A stretch of 64,000 bases of DNA, from positions 1-64,000 of the forward strand of contig JAFGVX010000027.1 of assembly GCA_016937775.1 (NCBI GenBank), given 5' to 3'. Of the stretch, positions 1 to 64,000 are shown piece by piece (within the stretch, counting starts at the first letter, position 1; each line of letters begins with the position of its first letter). The position numbers were made by a program, and so were the translations under genes. The notes beneath the pieces are model-generated. The model was given only the letters and a program-made list of their open reading frames with translations, was not told where the DNA came from and made no database searches. This stretch comes from Campylobacterales bacterium. Its GTDB lineage: Bacteria; Campylobacterota; Campylobacteria; Campylobacterales; Sulfurovaceae.

Positions 1-95
1 AGTGATTGTATTAGTCCACAACATTTTATGCGGACTTTCGTCCAATCAATTTTTGAGCCAAGAAGTGCTATAATCAAAATAAAAAAGGATTGATT

Positions 96-1784
96 TTGAG
101 AAGTGATGAGATAAAAAGAGGTGCAATTCGAGCACCACATAGAAGTCTCCTTCGTGCAACCGGACTCAAGGATGAGGATTTTGAAAAACCTTTCATTGGT
201 GTTGCCAACTCTTTCACAGAGATTATCCCGGGGCACTTTTTTTTAGATAAAGTAAGCACTATTATCAAAGATGAGATCAAGAAATGTGGATGTGTGCCTT
301 TTGAATTTAACACTATAGGCGTTGATGACGGAATTGCTATGGGGCATGACGGTATGCTCTATAGTTTGCCGAGTCGCGAAATCATAGCCAACTCTGTTGA
401 GACAGTGATGAATGCACACAAACTTGATGCGATGATTGCTATTCCAAACTGCGATAAAATCGTTCCGGGAATGATTATGGGTGCACTTCGTGTCAATGTG
501 CCGACCGTATTTATAAGTGGTGGGCCTATGGCAAAAGGCTACACAAAAGACGGTGTGCCTATCGATCTCAATACAGCGTTTGAAGCAGTAGGCAAATATG
601 AATCAGGTGAGATTAGTGCGGATGAACTCAAAGATATAGAGTGTAATGCATGTCCAAGCGGAGGTAGCTGTAGCGGTATGTTTACTGCGAATTCTATGAA
701 TACACTCAGTGAAGCGATGGGAATAGCGCTTCCGGGTAACGGCACAATCTTAGCACTCACATTTGAGAGAGAAGAGCTCTATAGACAAGCGGCAAGAAGA
801 ATCTGCGAAATCGCCAAAGATGAGGCTTTGAGTGAGAAATTTAGATTTAAAAATATCCTCAATAAAGCTGCTATCAAAAATGCCTTTGTTGTCGATATGG
901 CGATGGGTGGAAGCTCCAATACAGTCTTGCATATGCTAGCGATCGCCAATGAAGCTGGCGTTGATTTTAAACTCGAAGATATCAACGAGATAGGCAAAAA
1001 AGTGAGTCACATCGCAAAGATATCTCCAAGCCTCAGCACTGTACACATGGAAGATATCAATAGAGCCGGTGGACTGAGTGCTGTCATCAAAGAGATTAGC
1101 AAGCGTGACGGTGGATTTTTGAGCCTTGATGCTTTAACAATCACAGGTGAGAGCCTAGGAGAGCGGGTAGCAAATGCTGAGATAAAAGACACGCAAATCA
1201 TTCACACGATAGACAATCCCTACTCAAAAGTAGGCGGACTTGCTATCCTTTACGGTAATTTGGCAAGCGAAGGAGCCGTCATCAAAACAGCTGGCATCAT
1301 AGGTGAGCGTACTTTTAGTGGTAAGGCGATCTGCTTTGACTCACAAGATGAAGCGATTAAGGGAATTATAGGCGGCAAAGTACAAGAAGGGAATATCGTA
1401 GTTATCCGCTATGAAGGACCCAAGGGTGGACCGGGAATGCAAGAGATGCTCTCTCCTACATCACTCATCATGGGTATGGGGCTTGGCGGCAAAGTCGCAC
1501 TCCTCACCGATGGTCGCTTTAGCGGTGCAACACGAGGTTTTAGTATCGGGCATTGTAGTCCGGAGGCAGCTGAAGGTGGCATGATAGGCTTGCTCCAAGA
1601 TGGCGATATCGTAGATGTGGATGTAGATGCGTATTCAATTAATGTGCGTTTAGATGATGCAGAGATAGCAAAAAGAAAAGCAACATTTAAACCAAAAATA
1701 AAGCCGCTTACAAGTGTATGGCTCAAGCAGTATAGAGCACTCGTTACAAATGCAAGTAACGGTGCAATTTTAAAAGGGGAATAG
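96..1784 (+). CDS. ilvD: Dihydroxy-acid dehydratase
   Basis: ORF 90..1784; [64 protein letters not shown] motifs; likely TTG start at 96. Confidence 0.96.
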
Positions 1785-1788
1785 AAGG

Positions 1789-2601
1789 TTAGAGATATCT
1801 TCTAGCGCCCCTGTATCTGGATTTATAAAAGGGTGCCTCTAAGCTTGTAATTGTTACCTTCTTTTTAGCGGAACTTGCGTGGATGAACTTATTGTCACCT
1901 ATATAAATGCCGACATGGTTGACATATCCTCTTTTTGTTTTTGATGTATCAAAAAAGACAAGATCACCGGGCTTGAGCGCATATTTCGGTATAGGAACAC
2001 CTGCTTTAGACTGCTCGATAGAAGTTCGAGGAATGCTAATACCCTCTTGTTTACAAGTGTACATAGTAAATCCGGAACAATCAAACGTATTAGGTCCCAC
2101 CGCACCCCATACATATCGTTTCCCGAGTTTTTGCTTCGCTGCTAATGGAATTGATGCAAGCTTTGTATTGCTTACAAAAACATCTTGCGTGCCCCCATGC
2201 ACAATCTCGATGTCTTTAGAGTCTTCAAAAGTACTTGCATGCGAAATAAGAATACTTTTGAGTTTTGATTTTTTATTTGTTTTGGCGACTTTTTTTGGAA
2301 CACTCAATGCAGAAGCAAGATTTACCGTACCGCTTGAATGCCCTTTGATTGGAGATATTTTTGCGACAGGTTTTATATCCTGAGTCGGAATAATCAGGGC
2401 TTGTCCGATCTTGATAGCATGTGATTTTTTTTCGATACCATTCGTTATTCGTAATGCATCAATATCCACACTATACTGTTTTGCTATCTCTGAGAGAGTA
2501 TCTCCACTTTTGACCCTATGCTCAATCTCTTCAGCCGTAAGCGAAGAGACCCCCAAAGCAAGAGCGATCAAAAGCGAAAATGCTTTTAATCTATTATTCA
2601 T
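1789..2601 (-). CDS. LysM + NlpC/P60 peptidoglycan endopeptidase
   Basis: Signal peptide, LysM (HRVKSGDTLSEIAKQYSVDIDALRITNG), NlpC/P60 core (FDCSGFTMY, PGDLVFF, NHVGIYIGDNKFIHAS). Confidence 0.9.
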   Translation of the reverse strand: MNNRLKAFSLLIALALGVSSLTAEEIEHRVKSGDTLSEIAKQYSVDIDALRITNGIEKKSHAIKIGQALIIPTQDIKPVAKISPIKGHSSGTVNLASALSVPKKVAKTNKKSKLKSILISHASTFEDSKDIEIVHGGTQDVFVSNTKLASIPLAAKQKLGKRYVWGAVGPNTFDCSGFTMYTCKQEGISIPRTSIEQSKAGVPIPKYALKPGDLVFFDTSKTKRGYVNHVGIYIGDNKFIHASSAKKKVTITSLEAPFYKSRYRGARRYL

Positions 2602-2740
2602 TTTTGCTTCCTTTTTTATTTCATAAATATTAATTTTTTAACAATATTTACGATTGTAACCAAAAAAGATTAACAAAAAATAAACTTACACTATTTATAA
2701 CTTTTTTATTGTAAAATTATTTTAAACTTAAGGAGTAGTT

Positions 2741-3115
2741 ATGAGATTATTATCAATCATTGTGATGCTACTTTTCTTTACAGGTTGTGGAGAGAAAGAG
2801 ACGCAAGAGAGTGATTTGAAAGCAAGCACCGAAGATAGTTTTGACAAGAATACCGTGCTCAATAATATGGGGATTGAAATTCACGGAGAGAAGATTACGA
2901 TTGACGGCAATAAAACAAAACTCTTTTTAGAAGAGCTTGGTGCTCAAATTGAAAAAGAGCTCAACGCAACACAAAAGGAGCTTGAAGAAGGTAATTTTTC
3001 ATCTGAGAAAATAGGGGTAGAACTTAAAGATGAAAAAATCAGTATTGATCTCAATAAAACAAAGAATTTTTTACAAAGTCTTATAGAGCTTATGGATTCA
3101 CTCATAAAAGAATAA
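2741..3115 (+). CDS. Small lipoprotein with an internally duplicated motif
   Basis: Signal peptide with lipobox FFTGC; two copies of a (M/I)G(I/V)E-EKI-ID-NKTK-FL motif. Confidence 0.7.
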   Translation: MRLLSIIVMLLFFTGCGEKETQESDLKASTEDSFDKNTVLNNMGIEIHGEKITIDGNKTKLFLEELGAQIEKELNATQKELEEGNFSSEKIGVELKDEKISIDLNKTKNFLQSLIELMDSLIKE

Positions 3116-3143
3116 AAATATACATAGATAAAAAATTAAGGAG

Positions 3144-3172
3144 ATATACCAAAGAGCAACTCTTTGGTATAT
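3144..3172. terminator. Perfect 13-bp-stem hairpin between convergent genes (candidate bidirectional terminator)
   Basis: ATATACCAAAGAG-CAA-CTCTTTGGTATAT between the lipoprotein gene and rplT. Confidence 0.65.
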
Positions 3173-3190
3173 TAAAGAAAATATGCCTAA

Positions 3191-3544
3191 TTATTTAAGA
3201 GCTTTTTTTGAAGCTTCGGCCAATTTTTTAAAGCTTTCAGGCTCATTCATCGCCATATCCGCAAGTATCTTTCTGTCTAGCTCTATATTTGCTAGTTTCA
3301 GTCCATGCATAAATCTTGAATAACTAAGATCATTCAATCTTGCAGCTGCATTGATACGGATAATCCAAAGTTTTCTAAAGTCTCTTTTTTTGTTTCTTCT
3401 GTCTCTGTAAGCATAAACAAGCGATCTCTCAAGTTGCTCTTTCGCTTTTCTAAAGTGTTTTCTTCTACCACTGTAGAATCCTCTTGCTTGCTTGAGTAGC
3501 TTTTTATGTCTTGCTCTTCTAACTGTTCCTGTTTTTACTCTCAT
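3191..3544 (-). CDS. rplT: 50S ribosomal protein L20
   Basis: [37 protein letters not shown]; 117 aa. Confidence 0.98.
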
Positions 3545-3612
3545 GTTTTTCCTTTACCTTTTAGGGGTGTCAAGACTGTTTGCTTGAACTTGCCTCAATA
3601 TTGAGGGTTTTT

Positions 3613-3804
3613 TTAGTTAATCATCTCTTTGATTTTACTCTCATCCGCACTGTTGACATATTTTGGTGAATTCATATGTCTGCGGTGTTTACCGTCTACT
3701 TTTGTCAAAATGTGGCTTCTAAACGCTGTTCCGCGTTTTATCTTACCGCTCTTTTTGATCTTAAAGCGCTTTACAGCACCTTTTACACTTTTCATTTTAG
3801 GCAT
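3613..3804 (-). CDS. rpmI: 50S ribosomal protein L35
   Basis: MPKMKSVKGAVKRFKIKKSGKIKRG; internal ATG of ORF 3613..3840. Confidence 0.96.
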   Translation of the reverse strand: MPKMKSVKGAVKRFKIKKSGKIKRGTAFRSHILTKVDGKHRRHMNSPKYVNSADESKIKEMIN

Positions 3805-3968
3805 ATTTTCTCCTTTCGTAAAATAGAAAATGGGACGCAATTATATCAAAAGATAATTAAAGTTTCATTTAAAAACAAATACCCGCCACTCTTTGCTTGG
3901 TATAGAGCTCACAATATCAGATATTTAAATAATTTAGTATGACAATTTTTGTATTTTCTTCAAAAAAA

Positions 3969-4511
3969 TTATTTCTTCTTTGGCGTGACATACATTGTAA
4001 TGTATCTTCCCTCTTGGTGTGCATCTTTTTCAAGAACAGCTATATCTTCAAGCATCGGCCATATTCTTTTGAGCACATCAACACCAAGCTCAGGATTTGA
4101 CATCTCGCGACCTTTCAAGAAGACTCTAAGTTTTACATGCTTCTCTTTTTCTAAGAATTCTCTTGCATGTTTCACCTTGTAGGCTATATCATTCTCGGCA
4201 ATCTTGCAAGAAAACTTAATCTCCTTGATATCAATAATCTTTTGATTTTTTCTTGCCTCTTTTTTTCGTTTTTCCATCTCATAACGATATTTACCATAAT
4301 CCATAATCTTCGCAACCGGTGGCTGTGCATCAGGGGAGATGAGTACAAGATCAAGCCCTTGCGATTCTGCTAATCTTAGAGCCTCGTCTCTACTCATAAT
4401 CGAGGGTTCTCCGGCTCCTTCGCTTACTACCCTTAACTCTTTTGCATATATTTCGTCATTTATTTGCGTATCGTCTTTTTTCTCTTTTCTGCCTACATTT
4501 TGTCTGCTCAA
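3969..4511 (-). CDS. infC: Translation initiation factor IF-3
   Basis: INDEIYAKELRVVSEGAGEPSIMSRDEALRLAESQGLDLVLISPDAQPPVAKIMDYGKYRYE; TTG start overlapping the thrS stop. Confidence 0.96.
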   Translation of the reverse strand: MSRQNVGRKEKKDDTQINDEIYAKELRVVSEGAGEPSIMSRDEALRLAESQGLDLVLISPDAQPPVAKIMDYGKYRYEMEKRKKEARKNQKIIDIKEIKFSCKIAENDIAYKVKHAREFLEKEKHVKLRVFLKGREMSNPELGVDVLKRIWPMLEDIAVLEKDAHQEGRYITMYVTPKKK

Positions 4512-6322
4512 ATTCTTCCTTCTTCTAATTGTTGGGTTAATTTTACCATAAATTCATCTTGTGTTAGATTATACTGCTCTTTAGCTCTTCTGTCTCTTAC
4601 TGCTACTGCCTTGTTCTGCACCTCTTCATCTCCGATAATAACAACATACGGCACTCTTTGCTTCTCTGCCGTTCTTATCCTTTTGTTGAGACTCTCATTC
4701 TTATCATACACTTCACTATCGATACCGCTCATCCTTAAAGCATTTTTTAATGCATACGCATATTCGCCGTGCGTTTGCGCAATCGGTACAAATATCACTT
4801 GCGTTGGAGCAATAAAAAATGGAAACTCTCCACCGAAATGTTCAGTCAATATCGCAATAAATCGCTCAAATGAACCCAATATTGCTCTATGGATCATAAC
4901 AGGCTGTTTTCTTACATTGTCCTCAGCAACATACTCAACATCAAATCTTTGTGGTAGATTAAAATCCACCTGTATCGTTCCACACTGCCATTTTCGCCCT
5001 AGAGCATCTGTAATCTTGATGTCAATCTTTGGACCATAAAATGCACCGCCACCCTCATCAATGCCATAAGGAAGTGAATTTTCATCAAGTGCCTCTTTGA
5101 GCGCCGTAGTCGCAATTTCCCATACCGCATCATCACCAATTGCTTTTTCCGGCTTTGTTGATATCTCCATAGTATAATCAAAATCAAACTTTTTCATTAC
5201 GCTATCAACGAATTCAACAACTTCTAAGACAACACCTTTTATCTGTTCAGGTGTACAAAATATATGTGCATCATCTTGTGTAAACTCACGAACTCTAAGG
5301 AGCCCATGAAGCACACCTGATTTTTCATGGCGATGGACAACGCCGTATTCATAATATTTGAGCGGCAATTCTCTATAACTTTTAGTTGCATTTTTAAATA
5401 TCTGAATATGACCTATACAATTCATTGGCTTGATGCCGTACTCCTGTTCATCAATTTCAGTGAGATACATATTTTCCCCATAACAGGCATAATGTCCTGA
5501 GGTTCTCCACATATCGGATTTGAGTATCTCCGGACCACGAACCGGCTCATAGCCTCTTTGTCTGTGAGCATCGTGCAAAATAGCCTCAAGTTTTGCCCTA
5601 AGCCTTGCACCTTTTGGCAACCAAAATGGAAGCCCAGCGCCTGCTTCTTCATTGAACATAAAAAGCTCAAGCTCAGTTCCAAGTTTTCTATGGTCTCTTT
5701 TTTTTGCTTCTTCAATCATCTCAATGTATGCCTTGAGTGATTCTTTGTCTGCAAATGCTATGCCGTAAATACGTGTCAACATCTCAGCATTTTCATCTCC
5801 ACCTAGATAGGCTCCGGCAACACGTGTAAGTTTAAAGTTATGTAACAATCCCGTATTTGAAACATGAGGACCGCGACATAAATCCTCAAAAGAACCCTGC
5901 TTGTAAACAGAGACAACCTCATCGTCAATTCTGCTTAAAACTGCAAGTTTGAGATCATCTTTGGCAAATTTTTCCAATGCCTCTTTTTTGGTGATTGTAT
6001 ATTTCTTTATAGGAAACTTCTGCTTGATAAGCTCTTTCATCTTTTTTTCTATCGATTTAAGATCCTCTTCGCCTATCTTTTGTTCTACCCTAAAGTCATA
6101 ATAGAAGCCCTCATCAACAGTGGGTCCTACAAAAAACTGAGCATCCCCATAAAGCTCTGTGATAGCATGTGCCATAAGGTGTGCACTTGAATGTCTTATA
6201 ATCTCTAATGCCTCAGGCGAGTTGTCATAATATATCTCTTTAAGATTATTATCATCCGATACACTTTGTGTGTCGATAATATTGTTATCACCATCTTGAT
6301 AACCTATAATAGTTTTATCCAT
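4508..6322 (-). CDS. thrS: Threonyl-tRNA synthetase
   Basis: HSSAHLMAHAI, GPHVSNTG, KPMNCIGHI, VRVREFTQDDAHIFC, HRAILGSFERFIAILTEHFGGEFPFF. Confidence 0.97.
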   Translation of the reverse strand: MDKTIIGYQDGDNNIIDTQSVSDDNNLKEIYYDNSPEALEIIRHSSAHLMAHAITELYGDAQFFVGPTVDEGFYYDFRVEQKIGEEDLKSIEKKMKELIKQKFPIKKYTITKKEALEKFAKDDLKLAVLSRIDDEVVSVYKQGSFEDLCRGPHVSNTGLLHNFKLTRVAGAYLGGDENAEMLTRIYGIAFADKESLKAYIEMIEEAKKRDHRKLGTELELFMFNEEAGAGLPFWLPKGARLRAKLEAILHDAHRQRGYEPVRGPEILKSDMWRTSGHYACYGENMYLTEIDEQEYGIKPMNCIGHIQIFKNATKSYRELPLKYYEYGVVHRHEKSGVLHGLLRVREFTQDDAHIFCTPEQIKGVVLEVVEFVDSVMKKFDFDYTMEISTKPEKAIGDDAVWEIATTALKEALDENSLPYGIDEGGGAFYGPKIDIKITDALGRKWQCGTIQVDFNLPQRFDVEYVAEDNVRKQPVMIHRAILGSFERFIAILTEHFGGEFPFFIAPTQVIFVPIAQTHGEYAYALKNALRMSGIDSEVYDKNESLNKRIRTAEKQRVPYVVIIGDEEVQNKAVAVRDRRAKEQYNLTQDEFMVKLTQQLEEGRI

Positions 6323-6398
6323 TTATTCTCTTTCATCTTTTAAAGTCGTGTTATTATAACAAAAAGAGGGCTAAGAACGCTTTATATATAATACTTGA

Positions 6399-6803
6399 TT
6401 ACTTTTTACACTCTGCACATAATATATCAAAAATGATATCCTGATCGTTAATATGACACTCATATCTATCTTCTAACTTTTTAATTGTCTCATACATATC
6501 TACATCTACATCTATAATTTTGCCACATTCTCGACATAAAAGATGTGAATGTAAACCTTTAGTAATCTCATATCTATTTTTTCGTTTTGGGATGGCTATC
6601 TCGCTCACCATATTACTTTTTTCCATCTCATTGATATTTCTATATACTGCACTTAAAGATATTGAAGGATTTGTTTTTTTAAGATCTTCAAACACTTCAT
6701 CAATGGTAGCGTGTCCACGCTCATCAAGACTCTTGAGGATAAAAAGTCTCTGCAAGGAGCTCTTCATACCATGTGTTTTTAACAAAGTAGCATAATCACG
6801 CAT
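6399..6803 (-). CDS. Fur-family transcriptional regulator (PerR/Fur-like)
   Basis: Winged-helix Fur fold (SLQRLFILKSLDERGHATIDEVFEDL, LSAVYRNINEME), HSHLLCRECGKIIDVD and CAEC zinc motifs; divergent from ahpC. Confidence 0.9.
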   Translation of the reverse strand: MRDYATLLKTHGMKSSLQRLFILKSLDERGHATIDEVFEDLKKTNPSISLSAVYRNINEMEKSNMVSEIAIPKRKNRYEITKGLHSHLLCRECGKIIDVDVDMYETIKKLEDRYECHINDQDIIFDILCAECKK

Positions 6804-6902
6804 CTTGGTCTCCTTATAAAATTTGAGTTATTATAACACAAATGTGAAAAATTTACAATAGTGATTAATTTACATTTAAGTTTATATATGTTAAATTTTC
6901 AC

Positions 6903-6923
6903 AAATGTATATTTTTTACATTT
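6903..6923. promoter_or_regulatory. 7-7-7 inverted repeat, candidate Fur/PerR-family operator
   Basis: AAATGTA-TATTTTT-TACATTT between the divergent fur-family gene and ahpC. Confidence 0.45.
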
Positions 6924-7046
6924 ATAATTCAATTAAAGGAGTCATTCAAAATGTCTTGTTCAAATATACAAACACGAAAAAGTAGTGATACTAAAAATGT
7001 TCAAGAAATTGGCGACACCCAAATACACAATAAGGAGAAAAAAAAT

Positions 7047-7658
7047 ATGTCAATGGTTTTACAACAAATGCCGGAATTTAAAATGAAGGGGTATGACGCT
7101 AAAAGCGCTCATTACGTAGATATCAATAGTGAAGATTATAGAGGAAATTGGGCAGTAGTATGTTTCTATCCCGCGGATTTTACTTTCGTTTGCCCGACTG
7201 AAATAGCAGCTATGAATGCTCATATGAATATTATCGAGGGAGAACTTGGCGTAAAAGTGCTTGCCGTTTCAACAGACACACACTTTTCACACAAGAGGTT
7301 TCATGAAACAGAACCACTTTTGAAAGATCTTCAAATGACGATAGGTGCAGATCCTACAGGTGAGGTAGCTAGAAAATTTGGTGTTTACATTGAAGAACAA
7401 GGCGTTGCACTTCGAGGTCGCTATCTTATCAATCCCGATGGTGTTATCGTCGCAGAAGAAGTACAAGCGCCGATGGTAGGAAGAAATGTTAAAGAGTTTA
7501 TCAGACAAATTAGAGCATGGCAACATGCAACAAAAACCGGTGAAGTTTGCCCTGCAGGCTGGGATATCGGGAAAAAAACATTGCCTGTAAACACCGATGA
7601 AGAGAAAATGACCGGTAGAGTGGGTGATTATATCACGATTGAAGAGATTGTCTCTTAG
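7047..7658 (+). CDS. ahpC: Peroxiredoxin (AhpC/2-Cys Prx)
   Basis: YPADFTFVCPTEIAAMN peroxidatic Cys, GEVCPAGW resolving Cys; ATG at 7047 with AAGGAG upstream; in-frame alternative ATG at 6951. Confidence 0.93.
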   Translation: MSMVLQQMPEFKMKGYDAKSAHYVDINSEDYRGNWAVVCFYPADFTFVCPTEIAAMNAHMNIIEGELGVKVLAVSTDTHFSHKRFHETEPLLKDLQMTIGADPTGEVARKFGVYIEEQGVALRGRYLINPDGVIVAEEVQAPMVGRNVKEFIRQIRAWQHATKTGEVCPAGWDIGKKTLPVNTDEEKMTGRVGDYITIEEIVS

Positions 7659-7666
7659 GGTAAATA

Positions 7667-7705
7667 TCTTGGCGGACTTTTCCGTTAATATTTTATTGAA
7701 TAGAT
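7667..7705 (+). terminator. Candidate ahpC terminator hairpin
   Basis: AATAT...CGGACTTTTCCG...ATATTTTATT just after the ahpC stop. Confidence 0.4.
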
Positions 7706-7713
7706 TGAAAAAA

Positions 7714-7789
7714 TGGTGATCACGATTGGACTCGAACCAACGACCCCTACCATGTCAAGGTAGTGCTCTACCAACTGAGCTACGCGATC
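7714..7789 (-). tRNA. tRNA-Val(GAC)
   Basis: Reverse complement GATCGCGTAGCTCAGTTGGTAGAGCACTACCTTGACATGGTAGGGGTCGTTGGTTCGAGTCCAATCGTGATCACCA folds as a cloverleaf; anticodon GAC in loop TTGACAT; encoded CCA. Confidence 0.95.
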
Positions 7790-7860
7790 AAAAATTAAGA
7801 GTAGAATTATATCAGGTTTTTCTTGAAACTAATTGCTAAGAGTACGGATGTACTCTTAGT

Positions 7861-8118
7861 TTATATTTTTTTGAGTAATTTTACAAGAACAAGCAATACA
7901 ATAGCACCGAGTGTTGCAGTAGCTATAGAACCGATTAGCCCTCCATTATTTATAAAACTGCTAAAAAGATATCCCCCTATGAATGAGCCTATAATCCCAA
8001 CAATCATATTTGTCACAAGCCCAAAACTGCGTCCCTTCATAAGCTGTCCCGCAATCCAGCCTGCCACGGCACCTATAGCTAAAAATACCAATAAATTTAT
8101 CAATGCTGTTTCATCCAT
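7861..8118 (-). CDS. GlsB/YeaQ/YmgE family membrane protein
   Basis: AVAGWIAGQLMKGRSFGLVTNMIVGIIGSFIGGYLF. Confidence 0.88.
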   Translation of the reverse strand: MDETALINLLVFLAIGAVAGWIAGQLMKGRSFGLVTNMIVGIIGSFIGGYLFSSFINNGGLIGSIATATLGAIVLLVLVKLLKKI

Positions 8119-8192
8119 GACTTTCCCCCTTTTTTATTGTATAAATATTATAAATCTAGTCAACTTAATAAATAATAAGAGTAAAAAAATTA

Positions 8193-8834
8193 CTACTCTT
8201 CACAGACCCACTTTGTCTCTGTACAGAGTCGCTCCATATATTCCCCGGCTTTTGGCTCTCCTGATTTGATTGCTTCTTTGAGATAATTGTAAGCTTTAAG
8301 TTTATCTTGAAGATCACTCTCTCCCCAACCGTAGATAAGCCCTAGATTGATATTTGCAGTTTCATCTCCAAACTCTGAACCTTTAGTAAAAAATTCTATA
8401 GCTTTTTGGTTATTTTTTTTAAAATTTTTGTTACCGTTATAGTACAAGAGTGCTAGATTCGTACATGCTTTTGCCATCTCATTTTCACACGCCTTCTCAT
8501 ACCATATCTTTGCTTTTGTTGCCGCACTTGCATCAGTGCTTGAATCAAGATCATAATGCTTTGCAAGGTTATATTGGGAAGGTCCATGATGAGAATTGGC
8601 GGCTTTATAGTACCACTTCATAGCCTCCTTCTCATCTTTGTTGACACCAAACCCAAAATCAAGCATAAGCGCCAAATTGAATTGGGCTTTCACATTCCCT
8701 TCTTTTGCTAATTTTAAATATATCTCATATGCACTCTTATACTCTTTTTGATCATACAATGCTTTTGCCTCTTTAAGGCTCTCTCCAAAAAGAGCAACAC
8801 ATACAATAGCTATAAATAGAAAAACTCTCATCAA
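8193..8834 (-). CDS. Sel1-repeat (TPR-like) secreted protein
   Basis: Signal peptide; Sel1 repeats such as GNVKAQFNLALMLDFGFGVNKDEKEAMKWYYKAA. Confidence 0.85.
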   Translation of the reverse strand: MMRVFLFIAIVCVALFGESLKEAKALYDQKEYKSAYEIYLKLAKEGNVKAQFNLALMLDFGFGVNKDEKEAMKWYYKAANSHHGPSQYNLAKHYDLDSSTDASAATKAKIWYEKACENEMAKACTNLALLYYNGNKNFKKNNQKAIEFFTKGSEFGDETANINLGLIYGWGESDLQDKLKAYNYLKEAIKSGEPKAGEYMERLCTETKWVCEE

Positions 8835-8843
8835 TCATACTCC

Positions 8844-9593
8844 TTAGATATATATTTCGGCAACAAATACTTTTGAGACTCTGCCTCCGAGAGTATAGAC
8901 TCCTTCTTCACACGCAATATCTATCTCTTCGTTGCTTTTTGGAAGAATGCGAGCACTTTTCTCAACCATACCTTCCTCAAAAGCTCTTACAAATGCTGCT
9001 ACCATTCCCGTTCCACATGCGAGTGTTTCATTTTCAACACCACGCTCATAAGTTCGTACGAGCATATTTTTTTTATCTACAATCTTGACAATGTTGACAT
9101 TGGCATTATACTTCTCCCTTAAAGCCCTTGCTCGTGCTAAATCAAAGTCTTCTATATTATCTCTTATGACAACTAAATGAGGAACACCCGTATCTATCAA
9201 CCACCAAGACTCACCGTCTTCACTAATCTCTTTGTTGACAACTCGAGGAGAGATCATACTCGAGAGAACATACTCGCCATTCACCTCTGCTTTAATCACT
9301 CCCGCACCCGTCAAAAACTCTGCCTTGCCCTCCTTGGATATTCCTTTTTCGTTGGCATAGTGCGCAACAGCTCTTGAGGCATTGCCACACATCAAAGCAC
9401 TACTACCGTCACTATTGTAAAATTCCCACTCAAAATCATACTCTTCATGCGGAACTAAGACAACCATCCCATCAGCTCCGACTCCTGCATGTCTGTCGCA
9501 AAGTTTTTTTGCCAATGCAGAACGATTTTTTTTATTTTGATCATGAAAGATGATAAAATCATTACCACTTGCATTATATTTTGTTGCTCTCAT
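8844..9593 (-). CDS. dapF: Diaminopimelate epimerase
   Basis: KYNASGNDFIIF, LMCGNASRAVAHY, ETLACGTGMVAAF. Confidence 0.94.
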   Translation of the reverse strand: MRATKYNASGNDFIIFHDQNKKNRSALAKKLCDRHAGVGADGMVVLVPHEEYDFEWEFYNSDGSSALMCGNASRAVAHYANEKGISKEGKAEFLTGAGVIKAEVNGEYVLSSMISPRVVNKEISEDGESWWLIDTGVPHLVVIRDNIEDFDLARARALREKYNANVNIVKIVDKKNMLVRTYERGVENETLACGTGMVAAFVRAFEEGMVEKSARILPKSNEEIDIACEEGVYTLGGRVSKVFVAEIYI

Positions 9594-10192
9594 CCTCTAT
9601 CCTTAAAATCACTCAATATTTGATTTTTTATTTTTTCACACTCATTTTGAAGATGCTTTAAATCTTTACTATTGTCTATCACATAATCTGCAAGTGCTTT
9701 TTTTTCTTCTATATCCATTTGAGACTCTATCCGTCTTAGTGCTTCTTCTTTGCCAAAACCTTCACGCAATATAAGCCTTTCAAGCTGCTGCTCTTTGGTT
9801 GCATAAACAACCAATGATTTTTTGATATCATAACGCCTCTTCTCGAAAAAGAGGGGAATATCAATCATATAGGGCATACCCAATATTTCATTTTTCTTTG
9901 ACTCTTCAACAATTGTATCATAAATGATTGGATGGAGTAAATCCTCTAGCGCTTTTTTCTTCTCTTTATCTGCAAAGATTAATTTTCCCAAAGATTTCCT
10001 ATCAACTTTACCCTCCTTGACATACTCAGCTCCAAAGAGTGTTGCAATCGCCTCTTTTTGTTCATCAAGATGTGCATGTGCTATCTTGTCGGCATCAATA
10101 AATCGAAACCCATACAGACTCAGAAGCGCTGTTGCTGAACTTTTGCCTGTAGCGATACCTCCGGTAAGTGCAATTGCATGTTCAAACATCAA
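9590..10192 (-). CDS. coaE: Dephospho-CoA kinase
   Basis: IALTGGIATGKSSATALLSLYGFRFIDADKIAH; 4-nt overlap with dapF. Confidence 0.94.
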   Translation of the reverse strand: MMFEHAIALTGGIATGKSSATALLSLYGFRFIDADKIAHAHLDEQKEAIATLFGAEYVKEGKVDRKSLGKLIFADKEKKKALEDLLHPIIYDTIVEESKKNEILGMPYMIDIPLFFEKRRYDIKKSLVVYATKEQQLERLILREGFGKEEALRRIESQMDIEEKKALADYVIDNSKDLKHLQNECEKIKNQILSDFKDRG

Positions 10193-10752
10193 GATTTTAT
10201 ATCTCCTTTAAACTCTTTACGTATCATATTTGGCATTGCAAAAGCAGCAACGGCGATATCTGAGTTGTAATATTCAAACCCCTCGCTTAGATCGGCCCTT
10301 TGAAGATTGATATCCGCGGTTGGATGCAATGCATTACTTGCAAAAACAGCATATGCACATTCTTGTTGTAAAAAAGCATAAGGCATCACTATTCTAAAAT
10401 ACTCACCCATTGCTTCAAGTTGCTCTTTTGCTTCCGCGCGCTCTTTCATAAGAGAGACTCCAAGCGCACTTATAACACCTTTTGTACTAAGTGCCCGTTT
10501 TATAAGTCCCCAAAACACTTTATCGGTTGATAGCAAGCGTGATGCTATAATCACAACATCAATACTCTGCTCATCAATCGCCTGAAGATCAGAAAGTACA
10601 TCTGTATCACTAAGTTTTTGAATATCGATGTCTTTATATTTTCTAAGTTCTCTCTCTACACCTTCAAGGCATCCAAACAAGAGAGTTTTTTTAGGCTCAG
10701 GGTGTACACACATAGGAACATGTGTTAACATCTCGTCTTGTATAAAATTCAT
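10189..10752 (-). CDS. speE: Spermidine synthase-like protein
   Basis: Short protein resembling divergent SpeE (DVVIIASRLLSTDKVFWGLIKRALSTKGVISALGVSLM); first gene of a speE-like-coaE-dapF overlapping cluster. Confidence 0.65.
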   Translation of the reverse strand: MNFIQDEMLTHVPMCVHPEPKKTLLFGCLEGVERELRKYKDIDIQKLSDTDVLSDLQAIDEQSIDVVIIASRLLSTDKVFWGLIKRALSTKGVISALGVSLMKERAEAKEQLEAMGEYFRIVMPYAFLQQECAYAVFASNALHPTADINLQRADLSEGFEYYNSDIAVAAFAMPNMIRKEFKGDIKS

Positions 10753-10940
10753 CTCTTCTCCTCAATCAATTCGCTTTAGCGATTTTAGCAAAAAAGAGAA
10801 TAATAAAGATTAAAAAGAGTAAAATTATCTCAATTTATTTCTCTAGAAGTTAAGATTTCAAGCACCATTGACGCATCACCCTAATAAACATGATGAGTAT
10901 GCAATTATTGACAAGAGAGCAAGTAACTCTATAAATGGGA

Positions 10941-12581
10941 TCAATATGCTCGGCATGAAAGCTGTAACTTGTCATACCCATAGACATCATCTCTAAACTC
11001 TATCTCACCGTTTGAATTTACCCATGCAGTAAGATAGACAACGTCAACAGGTATGCTCTTTGCAAGATAAACATTCGTCTCTTTTGAACCTTTTAGAATA
11101 CCCTTTGAGTTACCGAGGTTGACATTATTGTCAATCTCAGAAAAAATTCTTAGCATCTCCATGGGTTCTGATAACCTTATGCACCCGTGACTAAAAGCTC
11201 TTGTGTCTCTTTTAAAAAGTCTTTTGGTCGGTGTGTCGTGCATATAGACAGAAAAATCATTTGGAAATATAAATTTGATCTTGCCTAAAGCGTTTCCGTA
11301 TCCAGGAGGTTGCGCAAACCGAAAAGGAACTGTTTTTGTATATCTATATTCATTCCAATCAATCGTTGAAGGATCAACAATAGGTGCATCTTTTGCCCAC
11401 CCTTGCGTGATATTTATGTTTTCTTTTTTCATTGCATCGGGGTCTTTGAGCATTTTTGGAATAAACTCTTTTTGGATAATACTATCGGGCACATTCCAAT
11501 ATGGATTGAGCACTATATATGCAACTTTACTCCCGAAAACAGGAGTTGGGTGTTTTTTATCACCGACAATCACACGCATCTGTTTTTTTACTTGCTTACC
11601 ATCCATAAAATATAGCATAAAATCGGGGATATTGATAATAACGTGATACTTCTCGTCTCTTTGATTGAACTGTTTGATTCTATCAAGATTTAACTCTATC
11701 TTTCTTGCTCTACTTGCAAGCGATTCATTAAGAGCACTCAATGTATCTTTACCTATAACACCGGAATTTGAAAGTCCATTGCGAGCTTGAAATTGTTTAA
11801 TTACATCAAAAAGACATTTGTCATAAAGAGTACTACCGTTCTGTGAACAGCCGCCAAGTTCATCCGTAAGCGCAAGTCGTTTTCTTATAAGAGGAATAGC
11901 ACTCGAATTCTCTCCGGGTTTAAGATATGTTTTACCGATTGTTATCTTTTGAATCTGCTCTTTTTGTGCGACTGCATTATAGAACTTTAGTTTTTCGTAC
12001 AATTTATCATAATTAAAACCAAATTCTGACTTTTGATCCATGGAAGCGCTAAGACTTCCATTAATAATGGCGCTTTTTAACAAATTCGCAGGAGAGCTTG
12101 CTACTCCGTATGAAACCCACTTTGCATCCATATTGTATGCTTTGTTTTTTGCTGCAAGTTTTGATTGAAAAAGACTCCAATCGGTTCCCCCGCTCCCAAG
12201 ATAACTATAGTATTGATTGTAAAGTTTACTAAACTCAAGTTCAAGCACAAGCTTATCTTGTATATTGCCCCCCGAATATATCTTAGAGGCTTTTTCTTGA
12301 AGCCGTAAACTTTTATTATAGATAGCACTAGGCAAATTGAATCTATTTGTCTCTATGCTTTTTAAAAGTGATTGAGAGAATGATGATATTTTATGCTCAT
12401 GAACCCAAACAGGAATATAATAGATACTTTTATAAAATCTATTGAGATAGCTATCGGGATTTTTCTTCAAATTCTGCTCGATAAGCATTGAAACCTTTTC
12501 GTGAAAATCATAATCGCCCGCATTTAACGGATGCAAAAAGAGTATGCACAAAAATAGAGGCACAACAATAAATCTCTTCAT
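10941..12581 (-). CDS. YcbB-type murein L,D-transpeptidase
   Basis: PG-binding segment (LYDKCLFDVIKQFQARNGLSNSGVIGKDTLSALN) and YkuD catalytic motif FSHGCIRLSEP. Confidence 0.9.
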   Translation of the reverse strand: MKRFIVVPLFLCILFLHPLNAGDYDFHEKVSMLIEQNLKKNPDSYLNRFYKSIYYIPVWVHEHKISSFSQSLLKSIETNRFNLPSAIYNKSLRLQEKASKIYSGGNIQDKLVLELEFSKLYNQYYSYLGSGGTDWSLFQSKLAAKNKAYNMDAKWVSYGVASSPANLLKSAIINGSLSASMDQKSEFGFNYDKLYEKLKFYNAVAQKEQIQKITIGKTYLKPGENSSAIPLIRKRLALTDELGGCSQNGSTLYDKCLFDVIKQFQARNGLSNSGVIGKDTLSALNESLASRARKIELNLDRIKQFNQRDEKYHVIINIPDFMLYFMDGKQVKKQMRVIVGDKKHPTPVFGSKVAYIVLNPYWNVPDSIIQKEFIPKMLKDPDAMKKENINITQGWAKDAPIVDPSTIDWNEYRYTKTVPFRFAQPPGYGNALGKIKFIFPNDFSVYMHDTPTKRLFKRDTRAFSHGCIRLSEPMEMLRIFSEIDNNVNLGNSKGILKGSKETNVYLAKSIPVDVVYLTAWVNSNGEIEFRDDVYGYDKLQLSCRAY

Positions 12582-12654
12582 AAAAAAACCCTTATTAAAT
12601 TTTTAGTAAGTATATCAAAAAATTTACGATACTAAATAAAAAGTTATAAAATTA

Positions 12655-12879
12655 TTATAGTTTTTCTACTTCAATTAACGCTGCCTCTTTTAATCTTAAA
12701 GCAACATAACTCTCAGATACTTTTACTTCTATCGTGCTTTTTGCCAAAGAGTATTCTTTGAGTTTTACAATCTCTTTGACAACAATACCCATAGAGCTTA
12801 ATCTATTTTTAAAAGATTTTGAAGCATTTATCTTTTTGATAACACCTTCCTCTCCTTTTTTTAATTCGCTTAATAGCAT
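12655..12879 (-). CDS. feoA: FeoA-family ferrous iron transport protein
   Basis: MLLSELKKGEEGVIKKINASKSFKNRLSSMGI; downstream of feoB. Confidence 0.88.
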   Translation of the reverse strand: MLLSELKKGEEGVIKKINASKSFKNRLSSMGIVVKEIVKLKEYSLAKSTIEVKVSESYVALRLKEAALIEVEKL

Positions 12880-12889
12880 ATCCCTCTCC

Positions 12890-15004
12890 TTAAAGCGCCA
12901 AAACGACTCTATAGACAATAAAACTCATTATCCATGCCGTTACAGTCGTAAATAAAAATAGATACACCAAATACTTCCAACTTCCGGCCTCTCTTACAAA
13001 AACCATCGAAGCCGCTAAGCAAGGAAGATAGATCATAACAAAAACGATGAATGATATGGCTGAGGCAAAAGGTATCTCTTTTTTTATCATCTGCATCAAT
13101 CCCTGATTATTTTCCGTGACATCTCCGCCCAAAGAGTAAAGCACGCCCATTGTTGAAACAACTACTTCTTTTGCGGCAAGTCCGGTTGCTATGGCTATGC
13201 TCATTCTCCAATCAAATCCGAGTGGCTCAAAAAACGGCTCTAGAACATACCCCGTCTTCCCTAGGTAACTGTTTTCTAAAGATATTTTATTGAATTCATT
13301 TTCAAACTCTAATGCAATCTGTTCAGAAGTCGCTTGTTCTATTTTTACTTGGTATTCTTGTGCTAAAGTCTCATTTTTTGGATAATTGCTCGCAAACCAA
13401 ATGAGCATTGATGCCGCAAGTATAAAAGTGCCTGCTTTTTTAAGATAACTTTTTGCTTGCGAATACACAGTATGCCAAATAAGCCTCAAAGAGGGAAGTC
13501 TATATTTTGGCATCTCCATGACAAAAGGCTCATTTTCTCCTCTAAATACAAACGTCTTCAATACTTTTGCCGCAACAAGACCGAAAAGTGCGCCTGATAT
13601 ATAGATGAAAAATAGGATGCTTCCTGCATGCTCTTGCGAAAAGAAAGCGCCGACAAAAAGTACATAAACAGGCAATCTTGCTCCGCAACTCATAAAACCA
13701 ATGATGAAGAGTGTTATAAGCCTTTCTCTCTCATTTTTGAGTGTTCTAGCCGCCATATAAGCGGGAACGGAACATCCAAAACCGGTAACCAACGGGATAA
13801 AACTTTTTCCATGCAATCCGAACCTATGAAAAAAACCGTCAAGCAAAAATGCAACTCTACTCATGTATCCCGTTGTCTCAAGAAGTGCTATGCCTATGAA
13901 AAGTATGATAATATTCGGCAAGAACATAACAACAGCACCCACACCGGGCACAATCCCGTCACCTATAAGTGAACCCAAAGTCCCCTCTCCGAAGACTCCT
14001 TTGGCTGCCTCTCCGATAGACGCAAAAAACTCATCTATTATGTCAACGGGAATTGCGCCGAGTGTAAATGTAAGCTGAAAAAGTCCCCACATAAAAAAGA
14101 GAAAAATAGGAATACCTAAAAATTTATTGATAAGGATGTTGTCAATCTTTTGCGTCAGGTTCTTCGCCCGCATTGAAGATATCTCCATTGCTTCCATTTT
14201 TGCACCCTTTGCAAATGCAAAATGCTCATCTTTAAATATCTGTTCTATATCCTTTGAATCTGAATGGATATATATATGTTCCAAAGAAGATCGTATAAGC
14301 GGTAAAAGTTCAATCCAAATTGGATCATCATGCATCATTTTATATGTTTCACTCTCCTCTTGTAACAGTCTAATCGCCAAGATTCTATATGGAATATCAT
14401 TTTTGTATCTTTTCTCTTCAAAGAAATTTACAATTTTTCCAATCTCCTCTTCTATATGATCACTGTATTTTAATTTGGATACATATTGATCTTTCTTGTA
14501 AACTTCAACGATAGCATTTTTAAGTGCATCAATCCCGGTATGATCGGTTGCACTAGTTTTAATACAGGGTGCCCCCAATATCTCTGAGAGTATCTTCTCA
14601 TCAATTTTAATTCCCTCTTTTTGTGCCTCGTCTATCATATTGAGCGCGACAACAACTTTTTTACCACTCTCAAGCAATTCGGCAGTAAAAAGAAGGTTTC
14701 TCTGCAAATTGGTCGCATCAACGACATTTACGATAAGATCATACTCTTCACTCTGAATAAAACTTTTTGTCACTTTCTCTTCTATAGTGTAGTCTGAGAG
14801 AGAATATGCCCCCGGAAGATCAATAATGTGCATATCATACTCGCTACAGGAAATGTCATCACACCACTTAAATGTCACCTCTGTCTTCTCAACAGTAACA
14901 CCTGAAAAATTACCGACTTTAAGTCTTGAACTTGAGATCGCATTGATAAGCGAACTCTTTCCGACATTTGGCTGACCGGCTAATGCGATAGTCAACTTTT
15001 GCAT
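12890..15004 (-). CDS. feoB: Ferrous iron transport protein B
   Basis: N-terminal G domain (ALAGQPNVGKSSLINAIS, NVVDATNLQRNL) and membrane gate motifs (GFGCSVPAYMAARTLKNERERL). Confidence 0.96.
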   Translation of the reverse strand: MQKLTIALAGQPNVGKSSLINAISSSRLKVGNFSGVTVEKTEVTFKWCDDISCSEYDMHIIDLPGAYSLSDYTIEEKVTKSFIQSEEYDLIVNVVDATNLQRNLLFTAELLESGKKVVVALNMIDEAQKEGIKIDEKILSEILGAPCIKTSATDHTGIDALKNAIVEVYKKDQYVSKLKYSDHIEEEIGKIVNFFEEKRYKNDIPYRILAIRLLQEESETYKMMHDDPIWIELLPLIRSSLEHIYIHSDSKDIEQIFKDEHFAFAKGAKMEAMEISSMRAKNLTQKIDNILINKFLGIPIFLFFMWGLFQLTFTLGAIPVDIIDEFFASIGEAAKGVFGEGTLGSLIGDGIVPGVGAVVMFLPNIIILFIGIALLETTGYMSRVAFLLDGFFHRFGLHGKSFIPLVTGFGCSVPAYMAARTLKNERERLITLFIIGFMSCGARLPVYVLFVGAFFSQEHAGSILFFIYISGALFGLVAAKVLKTFVFRGENEPFVMEMPKYRLPSLRLIWHTVYSQAKSYLKKAGTFILAASMLIWFASNYPKNETLAQEYQVKIEQATSEQIALEFENEFNKISLENSYLGKTGYVLEPFFEPLGFDWRMSIAIATGLAAKEVVVSTMGVLYSLGGDVTENNQGLMQMIKKEIPFASAISFIVFVMIYLPCLAASMVFVREAGSWKYLVYLFLFTTVTAWIMSFIVYRVVLAL

Positions 15005-15016
15005 CTTTATCCTTTT

Positions 15017-15031
15017 TGATAACAATTATTA
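15017..15031. promoter_or_regulatory. Candidate Fur box upstream of feoB
   Basis: TGATAAC-A-ATTATTA, 12 of 14 arm positions match the 7-1-7 TGATAAT-N-ATTATCA model. Confidence 0.5.
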
Positions 15032-15082
15032 GTTTTAGAATTAAACCTTTTTTCTGCTTAAAACATTCTAATAATATCTATA

Positions 15083-15688
15083 TCAAGATATGAAACTGGT
15101 GCAATCTCGTCCGATATCTATCTTGATTTTATCATTACTCATTTTAAGTCGATTGTCTCCACCGAGATATGCTTTTTTAATTCTCTCTTTTATCTTTTTT
15201 TGTTTCTTTTCTTTGATGTCAAAAAGCGTAAAGAATTTTTTTATACTTACCCAATCTTGAACTACAATCTCTTTTGGTTTAGCCTCTATTGCAATGGCTT
15301 CTTTTTTTGATTCAAGCTTTGCTCTATAGAGATGTTTCATTTCGTAAAAAGCCTCTTTAAGCAACTCCACTTCACCGCGCAATGTTCCTGCCATCTGCTC
15401 ATTGCTCTCCTTGAGATCTTCTATTCTCGCTTGCAATGTTATTATCGTTTCATCCTTCGATTGAAGCAATCGGCTGTAATGCTGTTCAATATCTACGGTT
15501 TTTCTTGATACATTTGTCATTTCGACTTTTGAATTTTCTACACCGTCTTCAGATGCATTAAGCACGATAAAAAGCTGTCCCTCTACCTCTTTTGATTGAA
15601 GTGTTCCTCTTTTTACCTTTGCATATACCGCTTGTCTTGAGATATTATATTTTTTCGCATATTGTGCAGGCTTTATCAATTTGCTCAT
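15083..15688 (-). CDS. HTH plus coiled-coil protein of unknown function
   Basis: N-terminal KPAQYAKKYNISRQAVYAKVKRGTLQSKEVEGQLFIV resembles a MerR/excisionase-like HTH, followed by a coiled coil. Confidence 0.6.
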   Translation of the reverse strand: MSKLIKPAQYAKKYNISRQAVYAKVKRGTLQSKEVEGQLFIVLNASEDGVENSKVEMTNVSRKTVDIEQHYSRLLQSKDETIITLQARIEDLKESNEQMAGTLRGEVELLKEAFYEMKHLYRAKLESKKEAIAIEAKPKEIVVQDWVSIKKFFTLFDIKEKKQKKIKERIKKAYLGGDNRLKMSNDKIKIDIGRDCTSFIS

Positions 15689-15706
15689 GAGGCTATACCT
15701 TTAAAA

Positions 15707-15723
15707 ATTTACAATTTGTAAAT
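15707..15723. promoter_or_regulatory. 17-bp inverted repeat upstream of HTH gene
   Basis: ATTTACAA-T-TTGTAAAT 18 bp before the HTH gene start. Confidence 0.45.
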
Positions 15724-15757
15724 GATACCATATTAAAATAAGCTTTTGTTTTGACGT

Positions 15758-16390
15758 TTACTTTTTAGTTCCCTCAAGAACAGGCACAAAGTAACATGTC
15801 TCTATAGATTCCGAAGTAATAGCAGAACCTCTTTTATAAAAACGCGTTAATATCTGCACGGGTCCTTCTTGTATGGGTGCAATCAAAATACCTCCATCAC
15901 TCAGTTGCTCAAAAAGAGTCTCCGGAATCTTTGGCGTTGCAGCCGAGAAAAGTATCCGCTCAAAAGGTGCATAATCTCCCCATCCTCTTTGTCCATCATC
16001 AAATCTTGTAAAGATATTGTAAATTTCAAGTTGACTAAATCTGCTTTTCGCACTTTTTAAAAGTGAATCTATCCGCTCTATTGTGAATACCCGTCGTACG
16101 ATAGCACTGAGTATTGCTGCTTGATATCCACTACCACAACCTATCTCTAAAATGGTGTCAACACCTTCAAGCTCTAAATGTTCCGTCATCTTTGCAACGG
16201 TGATAGGAGAACTTATCCATTGACTCTCATGAAGCGGTAGTGCATCAAGTTGATATGCCAAATGTGAGAAAGCATCAGGAACAAAAACTTCTCTATCTAT
16301 AGCTAGAAAAGCTTTTTTGGTTAATTCGTTCAGCTCTACATGTTTTTCTATTTCACCAACCATCTGCTCTAGCTTTCTTTTTTTAATCAC
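15758..16390 (-). CDS. pcm: Protein-L-isoaspartate O-methyltransferase
   Basis: FVPDAFSHLAYQLDALPL, SSPITVAKMTEHLEL, ILEIGCGSGYQAAILSAIVRRVFTIERI. Confidence 0.92.
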   Translation of the reverse strand: MIKKRKLEQMVGEIEKHVELNELTKKAFLAIDREVFVPDAFSHLAYQLDALPLHESQWISSPITVAKMTEHLELEGVDTILEIGCGSGYQAAILSAIVRRVFTIERIDSLLKSAKSRFSQLEIYNIFTRFDDGQRGWGDYAPFERILFSAATPKIPETLFEQLSDGGILIAPIQEGPVQILTRFYKRGSAITSESIETCYFVPVLEGTKK

Positions 16391-17121
16391 TCTCCATCCC
16401 CCATATCAATATATCTTCTCATTTTTGTTATCTCTTTAAGTGTAATTAATTTATATAGATATTCATCTTCATTCTCTTTTGAAACATCTGCATCAGGAGA
16501 TATGATTAATGATCTATTGATTATGCCTTTATTGCCCGCACTTGAAACAACTACATAACATTGATTCATCACCGCCAATGCTTTTGCTAAAACTTCCATA
16601 TGGTGAGCTCTTAATAATCCCCATTTTGCAGGAATAAGTACAATATCTGCGCCCTCAATCTTTTTCCAAAGCATTTTAAAACGCAACTCAAAACAGATAA
16701 GTAGTGCAAATTTTACCCTATTAACCTCAAATAGTACAATATCATCCTCGCTCCCGGCTCTGAAATGCTTATGTTCTTCACCGAGCTTAAAGAGCTTCGT
16801 TTTATTTTGCTTGTGAATAATTTGATGCTTGTTGATAACAACGGCTTGATTGAAAAATGCATCGTGCTCTTGAGCAATCACACTCAAAACAACAATAGTA
16901 TCTTCAACAGCTAAAAGCAAATCTTGTATTGCTTGTGCGCTCTTTTTTGCAGCAAATGACATATTATCATAGTCAAACCCGCTAAGATAAAGCTCCGGAG
17001 CCAAGATGAGTGTCTCTTTTTTGGTATGTTGAATGATAACGTTTTTGAGATATTCTAGATTTTTATCAAAATCCAAAAAATCTTTTTGTAAAGATATAAT
17101 ATGCAGTTTGTTTGAGATCAT
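16387..17121 (-). CDS. Carbon-nitrogen hydrolase (nitrilase family)
   Basis: APELYLSGFDY (Glu), KQNKTKLFKLGEEHKHF (Lys), ALLICFELRFKMLW (Cys). Confidence 0.87.
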   Translation of the reverse strand: MISNKLHIISLQKDFLDFDKNLEYLKNVIIQHTKKETLILAPELYLSGFDYDNMSFAAKKSAQAIQDLLLAVEDTIVVLSVIAQEHDAFFNQAVVINKHQIIHKQNKTKLFKLGEEHKHFRAGSEDDIVLFEVNRVKFALLICFELRFKMLWKKIEGADIVLIPAKWGLLRAHHMEVLAKALAVMNQCYVVVSSAGNKGIINRSLIISPDADVSKENEDEYLYKLITLKEITKMRRYIDMGDGE

Positions 17122-17462
17122 TCCGTCTAGACTACTTTATAAGATAATCTACTATACAAAATATAGAGGGGATGCTACTTGTTAACCAATCTAATTCAAA
17201 ATTATACATCTCTCTTCTCCATTATTTTCAGATTCTTTGAAAATATAGAGTAGATTATACAATTTTTGGATAATTTTTAAGTTTAATTTTCCTCCCCGGG
17301 GAGGGAAGAAGGTAACGGTGAATATATAAAGACTTTGGGGGATGTATAGAAAAAGTTACCTTAGAAAGTCGCCAAATTGCATTAAGGAGTGCTTGGGGGG
17401 AGACACCCTTTTAAACTTTCTGTTGGTATTGTATTAAACTTGCGTGAAGAAATTGTGTAAGA

Positions 17463-19841
17463 TTACTGACATCCAACACATTCTAAGCTTCTATCCTCTA
17501 CGCCTGTCTCTTCTTTAGCACGCTCGGGAGATTGGCTGCGCAGATAATATGTCGATTTTAATCCAAATTTCCATGCATCCATATAGATATCATTGAGATA
17601 CTTTCCACTTGCTTTATCAAGGGTGATAAATATATTGAGACTTTGCCCCTGATCTATCCACTTTTGACGAATTGCTGCTGCTTTTATAAGCAATCTTTGG
17701 TCAATATCATAGCTTGAAACATAATACTCCCATGTATCAGGAGAAAGATTTGGCGCAACAACAGGAATAAGCCCTGAGAGATTTTCTTCAAACCATTTTC
17801 GCTTATAGATAGGCTCTATAGCCTGCGTGGTTCCAATAAGTATAGAGATAGAACTCGTTGGAGCAATCGCCATCAAATACCCGTTTCTCATCCCGTCATT
17901 TTTTACTTTTTCTTTCAATCCTGCCCAATCATGTGTATATCCAAAAAGTCCGCCTCTATCTACCAATTTACACGCATTCTCATTTGCTTTGTCGATAGGA
18001 AATATCCCTTTTGACCAGTTAGAACCTTCAAAAAGCGGATAAACACCTTTTTCAAGTGCAAGATCACTTGAAGAACGAATAGCATAATACGATACAGACT
18101 CCATAATCTCATCTATCTTCATAAAATGCTCATGGCTTCCCCACTCTATCTTAGCTTCTGCAAGCATTTGTGCTTCACCCATAACACCAAGCCCTATTGA
18201 TCTTGTTTTTTGATTTGTCTTTTTTACTTTAAGCAACGGATAGAAATTCAGATCAATCACATTATCTAGCATTCTCGTAGCTATAGGGACAACTCTTGCA
18301 ATATCTTCAGGAGTATTGACGCGTGAAAGATTTACTGAAGCAAGATTACATACTGCGGTATCTCCATCACTCATCTCCTTATCCGTCACTATGATGGATT
18401 TGCCTCCTATAGTATCGAGTGCCGTAATTTTCTTTGCAGGCTTGATAATGCCACTATCTACCTTTATCTCTTCATTCTCCTCATAGACTTTCATTGTTCC
18501 GTCTTCAAAAGTAACCTTTGTTTTATAATGATTAGGTGCCGTATTTTGAAATATTTCAGTACAAAGATTTGAACTTCTAATCACTCCGGCATGTATATTT
18601 GGATTGACTCTATTTGAAGTATCTTTAAAACATAAAAATGGATTACCCGTCTCAAAATAGCTTCTGAGAACATCTTTCCATAATTTTTTGGCGGAAATTA
18701 CCTCTTTTGTTATTGCCTCTTCGCTATTTTCAAGCTCAATATACCTTGCTTCAAACGCCTCACCGTGAAGTTCTGTAAGTTCAGAGACCTCAAAAGGATC
18801 AAAAAGCGTCCAATGCTCATCGGCCTCTACTCTTTTCATAAAAAGATCATTAAGCCACAAAGCAGGGAAAAGATCGTGTGTTCTTCTTCTCTCTTCGCCC
18901 GAATTCTTCTTAAGATCTATAAAATCTCTGACATCAATGTGCCAAGGCTCTATATAAACGGCAATCGCTCCCTTTCTAGTGCCCAATTGATCAACCGCGA
19001 TTGCAACATCATTGGCAATTTTTAAAAATGGTATTATCCCGCCTGCTGCATGCTTATGCCCATCTATGTAAGAGCCCATGCCTCTTACAAGTGACCAATC
19101 CCAACCTATGCCGCCGCCAAATTTTGATAATAGTGCCATCTCTTTATAGCTATCGAATATCCCTTCGATATTATCAGGCGTTGAACCTATATAGCATGAA
19201 CTCAACTGATGTCTTGGAGTTCGCGCATTTGAAAGTGTCGGCGTAGCTGCCATAACTTCAAATTTACTCAGAATATCATAGAATTTCTTTGCCCATGTTT
19301 GACAATCAAATTCATTTTGTGCCAAAAACATAGCAACCGCCATGAAAAGTTGCTGTGGAAGCTCTATAGGATTGCCTTTTTTATCTTTTATGAGATATCT
19401 GTCATAAAGAGTCCTCACGCCCAAATAAGTAAACTGCAAATCTCTCTCAGGCTTCATATAATTATTAAGGTCGTCAAGATTATATTTATCTTTCAGTCCT
19501 ATAACGATACGCCCGCTCTCTTCGCCTTTTTGAAAATATTCTTTGAGGTGATTGTATCCCGTGAACCCCGTCACCTTATGATAGAGATCATACAAAAAAA
19601 GTCTTGCGGCAACAAATGTCCAATCCGGCTTATCAAAATCAATCTTATCAACGGCAGTTTTTATAAGCGTTTGTTGAATCTCTTGCGAGCTAATCATATC
19701 TCTAAAATGAAGCTTTGCATCAACTTCGAGTTCGCTTTGGCTAACTCCTTTGAGTCCTTCAACCGCAGCTGCAGTATATTTTTGGATTTTTGTTACATCC
19801 AAGTTTTCGACTCTACCGTTGCGCTTAACCACTCTAATCAT
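17463..19841 (-). CDS. nrdA: Ribonucleoside-diphosphate reductase alpha subunit (class I)
   Basis: ATP-cone N-terminus, ATPTLSNARTPRHQLSSCYIG, NLCTEIFQNT, CNLASVNLSR, C-terminal CVGCQ. Confidence 0.96.
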   Translation of the reverse strand: MIRVVKRNGRVENLDVTKIQKYTAAAVEGLKGVSQSELEVDAKLHFRDMISSQEIQQTLIKTAVDKIDFDKPDWTFVAARLFLYDLYHKVTGFTGYNHLKEYFQKGEESGRIVIGLKDKYNLDDLNNYMKPERDLQFTYLGVRTLYDRYLIKDKKGNPIELPQQLFMAVAMFLAQNEFDCQTWAKKFYDILSKFEVMAATPTLSNARTPRHQLSSCYIGSTPDNIEGIFDSYKEMALLSKFGGGIGWDWSLVRGMGSYIDGHKHAAGGIIPFLKIANDVAIAVDQLGTRKGAIAVYIEPWHIDVRDFIDLKKNSGEERRRTHDLFPALWLNDLFMKRVEADEHWTLFDPFEVSELTELHGEAFEARYIELENSEEAITKEVISAKKLWKDVLRSYFETGNPFLCFKDTSNRVNPNIHAGVIRSSNLCTEIFQNTAPNHYKTKVTFEDGTMKVYEENEEIKVDSGIIKPAKKITALDTIGGKSIIVTDKEMSDGDTAVCNLASVNLSRVNTPEDIARVVPIATRMLDNVIDLNFYPLLKVKKTNQKTRSIGLGVMGEAQMLAEAKIEWGSHEHFMKIDEIMESVSYYAIRSSSDLALEKGVYPLFEGSNWSKGIFPIDKANENACKLVDRGGLFGYTHDWAGLKEKVKNDGMRNGYLMAIAPTSSISILIGTTQAIEPIYKRKWFEENLSGLIPVVAPNLSPDTWEYYVSSYDIDQRLLIKAAAIRQKWIDQGQSLNIFITLDKASGKYLNDIYMDAWKFGLKSTYYLRSQSPERAKEETGVEDRSLECVGCQ

Positions 19842-20114
19842 ACATTAGCTCCTACTTTTTAAATCTTTTATTGCGAAGAATCGTCTTTATTTTGCATATA
19901 ATATTAATATAGATTTTACTCAAAATTGGCTTTAAATGATTTGAATTTATGAAGATTTTTAGCTATTTTAGATATAAGATTTTATTATAGTGTTGATTAT
20001 TTTATAAAGTTAATCAATTGTTGTGACAGACAGAAATATCTGTAGCAATGTCAGCATTATTTAGATGATATTTTTGTTTAATATAAATCTTCAAGTTCAT
20101 GATATTTGCTCTCG

Positions 20115-21443
20115 TTAGCTAAATACTCTTTGAAATATCGCGTCAACATTTTTTGTATAATAATTATAATCAAAACAATCTCTAATCTGTTTTTCAGAGA
20201 GTTTTTCTCTAAGCTCTTTATCATCCAAAAGATACTGCAAGTAGAGACTCTCGCCTTTTTTGTTAAGCGGTGATTTCCCTTTTTGTATCTCCTCCCAAAC
20301 CTTCATAGCATTTCTCTGTACTATCGCATATGCATCTTCACGACTCACGCCTGCTTTTGGAAGCTCAAGAAGTACTCTTTGTGAAAAGACAAGCCCGCCG
20401 GTAAGGTTGAGATTTTTCATCATATTTTCAGGCATTACAGTAAGGTTTGCTATGACACTGTTAAATCTATGGAGCATAAAGTCAGTCGTGATAAAACTAT
20501 CAGGAAGCCAAAATCTCTCTGTTGAACTATGACTAATATCTCGCTCATGCCAAAGCGCAACATTCTCCATTGCAGGAATAGCATAGGCTCTAATCATTCT
20601 TGCAAGTCCCGTGATATTTTCTGTAAGGATTGGATTTCTCTTGTGTGGCATTGCTGAGCTTCCTTTTTGTCCTTTGCCAAAAAACTCTTCACACTCATAG
20701 ACTTCCGTTCTTTGCCAGTGTCTTACTTGAACGGCAAACTTCTCTATAGAACTTGCAAGAAGTGCGAGTGTCGTCGCAAGACGAGCGTATCTGTCTCTTT
20801 GAATTACTTGGTTAGATGCAGGGGCACTCTGAAGTCCAAGTTCTTTGCAGGCTAGCTCTTCAAGCTCAAGAGGCGCATGTGCAAAATTACCCATTGCGCC
20901 ACTTATCTGTCCTACGGATATAACCTCCATTGTCTCTTTGATATTCTTTAAATGTCTCGCCATTTCATCATACCAAACAGCAAGCACAAGTCCAAAAGTA
21001 ATAGGCTCTCCATGTATCCCATGACTTCTACCGACCATAAGTGTCATCTTATGTTCAATGGCTCTATTTTTGATAGACTCCATCACCATCTCTACATCTT
21101 CAATGATAAGTTTAAGTGAGTCTCGCATCTGAAGTGCAACTGCCGTATCTACAGTATCAGAACTCGTCATTCCATAGTGGAACCATCTGCTCTCTTCGCC
21201 TAAACTCTCTGCAACTGATCCGGTAAAAGCAATTAGATCATGTCTTGTAACAGCTTCTATTGCATCGATTCTTTCTACGCTGAAAGATGCATTTTTTATG
21301 ATCTTTTCAGCATCAACATCAGGTATAAGACCAAGCTTGTTCCATGCTTTTACAACAGCAAGCTCTACATCTAACCATGCTTGATATTTTGCTTGCATAT
21401 TCCATTTACTGCTCATCTCATCTCTTGCATATCTCTCGACCAT
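20115..21443 (-). CDS. purB: Adenylosuccinate lyase
   Basis: TSSDTVDTAVALQ, GRSHGIHGEPITFG, GSSAMPHKRNPILTENI. Confidence 0.96.
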   Translation of the reverse strand: MVERYARDEMSSKWNMQAKYQAWLDVELAVVKAWNKLGLIPDVDAEKIIKNASFSVERIDAIEAVTRHDLIAFTGSVAESLGEESRWFHYGMTSSDTVDTAVALQMRDSLKLIIEDVEMVMESIKNRAIEHKMTLMVGRSHGIHGEPITFGLVLAVWYDEMARHLKNIKETMEVISVGQISGAMGNFAHAPLELEELACKELGLQSAPASNQVIQRDRYARLATTLALLASSIEKFAVQVRHWQRTEVYECEEFFGKGQKGSSAMPHKRNPILTENITGLARMIRAYAIPAMENVALWHERDISHSSTERFWLPDSFITTDFMLHRFNSVIANLTVMPENMMKNLNLTGGLVFSQRVLLELPKAGVSREDAYAIVQRNAMKVWEEIQKGKSPLNKKGESLYLQYLLDDKELREKLSEKQIRDCFDYNYYTKNVDAIFQRVFS

Positions 21444-21511
21444 TACATCCCTTTGATTTTAGAAAGTTAGTGTATGATTGTAACCAAATTGTGTTTAAAG
21501 GTTTCGTACAT

Positions 21512-22456
21512 ATGCCGTTTGTAAAGAAGAGTTTTTTTGTTTCAGAACCTACTGCTCTGTTTCTTTTTGTTATGAAAACTCTCGGCATTTCACAAGGAGA
21601 AGCACAGCGACTTATCCATAAAGGAAGAGCGCAAAAAGACAAAAATATACTCCTTAATAGCGGCGAAAAAATAGAAGGAGATATCTCGCTTTATGTCTTT
21701 GAGCCTTTAGAATCAAATGATAAAATATTTACCCCTATTTATAAAAATAAAGACTTTATGATATTTGATAAACCTTCGGGAATTTTGATACATCCAAATA
21801 CACATGAAGCAGGTTATTCTATGTTGGATGTCGTCAGATGGCATGGCGGTAAAACAGCAAACATAGCCCATAGATTAGATAAGGAAACATCAGGGCTTCT
21901 TATTGCCGCACTTCATAAAAATGCTGAAATTGAGCTCAAGAAAGCATTTGAAAATAAGGCTGTTCAAAAGGAGTATCTCGCATGGGTAGATGGAGAACTA
22001 AAAGAGAATTTGAGCGTAACAACACGCCTTAAAAAGAGTATTGATTTCTCTTCCAACAAACACAAAGTACTTGTCACACAAGAGAGAGGAAAGGTCTCAA
22101 CAACAGATTTTTTTTCACTTTTTTATAATAAGAAATTGGATGCAACACTTGTGAGATGTGTGCCAAAAACGGGACGTATGCACCAGATTAGAGTCCATTT
22201 GTTTCACGTGAAACATCGCATTTTAGGTGACCCTATTTATGGCGTAAATTTCAGTGCTGCCAATAGATATCTCGATGATGTTTTAAGCGAGGAAGAGAGA
22301 GCTTATCACACAGGCGCAAAGCGACTTATGCTGCATGCAAGTAGACTTGATTTTAGATTTCAGAATGATTATTTTACATTCGAAAGCGAGATTGATTTTA
22401 CAAAAATGCAATCACTTATTACCCCGCTCTCACAAAGAGAAAAGTCAATATATTGA
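21512..22456 (+). CDS. RluA-family pseudouridine synthase
   Basis: ANIAHRLDKETSGLLIAAL catalytic motif, GRMHQIRVHLFHVKHRILGDPIYG; start chosen at internal ATG 21512. Confidence 0.92.
   Translation: MPFVKKSFFVSEPTALFLFVMKTLGISQGEAQRLIHKGRAQKDKNILLNSGEKIEGDISLYVFEPLESNDKIFTPIYKNKDFMIFDKPSGILIHPNTHEAGYSMLDVVRWHGGKTANIAHRLDKETSGLLIAALHKNAEIELKKAFENKAVQKEYLAWVDGELKENLSVTTRLKKSIDFSSNKHKVLVTQERGKVSTTDFFSLFYNKKLDATLVRCVPKTGRMHQIRVHLFHVKHRILGDPIYGVNFSAANRYLDDVLSEEERAYHTGAKRLMLHASRLDFRFQNDYFTFESEIDFTKMQSLITPLSQREKSIY
22200..22215. promoter_or_regulatory. parS: parS centromere-like site
   Basis: Perfect palindrome TGTTTCACGTGAAACA, within the RluA-family gene. Confidence 0.9.
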
Positions 22457-22565
22457 GATTAATCTCGTGTCTCATAGATAATCCAACCTACTCCGACAAC
22501 TGCAACACAAACGATAATTATCAATAAAAAAAGGTCAACACCAACCATATATAACCACTCCGATA

Positions 22566-23633
22566 TTATAAATTTTGCTCTCTTAATTGTCCACAGGCGG
22601 CTGAAATATCCAACCCCTTAGATTCTCTAATGGTACACAAAAGTCCCTTTGCTATAAGATACTCTTGAAATGCAACCATGGAGGAAAGATCAGGTCTTTG
22701 AAAATCACTCTCTTCATATGGATTGAAATATATGAGATTGACCTTCGCCTTTATACCGCTCAAAAGTTTCACAAGTTTTTTGGCTGCACTTAAATCATCG
22801 TTGATATCCTTAATCATAAGATACTCAAACATCACTCTTTTTCTTGCATTTATTGGGAATTTCTTCACAGCATCGATGATAGAACTTATATTATATGCTT
22901 TATTTATCGGCATCAATTTTTCTCTTAAAACATCATCAACAGCATGAAGCGAAATAGCAAGATTGACTCCAAGATCAAGTTTTCCAAGTTTTTCTATCTT
23001 AGCACTCAACCCGCTTGTTGAAACTGTTTGTCTATTTGGCGAAATAGCAAATCCGTCAAGATCACTAAATATTTTGATAGCCTGAGCAACATTTTCAAGA
23101 TTATCAAGTGGCTCTCCCATCCCCATATAGACAATATTGACTCTTCTATTTGCATCAATATTGTTCTCTTTTTTTATCATCAAAAGCTGTGCCACTATTT
23201 CTCCGGGAGTTAAATCTCTTACAAATCCACCTTTTGCCGTAAGACAAAAAGCGCACCCCACCTTACACCCTACTTGCGACGAAAGGCACAAAGTGTAACG
23301 CTCATGATGTTTAAGAGAACCATCATCATTGTACTCTTTTGCACGCATAAGCAAAAGGACTGCCTCAACAGTATGTCCATCATACAATTTAAAGAGATAC
23401 TTGATGCTTCCATCCATACTTTTTTGTACCGTGAGTATCTCTAAAGGAGTGATAACAAATCTCTCTTGTAGGGATTTTTGCAAATCTTTTGGAAGATTTT
23501 TCATCTCATAAAAGTCATTTACATACTTATGATAGACCCACTGCCATATCTGTTTTGCTCGAAAAGAAGGGGTGATTATATCTTGTAATTCCTCCTTTGT
23601 ATAGTCTAGAAGCACCTCTTTTCTGACACTCAT
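22566..23633 (-). CDS. rlmN: 23S rRNA (adenine2503-C2)-methyltransferase
   Basis: [34 protein letters not shown] radical-SAM motif, [21 protein letters not shown]. Confidence 0.96.
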
Positions 23634-24169
23634 CGAAACCACTCTTTTGCATGCCGACTCATATATTGCTCCAATATCTTCATCGCCTCTTTATGGTTAT
23701 TAAGAAAATCGCTATGAGCATTTTCATCACAATAATTAGTTACTGCAAAAACTCCTCCTGCGGGTATTTTAAACTCTTTTGCCACTTTAAGGACAGAATA
23801 GAATTCCATATTTTCTATCCCTATTCCTTTTTCTAAGTAGTGCCTTGAAAGCTTTTTATCTGTAGTGATATAGTTTGATGAATTTACTATTGTTTCACGT
23901 GAAACATCATCTGCACTTGAGACAAGATTATCAATGGGTGTATATGCTTTGTTTGTAAAAAAACTATTCTCAATATTTGTAGCACTATTTGAATGGACAA
24001 TATCAAATATCTTTACTTCTCCGTAACTTCCTGCTGTTCCGATAAAGAGTATATATTTTGGCGGGCTCATCAGACAAAATCTTGTGAGATTTATCGCGCT
24101 TTCAATAAGCCCTATCCCTATAGGCGAAGCAAATGCAAAACTTTCACTCTTACCTGCACAAAAAATCAT
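23630..24169 (-). CDS. Purine-nucleoside phosphorylase/MTAN-superfamily protein
   Basis: [52 protein letters not shown]. Confidence 0.8.
23891..23906. promoter_or_regulatory. parS: parS centromere-like site
   Basis: Second perfect TGTTTCACGTGAAACA, within the phosphorylase gene. Confidence 0.9.
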
Positions 24170-24171
24170 TA

Positions 24172-24936
24172 TTATATCCTCACAGGGATATTGTTGGCTC
24201 GAAGATAAACTTTAAGCTCACCAATATCTATCTCTTTAAAGTGAAATATAGAAGCTGCCAATGCGGCATCGGCATCTCCCGAAACAAAAACATCTTTGAT
24301 ATGCTCCATACTTCCCGCACCCCCACTCGCAATAAGAGGAATATCTACTTCATCTGATATCTTTTTATTGAGCTCATTATCAAATCCTGCTTTTGTTCCG
24401 TCCGCATCCATAGAAGTAACCAAAAGTTCACCTGCACCTAAATCATATGCTTGTCTTGCCCATGCAACAGCATCAATACCTGTATCTCTTCTGCCTCCAT
24501 GTGTAAAAATATGCCACACTCCATTACCGACTCTTTTTGCGTCAATAGCTACAACAACACACTGAGAACCAAATCTTGTAGCTGCCTCGCTAATAAACTC
24601 CGGGCGTTTAATAGCTGCTGAATTGATACTTACTTTATCACACCCAACATTTAAAAGCGCATAAATATCATCGAGCTCTCTTATACCTCCACCAACTGTG
24701 AGTGGGATAAAAACTTCTTTAGCGACCTCTTTGACAACATCAACAATTGTTTTTCGCTCTTCATGGCTTGCGCCTATATCTAAAAAAGTGAGTTCATCCG
24801 CCCCCTCTTCATTATATCGCGCGGCAACCTCAACAGGATCACCTGCATCTCTTAATCCAACAAAGTTGATCCCCTTAACAACCCTGCCTCTATCAACATC
24901 TAAACAGGGGATGATCCTCTTTGCAAAAAAATCCAT
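24172..24936 (-). CDS. hisF: Imidazole glycerol phosphate synthase subunit HisF
   Basis: [50 protein letters not shown]. Confidence 0.97.
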
Positions 24937-25036
24937 ATAAACCTCTAACGCTTCAAAATATGATAAGATTATACAAAAATAAAATCAAAAAAGCTATTTG
25001 AACACAATTCAAAGATAAAATAAGGTTACTTATAGT

Positions 25037-25831
25037 ATGATAAAAACCGATTTAGCAAAGTTTGCTCAAAAAAAGTTTGGTCAGAATTTTTTAAAAGACC
25101 AAAGCTATATAGAAAAGATCATCCAATCGATGCCCAATGACAAAAACCGTGTTGTTGAAATTGGACCTGGATTAGGTGATTTGACCAAAGAGCTTGTAAA
25201 AACCAAGCGGGTCATAGCATTCGAAGTTGACAAGAGGTTGTGCGAACATATTGCTAAAACATTTGAACATGAGATTGAAAAAAAGATTCTTATGCTCAAC
25301 TGTGGTGACGTGTTAGCACTATGGGGAGATACTAATCTACTAGATGAAAAATATCATCTAGTAGCAAATCTTCCTTACTATATCGCAACTCATATCATCT
25401 TAAAAGCATTAAGAGATACACAGTGTCTTTCAATCTTGGTGATGGTGCAAAAAGAGGTAGCGCAGAAATTTTCTGCAAAAACACAGACAAGAGATTTCTC
25501 TTCGCTTGGAGTACTCACAGACTCTGTAGCAAAAGCCAAAATCTGTTTTGAAGTTCCCCCTCAAGCTTTTGTACCGCCGCCCAAAGTTACATCTGCAGTT
25601 CTTTTGATAGAAAAGAGCAGCTCCTTAAGTGACACAAAATTTGAGGAGTTTCTAAAGTTTGCTTTTATGCAGCCAAGAAAAAAGCTCATAAGTAATCTAT
25701 CAAAATTTGCGCCAAAAGATGTGGTGCTGAAGGTATTTGATGCATTTGAGTTAAAAAACGATATACGACCTCACGAGATGTCAACAAAGAGCTATCATCA
25801 ACTATATTACAAATTAAAGGAGTATCTATAA
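25037..25831 (+). CDS. rsmA: 16S rRNA dimethyladenosine transferase
   Basis: KKFGQNFLKDQSYIEKI, VVEIGPGLGDLTKEL, VANLPYYIATHII. Confidence 0.96.
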   Translation: MIKTDLAKFAQKKFGQNFLKDQSYIEKIIQSMPNDKNRVVEIGPGLGDLTKELVKTKRVIAFEVDKRLCEHIAKTFEHEIEKKILMLNCGDVLALWGDTNLLDEKYHLVANLPYYIATHIILKALRDTQCLSILVMVQKEVAQKFSAKTQTRDFSSLGVLTDSVAKAKICFEVPPQAFVPPPKVTSAVLLIEKSSSLSDTKFEEFLKFAFMQPRKKLISNLSKFAPKDVVLKVFDAFELKNDIRPHEMSTKSYHQLYYKLKEYL

Positions 25832-27829
25832 ATGGATAACAACCAAAATGACAACAACCAAAACGGTAAAAGTCAAGACAAAGCAAGCCACAATGAACAA
25901 AAACCCTTCAAAAGAAGACCAAACCCGTATAGAAAACCAAAACCGGTAAACCAGACAAATCCTACTGCACCTGCCGCCGGAAACAATGATGAGCAAAAAA
26001 AGAACACAAACGAATTTAAAAGCAATAAAAATAGAAAAAATTTTAACAAGCCAAGAAGCAGTAAAAAAAATAGTGCAACTATAACCGAAGAGATGAATGT
26101 ATCGCTTGAAGCAAATAAAGCAGTTCAAGAGATACGAATGAATCCATATAAAAAAATCGATATCAATAATCAAGCGAAAGTACGATTTACACCGCTTGGA
26201 GGACTCGGAGAGATTGGTGGCAATATTGCTGTTCTCGAGACGGAAAAAAGTGCTATCATTATTGATGTGGGCATGAGTTTTCCTGATGAAACAATGCACG
26301 GTGTTGATATCCTTGTTCCTGATTTTTCCTATCTGCACTCGATAAAAGATAAAATCGCGGGTATCGTCATAACGCATGCGCACGAAGATCACATCGGTGC
26401 TGTACCATATCTTTTCAAAGAACTAAAATTTCCGATTTATGGAACTCCACTTGCGCTTGCGATGATACAGGGAAAATTTGACGAGCACGGACTCAAAAAC
26501 GATAGTAGTTACTTTAGATATATTACAAAAAGAGAGCGTTATGATATAGGTGAATTCAAAGTTGAATGGATGCATATGACGCACTCTATCATCGATTCAA
26601 GCTCACTTGCTATAGAAACACCTGCGGGAACCATCATACACTCTGGCGACTTCAAGATAGACTACACTCCTGTAGATGGATTTACGCCCGATCTTCATAG
26701 ATTGGCATATTATGGAGAAAAAGGCGTATTGTGCTTGCTCTCAGATAGTACAAACTCACACAATCCGGGATTCACAAAAAGTGAGATCGTCGTCGGTAAA
26801 ACATTTGAAAATATTTTCAAAACAACAAAAGGGAGAGTCATCATGTCAACCTTCTCCTCAAATCTCCATAGAATCTATCAGGCGATGGACACGGCAATCA
26901 CACACAATAGAAAGATTTGTGTCATCGGAAGATCAATGGAAAAAAATGTTGAGATTACAAGAACTCTCGGGTATGTAGATATTGATGAAAAGCACTTCAT
27001 AGAACCTCACGAGATACCAAAGTATCCGGATCATGAAATTCTTGTTGTTACAACAGGTTCTCAAGGAGAGACAATGGCAGCTCTTTTTAGAATGGCAACG
27101 GATGAGCATAGACATATTAAGCTCAAGCCTTCAGATACCGTCATCATCTCCGCAAAAGCAATCCCCGGCAATGAATCATCAGTATCAAAACTTATGAACC
27201 ATTTAATGAAAGGCGGATGCAATGTTCTCTATCAAGATGTTCCTGATATCCATGTTTCAGGACATGCCGGGCAAGAGGAGCAAAAACTTATGCTCAGACT
27301 TATTCAACCAAAATTCTTCTTGCCTGTTCATGGTGAATACAATCACATTGCAAAACATGCAAAAACAGCTGTATCTTGTGGTGTAGATGAAAGAAATATA
27401 GTATTGATGAGTGATGGCGACCAAGTAGAGATAAGCGCAAAATATCTCAAAAAGGTAAAAACGGTAAAAACAGGAAAGATTTATATCGATAACCAAAACA
27501 ATACGGCAATTGCAAATGATGTTGTTCTCGATAGACAAAAGCTTGCCGAAGATGGTATCATTAACATAGTAGCACAGGTATCACAAGAAAATCAAAAACT
27601 CATAGGTAAACCCGTTGTTATGAGCTATGGACTTGTTGCCGACAGAGAGATTAAAAAATTTACAAATGATATCTCTGCTATGATTGAGACGATGTTGAGC
27701 GCTATGAAACCCGAAGCACTCAAAGAGCACAAAGCAGTTGAAAACGAGATAAGAAATATGGTAAAAAGACATGTTATCAAGATCAAAAAAAGATATCCAC
27801 TTATCATACCAACTATCTTCATAGTATAA
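25832..27829 (+). CDS. rnj: Ribonuclease J
   Basis: Metallo-beta-lactamase/beta-CASP core (GGLGEIGGNIAVLE, ITHAHEDHIGAVPYL, PVHGEYNHIAKHAK) after a ~100-aa Asn/Lys/Pro-rich N-terminal extension. Confidence 0.94.
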   Translation: MDNNQNDNNQNGKSQDKASHNEQKPFKRRPNPYRKPKPVNQTNPTAPAAGNNDEQKKNTNEFKSNKNRKNFNKPRSSKKNSATITEEMNVSLEANKAVQEIRMNPYKKIDINNQAKVRFTPLGGLGEIGGNIAVLETEKSAIIIDVGMSFPDETMHGVDILVPDFSYLHSIKDKIAGIVITHAHEDHIGAVPYLFKELKFPIYGTPLALAMIQGKFDEHGLKNDSSYFRYITKRERYDIGEFKVEWMHMTHSIIDSSSLAIETPAGTIIHSGDFKIDYTPVDGFTPDLHRLAYYGEKGVLCLLSDSTNSHNPGFTKSEIVVGKTFENIFKTTKGRVIMSTFSSNLHRIYQAMDTAITHNRKICVIGRSMEKNVEITRTLGYVDIDEKHFIEPHEIPKYPDHEILVVTTGSQGETMAALFRMATDEHRHIKLKPSDTVIISAKAIPGNESSVSKLMNHLMKGGCNVLYQDVPDIHVSGHAGQEEQKLMLRLIQPKFFLPVHGEYNHIAKHAKTAVSCGVDERNIVLMSDGDQVEISAKYLKKVKTVKTGKIYIDNQNNTAIANDVVLDRQKLAEDGIINIVAQVSQENQKLIGKPVVMSYGLVADREIKKFTNDISAMIETMLSAMKPEALKEHKAVENEIRNMVKRHVIKIKKRYPLIIPTIFIV

Positions 27830-27838
27830 GGAGACACA

Positions 27839-28807
27839 ATGGATCTGCTCCAAGCCGCAAAAGAGACGCTTGAGATTGAAGCACATGCTCTTAGTTTGGC
27901 AAAAGAGTCTTTAGATGACTCTTTTTTACAAGCAATAGAAGCGATATATAACACACAAGGCAAGCTTATCATAACTGGCGTTGGAAAATCTGGTCTTGTC
28001 GGCGCAAAAATGGCAGCAACCTTTGCGAGCACGGGCACTCCATCATTTTTTTTGCATCCCACAGAAGCACTTCACGGGGATCTTGGGATGATCGGCAAAA
28101 AAGACACACTCCTTGCCATAAGTTATAGCGGAGAGAGTGAAGAACTTTCAAAGATACTGCCACATATTAAAAGAGTCGGCATTACACTTATCGGCATGAG
28201 TGCATCAAAAAGTTCTACGCTAGGTCGATACTCAGACATTTTTATCCCTATAAAAATTGACAAAGAGGCTTGTCCTCTAGGCGTTGCGCCGACAACTTCC
28301 ACAACGCTCACTATGGCACTTGGAGATGCACTTGCGGTTGCACTTATGCATAAAAGAGACTTCAAACAAGAAGATTTTGCATCATTTCATCCAGGTGGCT
28401 CTTTGGGCAAAAAGCTTTTCATCAAAGTTAAAGATATCATGCGAAAAGAGAATCTTCCTATAATTGATGAAAAAACATCACTGAAACATGCAATTATCAT
28501 GATGAATGAGGGGAAACTCGGAAATGTATTAATTGTTGACGATGAAAAAAAACTTAAAGCTATCCTTAGTGACGGCGATCTAAGAAGAGCTTTGGCACAG
28601 GAAGGCTTTGATCTCTCGCTGAGTGCATTAGAATATGCAACAAAGAATCCTTATAGGTTAACCGATATACAAACACTCGCAAGCAAAGCACTAGAAGAGA
28701 TAGAAAGCAAAAAGATACAGTTACTTCCCATAACCGACAAAGACGAAAAGATAGTGGGTGTTCTTCATATCCATGATCTTGTCAATGCCGGCATCAAAGG
28801 CTCTTAA
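27839..28807 (+). CDS. kdsD: Arabinose-5-phosphate isomerase (KpsF/GutQ family)
   Basis: GVGKSGLVGAKMAATFASTGTPSFFLHPTEALHGDLGMI plus C-terminal CBS domains. Confidence 0.94.
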   Translation: MDLLQAAKETLEIEAHALSLAKESLDDSFLQAIEAIYNTQGKLIITGVGKSGLVGAKMAATFASTGTPSFFLHPTEALHGDLGMIGKKDTLLAISYSGESEELSKILPHIKRVGITLIGMSASKSSTLGRYSDIFIPIKIDKEACPLGVAPTTSTTLTMALGDALAVALMHKRDFKQEDFASFHPGGSLGKKLFIKVKDIMRKENLPIIDEKTSLKHAIIMMNEGKLGNVLIVDDEKKLKAILSDGDLRRALAQEGFDLSLSALEYATKNPYRLTDIQTLASKALEEIESKKIQLLPITDKDEKIVGVLHIHDLVNAGIKGS

Positions 28808-28808
28808 A

Positions 28809-29579
28809 TTGAGAATCAATAAATATATATCTCACTATACAAAATACTCAAGAAGAGAAGCTGATGAGCTTATAAAAAATGGTGAAGTAAAAAATAATAA
28901 AACAACCATTAATGATCTTTCCTATCATGTCAAGGAAGGTGATAAGATCTTCGTAAAAAATAGACCGATTGAAAAAAGAACAGAGGTCACCGTAATCGTA
29001 TACAACAAGCCAAAAGGCGTACTCGTTACCAAAAAAGATGACAGAGGAAGAGCTACAATATACCATAAACTCTCAGGAAAATATAGACATTTTATCCCCG
29101 TAGGCAGACTCGATTATGCTTCTGAGGGATTACTGATCCTCACAGACACCCCCAAAGTAGCACAAATACTCATGGAAAGTGATTTGCCCAGAACTTATAA
29201 TATAAAAATAGACACACCGCTTACTCCTGCTATGGAGCAGGCTATGCGAGAAGGACTGGAACTTGAAGATGCTTCAAGTGGCGCACACGAAAAGAGTAAA
29301 ATTACGAGTATGAGCTTTGCTCCTTTTGAGGGATATGAAGTACGTTCTATTGGAAAAAGCTTTACAAAACTCCGCGTTATTATCAGCGAGGGGAAAAATA
29401 GGGAACTTAGAAGATTTTTTGCACATTTTGAAGCAAAAGTGCTTGATCTTAAAAGAGTAGCGTATGGTGGGATTGAACTTAATAATCTACCGACTAACAA
29501 AACGCGTTATTTCACCCGAAAAGAGTATGATGATCTTCATAAATTCATCAAAGCATACGAAAAAGAGAAAAGGACATAA
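28809..29579 (+). CDS. RluB/RsuA-family pseudouridine synthase
   Basis: S4 domain (LRINKYISHYTKYSRREADELIKNGEV), PVGRLDYASEGLLILT; start uncertain (TTG 28809 or ATG 28785). Confidence 0.9.
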   Translation: MRINKYISHYTKYSRREADELIKNGEVKNNKTTINDLSYHVKEGDKIFVKNRPIEKRTEVTVIVYNKPKGVLVTKKDDRGRATIYHKLSGKYRHFIPVGRLDYASEGLLILTDTPKVAQILMESDLPRTYNIKIDTPLTPAMEQAMREGLELEDASSGAHEKSKITSMSFAPFEGYEVRSIGKSFTKLRVIISEGKNRELRRFFAHFEAKVLDLKRVAYGGIELNNLPTNKTRYFTRKEYDDLHKFIKAYEKEKRT

Positions 29580-29588
29580 GGAACACTT

Positions 29589-30767
29589 TTGAGCCTGACT
29601 ATAAAATATCGACCGCAGCATATCGATGATATCGTTGGACAAGATGAGCTTTTGAGTAAAAAAAGTGCTCTAAGGATACTGATAGAGAAACAGAAAATGC
29701 CACATGCTTTTTTTTGGGGTCCTGCAGGATGTGGCAAAACGACACTTGCTAGAGTGATTGCCAAAAGCCTTGATACTCCTTTTTATGAACTTAATGCCAC
29801 AAATTTCAAGATTGCTGATCTTAGAGAGATACTTGCTAGATACAAAAATGCATTACAGAAACCCCTCATTTTCATTGATGAAGTACACAGACTCAGCAAA
29901 AATCAACAAGAGACACTCTTGCCATTTATGGAGAGTGAACAAGCTATCATTCTTGGTGCGTCAACACAAAACCCTTACTATTCACTAACTTCTGCCGTGC
30001 GATCAAGATCTTATCTATTTGCACTTCAATCCATCAACAAAGATGCCTTGCAGACGCTTTTAGAAAAAGTTATCCGAAACGAAAAAATAGCGATACAAGA
30101 AGATGCGAAAGAGTATCTCGTTCGTTCAAGCTCCGGAGATGCAAGGGCGATGCTCACTCTGCTTCAAAGCGCTAAAGAGATAGAAAACCCAATAACCTTA
30201 CAGAGCGTAAAATCACTTCGTCCTACCGCCATGCAAGGAGGAAGCATCGAAGATAGTATGCATTATGATCTTATCTCGGCACTTATAAAGAGTGTGCGTG
30301 GAAGTGATATTGATGCTGCACTTTACTATCTAGCAGCCCTCATTGATGGAGGCGAGGAGTCTGCTTTTATTGCAAGAAGGCTAGTGATTTTAGCAAGCGA
30401 AGATATCGGTAATGCCAACCCAAACGCGGCAATCTTAGCAAGCACTATATTGAACTCTGTTGAAAAAATCGGTTATCCTGAAGCGAGAATACTACTCGCG
30501 CAACTTACTATCTATCTTACCTCTTGCCCAAAATCAAATAGTGCCTATAATGCTATCAATGAAGCACAAGGAGAGATAAAAACAAATGGTGTCCTCAATC
30601 CGCCACATTATCTCACTGATAAATCATCACAATACAAATATCCACATGACTTTGGAGGCTGGGTGGAACAAGAATATAAAGCAAAAAAACAGATATTTTA
30701 TAAAACAGATTCCGTTGGTTTTGAAAAAACACTCAAAGAGTGGATAGAAAAAATTACAAAAAAATAA
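29589..30767 (+). CDS. rarA: Replication-associated recombination protein A (AAA+)
   Basis: FWGPAGCGKTTLARVIAKSL, FIDEVHRLSKNQQETLLPFMESEQAIILGASTQNP. Confidence 0.94.
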   Translation: MSLTIKYRPQHIDDIVGQDELLSKKSALRILIEKQKMPHAFFWGPAGCGKTTLARVIAKSLDTPFYELNATNFKIADLREILARYKNALQKPLIFIDEVHRLSKNQQETLLPFMESEQAIILGASTQNPYYSLTSAVRSRSYLFALQSINKDALQTLLEKVIRNEKIAIQEDAKEYLVRSSSGDARAMLTLLQSAKEIENPITLQSVKSLRPTAMQGGSIEDSMHYDLISALIKSVRGSDIDAALYYLAALIDGGEESAFIARRLVILASEDIGNANPNAAILASTILNSVEKIGYPEARILLAQLTIYLTSCPKSNSAYNAINEAQGEIKTNGVLNPPHYLTDKSSQYKYPHDFGGWVEQEYKAKKQIFYKTDSVGFEKTLKEWIEKITKK

Positions 30768-30831
30768 TATCTCACAATCAAATCACTTTTCTTTAGATAT
30801 AATAATAAAAACTGTGATTACGGAGGAAAAA

Positions 30832-31563
30832 ATGAAAAAAAATATAGCAAAATCTTTATTTGCTTCAGTATTGAGTATGTTAATGCTAGGTGGATGTGCA
30901 AACCAAGGACTCGTGCAAGAAGATGATCCTTACAACAGAACAAAAACAGGTGCTATTGGAGGTGCAATCGGAGGTGCCGTTATAGGAGCGACAACCGGTC
31001 ACGGGAGCACAGATAGAAGACAAAGAGCGCTTGTTGGTGCAGCACTTGGCGGACTTTTAGGTGCCGGTATCGGCTACAGCTTAGATCAACAAGCAAACGA
31101 GATTGCAAGGGCGCTTGGAACTGGAGTTGATAACGATCCACTTGCCGCACTTGATCCGGAAAGAGATATTATTGTCTCAAAAACAAGCACCTATGTTAAA
31201 ATCATGTTTAGAGATGATATGATGTTTGCAGTAAATTCTACAAGATTACAGCCTACTGCAAGAACAAAAGTAGGAAAAATTGGGCAACTTCTTCTAAATT
31301 ATCCGCAAACAATCGTACAAATAGCAGGACATACCGACAATGACGGAAGCTATACCTACAATCAGTCACTCTCAGAAAATAGAGCTAATAGTGTGGCAAA
31401 CACGCTTACGGGATCAGGCATTCAAAATGTCGTTGCAACTGCAGGCTGCTCGTATAGCAATGAGCTTGCTCCCAATACATCAAAAAGAAACAAAGCACTC
31501 AACAGACGGGTTGAGATATATCTTTATGGTAATCAAAACCATATGATTAATCCCTGCCAATAA
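30832..31563 (+). CDS. OmpA-family lipoprotein with glycine-zipper domain
   Basis: Lipobox MLGGC, glycine-zipper GAIGGAIGGAVIGATTG, OmpA C-terminal domain (IAGHTDNDGSYTYNQSLSENRANSVANTL, NRRVEIYLY). Confidence 0.9.
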   Translation: MKKNIAKSLFASVLSMLMLGGCANQGLVQEDDPYNRTKTGAIGGAIGGAVIGATTGHGSTDRRQRALVGAALGGLLGAGIGYSLDQQANEIARALGTGVDNDPLAALDPERDIIVSKTSTYVKIMFRDDMMFAVNSTRLQPTARTKVGKIGQLLLNYPQTIVQIAGHTDNDGSYTYNQSLSENRANSVANTLTGSGIQNVVATAGCSYSNELAPNTSKRNKALNRRVEIYLYGNQNHMINPCQ

Positions 31564-31581
31564 AAGAATTTAGATATAATT

Positions 31582-31617
31582 CTCAAAGACATCTTGCAGA
31601 AATGCAGCCTTTGAGGA
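31582..31617 (+). promoter_or_regulatory. Inverted repeat/hairpin in 5' region of DUF475 gene
   Basis: CTCAAAG...TGCA-GAAA-TGCA...CTTTGAG just downstream of TATAAT (31575..31580). Confidence 0.4.
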
Positions 31618-31627
31618 TTATACGGGA

Positions 31628-32623
31628 ATGAATTACTTTTTAACCTCTTTTATACTTATGATTATAGGGCTTGGCATAGCCTTCTTTTTAGGAGGATTTG
31701 CTTTTGTCTATATAGTATTTTTACTGATAATTTTAGAAGTTTCTCTCTCTTTTGACAATGCTGTTGTTAATGCTAAAGTACTCAATAAAATGGACCCCGT
31801 TTGGCAAAAACGATTTATCTACCTTGGTATTCCTATAGCTGTCTTTGGCATGCGTCTTGTTTTTCCGTTGGCAATAGTTGCCATTGCTACTGGCATGAAT
31901 ATGCTAGAAACACTTAATATGTCTCTTAATAATCCTAGTGCCTATGAGGATGCTCTAAAATCAACTGAGAAAAATATTTTTGCCTTTGGCGGTGCCTTTT
32001 TACTAATGGTCTTTTTAGATTTTTTCTTCGAAACCAAAGAGATTGCTTGGGTCAAAATCTTAGAGAGCTCGAGATTTATAAAAAAAGTTTCACTTGTCTC
32101 AAATATAGAACTCATTATTGCCATTTCTGTAGGGATTTTTTTAGGACATCTCACGCAAGATTTTGGAGTTCTTTTGGCATATTTTTATGGTGCATTACTG
32201 CATACACTTCTTGGAATGATTGATGATCTTTTTTCAACACAAAATGTAAAAAATGGCTTGGCAGGATTTTTATATCTTGAGGTTTTAGATGCTAGTTTTA
32301 GTTTTGATGGTGTTATAGGTGCATTTGCAATAAGTAGCAATATCTTTATCATTATGATTGGGCTTGGTGTTGGGGCAATGTTTGTCAGAAGCCTTACGCT
32401 TTACTTTGTTGCTCATAAAACTCTCTCAAATTTTAGATATCTAGAGCATGGCGCACACTACGCTATAGGGATACTTGCTATTATCATGCTTGCTAAAATC
32501 ACCCTTCATATAAGTGAACTTGTAACAGGAACGATAGGTATAGGACTTATTATTTTAGCTTTTGCACACTCTGTTTGGGAAAATAGAAAAGAGGAGATTG
32601 CCTCTAAAGCTAAAAGAGGGTAA
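31628..32623 (+). CDS. DUF475 / TerC-like integral membrane protein
   Basis: [60 protein letters not shown]; multiple TM segments. Confidence 0.88.
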
Positions 32624-32649
32624 AATTTCAAACAATCAAGGAGGCAAAC

Positions 32650-33207
32650 ATGGTTAATGAGATATATGATTACACAAAAGAGCATATGGACAAAAGCTTA
32701 GAAGCGCTTAAAAGAGATTTTTCAACATTAAGAACAGGAAAAGTAACAACAAATATAGTTGATAACATCAAAGTTAATTATTATGGAAACCCTACTCCTC
32801 TCAATCAAATCGGTAATGTGATTGCCCTTGATGCAGTCACGATTGCTATCAGCCCTTGGGAAAAAAATATGCTAAGTGCTGTATCAAAAGCTATTCAAGA
32901 GGCAAATATCGGCGTCAATCCCAATAGTGACGGCGATATGATAAAACTCTTTTTTCCACCAATGACGGTTGAACAAAGAGGTGAAATCGTTAAACAGGCA
33001 AAAGCAATGGGTGAAAAGGCAAAAGTAGCCATAAGAAACATAAGAAAAGATAGCAACGATAAGATAAAAAAGCTTGAAAAAGATAAAGAACTAAGCGAAG
33101 ATGAATCAAAAAAAGCTCATGATGAGATACAAAAGATAACCGATGATCATGTTACAAAGATAGATGAATTGCTTAAAGTAAAAGAAGATGACATTCTCAA
33201 GGTATAA
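32650..33207 (+). CDS. frr: Ribosome recycling factor
   Basis: [38 protein letters not shown]. Confidence 0.97.
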
Positions 33208-33210
33208 CGG

Positions 33211-33816
33211 ATGAATATTGAACAGATATACAAAGATGCCGGAGCGCTCCTAGAGGGTCATTTTATCCTCTCAAGCGGTAACCACTCAAACAGATACCTC
33301 CAAAGTGCAAAAGTACTAGAAAATCCTCAAACATCTCAAAAGCTTGCTATTGCCTTGGCAAAGCTTATCCGAGATGCTAACATCACGGTCGAGACCATCT
33401 GTGCACCTGCCCTTGGTGGTGTAATCGCCGGTTATGAGCTTGCAAGAGCTTTAAATGTGCGCAGTATCTTTGCAGAGAGGAAAGAGGGCTCTATGCAACT
33501 TCGAAGAGGGTTTGAGGTACAAAAAGGCGAAAAAATCATCGTATGCGAAGATATCATAACAACAGGTGGTTCCGCGATGGAAGTAGCGGCTATTCTGAGC
33601 GAACTCGGCGCAGATGTAGTTGCATTTGCTTCATTGGCAAATAGAGGATTTTGCAAAAGAATCGGTAGCAATACCAAAGCACAATCAAATTGTAAGCTTC
33701 CAAAAGATGTTCCGCTTTTTTCATTGGAAGATTTTAACTTTGAAATGTACGATCCCACAGATTGTCCACTATGTAAAGCAGGAAGTAAAGCTATAAAACC
33801 CGGAAGCAGAAACTAA
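33211..33816 (+). CDS. pyrE: Orotate phosphoribosyltransferase
   Basis: [40 protein letters not shown]. Confidence 0.95.
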
Positions 33817-36143
33817 CGCCCTGCTCTCCAAACAACTGCACACAAATCAACGCGTATATCTCTTTTATTTGGCTTTATGTTTATAGTACTTATTTCATAA
33901 TTTTCCAACGTAAAACTATCTTCTAGAGTATCTAGTTCTTTTTGAAGCATATCGGCTAGTTTATCAATATCCTCTGTATGCGCCTCAACATCTTCCTTTG
34001 CTCTAGCAACATCACTTCTTTCTTTATAGGCTCTTTTGCCACTAGTTGCCACTTTTTTTAATTTTGTAGTGCTAGCTCCACCCAAAATCGCTCCTACTAT
34101 TGCAATACCGGCACTCAAAAATGAACTTGTCGTATCAGCTTCTTCTTTAGCAAGCCTATCTTTTGCTCGCCCTAGTCTATCTAAAAGCCTCTTTTCGTCT
34201 TTTTGAAATCTCTCTTTAAGTTTTTCTATCGCTTCTTCTTTCTTCTCTTTGAGTATATCTTGGACGCGCACTATAAAATCACGTTGATTTTCGTTTATAT
34301 CTGATCGCAACTTGAGCTTATCACATGTAAAAAGTTCCATACTTTGCGTCTCATAAAGCCAATTTTCCAATCTACTGCACGCATCTTTTAAAGAGGGGTC
34401 ATTTTTGATGCACTCAGGCAATTTAGAAAATTGAGCATCTTTAGGCTCTTTAGTCTCAAAGTTTGAAAAATCCAGCTTCTCTTCTTTTGCATTATTCCAA
34501 TCAACATAAACCTCATCACCGTTTATAGGTAAAGAGAAAATAAGCTCTTTTTTATGCTCCGCTCCTTTTGCCCTATCTAAAAAATAGATACCTGCTTTTG
34601 CTCCAAGCGTTGCATCAAAACCTCTGATATCTGCATGCAAGGGTTCAAAAAATTGCGAGATAGAGGCGTCAATTCTCTCAAAAATCTCATAGTCATGTTT
34701 TAATAATGTTTTATTGTGCATATTTTTACTTACATAAAGTTCTCTTTTGTCATTCATTATCTCTTTAATGTCTTCTCTATTGAGAGGACCTTTGAGGTAA
34801 CTCAGTACCCATCTTGTTGAAAATAGCGAGAGATCATCATTGTAGATACTCTTATAAAAAAATGTTCTCTTGGGAAGATTTGAGAGCAAAGAACGAATCT
34901 CATCACGCTCAAAACTTGAGCCGATTTTGCCGCCGAGTCCCTCAATAACTCTATCAATATCTTGTGTTGTTTGCAATCTTCCTATAAACCATGTTCCTAT
35001 ATTTGCAAGTCCCTTATAGTCAAGGTCAACAGGATTTTGTGTGCTTAAAACTACTCCTATACCGTATGCTCTTGCTTGTTTTAAAAGTGTCAACATCGGC
35101 TCTTTACTTGGTGGATTTTTACTTGGTGGGAAGAAACCAAATATCTCATCCATATATAAAATAGTTTTTAAAGCACTTGTGCCACTTTGTCTTCGCATCC
35201 AACCCACATATCTATTGAGCAACAAAGAGACAAAGAACATTCTATCTTCATCACTTAAATGTGCTATGGAAAATATGGTGATTTTTGCTTTTCCATTCTC
35301 ATCATAGAGTAATTTTTGGATGTCAAGATTTACCCCTTGTAACCACACTTTAAAATGAGATGAAGCTAAAAGAGAGTTAAATTTTGTAGCCAAAGCGAAT
35401 CTATTTTTTTTGTCAAAAAATTCATCGACACTCAAGATACCTATCTTCTCAAATGATGGCTCAATAATCTCTTTTATGATATCTTCTAGGCTTATATCTT
35501 TTTGTTGTATCCAAAAGTTTGAGATGATTTGCGATAGCAAAATATGCTCTTTTTCGCTTGGGTCAATATTTGATAATCCAACAAGGGTAAGCAAGCTTGA
35601 GGCTGTTGTTTTAAGATAGGATGCAAAGATATCTGCTTCTTCCATCACTTCGCTTGATGGTGCCTCTAAAGAACTCATAATATTAACCGGGATTCCCGAT
35701 AAACTTCCGGGTGTGCAGATAATTTTTTCGACATCATGTAATTTTTGAACTCTTATGCCATCTTGATGCCAGCTCTCAACACCCTCTTTCCACATAGTTG
35801 CAACATCTTTTGCATATGCATCGGCATCTATATTTTTTAATCGCGCCTCATCTTTGATCCATGGAAGAAAATTTTGGGGAGAAAATGTCGGATCAGTAAG
35901 GCAGAGATTGCCCATATCACCTTTTGGATCAATAACAATAGAAGGGATGTTGTCGATTGCTGCTTCTTCTATGAGCCCAACACCAAGCCCTGTCTTTCCT
36001 GAACCGGTCATCCCGATAATCGTTGCATGCGTCGTAAAATTCTTATCTTTAATGAGCGTAAGCATCTCTTGTGTTTGAAGCGTCTCCTTATCTACATCCT
36101 TGCCGACGTAAAAAAGCCCTAGTTTTTCATAGATGTCTTGCAT
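33813..36143 (-). CDS. HerA-like (DUF87) ATPase with C-terminal coiled coil
   Basis: Walker [12 protein letters not shown], Walker [52 protein letters not shown]. Confidence 0.85.
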
Positions 36144-37978
36144 TATTGCTCCCGTATAGTGTTCTTTATCTCTTCTATTTCCTCTCTTTTGATATGCATA
36201 TCAAGCTGAGGGAAAGGCATACTGATACCGTTTGTCTGTAATGTTTCATATATGAGTATAAGCAAATTTGACTTTGTTGAAGGACGAAGCCCCTCTATCC
36301 AAACAAGCAGGTCAAGCTCTATATAGCTCTCTGCCATATGTGTCATCCAAACGTTCGGCTTATAACGCACAGGTTCTCTTAAAAGCTTTATATCCGAATT
36401 TAGAACCGCATCGACTATAAGCTCTTTTACGTAGGGGATATTTTCACCATAGCCTACTTTAAAAGGAATATATATCCTTCTTATTCTATCGTTGAGCGTA
36501 AGATTTATGACTCTATTGTCAGTCAATTCACTATTTGGAACGATGATATGGATATTGTCAATCGTACGTATATTAGATGCCCTAAAGCCTATGTCAATCA
36601 CTTTCCCAACGATATTATCGGCACCGAATTTGATATAATCTCCTACCCTTATGTAATTTTCTCCAAACATTACCATGCCCGAAACCATACTTGAGACGAT
36701 GCCCTTTAGTGCAAACCCAAGCCCTATAGATATCACCCCTGCGATAACGGCAAGATTGGTAATGCTCAGCCCGATACTTGCTATTGCCATAACTAAAGAG
36801 CTAAAAACAATAAGGATAAAACCTAGATTAGCTGCTGTTTTTATCCATGCATAAGATTTGTCTTTTCTCGTCGAATAGAACTTTGACATCAGCATCAAAT
36901 AGAGCCTTGCAACAAAAAGACCCAAGATGAATATACCAAAAACTTTAAGTATGCTCAATAAGCTTATTGGCACCTCATCAACCACTAAAAGTGGTGCCGA
37001 AGCTGTAGCATATACATCTTCTCCGATAGAGGAGATTGCACTTTTTAATTTTGGAAACATATACTCCGAAGCACTTGTACTTTTTTTGACAACCTCATCT
37101 AAAAACTCTATCTTACAGTGGTAAAAACTGTTTTTTTTACTCAATCTTGATTCTAATACCTCAATATAATCTTGAGTTTCAATTATCTTTTCAATGTTGT
37201 TATTTTTGACATAAAAGAGTGCCGCGACTATCGATTGATCCATAAGCTCTTTAATCTTTTTATTGCGTCTCTTTTCTAATTCTTTTATCTTAAGAGCAAG
37301 CTCTTTCGAGACCTCTTCTTGAGATAATAGTTCTCTCTCTTTGTTAAGATTGAGTGCGACTAATTTTTTATCTAAAAGTTCAATCTCTTTTGTTAAAAGA
37401 GTATCATAGTCTTTATCAAGCTTAAAATCCACCTTAGTGACGATATCCAAAAATACCTCTTTGGCATTTTTAACATAATTCCTCAATGATTTTATATCAT
37501 TTTTGTCTTTCTTTTGTTTGAGTTTATAGTAGGCAAACTGAAGTTGATAGAGCCTAAGGTTCGGATTTTCATCGGAAGCTTCGTTCTCTATCTCTTTGTT
37601 GAGATATGCTAGTTTATCTTGGATGAGTTTTTCGTTGGATTCAAGCCTATTTATCTTTTTCACCGAGAGTGCTATCTTGTCAAAAAAGGCAATAACGGAA
37701 TTTGCATTTATGTTTTTCGAATCAAACTTCTCCACTGCAATCTCATGTTCTTTGCCGTTTGATTTTACAATATCTTGGAGTTTTTGAAGCAATGCCTTTT
37801 CGTTTTTAATTCTCTCTTCTGCCTCTATCGTTTCGGGGTTCTCTTGTGATATCATAGTCCCCAAATGAGTATAATACTCTAAAAGGTTATCTCCATCATA
37901 CATTTTTGCATCCGGTTGAGCACAAAATGCAACAGATAACAATAACAATAAGGCAGAAAATAATTTTGTCACTCTCAC
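36143..37978 (-). CDS. MscS-family mechanosensitive channel with large N-terminal domain
   Basis: Signal peptide, coiled coil, then GISIGLGFALKGIVSSMVSGMVMFGENYIRVGDYIKFG and NSELTDNRVINLT. Confidence 0.9.
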   Translation of the reverse strand: MRVTKLFSALLLLLSVAFCAQPDAKMYDGDNLLEYYTHLGTMISQENPETIEAEERIKNEKALLQKLQDIVKSNGKEHEIAVEKFDSKNINANSVIAFFDKIALSVKKINRLESNEKLIQDKLAYLNKEIENEASDENPNLRLYQLQFAYYKLKQKKDKNDIKSLRNYVKNAKEVFLDIVTKVDFKLDKDYDTLLTKEIELLDKKLVALNLNKERELLSQEEVSKELALKIKELEKRRNKKIKELMDQSIVAALFYVKNNNIEKIIETQDYIEVLESRLSKKNSFYHCKIEFLDEVVKKSTSASEYMFPKLKSAISSIGEDVYATASAPLLVVDEVPISLLSILKVFGIFILGLFVARLYLMLMSKFYSTRKDKSYAWIKTAANLGFILIVFSSLVMAIASIGLSITNLAVIAGVISIGLGFALKGIVSSMVSGMVMFGENYIRVGDYIKFGADNIVGKVIDIGFRASNIRTIDNIHIIVPNSELTDNRVINLTLNDRIRRIYIPFKVGYGENIPYVKELIVDAVLNSDIKLLREPVRYKPNVWMTHMAESYIELDLLVWIEGLRPSTKSNLLILIYETLQTNGISMPFPQLDMHIKREEIEEIKNTIREQ

Positions 37979-38088
37979 TCCAATTTTAATTTGTAAAATG
38001 ATACCATTTTTTGCCTATTTTTTGATGATTAGTTTGAAAAAAGATTTCGATATAATTAGATCAAAATAACCTGCCAAAGGTGGCATAA

Positions 38089-38562
38089 ATGGCAAAAAGA
38101 GAGAGATTTAGAGACATAAAGCAGCATAAAAAACAAGATGCTCCCAAAGAAGAAAAAAATAATAATGCCCACTTTCTCGTCAAGATCAAAGCTTTTTTAA
38201 CCGATAGCTTTATACTTCTTATGCCAATCATGTACATAGTCTTTTATCTCATTATGGACGGTCGAGAAGATTTTGCTATACACAAGATAGAAGGATGGCT
38301 TTATATAATCATCCCATTAATACTTATTCAAAGTATATTCTTTTACATTTCGGGACAAACTCCAGGATATAAAGCTTATGGCATAAAACTCATCGATGCT
38401 TCAACTAAAAAGAAGCCCTCTTTGGGGGTTATCTTGTTTAGAAATCTTAGCGCTGTGTTGTCTTTTTTTAGCATCTTCGGTTGGATGTTGATGTTCTTTA
38501 GAAAAGATTATAAAAGCCTTCACGATCTTTTGGCAAATACTGCAACCGTTTATGAAAGATAA
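38089..38562 (+). CDS. RDD-family membrane protein
   Basis: AFLTDSFILLMPIMYIVFY; QTPGYKAYGIKLIDASTKKKPSLGVILFRNL. Confidence 0.85.
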   Translation: MAKRERFRDIKQHKKQDAPKEEKNNNAHFLVKIKAFLTDSFILLMPIMYIVFYLIMDGREDFAIHKIEGWLYIIIPLILIQSIFFYISGQTPGYKAYGIKLIDASTKKKPSLGVILFRNLSAVLSFFSIFGWMLMFFRKDYKSLHDLLANTATVYER

Positions 38563-39646
38563 CACACCTATATTCTCGCTCATTCTTGGCGGGTTTTACT
38601 TTTTTTATTTTGCGCTTATTGGAATATATATTGTTTTTTTACCAAAAATACTCAATGATTTGGGTTATAGCGCTTTTGATGTGGGTGTCATTTACTCTGC
38701 AGCTGCATTGATGCGTTTTTTAACCCCATTTATATTTAAACATCTTTTCTATCTTGACTACAAAATCTATCTCTACTCACTCTTTGTGATTTTACTAAGC
38801 GTTGTACTGTTTTCATGGAGCGTAGAGCACTTTTGGTTTTACTTGATTATAAATTTGATGTTTGGAGCAGCGATGGGAATATCTTTGCCCTATATTGAAG
38901 CTATATCTCTTGAGGCTTTATCGAAGTTCAGATATGGAAGAGTGAGACTTTGGGGTTCGATCGGGTTCATGGCAATCGTGCTCGGTCTCTCTTTGAAATA
39001 TCTCTTTATTTCACTCATCATAGTTGCTTTTCTTATGTTACTCTTTGGTGCAATAGCTGGCAAAGAACACCCTTCTCAGATAAAAAAGAAAGAGGAAGAT
39101 AACAGCTCTTTTTCTTTGGTGAAATACGCTCCTCTTTGGATATCTCTGCTATTGATGCAATTAAGCTTTGGAGGATTTTATAACTTTTTTACGATATATG
39201 AATCTGAGGTCGGTATATCTTTGGATGTAATTCGATGGATGTGGATATTCGGTGTTTTATGTGAAATTATCATGCTCTATTTTCAAGGGCCCCTGCTTCA
39301 AAGAAACTTGTTGCAAGTCATAAAACTTACGACACTCATTACCGCATTGAGATGGTTTATGCTCTATCTTTTCGGTCACAATACATATATCGTATTTCTC
39401 TCACAATCCTTGCATGCTTTTAGTTTTGCACTTTACCATACCGCGGTTATCAGCTATCTCTTTTTGATTTACACTCAAAAAAAACTTGTACAACAATTCT
39501 ATCTCGGCATATCTTTTGGACTTGGAGGTTCTCTAGGGGCACTCTTGGCGGGCAAACTCTACGGAGATAATCTCTTTTTATATGAATCACTCATTGCCCT
39601 TCTTGCATTTGGGATTCTCTATTTTGGCAAAAAGGAGCATGTATGA
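38552..39646 (+). CDS. MFS transporter
   Basis: ~12 TM segments; RYGRVRLWGSIGFMA signature of PP-type/LacY-like MFS. Confidence 0.85.
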   Translation: MKDNTPIFSLILGGFYFFYFALIGIYIVFLPKILNDLGYSAFDVGVIYSAAALMRFLTPFIFKHLFYLDYKIYLYSLFVILLSVVLFSWSVEHFWFYLIINLMFGAAMGISLPYIEAISLEALSKFRYGRVRLWGSIGFMAIVLGLSLKYLFISLIIVAFLMLLFGAIAGKEHPSQIKKKEEDNSSFSLVKYAPLWISLLLMQLSFGGFYNFFTIYESEVGISLDVIRWMWIFGVLCEIIMLYFQGPLLQRNLLQVIKLTTLITALRWFMLYLFGHNTYIVFLSQSLHAFSFALYHTAVISYLFLIYTQKKLVQQFYLGISFGLGGSLGALLAGKLYGDNLFLYESLIALLAFGILYFGKKEHV

Positions 39647-40206
39647 TAGAAGATGCGGTTATCTTAGCGGGTGGCAAAAGCCGTCGTATGGGAGAGGACA
39701 AGGCACTCTTGCCTTTTAAAAAGTACAAAAGTATGAGTGAATTTCAATATAAAAAACTTGAAAAAATATTTACAAATGTCTACATCTGCGCAAAAGAAGA
39801 AAAGTTTGATTTTAATGCAAAGGTTATCAAGGATATCTACCCTATACACTCACCGCTTGCCGGCTTGATATCAATCTTTGAAACGCTTGATTGTAATGAA
39901 GTATTTATATTAAGCGTTGATGTCCCTTTTGTTGATGGGGTGATAATAGACACCCTCATCAATCAAGCGCAAAAGAGTAGTAAATATGATGTAATTGTCG
40001 CTTCAAGTCCAAGGGGGAGAGAACCACTTTGTGGCGTTTACAGAAGATCAATCCTTCCAAAAGCAAAAGAGCTCTTCTTTGAAGATATTCATAAGATCAA
40101 TCATCTTTTAAATCTGCTAAACACGAAAGAGATTGCCTTTAAAGAGCAAAAGAACTTTCTTAATCTCAATACGCCCGAAGATTATAAAGAGGCACAAAAC
40201 CTATAG
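39643..40206 (+). CDS. mobA: Molybdenum cofactor guanylyltransferase
   Basis: VILAGGKSRRMGEDKALLPF, IHSPLAGLIS, LSVDVPFVD; 4-nt overlap with the MFS gene. Confidence 0.92.
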   Translation: MIEDAVILAGGKSRRMGEDKALLPFKKYKSMSEFQYKKLEKIFTNVYICAKEEKFDFNAKVIKDIYPIHSPLAGLISIFETLDCNEVFILSVDVPFVDGVIIDTLINQAQKSSKYDVIVASSPRGREPLCGVYRRSILPKAKELFFEDIHKINHLLNLLNTKEIAFKEQKNFLNLNTPEDYKEAQNL

Positions 40207-40209
40207 TGC

Positions 40210-40938
40210 CTACTTTTTAAGATCGTTATAGTATTTACACCCTTTTTCATCACCGAGATCACACCCTTTTTTATAAAGCTCAAGCGCCTTATCTTTATCT
40301 TTTTTGACAGCATCGCCGTACTCATACATCCCACCGAGGTTTGAACAACCTACGCCGACATCCCCATCACATGCCTCTTTATAATAATCTACAGCTTTAT
40401 AGAGATCTTTCTCGATACCCTCGCCCCTGTCATACAAAAGACCCAAGTTGTTGCACCCTACTTTAGTTCCGCCCTGACACGCTCGCGAGTAATACTTGAA
40501 GGCTTTTTCAAAATCTTTTTTTACACCAAGCTCATTGTAATGCATAAAACCCACATTAAAACAACTCAACGCATCGCCGCCATTACATCCTTTTTCATAG
40601 AAGCTATACGCCTTGATATAATCCTGCGTAAGATACTCTCCTTTTTCATACATTTTAGCAAGATTATAGCACCCTAGCGGATCTTCTCCGTCACATGCTT
40701 TTTTGTAATATTCAGAAGCTTTTTTAAGATCTTTCGGAACTCCTTCTCCATTGTAATTCATCACTCCATATTCGTTACAGCTATACGCTTCACCGTTTTC
40801 GCAAGAGTCCTTAAAAATAGAGGCGGCTTTTTCATAGTTTTGTTTTTCAAGCTCTTTTAGCCCTTCTTGAAAACCTTCACCATAACTTACACTCAAAATT
40901 CCGACACAAAGTAATACTGAAAGAAAAAACTTTTTCAC
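40210..40938 (-). CDS. Sel1-repeat / Hcp-type cysteine-rich protein
   Basis: 36-aa Cys-containing repeats (ACDGEDPLGCYNLAKMYEKGEYLTQDYIKAYSFYEKGC) as in HcpA-like proteins. Confidence 0.88.
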   Translation of the reverse strand: MKKFFLSVLLCVGILSVSYGEGFQEGLKELEKQNYEKAASIFKDSCENGEAYSCNEYGVMNYNGEGVPKDLKKASEYYKKACDGEDPLGCYNLAKMYEKGEYLTQDYIKAYSFYEKGCNGGDALSCFNVGFMHYNELGVKKDFEKAFKYYSRACQGGTKVGCNNLGLLYDRGEGIEKDLYKAVDYYKEACDGDVGVGCSNLGGMYEYGDAVKKDKDKALELYKKGCDLGDEKGCKYYNDLKK

Positions 40939-41104
40939 GCTCTATCCTTTATATTTTTTCGTCAACACATTAGGATATTTTACACCATTTATATAAAAAA
41001 CGATGTTAAATTCTATTTTATTTTTAGTTTGTGAAACCAAGTGTAACAATAGATACACAATATTGCAATAACAGTCACATTTTAAATCTTTTAATTCTGA
41101 TCTA

Positions 41105-41118
41105 TTGACATCGGTCAA
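41105..41118. promoter_or_regulatory. FNR/NssR-family operator upstream of hcp
   Basis: TTGAC-ATCG-GTCAA perfect inverted repeat; TATAAT at 41141..41146. Confidence 0.75.
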
Positions 41119-41140
41119 TGATTTGATTTTTATGAAAGCA

Positions 41141-41146
41141 TATAAT
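41141..41146 (+). promoter_or_regulatory. hcp -10 hexamer
   Basis: TATAAT 28 nt upstream of ATG 41175; inferred TSS about 41153. Confidence 0.65.
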
Positions 41147-41174
41147 GAACCTATCATATTAAAAAGGAGCAAAA

Positions 41175-42605
41175 ATGTTTGATATGTTTAGTGGTAAAAA
41201 AGAGGATGTAACGAACAAAGATACTAATATGTTTTGTTATCAATGCGAAATGAGTATGGTTGGCGGCTGCGGTTCTAACGGTCAAGATATCGGCACTTGT
41301 GGCAAAAGTGCACTTGAATCAAGATTGCAAGATATGATGATTTTTGGAGCAAAAGGATTGGCTGCTTATAGATCACACGCGAGAGAACTTATCGACGAGG
41401 GTTCTCAAGAAGATAGAGACAGACTTCTAAAAATCGATGATGTGATATCCCAAAGCATGTACTTTACGCTCACAAATGTCAATTTCAACTTTGATGAACA
41501 TATAGCACAACTCATGAAACTTGGGAGTGCAGGAGTTGAGATATTGGATCTCTTGAGTGATTCTCACACAAAACATTTTGGGATCCCAACACCTGTAAAA
41601 ATCACACAAAACAGAGCTGAAGGACATGCCATCTTAGTAAGTGGACACAATCTTGATATGCTTAACGGACTTCTAAAAAGGATAAAAGAGAGAGGGCTGG
41701 AAGATAAAATAAATGTTTACACTCACTCTGAGATGTTACCGGCACACGGATACCCTCACCTAAGAGAATACAAAAATCTCAAGGGTAATATAGGCAAGGC
41801 ATGGTTTGATCAAACAGATCTCTTTAGTAAATGGCAAGGAGCGATTGTCGTCAATACGAACTGTATTGTACCTAGAGATAAATCTACCAAGGTAGACAAT
41901 TACATAGACAGAATCTACACCTATGATATAGTTGGTATAGAGGGGGCAAAAAAGATTGAAGAAAACAATTATGATGCATTGATTGACCATGCACTACAAC
42001 TACCGAAAGTGAGTGGTTTTGAGAGTGATGAGACGCTAACTACAGGGCATCACTACAAAACCATCTTGACACTTGCCCCACAAATTTTAGAAGCAGTAAG
42101 CGAAGGCAAGATAACAAAATTCTTTGTCATCGCAGGCTGTGATGCACCGGGTAAGGGCGGTGAATATTTTAGAGAAATGGCAAAAGAGTTACCGCCAAGT
42201 GCCATTATCATAACATCTAGTTGCGGAAAATTTAGATTTAATGATATAGATTTCGGAAATGTTCCAGGCACACAGATTCCTAGATATTTAGACTTAGGAC
42301 AATGCAATGACTCTAACGGTGCTGTTCATATAGCAATAGCTGTTGCAAATGCCCTAGGAGTAAAAGACCTCAATGATCTGCCTGTAGAAATAGTTCTAAG
42401 CTGGATGGAACAAAAGGCCGTTATTATACTCTTAGCACTATTTAGTTTGGGGATTAAGAATATATATTTGGGACCAAAAGCACCGCAATTTATCAATAGT
42501 GATATAGCAAAATTTTTAGTCGATACTTTTAATATCCATGTTATCGATAACCCAAAAGAGCCTCAAGTACAAGCCAAAAAAGACCTAGAAGAATTACTTG
42601 CATAA
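41175..42605 (+). CDS. hcp: Hybrid-cluster protein (hydroxylamine/NO reductase family), short form
   Basis: FCYQCEMSMVGGCGSNGQDIGTCGK, TEGHAILVSGHN-type motif (RAEGHAILVSGHNLDML), NTNCIVP, FFVIAGCDAPGKGGEYFREMA, SSCGKFRFN, CNDSNGAVHIA; 476 aa. Confidence 0.94.
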   Translation: MFDMFSGKKEDVTNKDTNMFCYQCEMSMVGGCGSNGQDIGTCGKSALESRLQDMMIFGAKGLAAYRSHARELIDEGSQEDRDRLLKIDDVISQSMYFTLTNVNFNFDEHIAQLMKLGSAGVEILDLLSDSHTKHFGIPTPVKITQNRAEGHAILVSGHNLDMLNGLLKRIKERGLEDKINVYTHSEMLPAHGYPHLREYKNLKGNIGKAWFDQTDLFSKWQGAIVVNTNCIVPRDKSTKVDNYIDRIYTYDIVGIEGAKKIEENNYDALIDHALQLPKVSGFESDETLTTGHHYKTILTLAPQILEAVSEGKITKFFVIAGCDAPGKGGEYFREMAKELPPSAIIITSSCGKFRFNDIDFGNVPGTQIPRYLDLGQCNDSNGAVHIAIAVANALGVKDLNDLPVEIVLSWMEQKAVIILLALFSLGIKNIYLGPKAPQFINSDIAKFLVDTFNIHVIDNPKEPQVQAKKDLEELLA

Positions 42606-42611
42606 ATATGA

Positions 42612-42638
42612 TAGCTCCTCTTTTAAAAGAGAGGGGCT
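42612..42638. terminator. Hairpin between convergent hcp and Crp/Fnr genes
   Basis: TAGCTCCTCTTTTAAAAGAGAGGGGCTA imperfect stem. Confidence 0.5.
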
Positions 42639-43269
42639 AAAAAAACTCTTTTAATTTTTCTCTATCTATGACGGTAAATTTATTTTTATTGTTTTCCAGT
42701 ATGCCGTATTCTTTGAATTTTTTTAGATTTCTTGAGAGTGTCTCGGGGGTTATAAACAGCATTGAAGCAATCTGGTGTTGTTTTTGAGCAACAAACACAT
42801 CTTCATTTTCATAGATAAAATTGGCTATTTTTGCTTGTGAGCTTAAAAGAAGATTTTGTTGAATAACCGTATCTAAAAACTTCATTTTTTTAGTCAATGA
42901 GTTTATAACCTGCATAGACAGTGCCGGATATCGCTGTAACAATATTTGAAAATCTGTAAATTTTATCTTTGCTATATAGCCTTCGGTAATCATCTTACAG
43001 CTAGCGGGGAAGCGCATATCTTCAAAGTTAGCAAGCTCTGCAATCAGAGACTGTGCTTTGAAATTATGGAGCAAAAGTTCATTGCCTTTGTTATCAACCC
43101 TATAAACTTTTGCCGTTCCTTCGAGAAGCATATGCAGATAATCAGAATTTTCGCCCTCAAGAAAGATAGTATCATTTTTATTTTTATGTAAAATGTTTAC
43201 TACTTTGTCAACATATTCTAGTTCATGTTTTGGCAACATTTGAAATAGTTTAATATGATTGATTTGCAT
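42637..43269 (-). CDS. Crp/Fnr-family transcriptional regulator
   Basis: cNMP-binding fold plus HTH with recognition helix TPETLSRNLKKF; no N-terminal Cys cluster. Confidence 0.9.
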   Translation of the reverse strand: MQINHIKLFQMLPKHELEYVDKVVNILHKNKNDTIFLEGENSDYLHMLLEGTAKVYRVDNKGNELLLHNFKAQSLIAELANFEDMRFPASCKMITEGYIAKIKFTDFQILLQRYPALSMQVINSLTKKMKFLDTVIQQNLLLSSQAKIANFIYENEDVFVAQKQHQIASMLFITPETLSRNLKKFKEYGILENNKNKFTVIDREKLKEFF

Positions 43270-43420
43270 CTATGGCACATCCTTCCGATTAGTAAATTAG
43301 TCTATAGCACTAATGTTAATTGGACATTAAACGGTATCGCTTTTTTAAGAAAACGCTAAATAAATCTTGTGGGGGGGGATTAAAATATCTTATAGATAAT
43401 TTAAGTATGGTCAAAGAGAA

Positions 43421-44314
43421 TTACTTCTCTTCGATCATACTCGCCATCATCTTTTTCGTAAAGAATGTAAATTTATCAAAAAGTTCGCTGTGAAATTTAT
43501 CTTTATGAAAAACTATAGAAAACTCTCTTTTACAATCAAATTTCTTTACGGGAACTTGATACAGTTTTCCTGCATTTATTTCCTCTTCTACCGCTATCTT
43601 TGAAAGACATGCGAAAGTCTCTTTATTTTTGAGTATGCTTTTTATAGATTCAGTATGTCCTAATTCTAAAAAGATATTAAGATCATTTACCTTTCCTTTT
43701 ATGCAACTCAAGAAAGTCTCTCTTGTTCCGCTTCCTTTTTCTCTAAGCACCCATTTGTATGACCCCAGTGAATCTATGAAACAAGGAGTATCAAAGCCCT
43801 CTTTTGCAGTAACAATAATCAGCTCATCCAATGCTACCTTTTCAGTGATAACTTCAGGATCTTTGACGCTTCCCTCAACAAATCCCACATCAAGTTGTCC
43901 CTCTTTTATTAGATCAACAATTTTTTTAGTATTGCCCTCTTTAAGAGATATCTTAACTTCCGGGTAGCTTTGCATATATCCACAGACAATGCTTGGCATA
44001 AAATAATCAACTATTGTAGTACTTGCCCCAACTCTGATCATCCCCTTGTTTACAGAATTTTGAAACTCATGTTCGATGTCATGAACTTTTTTATATAACG
44101 GCTTGATCTCTTTACAAAAAGCTCTTCCGGTCTCATTTAAGATTAGTTTTTTATTCATCCTATCAAAGAGAGGACGCCCCAAAACAGACTCTAATTCTTT
44201 GATCGACATTGAAATTGCCGACTGACTCAACCCCATCTCTTTGGCAACATTAGTCAAATGCCCCAAATCGACTACGTTCAGAAATATCTCCACTTGTCTA
44301 AGCGTAATACTCAT
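43421..44314 (-). CDS. LysR-family transcriptional regulator
   Basis: MSITLRQVEIFLNVVDLGHLTNVAKEMGLSQSAISMSIKELESVLGRPLFDR; divergent from a YeiH homologue. Confidence 0.93.
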   Translation of the reverse strand: MSITLRQVEIFLNVVDLGHLTNVAKEMGLSQSAISMSIKELESVLGRPLFDRMNKKLILNETGRAFCKEIKPLYKKVHDIEHEFQNSVNKGMIRVGASTTIVDYFMPSIVCGYMQSYPEVKISLKEGNTKKIVDLIKEGQLDVGFVEGSVKDPEVITEKVALDELIIVTAKEGFDTPCFIDSLGSYKWVLREKGSGTRETFLSCIKGKVNDLNIFLELGHTESIKSILKNKETFACLSKIAVEEEINAGKLYQVPVKKFDCKREFSIVFHKDKFHSELFDKFTFFTKKMMASMIEEK

Positions 44315-44472
44315 AACATTATTCCTTTGTATCAGTTATTTTGATAATGATTAAATTATTTATTAATTTTACTATTATACATATTTTTACTATAATTTAG
44401 TTTATAAAATAATAATAGTGTAATAATAGTGCAAATAAAATGCTAAATTTACTATTAAAGGAAAGTGATTAA

Positions 44473-45522
44473 ATGTATAAAATAGATAATGGAACATTTT
44501 TGGGCGTTCTTTTGGTTGCCCTATTCTCACTATTAGCTACCATTATATCACACATAAGCTTTATTGAAAAATATGGTATCTCTGCATTAGTAATCGGTAT
44601 CGTAATCGGTATGATTTATGCCAATAGTATTGGACATATAGAGCCCAAGAGCTGGGGAAGTGGGATAACATTTAGTGCGAAAAAAATACTTCGATTTGCG
44701 ATTGTTCTTTACGGGTTTAGAATAACCTTTCAAGAGATAGCTTCAGTGGGCGCAGAAGGGGCCTTGGTCTCTTTTATAATGTTAAGCTCAACTTTTATTT
44801 TAGGCATACTTGCCGGAGTTAAGCTTCTAAAGATGGATAGAGACACCTCCATTCTCAATGCCGCGGGTGCTTCTGTTTGCGGAGCTGCTGCCGTTCTTGC
44901 AACTGAGCCTGTTATCAAAGCCCAAGAGTACAAAGTAGCAATTGCAGTCTCTATGGTTGTGCTCTTTGGAACTATTTCGATGTTTCTTTATCCTATGCTC
45001 TACTCTTTTTTTATAGAAAATCCAAGTAGTATTTTTCATATGAGTCCAAAAGAGTTTGGTATCTATACCGGAGGAACTATCCATGAGGTTGCACAAGTAA
45101 TAGCTGTTCCTTTCGCCATTCCTAATCATCCTGAAGTTATGGCAAATAGCGCAGTTATTGTTAAGATGACGCGCGTTATGATGATTGCTCCTTTACTTAT
45201 AATATTAGGGTTGTGGTTGAGTCTCAAAGATACAAGCTCAAAATCCAATAAAGTAAAACTCGTAATCCCTTGGTTTGCTGTTTACTTTATCGGGGTTGCG
45301 GGTTTTCACTCTTTAAATATAGTGCCGAAAGATATTGTTGAAATGATTAACTATGCCGATACGTTTTTTCTTACTATGGCGATGACTGCTCTTGGTATGG
45401 GAACAAAATTCGCAAATTTTAAAACTGCAGGAGCAGCTCCATTATATGGAGCCTTTATCATGTTTATTTGGCTTGTTGTAGGCGGTTTTTTTGTCACAAA
45501 GATTGTCTGCTCTTTCATTTAA
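44473..45522 (+). CDS. YeiH/UPF0324-family putative exporter
   Basis: SAKKILRFAIVLYGFRITFQEI, AAGASVCGAAAVLATEPVIKA, YTGGTIHEVAQVIA. Confidence 0.92.
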   Translation: MYKIDNGTFLGVLLVALFSLLATIISHISFIEKYGISALVIGIVIGMIYANSIGHIEPKSWGSGITFSAKKILRFAIVLYGFRITFQEIASVGAEGALVSFIMLSSTFILGILAGVKLLKMDRDTSILNAAGASVCGAAAVLATEPVIKAQEYKVAIAVSMVVLFGTISMFLYPMLYSFFIENPSSIFHMSPKEFGIYTGGTIHEVAQVIAVPFAIPNHPEVMANSAVIVKMTRVMMIAPLLIILGLWLSLKDTSSKSNKVKLVIPWFAVYFIGVAGFHSLNIVPKDIVEMINYADTFFLTMAMTALGMGTKFANFKTAGAAPLYGAFIMFIWLVVGGFFVTKIVCSFI

Positions 45523-45526
45523 GAGA

Positions 45527-46696
45527 TTATCTTTCGTGAAATGCCTCCGATGCAGTTTTAATAATCGGTTTTGCTATATATTCAAATACAGTTCTTCTTC
45601 CCGTGATAATATCAACACTCGTCGTCATACCCGGAGTTACTTCTATATTTTTGCCACTTTTAGAGACAAGCTCCGTTGTATCAAGTTTAATACGCACTGT
45701 AAAATAACTTTTTTCTCCTTCAGATGTTTTCTCTTTAAGTGCATCCGGAGAAATATAGATAACCTCTCCGTCAAATATCCCATAAATCGTATAATCATAT
45801 GCATCAAGTTTTACGGCCGCCTTTTGTCCTTTTTTGATAAATGAGATATCCGCAGGTTCAAGTTTCGCTTCAACGATAAGTTGATCCCCAAAAGGTACAA
45901 GCTCCATAATTATATCACCGGGTCTCACCCTTGCACCTCTTGTGGTAATGAGGATATTTTTAACGATGGAGTCGATAGGTGCATATATATCTGTTCTCTC
46001 TAAAGTAATCTTTCTATCGGCTAGCTCTTGAAGTTTTGTCGAGAGTTCCTCTTCGGCTTTGGTCATATCTGTCTGGGAATCTTGAAAATATTTGTTTCTC
46101 ACGTTTGATATCTTTCCTTTGAGCTCTGAAACCTTTGCTTTAAGCCTAATAATTTCTGTTAAACCTATATCGCCTGTGTCTAGAAGAGGCATATTAAGTT
46201 CAAGCTCTTGATTTGCAAGCTCCAAGGACTCATTAAGTGCAGAAATTTCATCATTAAGTGCTTGTTGTCTTCTTTGAAAAAGTTGTGTTTGGTTTGAAAC
46301 AAACTCAGGATACTCTTTAACACTTTCCGAAAACTTCAACTCACCTCCAAACACTTCCGCTTTAAGCCTTACCAACGTCGCCTCAAGAGCTGCTACTTTT
46401 GCTTTGCTGTCTTCATAAGCTGCTTGGGCTCTCTCTTTTGCTAAAGAGACCAACATTTCTTTAGCATGAACAAACTGCCCCTCTTTGACATATATTTTTT
46501 CAATAACTCCATCATCATATGCTTGAATTTCTTGTGTCTTAGCCGTTGCAACTATCTGCCCCGGAGCTTTAGATGTTCTATTGATCTCGGCTATATTTGC
46601 CCAAATCAAAAACGGCACTATAAGCAAAAAGAAAGAGCCGTATACTATCCAAACGGGATTGATCTTTACTAAGTAAGGAAGATTATTTTGACTCAT
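45527..46696 (-). CDS. HlyD/LapC-type membrane fusion protein (T1SS)
   Basis: IWANIAEINRTSKAPGQIVATAKTQEIQAYDDGVIEKIYVKEGQFV, TPGMTTSVDIITGRRTVFEYI. Confidence 0.93.
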   Translation of the reverse strand: MSQNNLPYLVKINPVWIVYGSFFLLIVPFLIWANIAEINRTSKAPGQIVATAKTQEIQAYDDGVIEKIYVKEGQFVHAKEMLVSLAKERAQAAYEDSKAKVAALEATLVRLKAEVFGGELKFSESVKEYPEFVSNQTQLFQRRQQALNDEISALNESLELANQELELNMPLLDTGDIGLTEIIRLKAKVSELKGKISNVRNKYFQDSQTDMTKAEEELSTKLQELADRKITLERTDIYAPIDSIVKNILITTRGARVRPGDIIMELVPFGDQLIVEAKLEPADISFIKKGQKAAVKLDAYDYTIYGIFDGEVIYISPDALKEKTSEGEKSYFTVRIKLDTTELVSKSGKNIEVTPGMTTSVDIITGRRTVFEYIAKPIIKTASEAFHER

Positions 46697-48908
46697 TATG
46701 ATCTCCTTTTTTAACTTGTGATACATTCGGCACAACAACTTTTTTTCTTGTCACTTCCACATTTTTCGGTGGCGGGGCTCCTTGTGCAGTTTGCTTTGCT
46801 TTTTGTTGATTATCTTTCAATTTTTGAAGCACCGCATTTTTCGGTCCATCAGCAACAATACCGTCATTTGTTACGATTATCAATCTATCGACGATACTCA
46901 AAAGCGCAGGTTTGTGTGTAACTAGAACGAGTGTCTGCTCTTTGGAGATATTTTCATTCAATACTCTCAAAAGATATCGCTCCGTAACATCGTCCATATT
47001 TGCCGTAGGTTCATCAAGAAGCCAAATAAGCGGTGACCAAAGGATAAGTCTTGTGACTGCAATAAGCTGTTTTTGCCCGCCTGAAACACTCTCTCCGCCT
47101 TCAGGAACCATAGTATCTAACCCTTGTGGCAAGATATTGATAAGCCTATCAAGTCCTGTCTTTTTAGCTGCCTCCATTATAGACATATCATCAATTCCTA
47201 CAAGACCTAAAAGCAGGTTATCTCTGAGGGTTCCCGAGATAAGTTTCGTGCTTTGTGGCAAATACCCCACAAGACTGGAAACTCTATCTCTTGAAATATG
47301 CTGCATGTCAATCCCACCAAGCAGTATGTTGCCACTTTTTGGTGCATACATTCCGGAAAGAAGTTTTAATAGCGTCGATTTTCCGGAGCCTATAGGTCCT
47401 AATACGCCGATCCTCTCTCCTTTATTGATGATAAGTTTTTTAAAGCTTATCGGTCTCGACTCTTCAGAGTAAGCAAATGCCACATTTTGTAGCTCATATT
47501 TTGGTTCGATATGTTGCGGCATAAGCGGTCTGTCAACCCCTTCGTTATCTAAAGGTAATTGATATATCTGCTCAATATTATCAATAGCCTCTTTTGCTCT
47601 TCCCCACTGTACGAACAAACCGGGAAGTTGCGCAACCGGAGCAAGTACTCTGCCCGAAATAATAGCAATCGCTATGAGTGAACCCATCGTGATTTGATCG
47701 GTTGTTGATGCAAGATATGCCCCCCACGCAATAAGGGAAACATAACTGATTTGTTGAAAAAAAGCGGCAAAAAATGTTGCTTGCTCTGTGTAATGTTTTA
47801 TGGTAATATCATCATGAATCACATCTTCGGTAAGCGCATTCCATCTGTTTTGTACAGAGTATGAGCCACCGGTTGCTTTGATATTTTCTGCATTTTCAAC
47901 CGTCTCTACAAGTACTCCAAGTTTTTTATGAGAGGCGAATGTTGATGCTTTTGTTAACTCTTCTATCTTGTTTTTATATCTCCATGCCGTAGCCAAAGAA
48001 ACAGCTAAAAAAACAAGAGGAATCATTCCCATACTTATGCCACCCAACATAATAATAACTGCAATAAAAAGCAAAACAAACGGAAAATCTATCACGATAT
48101 AAATTGCAGCCGAAGAGATAAAACCTCTCACAAAAGCATAACTTTGAAGTTGCCCCGAAAGCGTTCCGACACTTTTTGGCAAAGCATCAGAGCGAATTTT
48201 AAGAAATCTGCTAAAAATGTCGTGCGAATACCTTCTATCCATGTCCGTAGAAGCATGGTCTAAAATGATTGACCTTGCTATCTTTAAGATCATCTCAAGC
48301 CCAATAGCGATAAATACACCAATAGCCAAAGAGACAAGTGTTGATAATCCTTTAGTAGGGATAACCCTGTCATAAACCTGCATACTGAAAAATGAAGAAG
48401 AGAGCGCTAAAAGATTGATACTCACCGTTGCAATGGCTGCTTGAATGACAAATTTCTTTTGCTCAAGAGCAATACTTCTAAACATATCATAAGCAGAGCG
48501 TTTTTTTGTATCGACCCGCTCAACTCTAATGGAGGCAAAAATGGAACTTGGCAAAAAGAGATCATAATATTTAATCCCGTCCGGACCGTCGCATTTCCAT
48601 GTTCCATCCCCAACTCTCTCTAAAACAATTTTTAGTCCAATTTCAGGTAAAAAAACGATGGCGGGAAGCATATCTTCATTGATCTCGCTTGTCCATTTAG
48701 GCGCCTTGAGATTATATGCACTAAAGAGATTTTCATATAGCTCCAAAGTAAACTCTTTGGAAGGGCTTGCCTCTTCAAGTGCCATTTTGTCAAATTTTTC
48801 ATACTCATATTTTGATATTCTGGAATTTGCAAACTGGGGAATAAAGCAAGAATTAATTAGCCAATCAAGGTCATCTCTTTGAGTTTTAGCATCATTATAA
48901 ATTTTCAT
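46683..48908 (-). CDS. Type I secretion ABC transporter (LapB-like)
   Basis: FFSMQVYDRVIPTKGLSTLVSLAIG, GPIGSGKSTLLKLLSGMYAPKSGNILLGGIDM, SGGQKQLIAVTRL. Confidence 0.94.
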   Translation of the reverse strand: MKIYNDAKTQRDDLDWLINSCFIPQFANSRISKYEYEKFDKMALEEASPSKEFTLELYENLFSAYNLKAPKWTSEINEDMLPAIVFLPEIGLKIVLERVGDGTWKCDGPDGIKYYDLFLPSSIFASIRVERVDTKKRSAYDMFRSIALEQKKFVIQAAIATVSINLLALSSSFFSMQVYDRVIPTKGLSTLVSLAIGVFIAIGLEMILKIARSIILDHASTDMDRRYSHDIFSRFLKIRSDALPKSVGTLSGQLQSYAFVRGFISSAAIYIVIDFPFVLLFIAVIIMLGGISMGMIPLVFLAVSLATAWRYKNKIEELTKASTFASHKKLGVLVETVENAENIKATGGSYSVQNRWNALTEDVIHDDITIKHYTEQATFFAAFFQQISYVSLIAWGAYLASTTDQITMGSLIAIAIISGRVLAPVAQLPGLFVQWGRAKEAIDNIEQIYQLPLDNEGVDRPLMPQHIEPKYELQNVAFAYSEESRPISFKKLIINKGERIGVLGPIGSGKSTLLKLLSGMYAPKSGNILLGGIDMQHISRDRVSSLVGYLPQSTKLISGTLRDNLLLGLVGIDDMSIMEAAKKTGLDRLINILPQGLDTMVPEGGESVSGGQKQLIAVTRLILWSPLIWLLDEPTANMDDVTERYLLRVLNENISKEQTLVLVTHKPALLSIVDRLIIVTNDGIVADGPKNAVLQKLKDNQQKAKQTAQGAPPPKNVEVTRKKVVVPNVSQVKKGDHNESK

Positions 48909-50491
48909 TGTTTTTGCTCCAAAGTATTTTTCTCTTTCATCTTAACAGGTAATGCATTTTTATCCACTTCTGCTCTAACAACTTTCAAATCATCATACAT
49001 TTCTGCCTTGTCCTCATAGGGACCTATCAAAAGCCTTGTATATGTATCATAGTGAAATGCCATACTTTTATAGCCTGCTTTTTCTGCTCTTTGTGCCACA
49101 TCACTCTCTTGAGTATCTTCTTTTGAGCCTATTTGTATATAAAATTTCTCTATTTTGTTTATCTCATTTATAGTTATGTTTTCCGGCTCTTTTTTATTTT
49201 TAGCCTGCAGCATATCCGGAGATTCCGGACGCGCATAATCATCCCCCAAAACACCACCCATTACATCTATATTGCCTGCTAAAAGATCAAGAGTATAGCT
49301 TGAGCTTATCAAAACACTATTGAGTTGGGCATAAGCTATTTTGCTATTTGTTAATTCCCTGGATGTATTAACAAGATCTAGCCACTGCTTCTTGCCTGCC
49401 AAAAAAAGTCTTTTATAGGAGGCTAAAACATTTGAAGAGGCATCAATGGTGCTTTTTTGAGATTTTTGTCTTATAAGTGCCGCCGTGTAATCATTGTAAG
49501 CAAAGTGAATCTTATCTGTCAAATCTCTCTGTTTTGACTCTTTTTCATAGATAAGTTTCATTACCTTTGCCTCTGCCTCTTGTATCCCCGATAATGCCGA
49601 GAGTCCGGCTCCCGGAGATGCATTCACAGAAAGGTACACTGCCGTATCACTATTGTATCCGGTATCAAAAGGATCAGTCCCTGCCGTTCTTTTTTCCACA
49701 ACTACAGAAACATCCGGCCAAATAGCCGCTTTTGCTACAGACTTGTCTGCTTTTGCGGTTTCCACTTGTGCCTCTAATTTTCTTAGAGCAGGATGCGTCT
49801 GCTCCATTCTATCAACATAATAGTTCACAGGACTAAGCATCTCTTTTTGTTTATTACTATAGATATCAATATTTTCACTAAAATGTTTACTTGTTAAAAG
49901 CTCCATTTGAGACAGCGCGGAGCTCATAGTTGATTTTGCAGAACTCAAATCACTTTCAGCTTGATATATTCTTGATTTTAAAAGTTCAAGATCGGCCCTC
50001 GAAGAGACACCGGCTGCTATTCTTCGCTCTAACATGGCACGCAAATCATTAAGCTCGTCAAGTCCATCTTGAAGTGCTTTTACACTTCCTTTTGCATTGA
50101 GATAAGACTCAATTGTTCCGATAAGTGTTTCAATGAGGATATAAGCATTTTCTCTCAGCTCAAATCTAGATGCCTTCTCTGAAGCGACAGCCGAATTGTG
50201 TTTTGCATTAAGCTTTCCTCCCGTCCAAATAGGCTGGCTTACTGCCAAAGTAAGACCCTCTACACCCTTGTCAGTTCTGTATGCGCTTGCTCTTGGTGTA
50301 GGAAAATAACTCCACATTGCACCGTTAACTCTTGCGGTTGAACCCCTAAGAAGCTGCTCATATATCTTTATATTTGGATGTGTTTTAACGGTTGAACGGA
50401 TAAGCTCATCTACGCTATATGAACTTTTTGCATCGTAATCAGCCGACAAAAAAGTAGTTATCATCAAAAAAATAATGAGTGATATGCGCAT
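48905..50491 (-). CDS. TolC-family outer membrane protein with C-terminal SPOR-like domain
   Basis: TolC repeats (ELIRSTVKTHPNIKIYEQLLRGSTARV; VSRADLELLKSRIYQAESDL) then FYIQIGSKEDTQESDVAQRAEKAGYKSMAFHYDTYTRLLIGPYEDKAE. Confidence 0.9.
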   Translation of the reverse strand: MRISLIIFLMITTFLSADYDAKSSYSVDELIRSTVKTHPNIKIYEQLLRGSTARVNGAMWSYFPTPRASAYRTDKGVEGLTLAVSQPIWTGGKLNAKHNSAVASEKASRFELRENAYILIETLIGTIESYLNAKGSVKALQDGLDELNDLRAMLERRIAAGVSSRADLELLKSRIYQAESDLSSAKSTMSSALSQMELLTSKHFSENIDIYSNKQKEMLSPVNYYVDRMEQTHPALRKLEAQVETAKADKSVAKAAIWPDVSVVVEKRTAGTDPFDTGYNSDTAVYLSVNASPGAGLSALSGIQEAEAKVMKLIYEKESKQRDLTDKIHFAYNDYTAALIRQKSQKSTIDASSNVLASYKRLFLAGKKQWLDLVNTSRELTNSKIAYAQLNSVLISSSYTLDLLAGNIDVMGGVLGDDYARPESPDMLQAKNKKEPENITINEINKIEKFYIQIGSKEDTQESDVAQRAEKAGYKSMAFHYDTYTRLLIGPYEDKAEMYDDLKVVRAEVDKNALPVKMKEKNTLEQKQ

Positions 50492-50764
50492 TGAAACCCT
50501 TGAATTATAGATAAATCTGGGACAATTATATCAAAAAAATAAAAAAATAAAATTAATTAAAATCTATATATTTTCTTGAATTTTGATATATTTCAAAATA
50601 CAAATAATCCCCCGCTAGCCTTTATTTCAATCTCTTAAGAATACTCAAATAATCTATAAATTTAGCTTGATTGCAGAGTTTTATAATTTTAACCAAATCT
50701 GTATTATGCAACTTTAATAGACTTAACATATAATTAGAGAAAAAATTAGCCGTTTTGGAGATGT

Positions 50765-52471
50765 ATGCGGATTGTCTCTTTTGTATTTTTTATGTTTAGT
50801 ATAGCTCTTTTTGCAAATCAAATATCTATCGATTCAGCTTCAAATGAGATACGCTATTCGCTCGATCGTAAAATTGATTCAAAATATAAAAATATCGTAA
50901 AAAGTATCTATGCCGAAAACAACTATGTTCCTTTGTGGACAGGATTATCACAAAAAGAGAGACTTTCACAACTCTTAAGTGTATTGAATGATCCGACATT
51001 CAATTATAAATCAAAAGATTTTGGACAAAAAAGCATAAAAAAACTTTTCTATTATATAGACAATAATCAAGTTCCCGAAAAATATAAAGCAAAAGTTTAT
51101 GCACGTCTTGATGTTGCTTTAACAAATAGTTTTGTTGCACTTATAGATTTTATCGTTGTAGGAGATGTTGATTGGGCTCTTGTCAAAAAGAAGATTGCAC
51201 GGCTTAAAGATGATGAAGATATAAAATCAAATTGGGAGCTCCAAGGGAAAACTTTTCCCAACATCTCACCCATCATCCAAGCTATTAATGAAAGTAAAAT
51301 AAAAGAGTATCTTCTCGATCAGCTTCCGCTAAAAACAAAATATCTTGATTTGATTGAAACATATAAAAAATATAATTCAATGGATAATTTTGAAGAAATT
51401 CCTTATGCGTATGATGATTTAAAAGAGGGTGATAGCTCTCAGAGAATTCTACTCATTAAACAGTTGCTGGTAAAACTCGGTGATTATCCGCGCAACATAA
51501 AACTCAATACATATTTTGATCCTACACTTAAAAAAGCTGTTTTGCAATATCAGCAAAGATACAATATTGAGAAAACGGGAGTAATCGATAAAGTAACAAA
51601 CTATTATATGAACCAAAGTCGTTATAAACATTTGCAAAGCATCATCATCAACCTCGATAAAACAAAGATATACCCAAGTACTTTTGAAGATGAGTATGTG
51701 GAGGTCAATATTCCCCATTATGAGATGAGCTACTATAAAAATGGAAAAAGAAAATTTAATACCAAATTGGTCGTAGGCAGAATCGATAGACCTACACCTA
51801 TCTTTAATGATGCTATTCAATATATGGTCATCAACCCAACATGGACAATTCCCGATAGTCTTATCAAAAGAGATCTTATAGGTGTACTTAGAGAACATCC
51901 CGATTATCTCAGAGAGAATAACATCAAAGTATTCTCCGGCACCAAAGAGATAAAAATCACGGTTGATGATATCGCCGAATATGAAGACAGTAAAAGAGTT
52001 GTGCCTTTTAGATTTGTGCAAAATCCGGGTGATAATAATGCACTTGGGAGAGTTAAGTTTATGTTCCCGAATCGATATGCCGTTTATTTGCATGATACGG
52101 ACAATAAAGATCTCTTTACGCGAAGATATAGGGTCTATAGTTCAGGCTGTATGCGCCTAGAGAATCCTTTTACTTTTGCAAATTATCTCTTAGAACATGC
52201 GGGCTCTAAATATGATAAAAAGAAAATCAAAGAAATAATTGAGACCGATAAACCAACTACTATCAATCTCAAAAAAAGTGTACCCGTGCATATTGTTTAC
52301 TTTACAGTCAACAGAAAAAACGGGTTGGATTATTTTGATTACGATATTTATATGTACGATCAAATCATTTGGGAATCTACAAGTCAAAACTATAAGAAAA
52401 AATTTGAAGCGCCGAAAAAACGAATGATACGTGTTGAAAAAAATGCAAAAGACGAGACGCCTGCGCCTTAA
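50765..52471 (+). CDS. YcbB/LdtD-type L,D-transpeptidase
   Basis: PG-binding-like FDPTLKKAVLQYQQRYNIEKTGVIDKVT, PTPIFNDAIQYMVINPTWTIPDSLI, catalytic YSSGCMRLENP. Confidence 0.9.
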   Translation: MRIVSFVFFMFSIALFANQISIDSASNEIRYSLDRKIDSKYKNIVKSIYAENNYVPLWTGLSQKERLSQLLSVLNDPTFNYKSKDFGQKSIKKLFYYIDNNQVPEKYKAKVYARLDVALTNSFVALIDFIVVGDVDWALVKKKIARLKDDEDIKSNWELQGKTFPNISPIIQAINESKIKEYLLDQLPLKTKYLDLIETYKKYNSMDNFEEIPYAYDDLKEGDSSQRILLIKQLLVKLGDYPRNIKLNTYFDPTLKKAVLQYQQRYNIEKTGVIDKVTNYYMNQSRYKHLQSIIINLDKTKIYPSTFEDEYVEVNIPHYEMSYYKNGKRKFNTKLVVGRIDRPTPIFNDAIQYMVINPTWTIPDSLIKRDLIGVLREHPDYLRENNIKVFSGTKEIKITVDDIAEYEDSKRVVPFRFVQNPGDNNALGRVKFMFPNRYAVYLHDTDNKDLFTRRYRVYSSGCMRLENPFTFANYLLEHAGSKYDKKKIKEIIETDKPTTINLKKSVPVHIVYFTVNRKNGLDYFDYDIYMYDQIIWESTSQNYKKKFEAPKKRMIRVEKNAKDETPAP

Positions 52472-53421
52472 ACTTTGGCTAAGATATGCGTGGCAATTTT
52501 ATGTCCATGATTAAGTGCAATTGCTATACTGCCTCCACTTTTAAAAGCAATATCTCCCGCAATATAAAGACCTTTTGTCGGTGTCTCATAATTTTCATCA
52601 AAAATAGGCTCAAGCTTTTCATTGAGAGCAATCGCACATTTTTTGAGGAAATCCAAAGGTGTCGAACCCCCTATAGCATAAATGATTCTATCATACACTT
52701 CACTCTCATCATTATCAAAAAATACCTTCGCCTTCCCACGCTCATTCTCTAAAGCGACGATATCGACTCCAAACTTTGCACTCAAAAGATCATCATCTAA
52801 AAAATTAGCAAACATCTCCTGGTTTGTGGGATTTGGACGAGTGAGCATATCTCTTCTATATGTAAGTGTTACCTCATTTGTTTTTGAGAGCTCACATGCA
52901 TACTCTACGGCGCTATCTCCTCCGCCTACAACCAAAATACTCTCACCATTACCGCATCTGTCCAAATTAAAGTTTACAATAGTTTTTAGCGAAAGGGGAA
53001 TGGAATATGCCGGCATATTCGGTTTACCCATTTTTCCCACACTTATAACGATATTTTTAGATGTAAAAGTTCCACATGTTGTAACTATCATAAAAAGATC
53101 ATTCTCTTTTTTTACACTATCAACTTCGCAATTAAACTTCGCTTCAATAAGATGATTATCTAAAAGCGAGTCAAAATAGTTTAGCGTGGACTCTTTTGTA
53201 CCGTCTTTAAAATCTATATTTCCTAAAAGCTCAACGCTTTTACCTTGCCAATCTTTATCCACCCTTTTTTGATCTTTATAAAATTTACGGATAGTTTGAG
53301 AATGGTTGCACCCTTTTTCTATAATCATTATCTTTTTGATACCCAAAATTTTCGATTCAACAGCAACACCAATACCTCCGGGACCACCACCTACGATTAT
53401 AAGATCATAAATTTCATTCAT
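52468..53421 (-). CDS. NAD(P)/FAD-dependent oxidoreductase (thioredoxin-reductase-like fold)
   Basis: DLIIVGGGPGGIGVAVESK, ILVVGGGDSAVEYACELSK, GLYIAGDIA; no CxxC at the TrxB position. Confidence 0.87.
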   Translation of the reverse strand: MNEIYDLIIVGGGPGGIGVAVESKILGIKKIMIIEKGCNHSQTIRKFYKDQKRVDKDWQGKSVELLGNIDFKDGTKESTLNYFDSLLDNHLIEAKFNCEVDSVKKENDLFMIVTTCGTFTSKNIVISVGKMGKPNMPAYSIPLSLKTIVNFNLDRCGNGESILVVGGGDSAVEYACELSKTNEVTLTYRRDMLTRPNPTNQEMFANFLDDDLLSAKFGVDIVALENERGKAKVFFDNDESEVYDRIIYAIGGSTPLDFLKKCAIALNEKLEPIFDENYETPTKGLYIAGDIAFKSGGSIAIALNHGHKIATHILAKV

Positions 53422-53449
53422 TGTATTTCTCCATTATTTGGATTATATC

Positions 53450-53926
53450 CTATTTTCTTAACTTTATTCTTTGAATATGCGTAAGTGCAATTGCCATAGC
53501 ATCTGTGATATCAAGCGGTTTTATCTCTTTTTGAATTTTAAGCAACTTTTTCACCATAAAAGCCACTTGTTCTTTGGTCGCTTTTCCATGGCCGGTTACT
53601 GCTTTTTTTACTTGCAAAGGAGTATACTCATAAAAATATCCCACCTCTTGAAGTATCTTAAGCGAGAGCGCACCTCTAAATTGAGCTAATTTGATGACAC
53701 TCTTTGGATTGAATGCATAAAATATATCTTCAATGGCAACTTCGTCTATCTTTTGTGTGCCCAATATCACATCAAGCCCTTCTACAAGCTCGATTATCTG
53801 TTCTTGAAGGACGGGGGCTTTGAGTTTAAGCAAACCTGCCTCCACTAAAGAAATTTTCACACCATCAAATGAGAGTATGCAATACCCTAAATTACGACTC
53901 CCGGGATCAATTCCAAGTATATTCAT
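53450..53926 (-). CDS. ruvC: Crossover junction endodeoxyribonuclease RuvC
   Basis: [68 protein letters not shown]. Confidence 0.96.
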
Positions 53927-54021
53927 TCACACCTTTTTTCACATAGTGAACAAAATTGTTCAACTCTTTTTTATAGCCTTATATTAACTAAATTTTGATA
54001 AAATAATGAAAGTTATTCACA
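53923..54021. other. oriC: oriC1: DnaA-box cluster upstream of dnaA
   Basis: TCATTCACA 53923, TTTTTCACA 53935, AGTGAACAA (inverted) 53945, TTATTCACA 54013. Confidence 0.7.
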
Positions 54022-54051
54022 TTAAGTTTAAAAATTTACGGAGTTGGTGTT

Positions 54052-55380
54052 ATGAATATCGGAGAGAAAGTTTTAAATGAACTCAAAAGAGAGATTCCGG
54101 AAAATGAATATGAAAAATATATAAAAAAATTAAATTATGATACAAAAAGATCGAGAAGTAATCTCGCTCATTTTTATGCACCAAATCTCATCATAGCAAA
54201 ATGGGTCAATACAAAATACAAAAAAACACTAGAACACCTTTTCGAACTTCAAGGCGGTGTAAAACCCGAAGTACATATATCTATCTCTGAGTGTAATGAT
54301 ACTTCGCTCAAACCTGAAGTACCTAACGTAAAAACAGGAGATAAAAATCAACAAAAAAGCAGTTATCTCAACCCCTCTTTGATCTTTGACAGTTTCATTG
54401 TCGGCAGCTCAAATCAATTTGCTTATACGGCAGCTAAAAGTGTTGCCGATAAACCGGGACAGATATACAATCCGCTTTTTTTGTATGGTGGAGTAGGGCT
54501 TGGAAAAACACATCTACTTCAAGCTATTGGGAACCATCAAGTCGCTTTAGGAAAAAAGGTAATCTATACGACACTTGAAATGTTTATGAACTCTTTTATT
54601 TCTCATATCCAATCAAAAACTATGGATAGGTTTAGAGAAAAATTTCGTGAATGTGATCTTCTACTTATCGATGATATTCAATTTTTAAGTCGAAAAAATG
54701 AGACGCAAGAAGAGTTCTTCCATACTTTTAATGAGCTCTACAATGCAAAGAAACAAATTGTTATCACATCCGATCGCCCTCCAAATAAGATAGCAGGACT
54801 TGTTGATAGACTTAAAAGTAGATTTGAATGGGGACTCATGGCAGATATCCAACCTCCCGGACTTGAAACGAAAATAGAAATTATCAAGAAAAAATGCGAA
54901 CTAGACGGCATACGACTCAATAGTGATATCATTAATTATATTGCAACTAATATGGGAGATAATATTCGAGAGATAGAAGGAACAATTATAAAACTCAATG
55001 CACTCAGCTCTATGCTTAATCAAAAAATTACCCTTGATTTTGCTCAAAATGCCATTAAAGATCAAATACGAGAAAAAAGAGAAAATATCACCATTGATCA
55101 CATCGTAGAAGTTGTTTCAAAAGAGCTCAATATAAAACCTTCAGATATCAAATCCAAAAAGAGAACACAAGCAATTGCAAATGCAAGACGCATCGTGATT
55201 TATCTTGCAAGAAACCTTACGCCAAATTCCATGCCTCAAATTGCCGTATATTTCGGCATGAAAGACCATACAGCTATCAGCCATGCTATGAGAAAAATAA
55301 ATGAGATTATTGATAACAACGAAAATTTTAAAGTTACACTTGAAGAGTTATCAAATAAAATAAACACCAAAGAAAAATGA
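54052..55380 (+). CDS. dnaA: Chromosomal replication initiator protein DnaA
   Basis: NPLFLYGGVGLGKTHLLQAIGN, LLIDDIQFLSRKNETQEEFFHTFN, FGMKDHTAISHAMRKI. Confidence 0.98.
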   Translation: MNIGEKVLNELKREIPENEYEKYIKKLNYDTKRSRSNLAHFYAPNLIIAKWVNTKYKKTLEHLFELQGGVKPEVHISISECNDTSLKPEVPNVKTGDKNQQKSSYLNPSLIFDSFIVGSSNQFAYTAAKSVADKPGQIYNPLFLYGGVGLGKTHLLQAIGNHQVALGKKVIYTTLEMFMNSFISHIQSKTMDRFREKFRECDLLLIDDIQFLSRKNETQEEFFHTFNELYNAKKQIVITSDRPPNKIAGLVDRLKSRFEWGLMADIQPPGLETKIEIIKKKCELDGIRLNSDIINYIATNMGDNIREIEGTIIKLNALSSMLNQKITLDFAQNAIKDQIREKRENITIDHIVEVVSKELNIKPSDIKSKKRTQAIANARRIVIYLARNLTPNSMPQIAVYFGMKDHTAISHAMRKINEIIDNNENFKVTLEELSNKINTKEK

Positions 55381-55414
55381 AACAAAAAAAGATATAATTT
55401 TAAAAGTGAGTATA

Positions 55415-55530
55415 TGTGAATAGATATTTTTTAAATGTTGTACTAAAAATTCCCTTGAGAAAGGAGTTAAAAACTCTTTTCACATATTCATCAAATACTA
55501 CTAATATTACTACTCTTAATTTATATATAA
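55415..55530. other. oriC: oriC2: DnaA boxes, DnaA-trio-like run and AT-rich segment
   Basis: TGTGAATAG (inverted) 55415, TTTTCACAT 55477, TACTACTAATATTACTACT 55496..55514, then CTTAATTTATATATAA. Confidence 0.7.
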
Positions 55531-55540
55531 AGGAGAGAAG

Positions 55541-56608
55541 ATGAAGTTGAAAGTCCAAAAGCAAAGTATAGAATCTATACTAGTGAACTTGCAACCTTTC
55601 TTAGAAAAAAAAGATGCTAGTCAGATAACATCACACATACTGTTTGAGACACAAGGAGATATCTGTTCAATAAAAGCAACAGACCTTGAGATAGGATTAG
55701 AAATAAAGACTGATAACCTTTCAATTGAACAAAACGGTAGTTGTACTACTAATGGAAAAAAACTACTTGATATTGTAAGGATGCTTAAAGACGATGATAT
55801 TACTTTAGAGTTTTTAGATAATACACTTATTATTAAACAAAAACACTCTAAATTTAAACTTCCAACTTTTGATGTATCTTCTTATCCTAACTTTCCTACA
55901 ACTGATGATAAACCTCAAATTTCTTTGGATTCACTTGCACTTATACAAAGCTTCAAAAAAATCTCTCCGGCAATTGATACAAATAACCCAAAATTTGAAC
56001 TTAACGGCGCACTTTTAAATATTAAAAATAATTTTACAGATATCGTCGGTACCGATACAAGAAGATTAGCAATCGCAACAATAGAAAACAAAAGTGAAAA
56101 AGATCTTTCACTTATCATTCCTAAAAAAGCAATTATGGAAATACAAAAACTCTTCTTAGATAAAATAAATATCTATTATGATGAGGTAAATTTAATCATT
56201 CAAAATAACAACTTTTATTTTTATTCAAGACTCATAAATGGAAAATATCCTGATTATGATCGAATCATTCCAAAAACTACTAAACATACACTCATACTTC
56301 CAAAAAAAGACATGATTGATACAATTAGAATGATAACAACAATTTCTCAAGATATAAAAATGACAATACTTCCCGATGTGGTACTTTTTAATTCACTCAG
56401 TAGCGAAAATGTTGAAGCAAAAACAGAGATAGAGATAGATACAAATTTTAATGAAAAATTTGAGATAAATTTTAATAGTAGATATCTTCTTGATTTTATT
56501 ACACAAGTTGAAAAAAACGAATTTGAACTGCAATTTAATGAGGCAAATTTACCTTTTATTGCAAAAGATGATAATTTTATAACTATTATCATGCCGATTG
56601 TAATGTAA
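55541..56608 (+). CDS. dnaN: DNA polymerase III beta subunit
   Basis: MKLKVQKQSIESILVNLQPFLEKKDASQITSHILFE; follows dnaA; C-terminal FIAKDDNFITIIMPIVM. Confidence 0.97.
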   Translation: MKLKVQKQSIESILVNLQPFLEKKDASQITSHILFETQGDICSIKATDLEIGLEIKTDNLSIEQNGSCTTNGKKLLDIVRMLKDDDITLEFLDNTLIIKQKHSKFKLPTFDVSSYPNFPTTDDKPQISLDSLALIQSFKKISPAIDTNNPKFELNGALLNIKNNFTDIVGTDTRRLAIATIENKSEKDLSLIIPKKAIMEIQKLFLDKINIYYDEVNLIIQNNNFYFYSRLINGKYPDYDRIIPKTTKHTLILPKKDMIDTIRMITTISQDIKMTILPDVVLFNSLSSENVEAKTEIEIDTNFNEKFEINFNSRYLLDFITQVEKNEFELQFNEANLPFIAKDDNFITIIMPIVM

Positions 56609-56611
56609 GGT

Positions 56612-58246
56612 ATGAGTGTGTCATCAGAAAAAACAAAGTTTATATTTATTACCGGTGGAGTTTTAAGTTCTTTAGGTAAAGGAATTAGTGCAGCGAGTAT
56701 CGCAACTCTTTTAAAACATTCAGGTTTTGAGATTGGGATATTAAAACTTGATCCCTATATTAATGTTGATCCCGGTACTATGAGCCCACTTGAACATGGA
56801 GAGGTTTTTGTCACGAAAGACGGTGCTGAAACCGATTTGGATCTTGGACATTATGAACGATTTATAGATACCTCTTTGACAAAAAATAACAATTTTACTA
56901 CTGGACAAGTTTATAAAAGAGTCATTGAAAATGAGAGAAAAGGGAAATATCTTGGTAAAACGATCCAAGTCGTTCCCCACATTGTTAATGAGATTAAAGA
57001 GCGTATATTTTTAGCAGGCAAAAACAAAGATATACTCATTGTAGAACTTGGTGGAACAACCGGAGATATAGAAGGACTTCCTTTTTTAGAGACGATTCGA
57101 CAGATTAAGCATGAACTTGGCTCTGAGAGAGTCATGAATATTCATGTCACACTATTACCATTTATAAAAGTTGCCGGGGAATTGAAAACAAAGCCGACAC
57201 AACACTCCGTTCAAGAGCTTAGAAGAATTGGTATCTCGCCACATATGCTTATTCTTAGAGCTGAACAGCCGGTTCCAAAAGAGCTTAAAAGAAAAATTGC
57301 ATATAGTTGTGATGTCGATCAAGAGAGTGTTATTGACGCAATTGATGAAAAAACTATCTATAAAGTACCGTTGAATTTACTTTCTCAAAATATACTAAAA
57401 CAGATAGCAAAACAACTTAATTTAGGTAATATAAAACCAAATATGGATCAGTGGACAAATCTTGTAAGTAAGATTATTATGCCTTCACATGAAGTTAAGA
57501 TTGCTTTTGTTGGAAAGTATCTTGATCTTAAAGAGTCTTATAAATCACTCACTGAAGCACTCGTGCATGCAGGAGCCAATTTAGACAGTAGGGTTAATAT
57601 TAAATGGATTGATAGTGAAAAACTTGAACATGAGAGTGATTATGTAAAACATTTTAAAGACTGTGATGGTATTTTAGTTGCAGGAGGCTTTGGGCAAAGA
57701 GGTGTAGAGGGTAAAATAAGCGCCATTAAGTATGCAAGAGAAAATAAAATTCCTTTTTTAGGTATATGTCTTGGAATGCAGCTTGCTATCATTGAATTTG
57801 CAAGAAATGTTTTGGGGTTACAAGGAGTAAATTCTACAGAATTTGATGAGAATTGTGAAAATCCTATTATTTATCTTATTGATGAATTTATCGATTCAAG
57901 CGGTAATAAACAGATACGCACCACAAAATCTCCTTTGGGCGGCACTTTGAGACTTGGTGAATATAGATGTGAGACGAAAAAAGGCTCAAATTTGCAAAAA
58001 GCATACAATGAAGATGTTATTTATGAACGTCATCGTCATAGATATGAAGCCAATGCAAAGTACAGAGAAGCACTTGAAAAGAATGGGATGATCGTCACAG
58101 GGGAATCAAATGGACTTATAGAAGCTGTAGAAGTTGCCGATCATCCATGGTTTTTAGGCGTGCAATTTCACCCGGAATTTACCTCTCGCCTTCAAAATCC
58201 AAATCTTGCTATTCTTGCATTCATCAAAGCAAGCATGAAACTCTAA
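56612..58246 (+). CDS. pyrG: CTP synthase
   Basis: [75 protein letters not shown]. Confidence 0.98.
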
Positions 58247-58252
58247 ATCTTT

Positions 58253-59842
58253 ATGTCTGAAAAGATATTACAAGAGATAGAGCAAAGGCTTAAATCAAGA
58301 TTTGAAAATAGCGGAGGGATGCTCGACCTTTGCGATCTTCCGTTTCCCGAGACACTCAAAGACATTACAAAAAGTGCTTCACGCATCAAAGAAGCAATCA
58401 AAAAAAACGAAAAAATTATCATAATAGGTGATTATGATGTAGACGGTGTTGTTGCAACAACTCTTTTACTTGATCTTTTTGATGTAATCGAGTATCAAGT
58501 TGATTGGTTTATCCCAAATCGATTTAAACACGGATATGGAATATCTACAAAGATATTATCATATATTGAAGCACACGATCTTATAATTACCGTGGATAAC
58601 GGAATCAATGCAAATGATGTTGCGCTTTGGTGCAAACAAAGAGATAAAACATTGATAATTACCGATCATCATACCCCCAAAGAGATACTTCCTGAAGCTT
58701 TTTGTATCGTTAATCCAAAGCAAGAGAGTTGCAATTTTGTCTATCAAAATATATGTGGCGCTATGGTGGCTTGGTATCTGATGGCAGAGATAAAAAAACA
58801 GATGCATCTCAATTTAGATCTTAAAGCATATCTTCTTTTGGTTGCGATAGCAAGTGTTGCGGATATGATGCCACTTATTCATATTAATAGAGCAGTTGTA
58901 AAAGCAGGGCTTAAAGAGCTTCAAAAAAGCGAACGTGCGTTTGTGCAGTCATTTAAAGAGCAACTGCAAAAAGAGCATTTCACGTCTGAAGATATATCAT
59001 TTTTGATAGCACCACTTCTTAATAGCGCAGGAAGAATGGATGATGCCTCATTGAGTGTTCAATTTTTAAGAAGTAAAAATATATATGATGCAAGAGCGTT
59101 GCATCAAACACTCAATGAAAAAAATCTTGAGAGAAAAAATAAAGAAAGTGTTATTTTTTCTGAAGCATTGAAGTTTATCATTAATTCTGACGATAAAATA
59201 ATTGTAGCCTATAAGTCTGATTGGCACGAGGGGATATTGGGCATCGTTGCAGCTAGACTTGTGAAACATTTTGAAAAACCTGCAATCGTATTGTGTAAAG
59301 ATAAAGAAGGACTGCTCAAAGGAAGTGGAAGGTCATCAAAAGCGTGCGATCTTTTTCAAAGTATGCAGCGTTGCGAAGAATTGGTAGAAAAATTTGGAGG
59401 ACATACTTTGGCTATCGGTGTAAGTTTGCAAGAGCGATATCTAGAAGATTTTATACAAAGATTAAATGAAGGATACAAGATAAATGGAGAGTATTTGCCG
59501 GAGAATGATTATCTGTGTGGCTTAGATTTTGAACATATAAATCTTACACTTTTTGATATATTTAAAAAATATGAACCTTATGGTGAAGCAAATCCTTATC
59601 CTCTTTTTTTAGCAGAAAAAATTGAGGTAATAAATGCATTACCGATTGGCAAAAATCAAGAGCATATGAAGTATATATTACGGCAAGGAAAGAGCAATTT
59701 TGAAGCGATCGAATTTCGAGCAAAAGAGCCCTTGGTATCAGGTCAAATGATAGATATTATCTATAAAATTAATAGGAATAGCTTCCGAGGAGAAGTAACA
59801 TTACAGATAATTATAGAAAATATTATTTTAATATATAAATAA
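58253..59842 (+). CDS. recJ: Single-stranded-DNA-specific exonuclease RecJ
   Basis: IIIIGDYDVDGVVATTLLLDL, TVDNGI, ITDHHTP, GSGRSSKACDLF. Confidence 0.94.
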   Translation: MSEKILQEIEQRLKSRFENSGGMLDLCDLPFPETLKDITKSASRIKEAIKKNEKIIIIGDYDVDGVVATTLLLDLFDVIEYQVDWFIPNRFKHGYGISTKILSYIEAHDLIITVDNGINANDVALWCKQRDKTLIITDHHTPKEILPEAFCIVNPKQESCNFVYQNICGAMVAWYLMAEIKKQMHLNLDLKAYLLLVAIASVADMMPLIHINRAVVKAGLKELQKSERAFVQSFKEQLQKEHFTSEDISFLIAPLLNSAGRMDDASLSVQFLRSKNIYDARALHQTLNEKNLERKNKESVIFSEALKFIINSDDKIIVAYKSDWHEGILGIVAARLVKHFEKPAIVLCKDKEGLLKGSGRSSKACDLFQSMQRCEELVEKFGGHTLAIGVSLQERYLEDFIQRLNEGYKINGEYLPENDYLCGLDFEHINLTLFDIFKKYEPYGEANPYPLFLAEKIEVINALPIGKNQEHMKYILRQGKSNFEAIEFRAKEPLVSGQMIDIIYKINRNSFRGEVTLQIIIENIILIYK

Positions 59843-59944
59843 CTAAAAAAATATTATTATTTATAATAATTAAATATATTTAAGAAATAAAAAAGATATA
59901 ATTTAACTTGAAAATATAGCATTATTGTAGTGAAGGAGAATGTT

Positions 59945-61405
59945 TTGGACAAAAAAATTCTAGAAGAGGGCATTGAACAAATCGATGCCATACTCAAAGA
60001 AGAGGGGATATCGAGAAGAGATGCTATGAAAATGTTTGGTCTCGGCGGGGCTGCCATGATGATGGGTAGTGGCGTTGTGACAGAGGCAAAAGCAAGCTCT
60101 TCCGCAAAAGGGAAAATACTTATAGTTGGGGGTGGCTTATCGGGTATCGCGGCAGCGTCTCTTTTGATGCGATCGCTTGATGAGCCGAATATTACTATCA
60201 TTGAGCCAAACGAGAAATCAGTATCCTATCAGCCGGGACAGACACTTGTTGGCGGCGGTGTATGGGAAGATAGTGATACTGAGTATATGACGGCGGATTT
60301 TATGCCTGATGGTGTAATGTGGATCAAAGAAAAAGCTGTAGAGTTTGACCCTGATAATAATGTGGTAAAAACAAGTGGAGGTCAAAGCATCTCTTATGAT
60401 TTTATGATTATCGCAGCAGGATTGAAACTTGATTTTGCTCAAATTGAAGGGTTAGGCATCACTGATTCTATAACATCAAGAGGTGATGACAGTGCCGTTA
60501 AAGATGTCATAGGAAAGAATGGAATTTGTTCTATTTATTTTGCAAACGGAGCGACTAATACATGGAAGTTGATGCAAGAGTTCATAGAAAAAGCAAAAAA
60601 TGGACAAAAAGTACAAGGTGTCTTTACACATCCTAGTACACCTATTAAGTGTGGTGGGGCTCCAAAGAAGATTATGTATCTAACGGATGCAAGACTCAGA
60701 GAAGCAGATGCAAGAGATAATGCCGAACTTACATTCTATCCAAATGGTGGAAAGATGTTTGGTGTGCCAGAGTATCATGAAGCGATTGTTAAACAGTTCG
60801 AAGCGCGTGATATGAAATGGAACTATAACCATAATCTTATAGGTGTTGATCCGCAAGCAAAGATAGCAACATTTTATAAACATTGGCTTGAAAAAGGCGA
60901 GTATGATGATATACTCGAAGAGTACTCAATGGTTGCAAGAGGTGAAAAGGTTGAGGTTCCTTATGATTTCTTGCATATCACACCTCCTATGAAAGCAGCG
61001 GAGGAGATAGCAAATTCTCCCATAGGTTCAGATCAGGGATGGGTGCCGGTAGTCAAAGAAACCATGCAGCATGTCAAATACCCTAATGTTTTTGCATTAG
61101 GCGATATTGCGGCAGTTCCGATGGGTAAAACAGGCGGAAGTGCAAGAAAACAGTATAAAGTTGTTGTTGAAAATCTTATTTCAGTCATGGAAGGCAAAGA
61201 GCTTACGGCTGAGTATGGTGGCTATACGGTTTGTCCGCTTATCACAAGTTTGAGTACGGTTATGTTGGCTGAGTTTGATTGGAGTGGAAAACCGACCCCT
61301 TCATTCCCGCTTGATCCAACTCAAGAGCGATGGATTTGGTGGTTATTAAAAGTGTATGCATTAAAGCCGATGACACAATATGGTATGCTTCCAGGTAGAG
61401 CATAA
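59945..61405 (+). CDS. Tat-exported SQR/FCSD-like flavoprotein
   Basis: SRRDAMKMFGLGGAAMMMGSG Tat-like signal; FAD motif KILIVGGGLSGIAAASLL; KCGGAPKKIMYL and CPLITSLSTVMLAEFDW; TTG start 59945 after GAAGGAG. Confidence 0.88.
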   Translation: MDKKILEEGIEQIDAILKEEGISRRDAMKMFGLGGAAMMMGSGVVTEAKASSSAKGKILIVGGGLSGIAAASLLMRSLDEPNITIIEPNEKSVSYQPGQTLVGGGVWEDSDTEYMTADFMPDGVMWIKEKAVEFDPDNNVVKTSGGQSISYDFMIIAAGLKLDFAQIEGLGITDSITSRGDDSAVKDVIGKNGICSIYFANGATNTWKLMQEFIEKAKNGQKVQGVFTHPSTPIKCGGAPKKIMYLTDARLREADARDNAELTFYPNGGKMFGVPEYHEAIVKQFEARDMKWNYNHNLIGVDPQAKIATFYKHWLEKGEYDDILEEYSMVARGEKVEVPYDFLHITPPMKAAEEIANSPIGSDQGWVPVVKETMQHVKYPNVFALGDIAAVPMGKTGGSARKQYKVVVENLISVMEGKELTAEYGGYTVCPLITSLSTVMLAEFDWSGKPTPSFPLDPTQERWIWWLLKVYALKPMTQYGMLPGRA

Positions 61406-61419
61406 TGAAAGGAGAGAAG

Positions 61420-61803
61420 ATGAATAAAGCAATAACAATATTTTTTGGAACAATCGTAGTAATCGCATTAAGTGGATGTGGTGATGATGATAGTTCAAAG
61501 CAAGAGGTAAAAAATTATAAATATACAACGGCAGAAGTGTATGAAAAAATGTGCGCAAAATGTCATGGCGAAAAAGGTGAGGGCGTTAAAAAAGAAAAAG
61601 GACCTGCACTGAATGACCAAGAGGTTTATGAACTTAAAATGGGAATTACCGATATAAAAATGGGTGGTATTGGCGGGCACTCAAGCGGTACCGAGCATGA
61701 GATAATGGAGCACAATATGCAAAAAATTATAGAAAAAGGTATGGATTATGATACCGACGCTATGGCACAATACATCTACGAAAACTTCAATATAAACAAA
61801 TAA
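61420..61803 (+). CDS. Monoheme c-type cytochrome lipoprotein
   Basis: Lipobox ALSGC; heme motif CAKCH; internal start 61420 with GGAGAG upstream. Confidence 0.88.
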   Translation: MNKAITIFFGTIVVIALSGCGDDDSSKQEVKNYKYTTAEVYEKMCAKCHGEKGEGVKKEKGPALNDQEVYELKMGITDIKMGGIGGHSSGTEHEIMEHNMQKIIEKGMDYDTDAMAQYIYENFNINK

Positions 61804-61813
61804 ATATCTTCAC

Positions 61814-61838
61814 TCCTCCTCTTTGGAGGAATTAGTTT
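61814..61838 (+). terminator. Rho-independent terminator candidate
   Basis: TCCTCC-TCTTT-GGAGGA followed by ATTAGTTTTT. Confidence 0.6.
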
Positions 61839-61905
61839 TTCTAAACTTTTTTTTAAACTTTAATGATAGAATACACAACAAAGTATTTCATAATTTGGGG
61901 GAGTA

Positions 61906-63045
61906 ATGAACAAAAAAGAGGGAAAAGTATTTGTTTGGCCAATTTGTACCCGAATAATACATTGGACAATTGGACTCTCTTTTTTTGCATCTTTTTTCAC
62001 TTCATTTTATAAAGAGTATATTCATTATCATGTAGCCTTTGGGTGGATATTCGGTGTTATGCTCTGCTACCGCATCATATGGGGATTCATCGGACCAAGG
62101 TATGCGACCTTTAATACATTTCGATTTAATCTGCGTGAACTTAAATGGTATTTTCAAGAAAAGATTATTGATAGATATAGAAAAATTCCTCCCGGACACA
62201 ATCCCGCTTCAAGCTGGTATACAGTCATTGTTCTCTCTTTTGGTATATTGATTGTTGCTAGCGGTATCCTACTTTACGGAATACAAGACGGTGCAGGGGT
62301 ACTCGGTTATCTTAATAAAGAGCATTATGCTTCTATGGATATGTGGCACAATTTACATCTTTATCTTTCTTATATACTTGTTGTTTGGGCATTTATTCAC
62401 ATAACCGGAGTTTCTGTCGAGCAGTTTTATCATAAAACGAGTATGGTATTTGCGATGATTACCGGCTATAAAAAGAGCGAAGGTGAAGACACAGACATTA
62501 CAAGATGTAGCAATATTGCAAGTTATGTCTTCATCATAATCTCTTTTTCTCTTTTTATATATATTATAAGTACTTACGATAATATAGTCACAAAAAGTAT
62601 TTTCACGGCAATCAATTATGAGAGTGAAAACGGTGTTTTTTATGTTGACTGTGGTGATTGCCATAAAATCTATCCTCCTTTTTTACTTCCTAAAAGATCA
62701 TGGCATAGAATTATGAATACACTTGATAACCATTTCGGCGAAGAGATTACGGATGCAAATATCTCTAAAAAAGCAAGAGCATCCATATTGAAATATCTTG
62801 AAGAAAATGCCGCAGAAAACTCAACGCGAAAAGTCTCTTTTCGGGTACTTCAATCACTTTCACCGAAGCAAGCTCCAAAGTCCATCACTAAGGTAGAATA
62901 TTGGAGAAATGCACATAAAGATATAGATAGAGCTCTCTATAAAAATCCAAAAGTTAAAAATCAATCAAATTGTTTTGCTTGTCACATCGGACTAGAAAAC
63001 GGAATATTTTTAAATGAAAAAATAGTGTTACCTAAGGTAAAATAA
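61906..63045 (+). CDS. Cytochrome b561-type membrane protein fused to a diheme cytochrome c domain
   Basis: N-terminal VFVWPICTRIIHWTIGLSFFASFF and b561 helices; C-terminal CGDCHKIYPPFLLPKRSWHRIMNTLDNHFGEEI and CFACH. Confidence 0.88.
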   Translation: MNKKEGKVFVWPICTRIIHWTIGLSFFASFFTSFYKEYIHYHVAFGWIFGVMLCYRIIWGFIGPRYATFNTFRFNLRELKWYFQEKIIDRYRKIPPGHNPASSWYTVIVLSFGILIVASGILLYGIQDGAGVLGYLNKEHYASMDMWHNLHLYLSYILVVWAFIHITGVSVEQFYHKTSMVFAMITGYKKSEGEDTDITRCSNIASYVFIIISFSLFIYIISTYDNIVTKSIFTAINYESENGVFYVDCGDCHKIYPPFLLPKRSWHRIMNTLDNHFGEEITDANISKKARASILKYLEENAAENSTRKVSFRVLQSLSPKQAPKSITKVEYWRNAHKDIDRALYKNPKVKNQSNCFACHIGLENGIFLNEKIVLPKVK

Positions 63046-63190
63046 GACAAAGCTATTTGACGTATTAATTTTTTTTATCTTCGTTGTAAGATTAATCGTG
63101 TATAATTTTTTGAAGCTTAAAATTGGCGATATAGATTTATTTAATTTTTTACAGTAAGCTTGTATTATCTATCTATATGGAGGAGACTAA

Positions 63191-64000
63191 ATGGATGTAG
63201 GGATTTCCAGAAGACGCTTCTTAAAAGGAAGCGCGGCACTGACTGTTTTGGGGGGAGGCACTATAGGGCTGACACCATTATTGGGGAATGAAGAGGAACA
63301 TCATGAGGCAGCTGCCATCATGACAAAAACAAGCACAAAAGAGGCGAAGCTCGTGCCGACTCTTTGTGAGATGTGCGTAAATAAATGTGCGGCAATTGCT
63401 AGAGTTGAAGATGGTGTTGTGGTAAAGCTAGATCCAAATCCGCTCTTTCCAAAATCAAAAAATATGCTTTGCCCTAGAGGCAATGCAGGAATACAAGCAC
63501 TTTATGATACGGATCGATTGAAACGACCTATGATTAGAACAGGTGAAAAAGGCAAAGGAGAATTTAAAGAAGTTTCTTGGGAAGAAGCATATGATGCTAT
63601 ACTCAATGGTACGGATAAATTTCCGGGAATGGCGAAGATATTGGATGAAGAAGAAGACAATAGATCAAGCTTTCTTTTTTGTGCAGGAGAGGGGATGGCG
63701 GAACATACATTTAAGATGTTCTATGAGGCATTTGGTTCTGCAAACTGGCTTAACCATGCTTCTATCTGTTTGCAAACCGTTGCATCTGCATATGGTGTCA
63801 CTATGGGTGCCTATCCACAAGTTGATTTTGAAAATGCAGAATATGTCATTATGGCGGGAGCAAATAGAGCTGAAGCAATCGTAACTCCCGATACAATGGA
63901 TATCTTCAAAAGAACAAAAGGCAGGGGAACAAAGCTTGTCTGTGTTGACCCAAGGTTCACTAATACAGCGGCAAAAGCAGATAAATGGCTGGGCATTAAA
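63191..64000 (+). CDS. Molybdopterin oxidoreductase catalytic subunit, PsrA/PhsA-like (truncated by window end)
   Basis: My translation from ATG 63191: Tat signal MDVGISRRRFLKGSAALTVLGGG; CEMCVNKC...MLCPRG 4Fe-4S motif; open to base 64000 and absent from the supplied ORF track. Confidence 0.9.
   Translation, partial: MDVGISRRRFLKGSAALTVLGGGTIGLTPLLGNEEEHHEAAAIMTKTSTKEAKLVPTLCEMCVNKCAAIARVEDGVVVKLDPNPLFPKSKNMLCPRGNAGIQALYDTDRLKRPMIRTGEKGKGEFKEVSWEEAYDAILNGTDKFPGMAKILDEEEDNRSSFLFCAGEGMAEHTFKMFYEAFGSANWLNHASICLQTVASAYGVTMGAYPQVDFENAEYVIMAGANRAEAIVTPDTMDIFKRTKGRGTKLVCVDPRFTNTAAKADKWLGIK

What the first reader, a model, noticed from the sequence alone, without database searches (positions are those of the whole stretch)
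55415..55530. DnaA-trio-like run beside DnaA boxes in the dnaA-dnaN gap (oriC2/unwinding element)
The order is TTTTCACAT, then TACTACTAATATTACTACT, then an AT-rich tract. The complementary strand reads as 3'-GAT/AAT-like trinucleotides, matching the arrangement described for bacterial DnaA-trio unwinding elements. An inverted box (TGTGAATAG) lies upstream.
Basis: partly seen in the sequence, partly recalled or inferred. Interest (0 to 1): 0.62.

Follow-up and report, generated by a model that had tools for sequence, protein, structure and literature searches.

The report
Ordinary replication origin unwinding element
This is the spot where a Sulfurovum-like bacterium most likely opens its chromosome to start copying it; the element is of a known kind, but comparing it with about 170 relatives shows an unexpectedly rigid spacing of its protein-binding sites that the papers I read do not describe.

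Summary
It is the only run of six or more [ACT]TA triplets in 64 kb. GC skew and gene direction switch here, the ruvC-dnaA gap carries the oriC1 box cluster, HobA is present, and DnaA keeps most trio-contacting residues. The same anatomy occurs across Campylobacterota. DnaA-dependent unwinding of this gap has been shown in A. butzleri, W. succinogenes, S. denitrificans, H. pylori and C. jejuni, so this is a new member of a known kind (genus in Sulfurovaceae). Two comparative results look unreported. First, the inverted box sits 62-66 bp (SD 0.7) from the DUE-proximal box in 156 of 169 distinct gaps from all 12 families, although the linker is saturated and the 2016 study found no conserved box pattern. 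Second, many relatives (not this genus) carry a +1 register slip inside the trio array, never +2 in the strict count.

The parts
54052..55380 (+). dnaA (442 aa), the initiator
   Evidence: 8btg B. subtilis DnaA hit E 4.8e-107
55541..56608 (+). dnaN (355 aa)
   Evidence: position of dnaN in relatives
53450..53926 (-). ruvC, divergent neighbour of dnaA
   Evidence: ruvC(-) upstream of dnaA in 157 loci
53923..54021 (.). oriC1: four core-TTCAC DnaA boxes (53923+, 53935+, 53945-, 54013+)
   Evidence: relatives average 4.1 core boxes in the 160 nt before dnaA against 0.33 per 160 nt in coding DNA
55405..55413 (-). degenerate outer inverted box (core GTGAG, complement CTCAC), 10 bp outside the inner one
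   Evidence: a GTGAA core sits at this place in most relatives, inside the dnaA 3' end in short-gap families
55415..55423 (-). inverted DnaA box CTATTCACA; its core start is 63 bp upstream of the core of the DUE-proximal box
55476..55484 (+). DUE-proximal (R1-type) DnaA box CTTTTCACA, pointing at the trios
55484..55492 (+). weak twin box ATATTCATC, overlapping by 1 bp (head-to-tail)
   Evidence: twin boxes overlapping by 1 bp are described in C. jejuni
55493..55497 (.). spacer AAATA; 13 nt from the end of the strong box to the first CTA; no GC-rich element
55498..55518 (-). DnaA-trio array, upper strand CTA CTA ATA TTA CTA CTC TTA; bound strand 3'-GAT GAT TAT AAT GAT GAG AAT-5'. The first five form the core; an ATA just before (55495-55497) is not conserved in the nearest relative
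55519..55531 (.). AT-rich tract of the DUE
   Evidence: the 60 bp from 55486 is among the weakest 1.2% of the window by nearest-neighbour energy
55532..55540 (+). dnaN Shine-Dalgarno region GGAGAGAAG
   Evidence: sequence

Best explanation
The gap is the oriC2 half of a bipartite Campylobacterota chromosome origin. DnaA-ATP binds the strong box at 55476-55484 and, weakly, its head-to-tail twin. From there it extends as a filament onto the lower strand from 55498 on, one protomer per 3'-(G/A/T)AT-5' trinucleotide, and so melts the DNA there and into the AT-rich tract before dnaN. The inverted box at 55415-55423, six helical turns away on the same face, binds a second, outward-facing DnaA group that holds the complex and probably helps to bridge to the four boxes of oriC1 upstream of dnaA. 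Shown here: sequence, order, spacing, conservation, and conserved trio-contact residues in DnaA. Inferred from experiments in relatives: binding, unwinding and looping.
For: Array unique in the window and rare in shuffles. Twin boxes plus trio array present in nearly all of 113 distinct gaps, first trio mostly 12-13 nt after the strong box. In the nearest relative (95% DnaA identity) the twin boxes differ at 0 of 17 positions and the trios at 2 of 21 (neither a middle T of the first five), the linker at 12 of 52. GC skew -0.097 over the 8 kb left and +0.147 over the 8 kb right, cumulative minimum at 56374. DnaA has E176, N180, I183, I186, R195, K215 and E221 aligned with B. subtilis E183, N187, I190, I193, R202, K222 and E228, which contact or flank the captured bases or the DNA backbone. 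HobA present. P1-mapped oriC2 unwinding in three relatives, and H. pylori unwinding abolished by trio mutation.
Against: No experiment on this organism. The third trio (ATA) and the sixth (CTC) deviate from the best consensus. The weakest 60 bp duplex nearby is in the ruvC-dnaA gap (53979-54038), not in oriC2. Box-then-CTACTA occurs 7 times in the genome, so the short pattern alone is not specific. The contig is only 69.8 kb, so the skew minimum is local.
Confidence: 0.93

Rival explanations
1. The CTA-rich run is the -10 region of a dnaN promoter or leader, and its conservation reflects expression of dnaN, not unwinding.
For: A weak sigma-70-like pair TTCACA-17-TAATAT overlaps the boxes and trios, and the run lies just before the dnaN Shine-Dalgarno.
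Against: Promoter matches in the region equal the shuffle mean (7 against 7.3). The conserved feature is a triplet array tied to the boxes, whereas the distance from box to dnaN ATG varies (54-111 nt).
Confidence: 0.05
2. Melting starts in the ruvC-dnaA gap (oriC1), and oriC2 boxes only regulate dnaA or titrate DnaA.
For: oriC1 has more core boxes (4 against 2) and the weakest duplex nearby.
Against: In three relatives DnaA-dependent unwinding occurred only in oriC2. None of the high-scoring trio arrays listed for the window lies in oriC1.
Confidence: 0.03
3. Chance AT-rich triplet run with no function.
For: AT-rich DNA makes NTA runs fairly easily; 15 of 20,000 shuffles give a run of six.
Against: Conserved in class-wide relatives at near-fixed spacing from the boxes.
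Confidence: 0.01

Closest known systems
Bipartite oriC of Arcobacter butzleri, Wolinella succinogenes and Sulfurimonas denitrificans (PMC5043019)
   Same: ruvC-dnaA-dnaN location, oriC1 and oriC2 box clusters, core TTCAC boxes, DUE and trios in the dnaA-dnaN gap, outward-facing distal box
   Different: Here dnaN is followed by pyrG, not gyrB; the paper reports no conserved box pattern, while the comparison here finds a fixed 62-66 bp frame
Helicobacter pylori oriC2 DUE (PMC8235120)
   Same: Twin head-to-tail boxes next to trios, then an AT-rich tract; trios essential for unwinding
   Different: H. pylori has a GC-rich spacer and no outward-facing distal box; the window has no GC-rich spacer and has the inverted box
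Campylobacter jejuni oriC (PMC6052347)
   Same: Twin boxes overlapping by 1 bp, no GC-rich spacer, DUE in the dnaA-dnaN gap
   Different: C. jejuni trios are degenerate and its origin is called monopartite; the window has good trios and an oriC1 cluster
Basal unwinding system (BUS) of Bacillus subtilis (PMC8287927, PMC6669920, PMC10721633)
   Same: Tandem DnaA boxes, spacer, in-register DnaA-trios; DnaA contact residues largely conserved
   Different: Box sequence (TTCAC core), 1-bp-overlapping twins, no GC cluster

Membership tests
Basal unwinding system (DnaA-box, spacer, DnaA-trios) | DnaA box with at most 2 mismatches pointing at the trios | tested here: met
   CTTTTCACA, 1 mismatch to TTWTTCACA, core TTCAC
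Basal unwinding system (DnaA-box, spacer, DnaA-trios) | Spacer of at most 16 nt (peak 10-13) from the better box to the first trio | tested here: met
   13 nt; published peak 10-13
Basal unwinding system (DnaA-box, spacer, DnaA-trios) | At least three contiguous trinucleotides with middle A on the bound strand | tested here: met
   Seven from 55498 (first five NTA on the upper strand), 21 nt in register
Basal unwinding system (DnaA-box, spacer, DnaA-trios) | DnaA residues that capture trio bases | tested here: met
   Seven of nine listed positions identical to B. subtilis
Basal unwinding system (DnaA-box, spacer, DnaA-trios) | DnaA-dependent strand separation that needs the trios | not testable with these tools
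   Needs P1 or KMnO4 assay
Campylobacterota bipartite oriC | Core-TTCAC box clusters on both sides of dnaA | tested here: met
   Four in oriC1, two in oriC2
Campylobacterota bipartite oriC | ruvC-dnaA-dnaN gene order | tested here: met
   157 loci
Campylobacterota bipartite oriC | GC-skew switch at the locus | tested here: met
   Local switch on the contig only
Campylobacterota bipartite oriC | DnaA loops oriC1 to oriC2 | not testable with these tools
   Needs electron microscopy

The most novel reading that the evidence does not exclude
Campylobacterota oriC2 is built on a rigid DnaA-box frame: two outward-facing boxes 10 bp apart, then 62-66 bp (six helical turns), then twin boxes 8 bp apart, then about 13 nt, then trios. 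The frame is kept by selection although the linker sequence is saturated, and even where the outer box falls inside the dnaA reading frame. In several lineages (Sulfurovum above all) the trio array tolerates one extra nucleotide after the third trio but not two, which would mean that the DnaA-ssDNA filament can step over one base.
Probability: 0.7. Interest if true: 0.55.

Novelty: new member of a known kind. Interest (0 to 1): 0.33.

Why it matters
For this genome it gives a precise, testable origin. More broadly, the literature says box arrangement in this class is not conserved; a fixed six-turn frame would give a shared geometry to model the orisome on, and might explain why C. jejuni minichromosomes need boxes in the dnaA 3' end. 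The natural +1 slips offer a direct test of how strictly the DnaA filament counts in threes.

Tried and rejected
Promoter reading: consensus matches no better than shuffles. Short pattern TTCAC-N-CTACTA as a genome-wide locator: 7 hits, not specific. Long frame pattern GTGAA-N57-61-TTCAC-N12-18-YTACT over 200 genomes: 96 with a hit, many of them at oriC2, but the reversed control also hits often, so it is only a partial locator. Literature searches for a described register slip or a fixed box spacing in this class found none, though supplementary figures could not be read, so prior description there is possible.

Full report
What is there. The window covers most of a 69.8 kb contig of a MAG (G000, 108 contigs, 89% complete) from a genus of Sulfurovaceae. 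The nearest genome has 95% DnaA identity, and named relatives are Sulfurovum and related records. Gene order is ruvC(-), dnaA(+), dnaN(+), pyrG(+). The 160-bp dnaA-dnaN gap contains, left to right: a degenerate inverted box (55405-55413), an inverted box CTATTCACA (55415-55423, minus), a linker, CTTTTCACA (55476-55484), an overlapping weak twin ATATTCATC (55484-55492), AAATA, CTA CTA ATA TTA CTA CTC TTA (55498-55518), ATTTATATATAAA and a Shine-Dalgarno.

Chance. In 20,000 dinucleotide shuffles of the gap the array score is reached 52 times, the run of six [ACT]TA triplets 15 times, and the box-plus-five-trios combination 5 times. The real 64 kb holds only this one run of six.

Origin context. 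GC skew is -0.097 over the 8 kb left and +0.147 over the 8 kb right, with the cumulative minimum 0.8 kb into dnaN. ruvC and several genes before it run leftward, dnaA onward rightward. The ruvC-dnaA gap holds four core-TTCAC boxes, the oriC1 position. HobA is encoded elsewhere in the genome. DnaA aligns nearly end to end with B. subtilis DnaA (8btg) and keeps seven of nine residues listed as touching or flanking the trio DNA in the cryo-EM structure (PMC10721633).

Conservation. dnaA was found in 199 of 200 Campylobacterota genomes, and about 200 dnaA loci were extracted. In 113 distinct gaps the twin cores sit at 8-bp spacing and the first CTA-type trio lies mostly 12 or 13 nt (sometimes 10 or 16) after the strong box. 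Against the nearest relative the twin boxes show 0 of 17 differences, the trios 2 of 21 and the linker 12 of 52.

Known. In A. butzleri, W. succinogenes and S. denitrificans, DnaA unwinds only oriC2 in the dnaA-dnaN gap, trios are present, and the box core is TTCAC (PMC5043019). In H. pylori trio mutations abolish unwinding, and most studied relatives have trios beside the proximal box (PMC8235120). C. jejuni has 1-bp-overlapping twin boxes and a degenerate trio (PMC6052347). The general system is the BUS (PMC8287927). The window is therefore a new member of a known kind.

Beyond the known, 1: a rigid box frame. The inverted core GTGAA lies 62-66 bp upstream of the proximal TTCAC core in 156 of 169 distinct gaps (one more lies at 71; 63 and 64 dominate), against 1.4% in shuffles for 60-66 bp. 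It is found in all 12 families and 36 of 39 genus groups; the standard deviation is 0.7 bp, against 29 bp for dnaA stop to box and 7.8 bp for box to dnaN ATG. The linker itself is near saturation (median identity 34% against 28% expected), so the spacing is not just recent descent. A second inverted core lies 10 bp further out in most; in families with short gaps it lies inside the end of dnaA, which fits the C. jejuni finding that boxes in the dnaA 3' end are needed for minichromosomes. PMC5043019 notes the outward orientation but states that the box pattern is not conserved. The window fits with 63 bp; its outer box is degenerate (GTGAG).

Beyond the known, 2: a +1 slip in relatives. In Sulfurovum and other genera (9 genera in 3 families) the array reads CTA CTA CTA N NTA CTA. 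Counting strict patterns over all distinct gaps, 24 have no insertion, 54 have +1 and 0 have +2; a looser count gives 57 at +1 and one doubtful +2. The DnaA tree needs about 10-12 changes of this state. The window's genus is in register throughout. In B. subtilis a 1-bp deletion in the trios slows unwinding and a 3-bp deletion does not (PMC6669920), so the tolerated +1 is unexpected. Since the third trio base faces outward in the structure, one extra looped base is conceivable; this is inference.

Limits. All function is inferred from sequence and from experiments in relatives. The tree was a FastTree run, and near-identical genomes inflate raw counts, though distinct sequences and genus counts are given. 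Supplementary figures of the key papers could not be read, so the two comparative features may have been drawn there without comment.

Noticed in passing
oriC2 of relatives; window 55405-55492: Fixed 62-66 bp frame between inverted and direct DnaA boxes in 156 of 169 distinct dnaA-dnaN gaps, with a second inverted box 10 bp further out.
   Followed up: yes
L041-L047, L049, L052-L055, L057, L095, L099, L108, L121 and most of L137-L189: DnaA-trio array with a conserved +1 register slip after the third trio (CTACTACTA-N-NTACTA); never +2 in the strict count.
   Followed up: partly
56612-58246 and G000:C43:8318-10621: dnaN is followed by pyrG (CTP synthase) in the window and in about 110 related loci; gyrB lies on another contig, unlike the ruvC-dnaA-dnaN-gyrB order called highly conserved.
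   Followed up: partly
L105, L106 (one genus of family f3): These dnaA-dnaN gaps have twin boxes in place but no recognisable trio array.
   Followed up: no
53979-54038: The weakest 60-bp duplex near dnaA is in the oriC1 gap, not in the oriC2 DUE.
   Followed up: no
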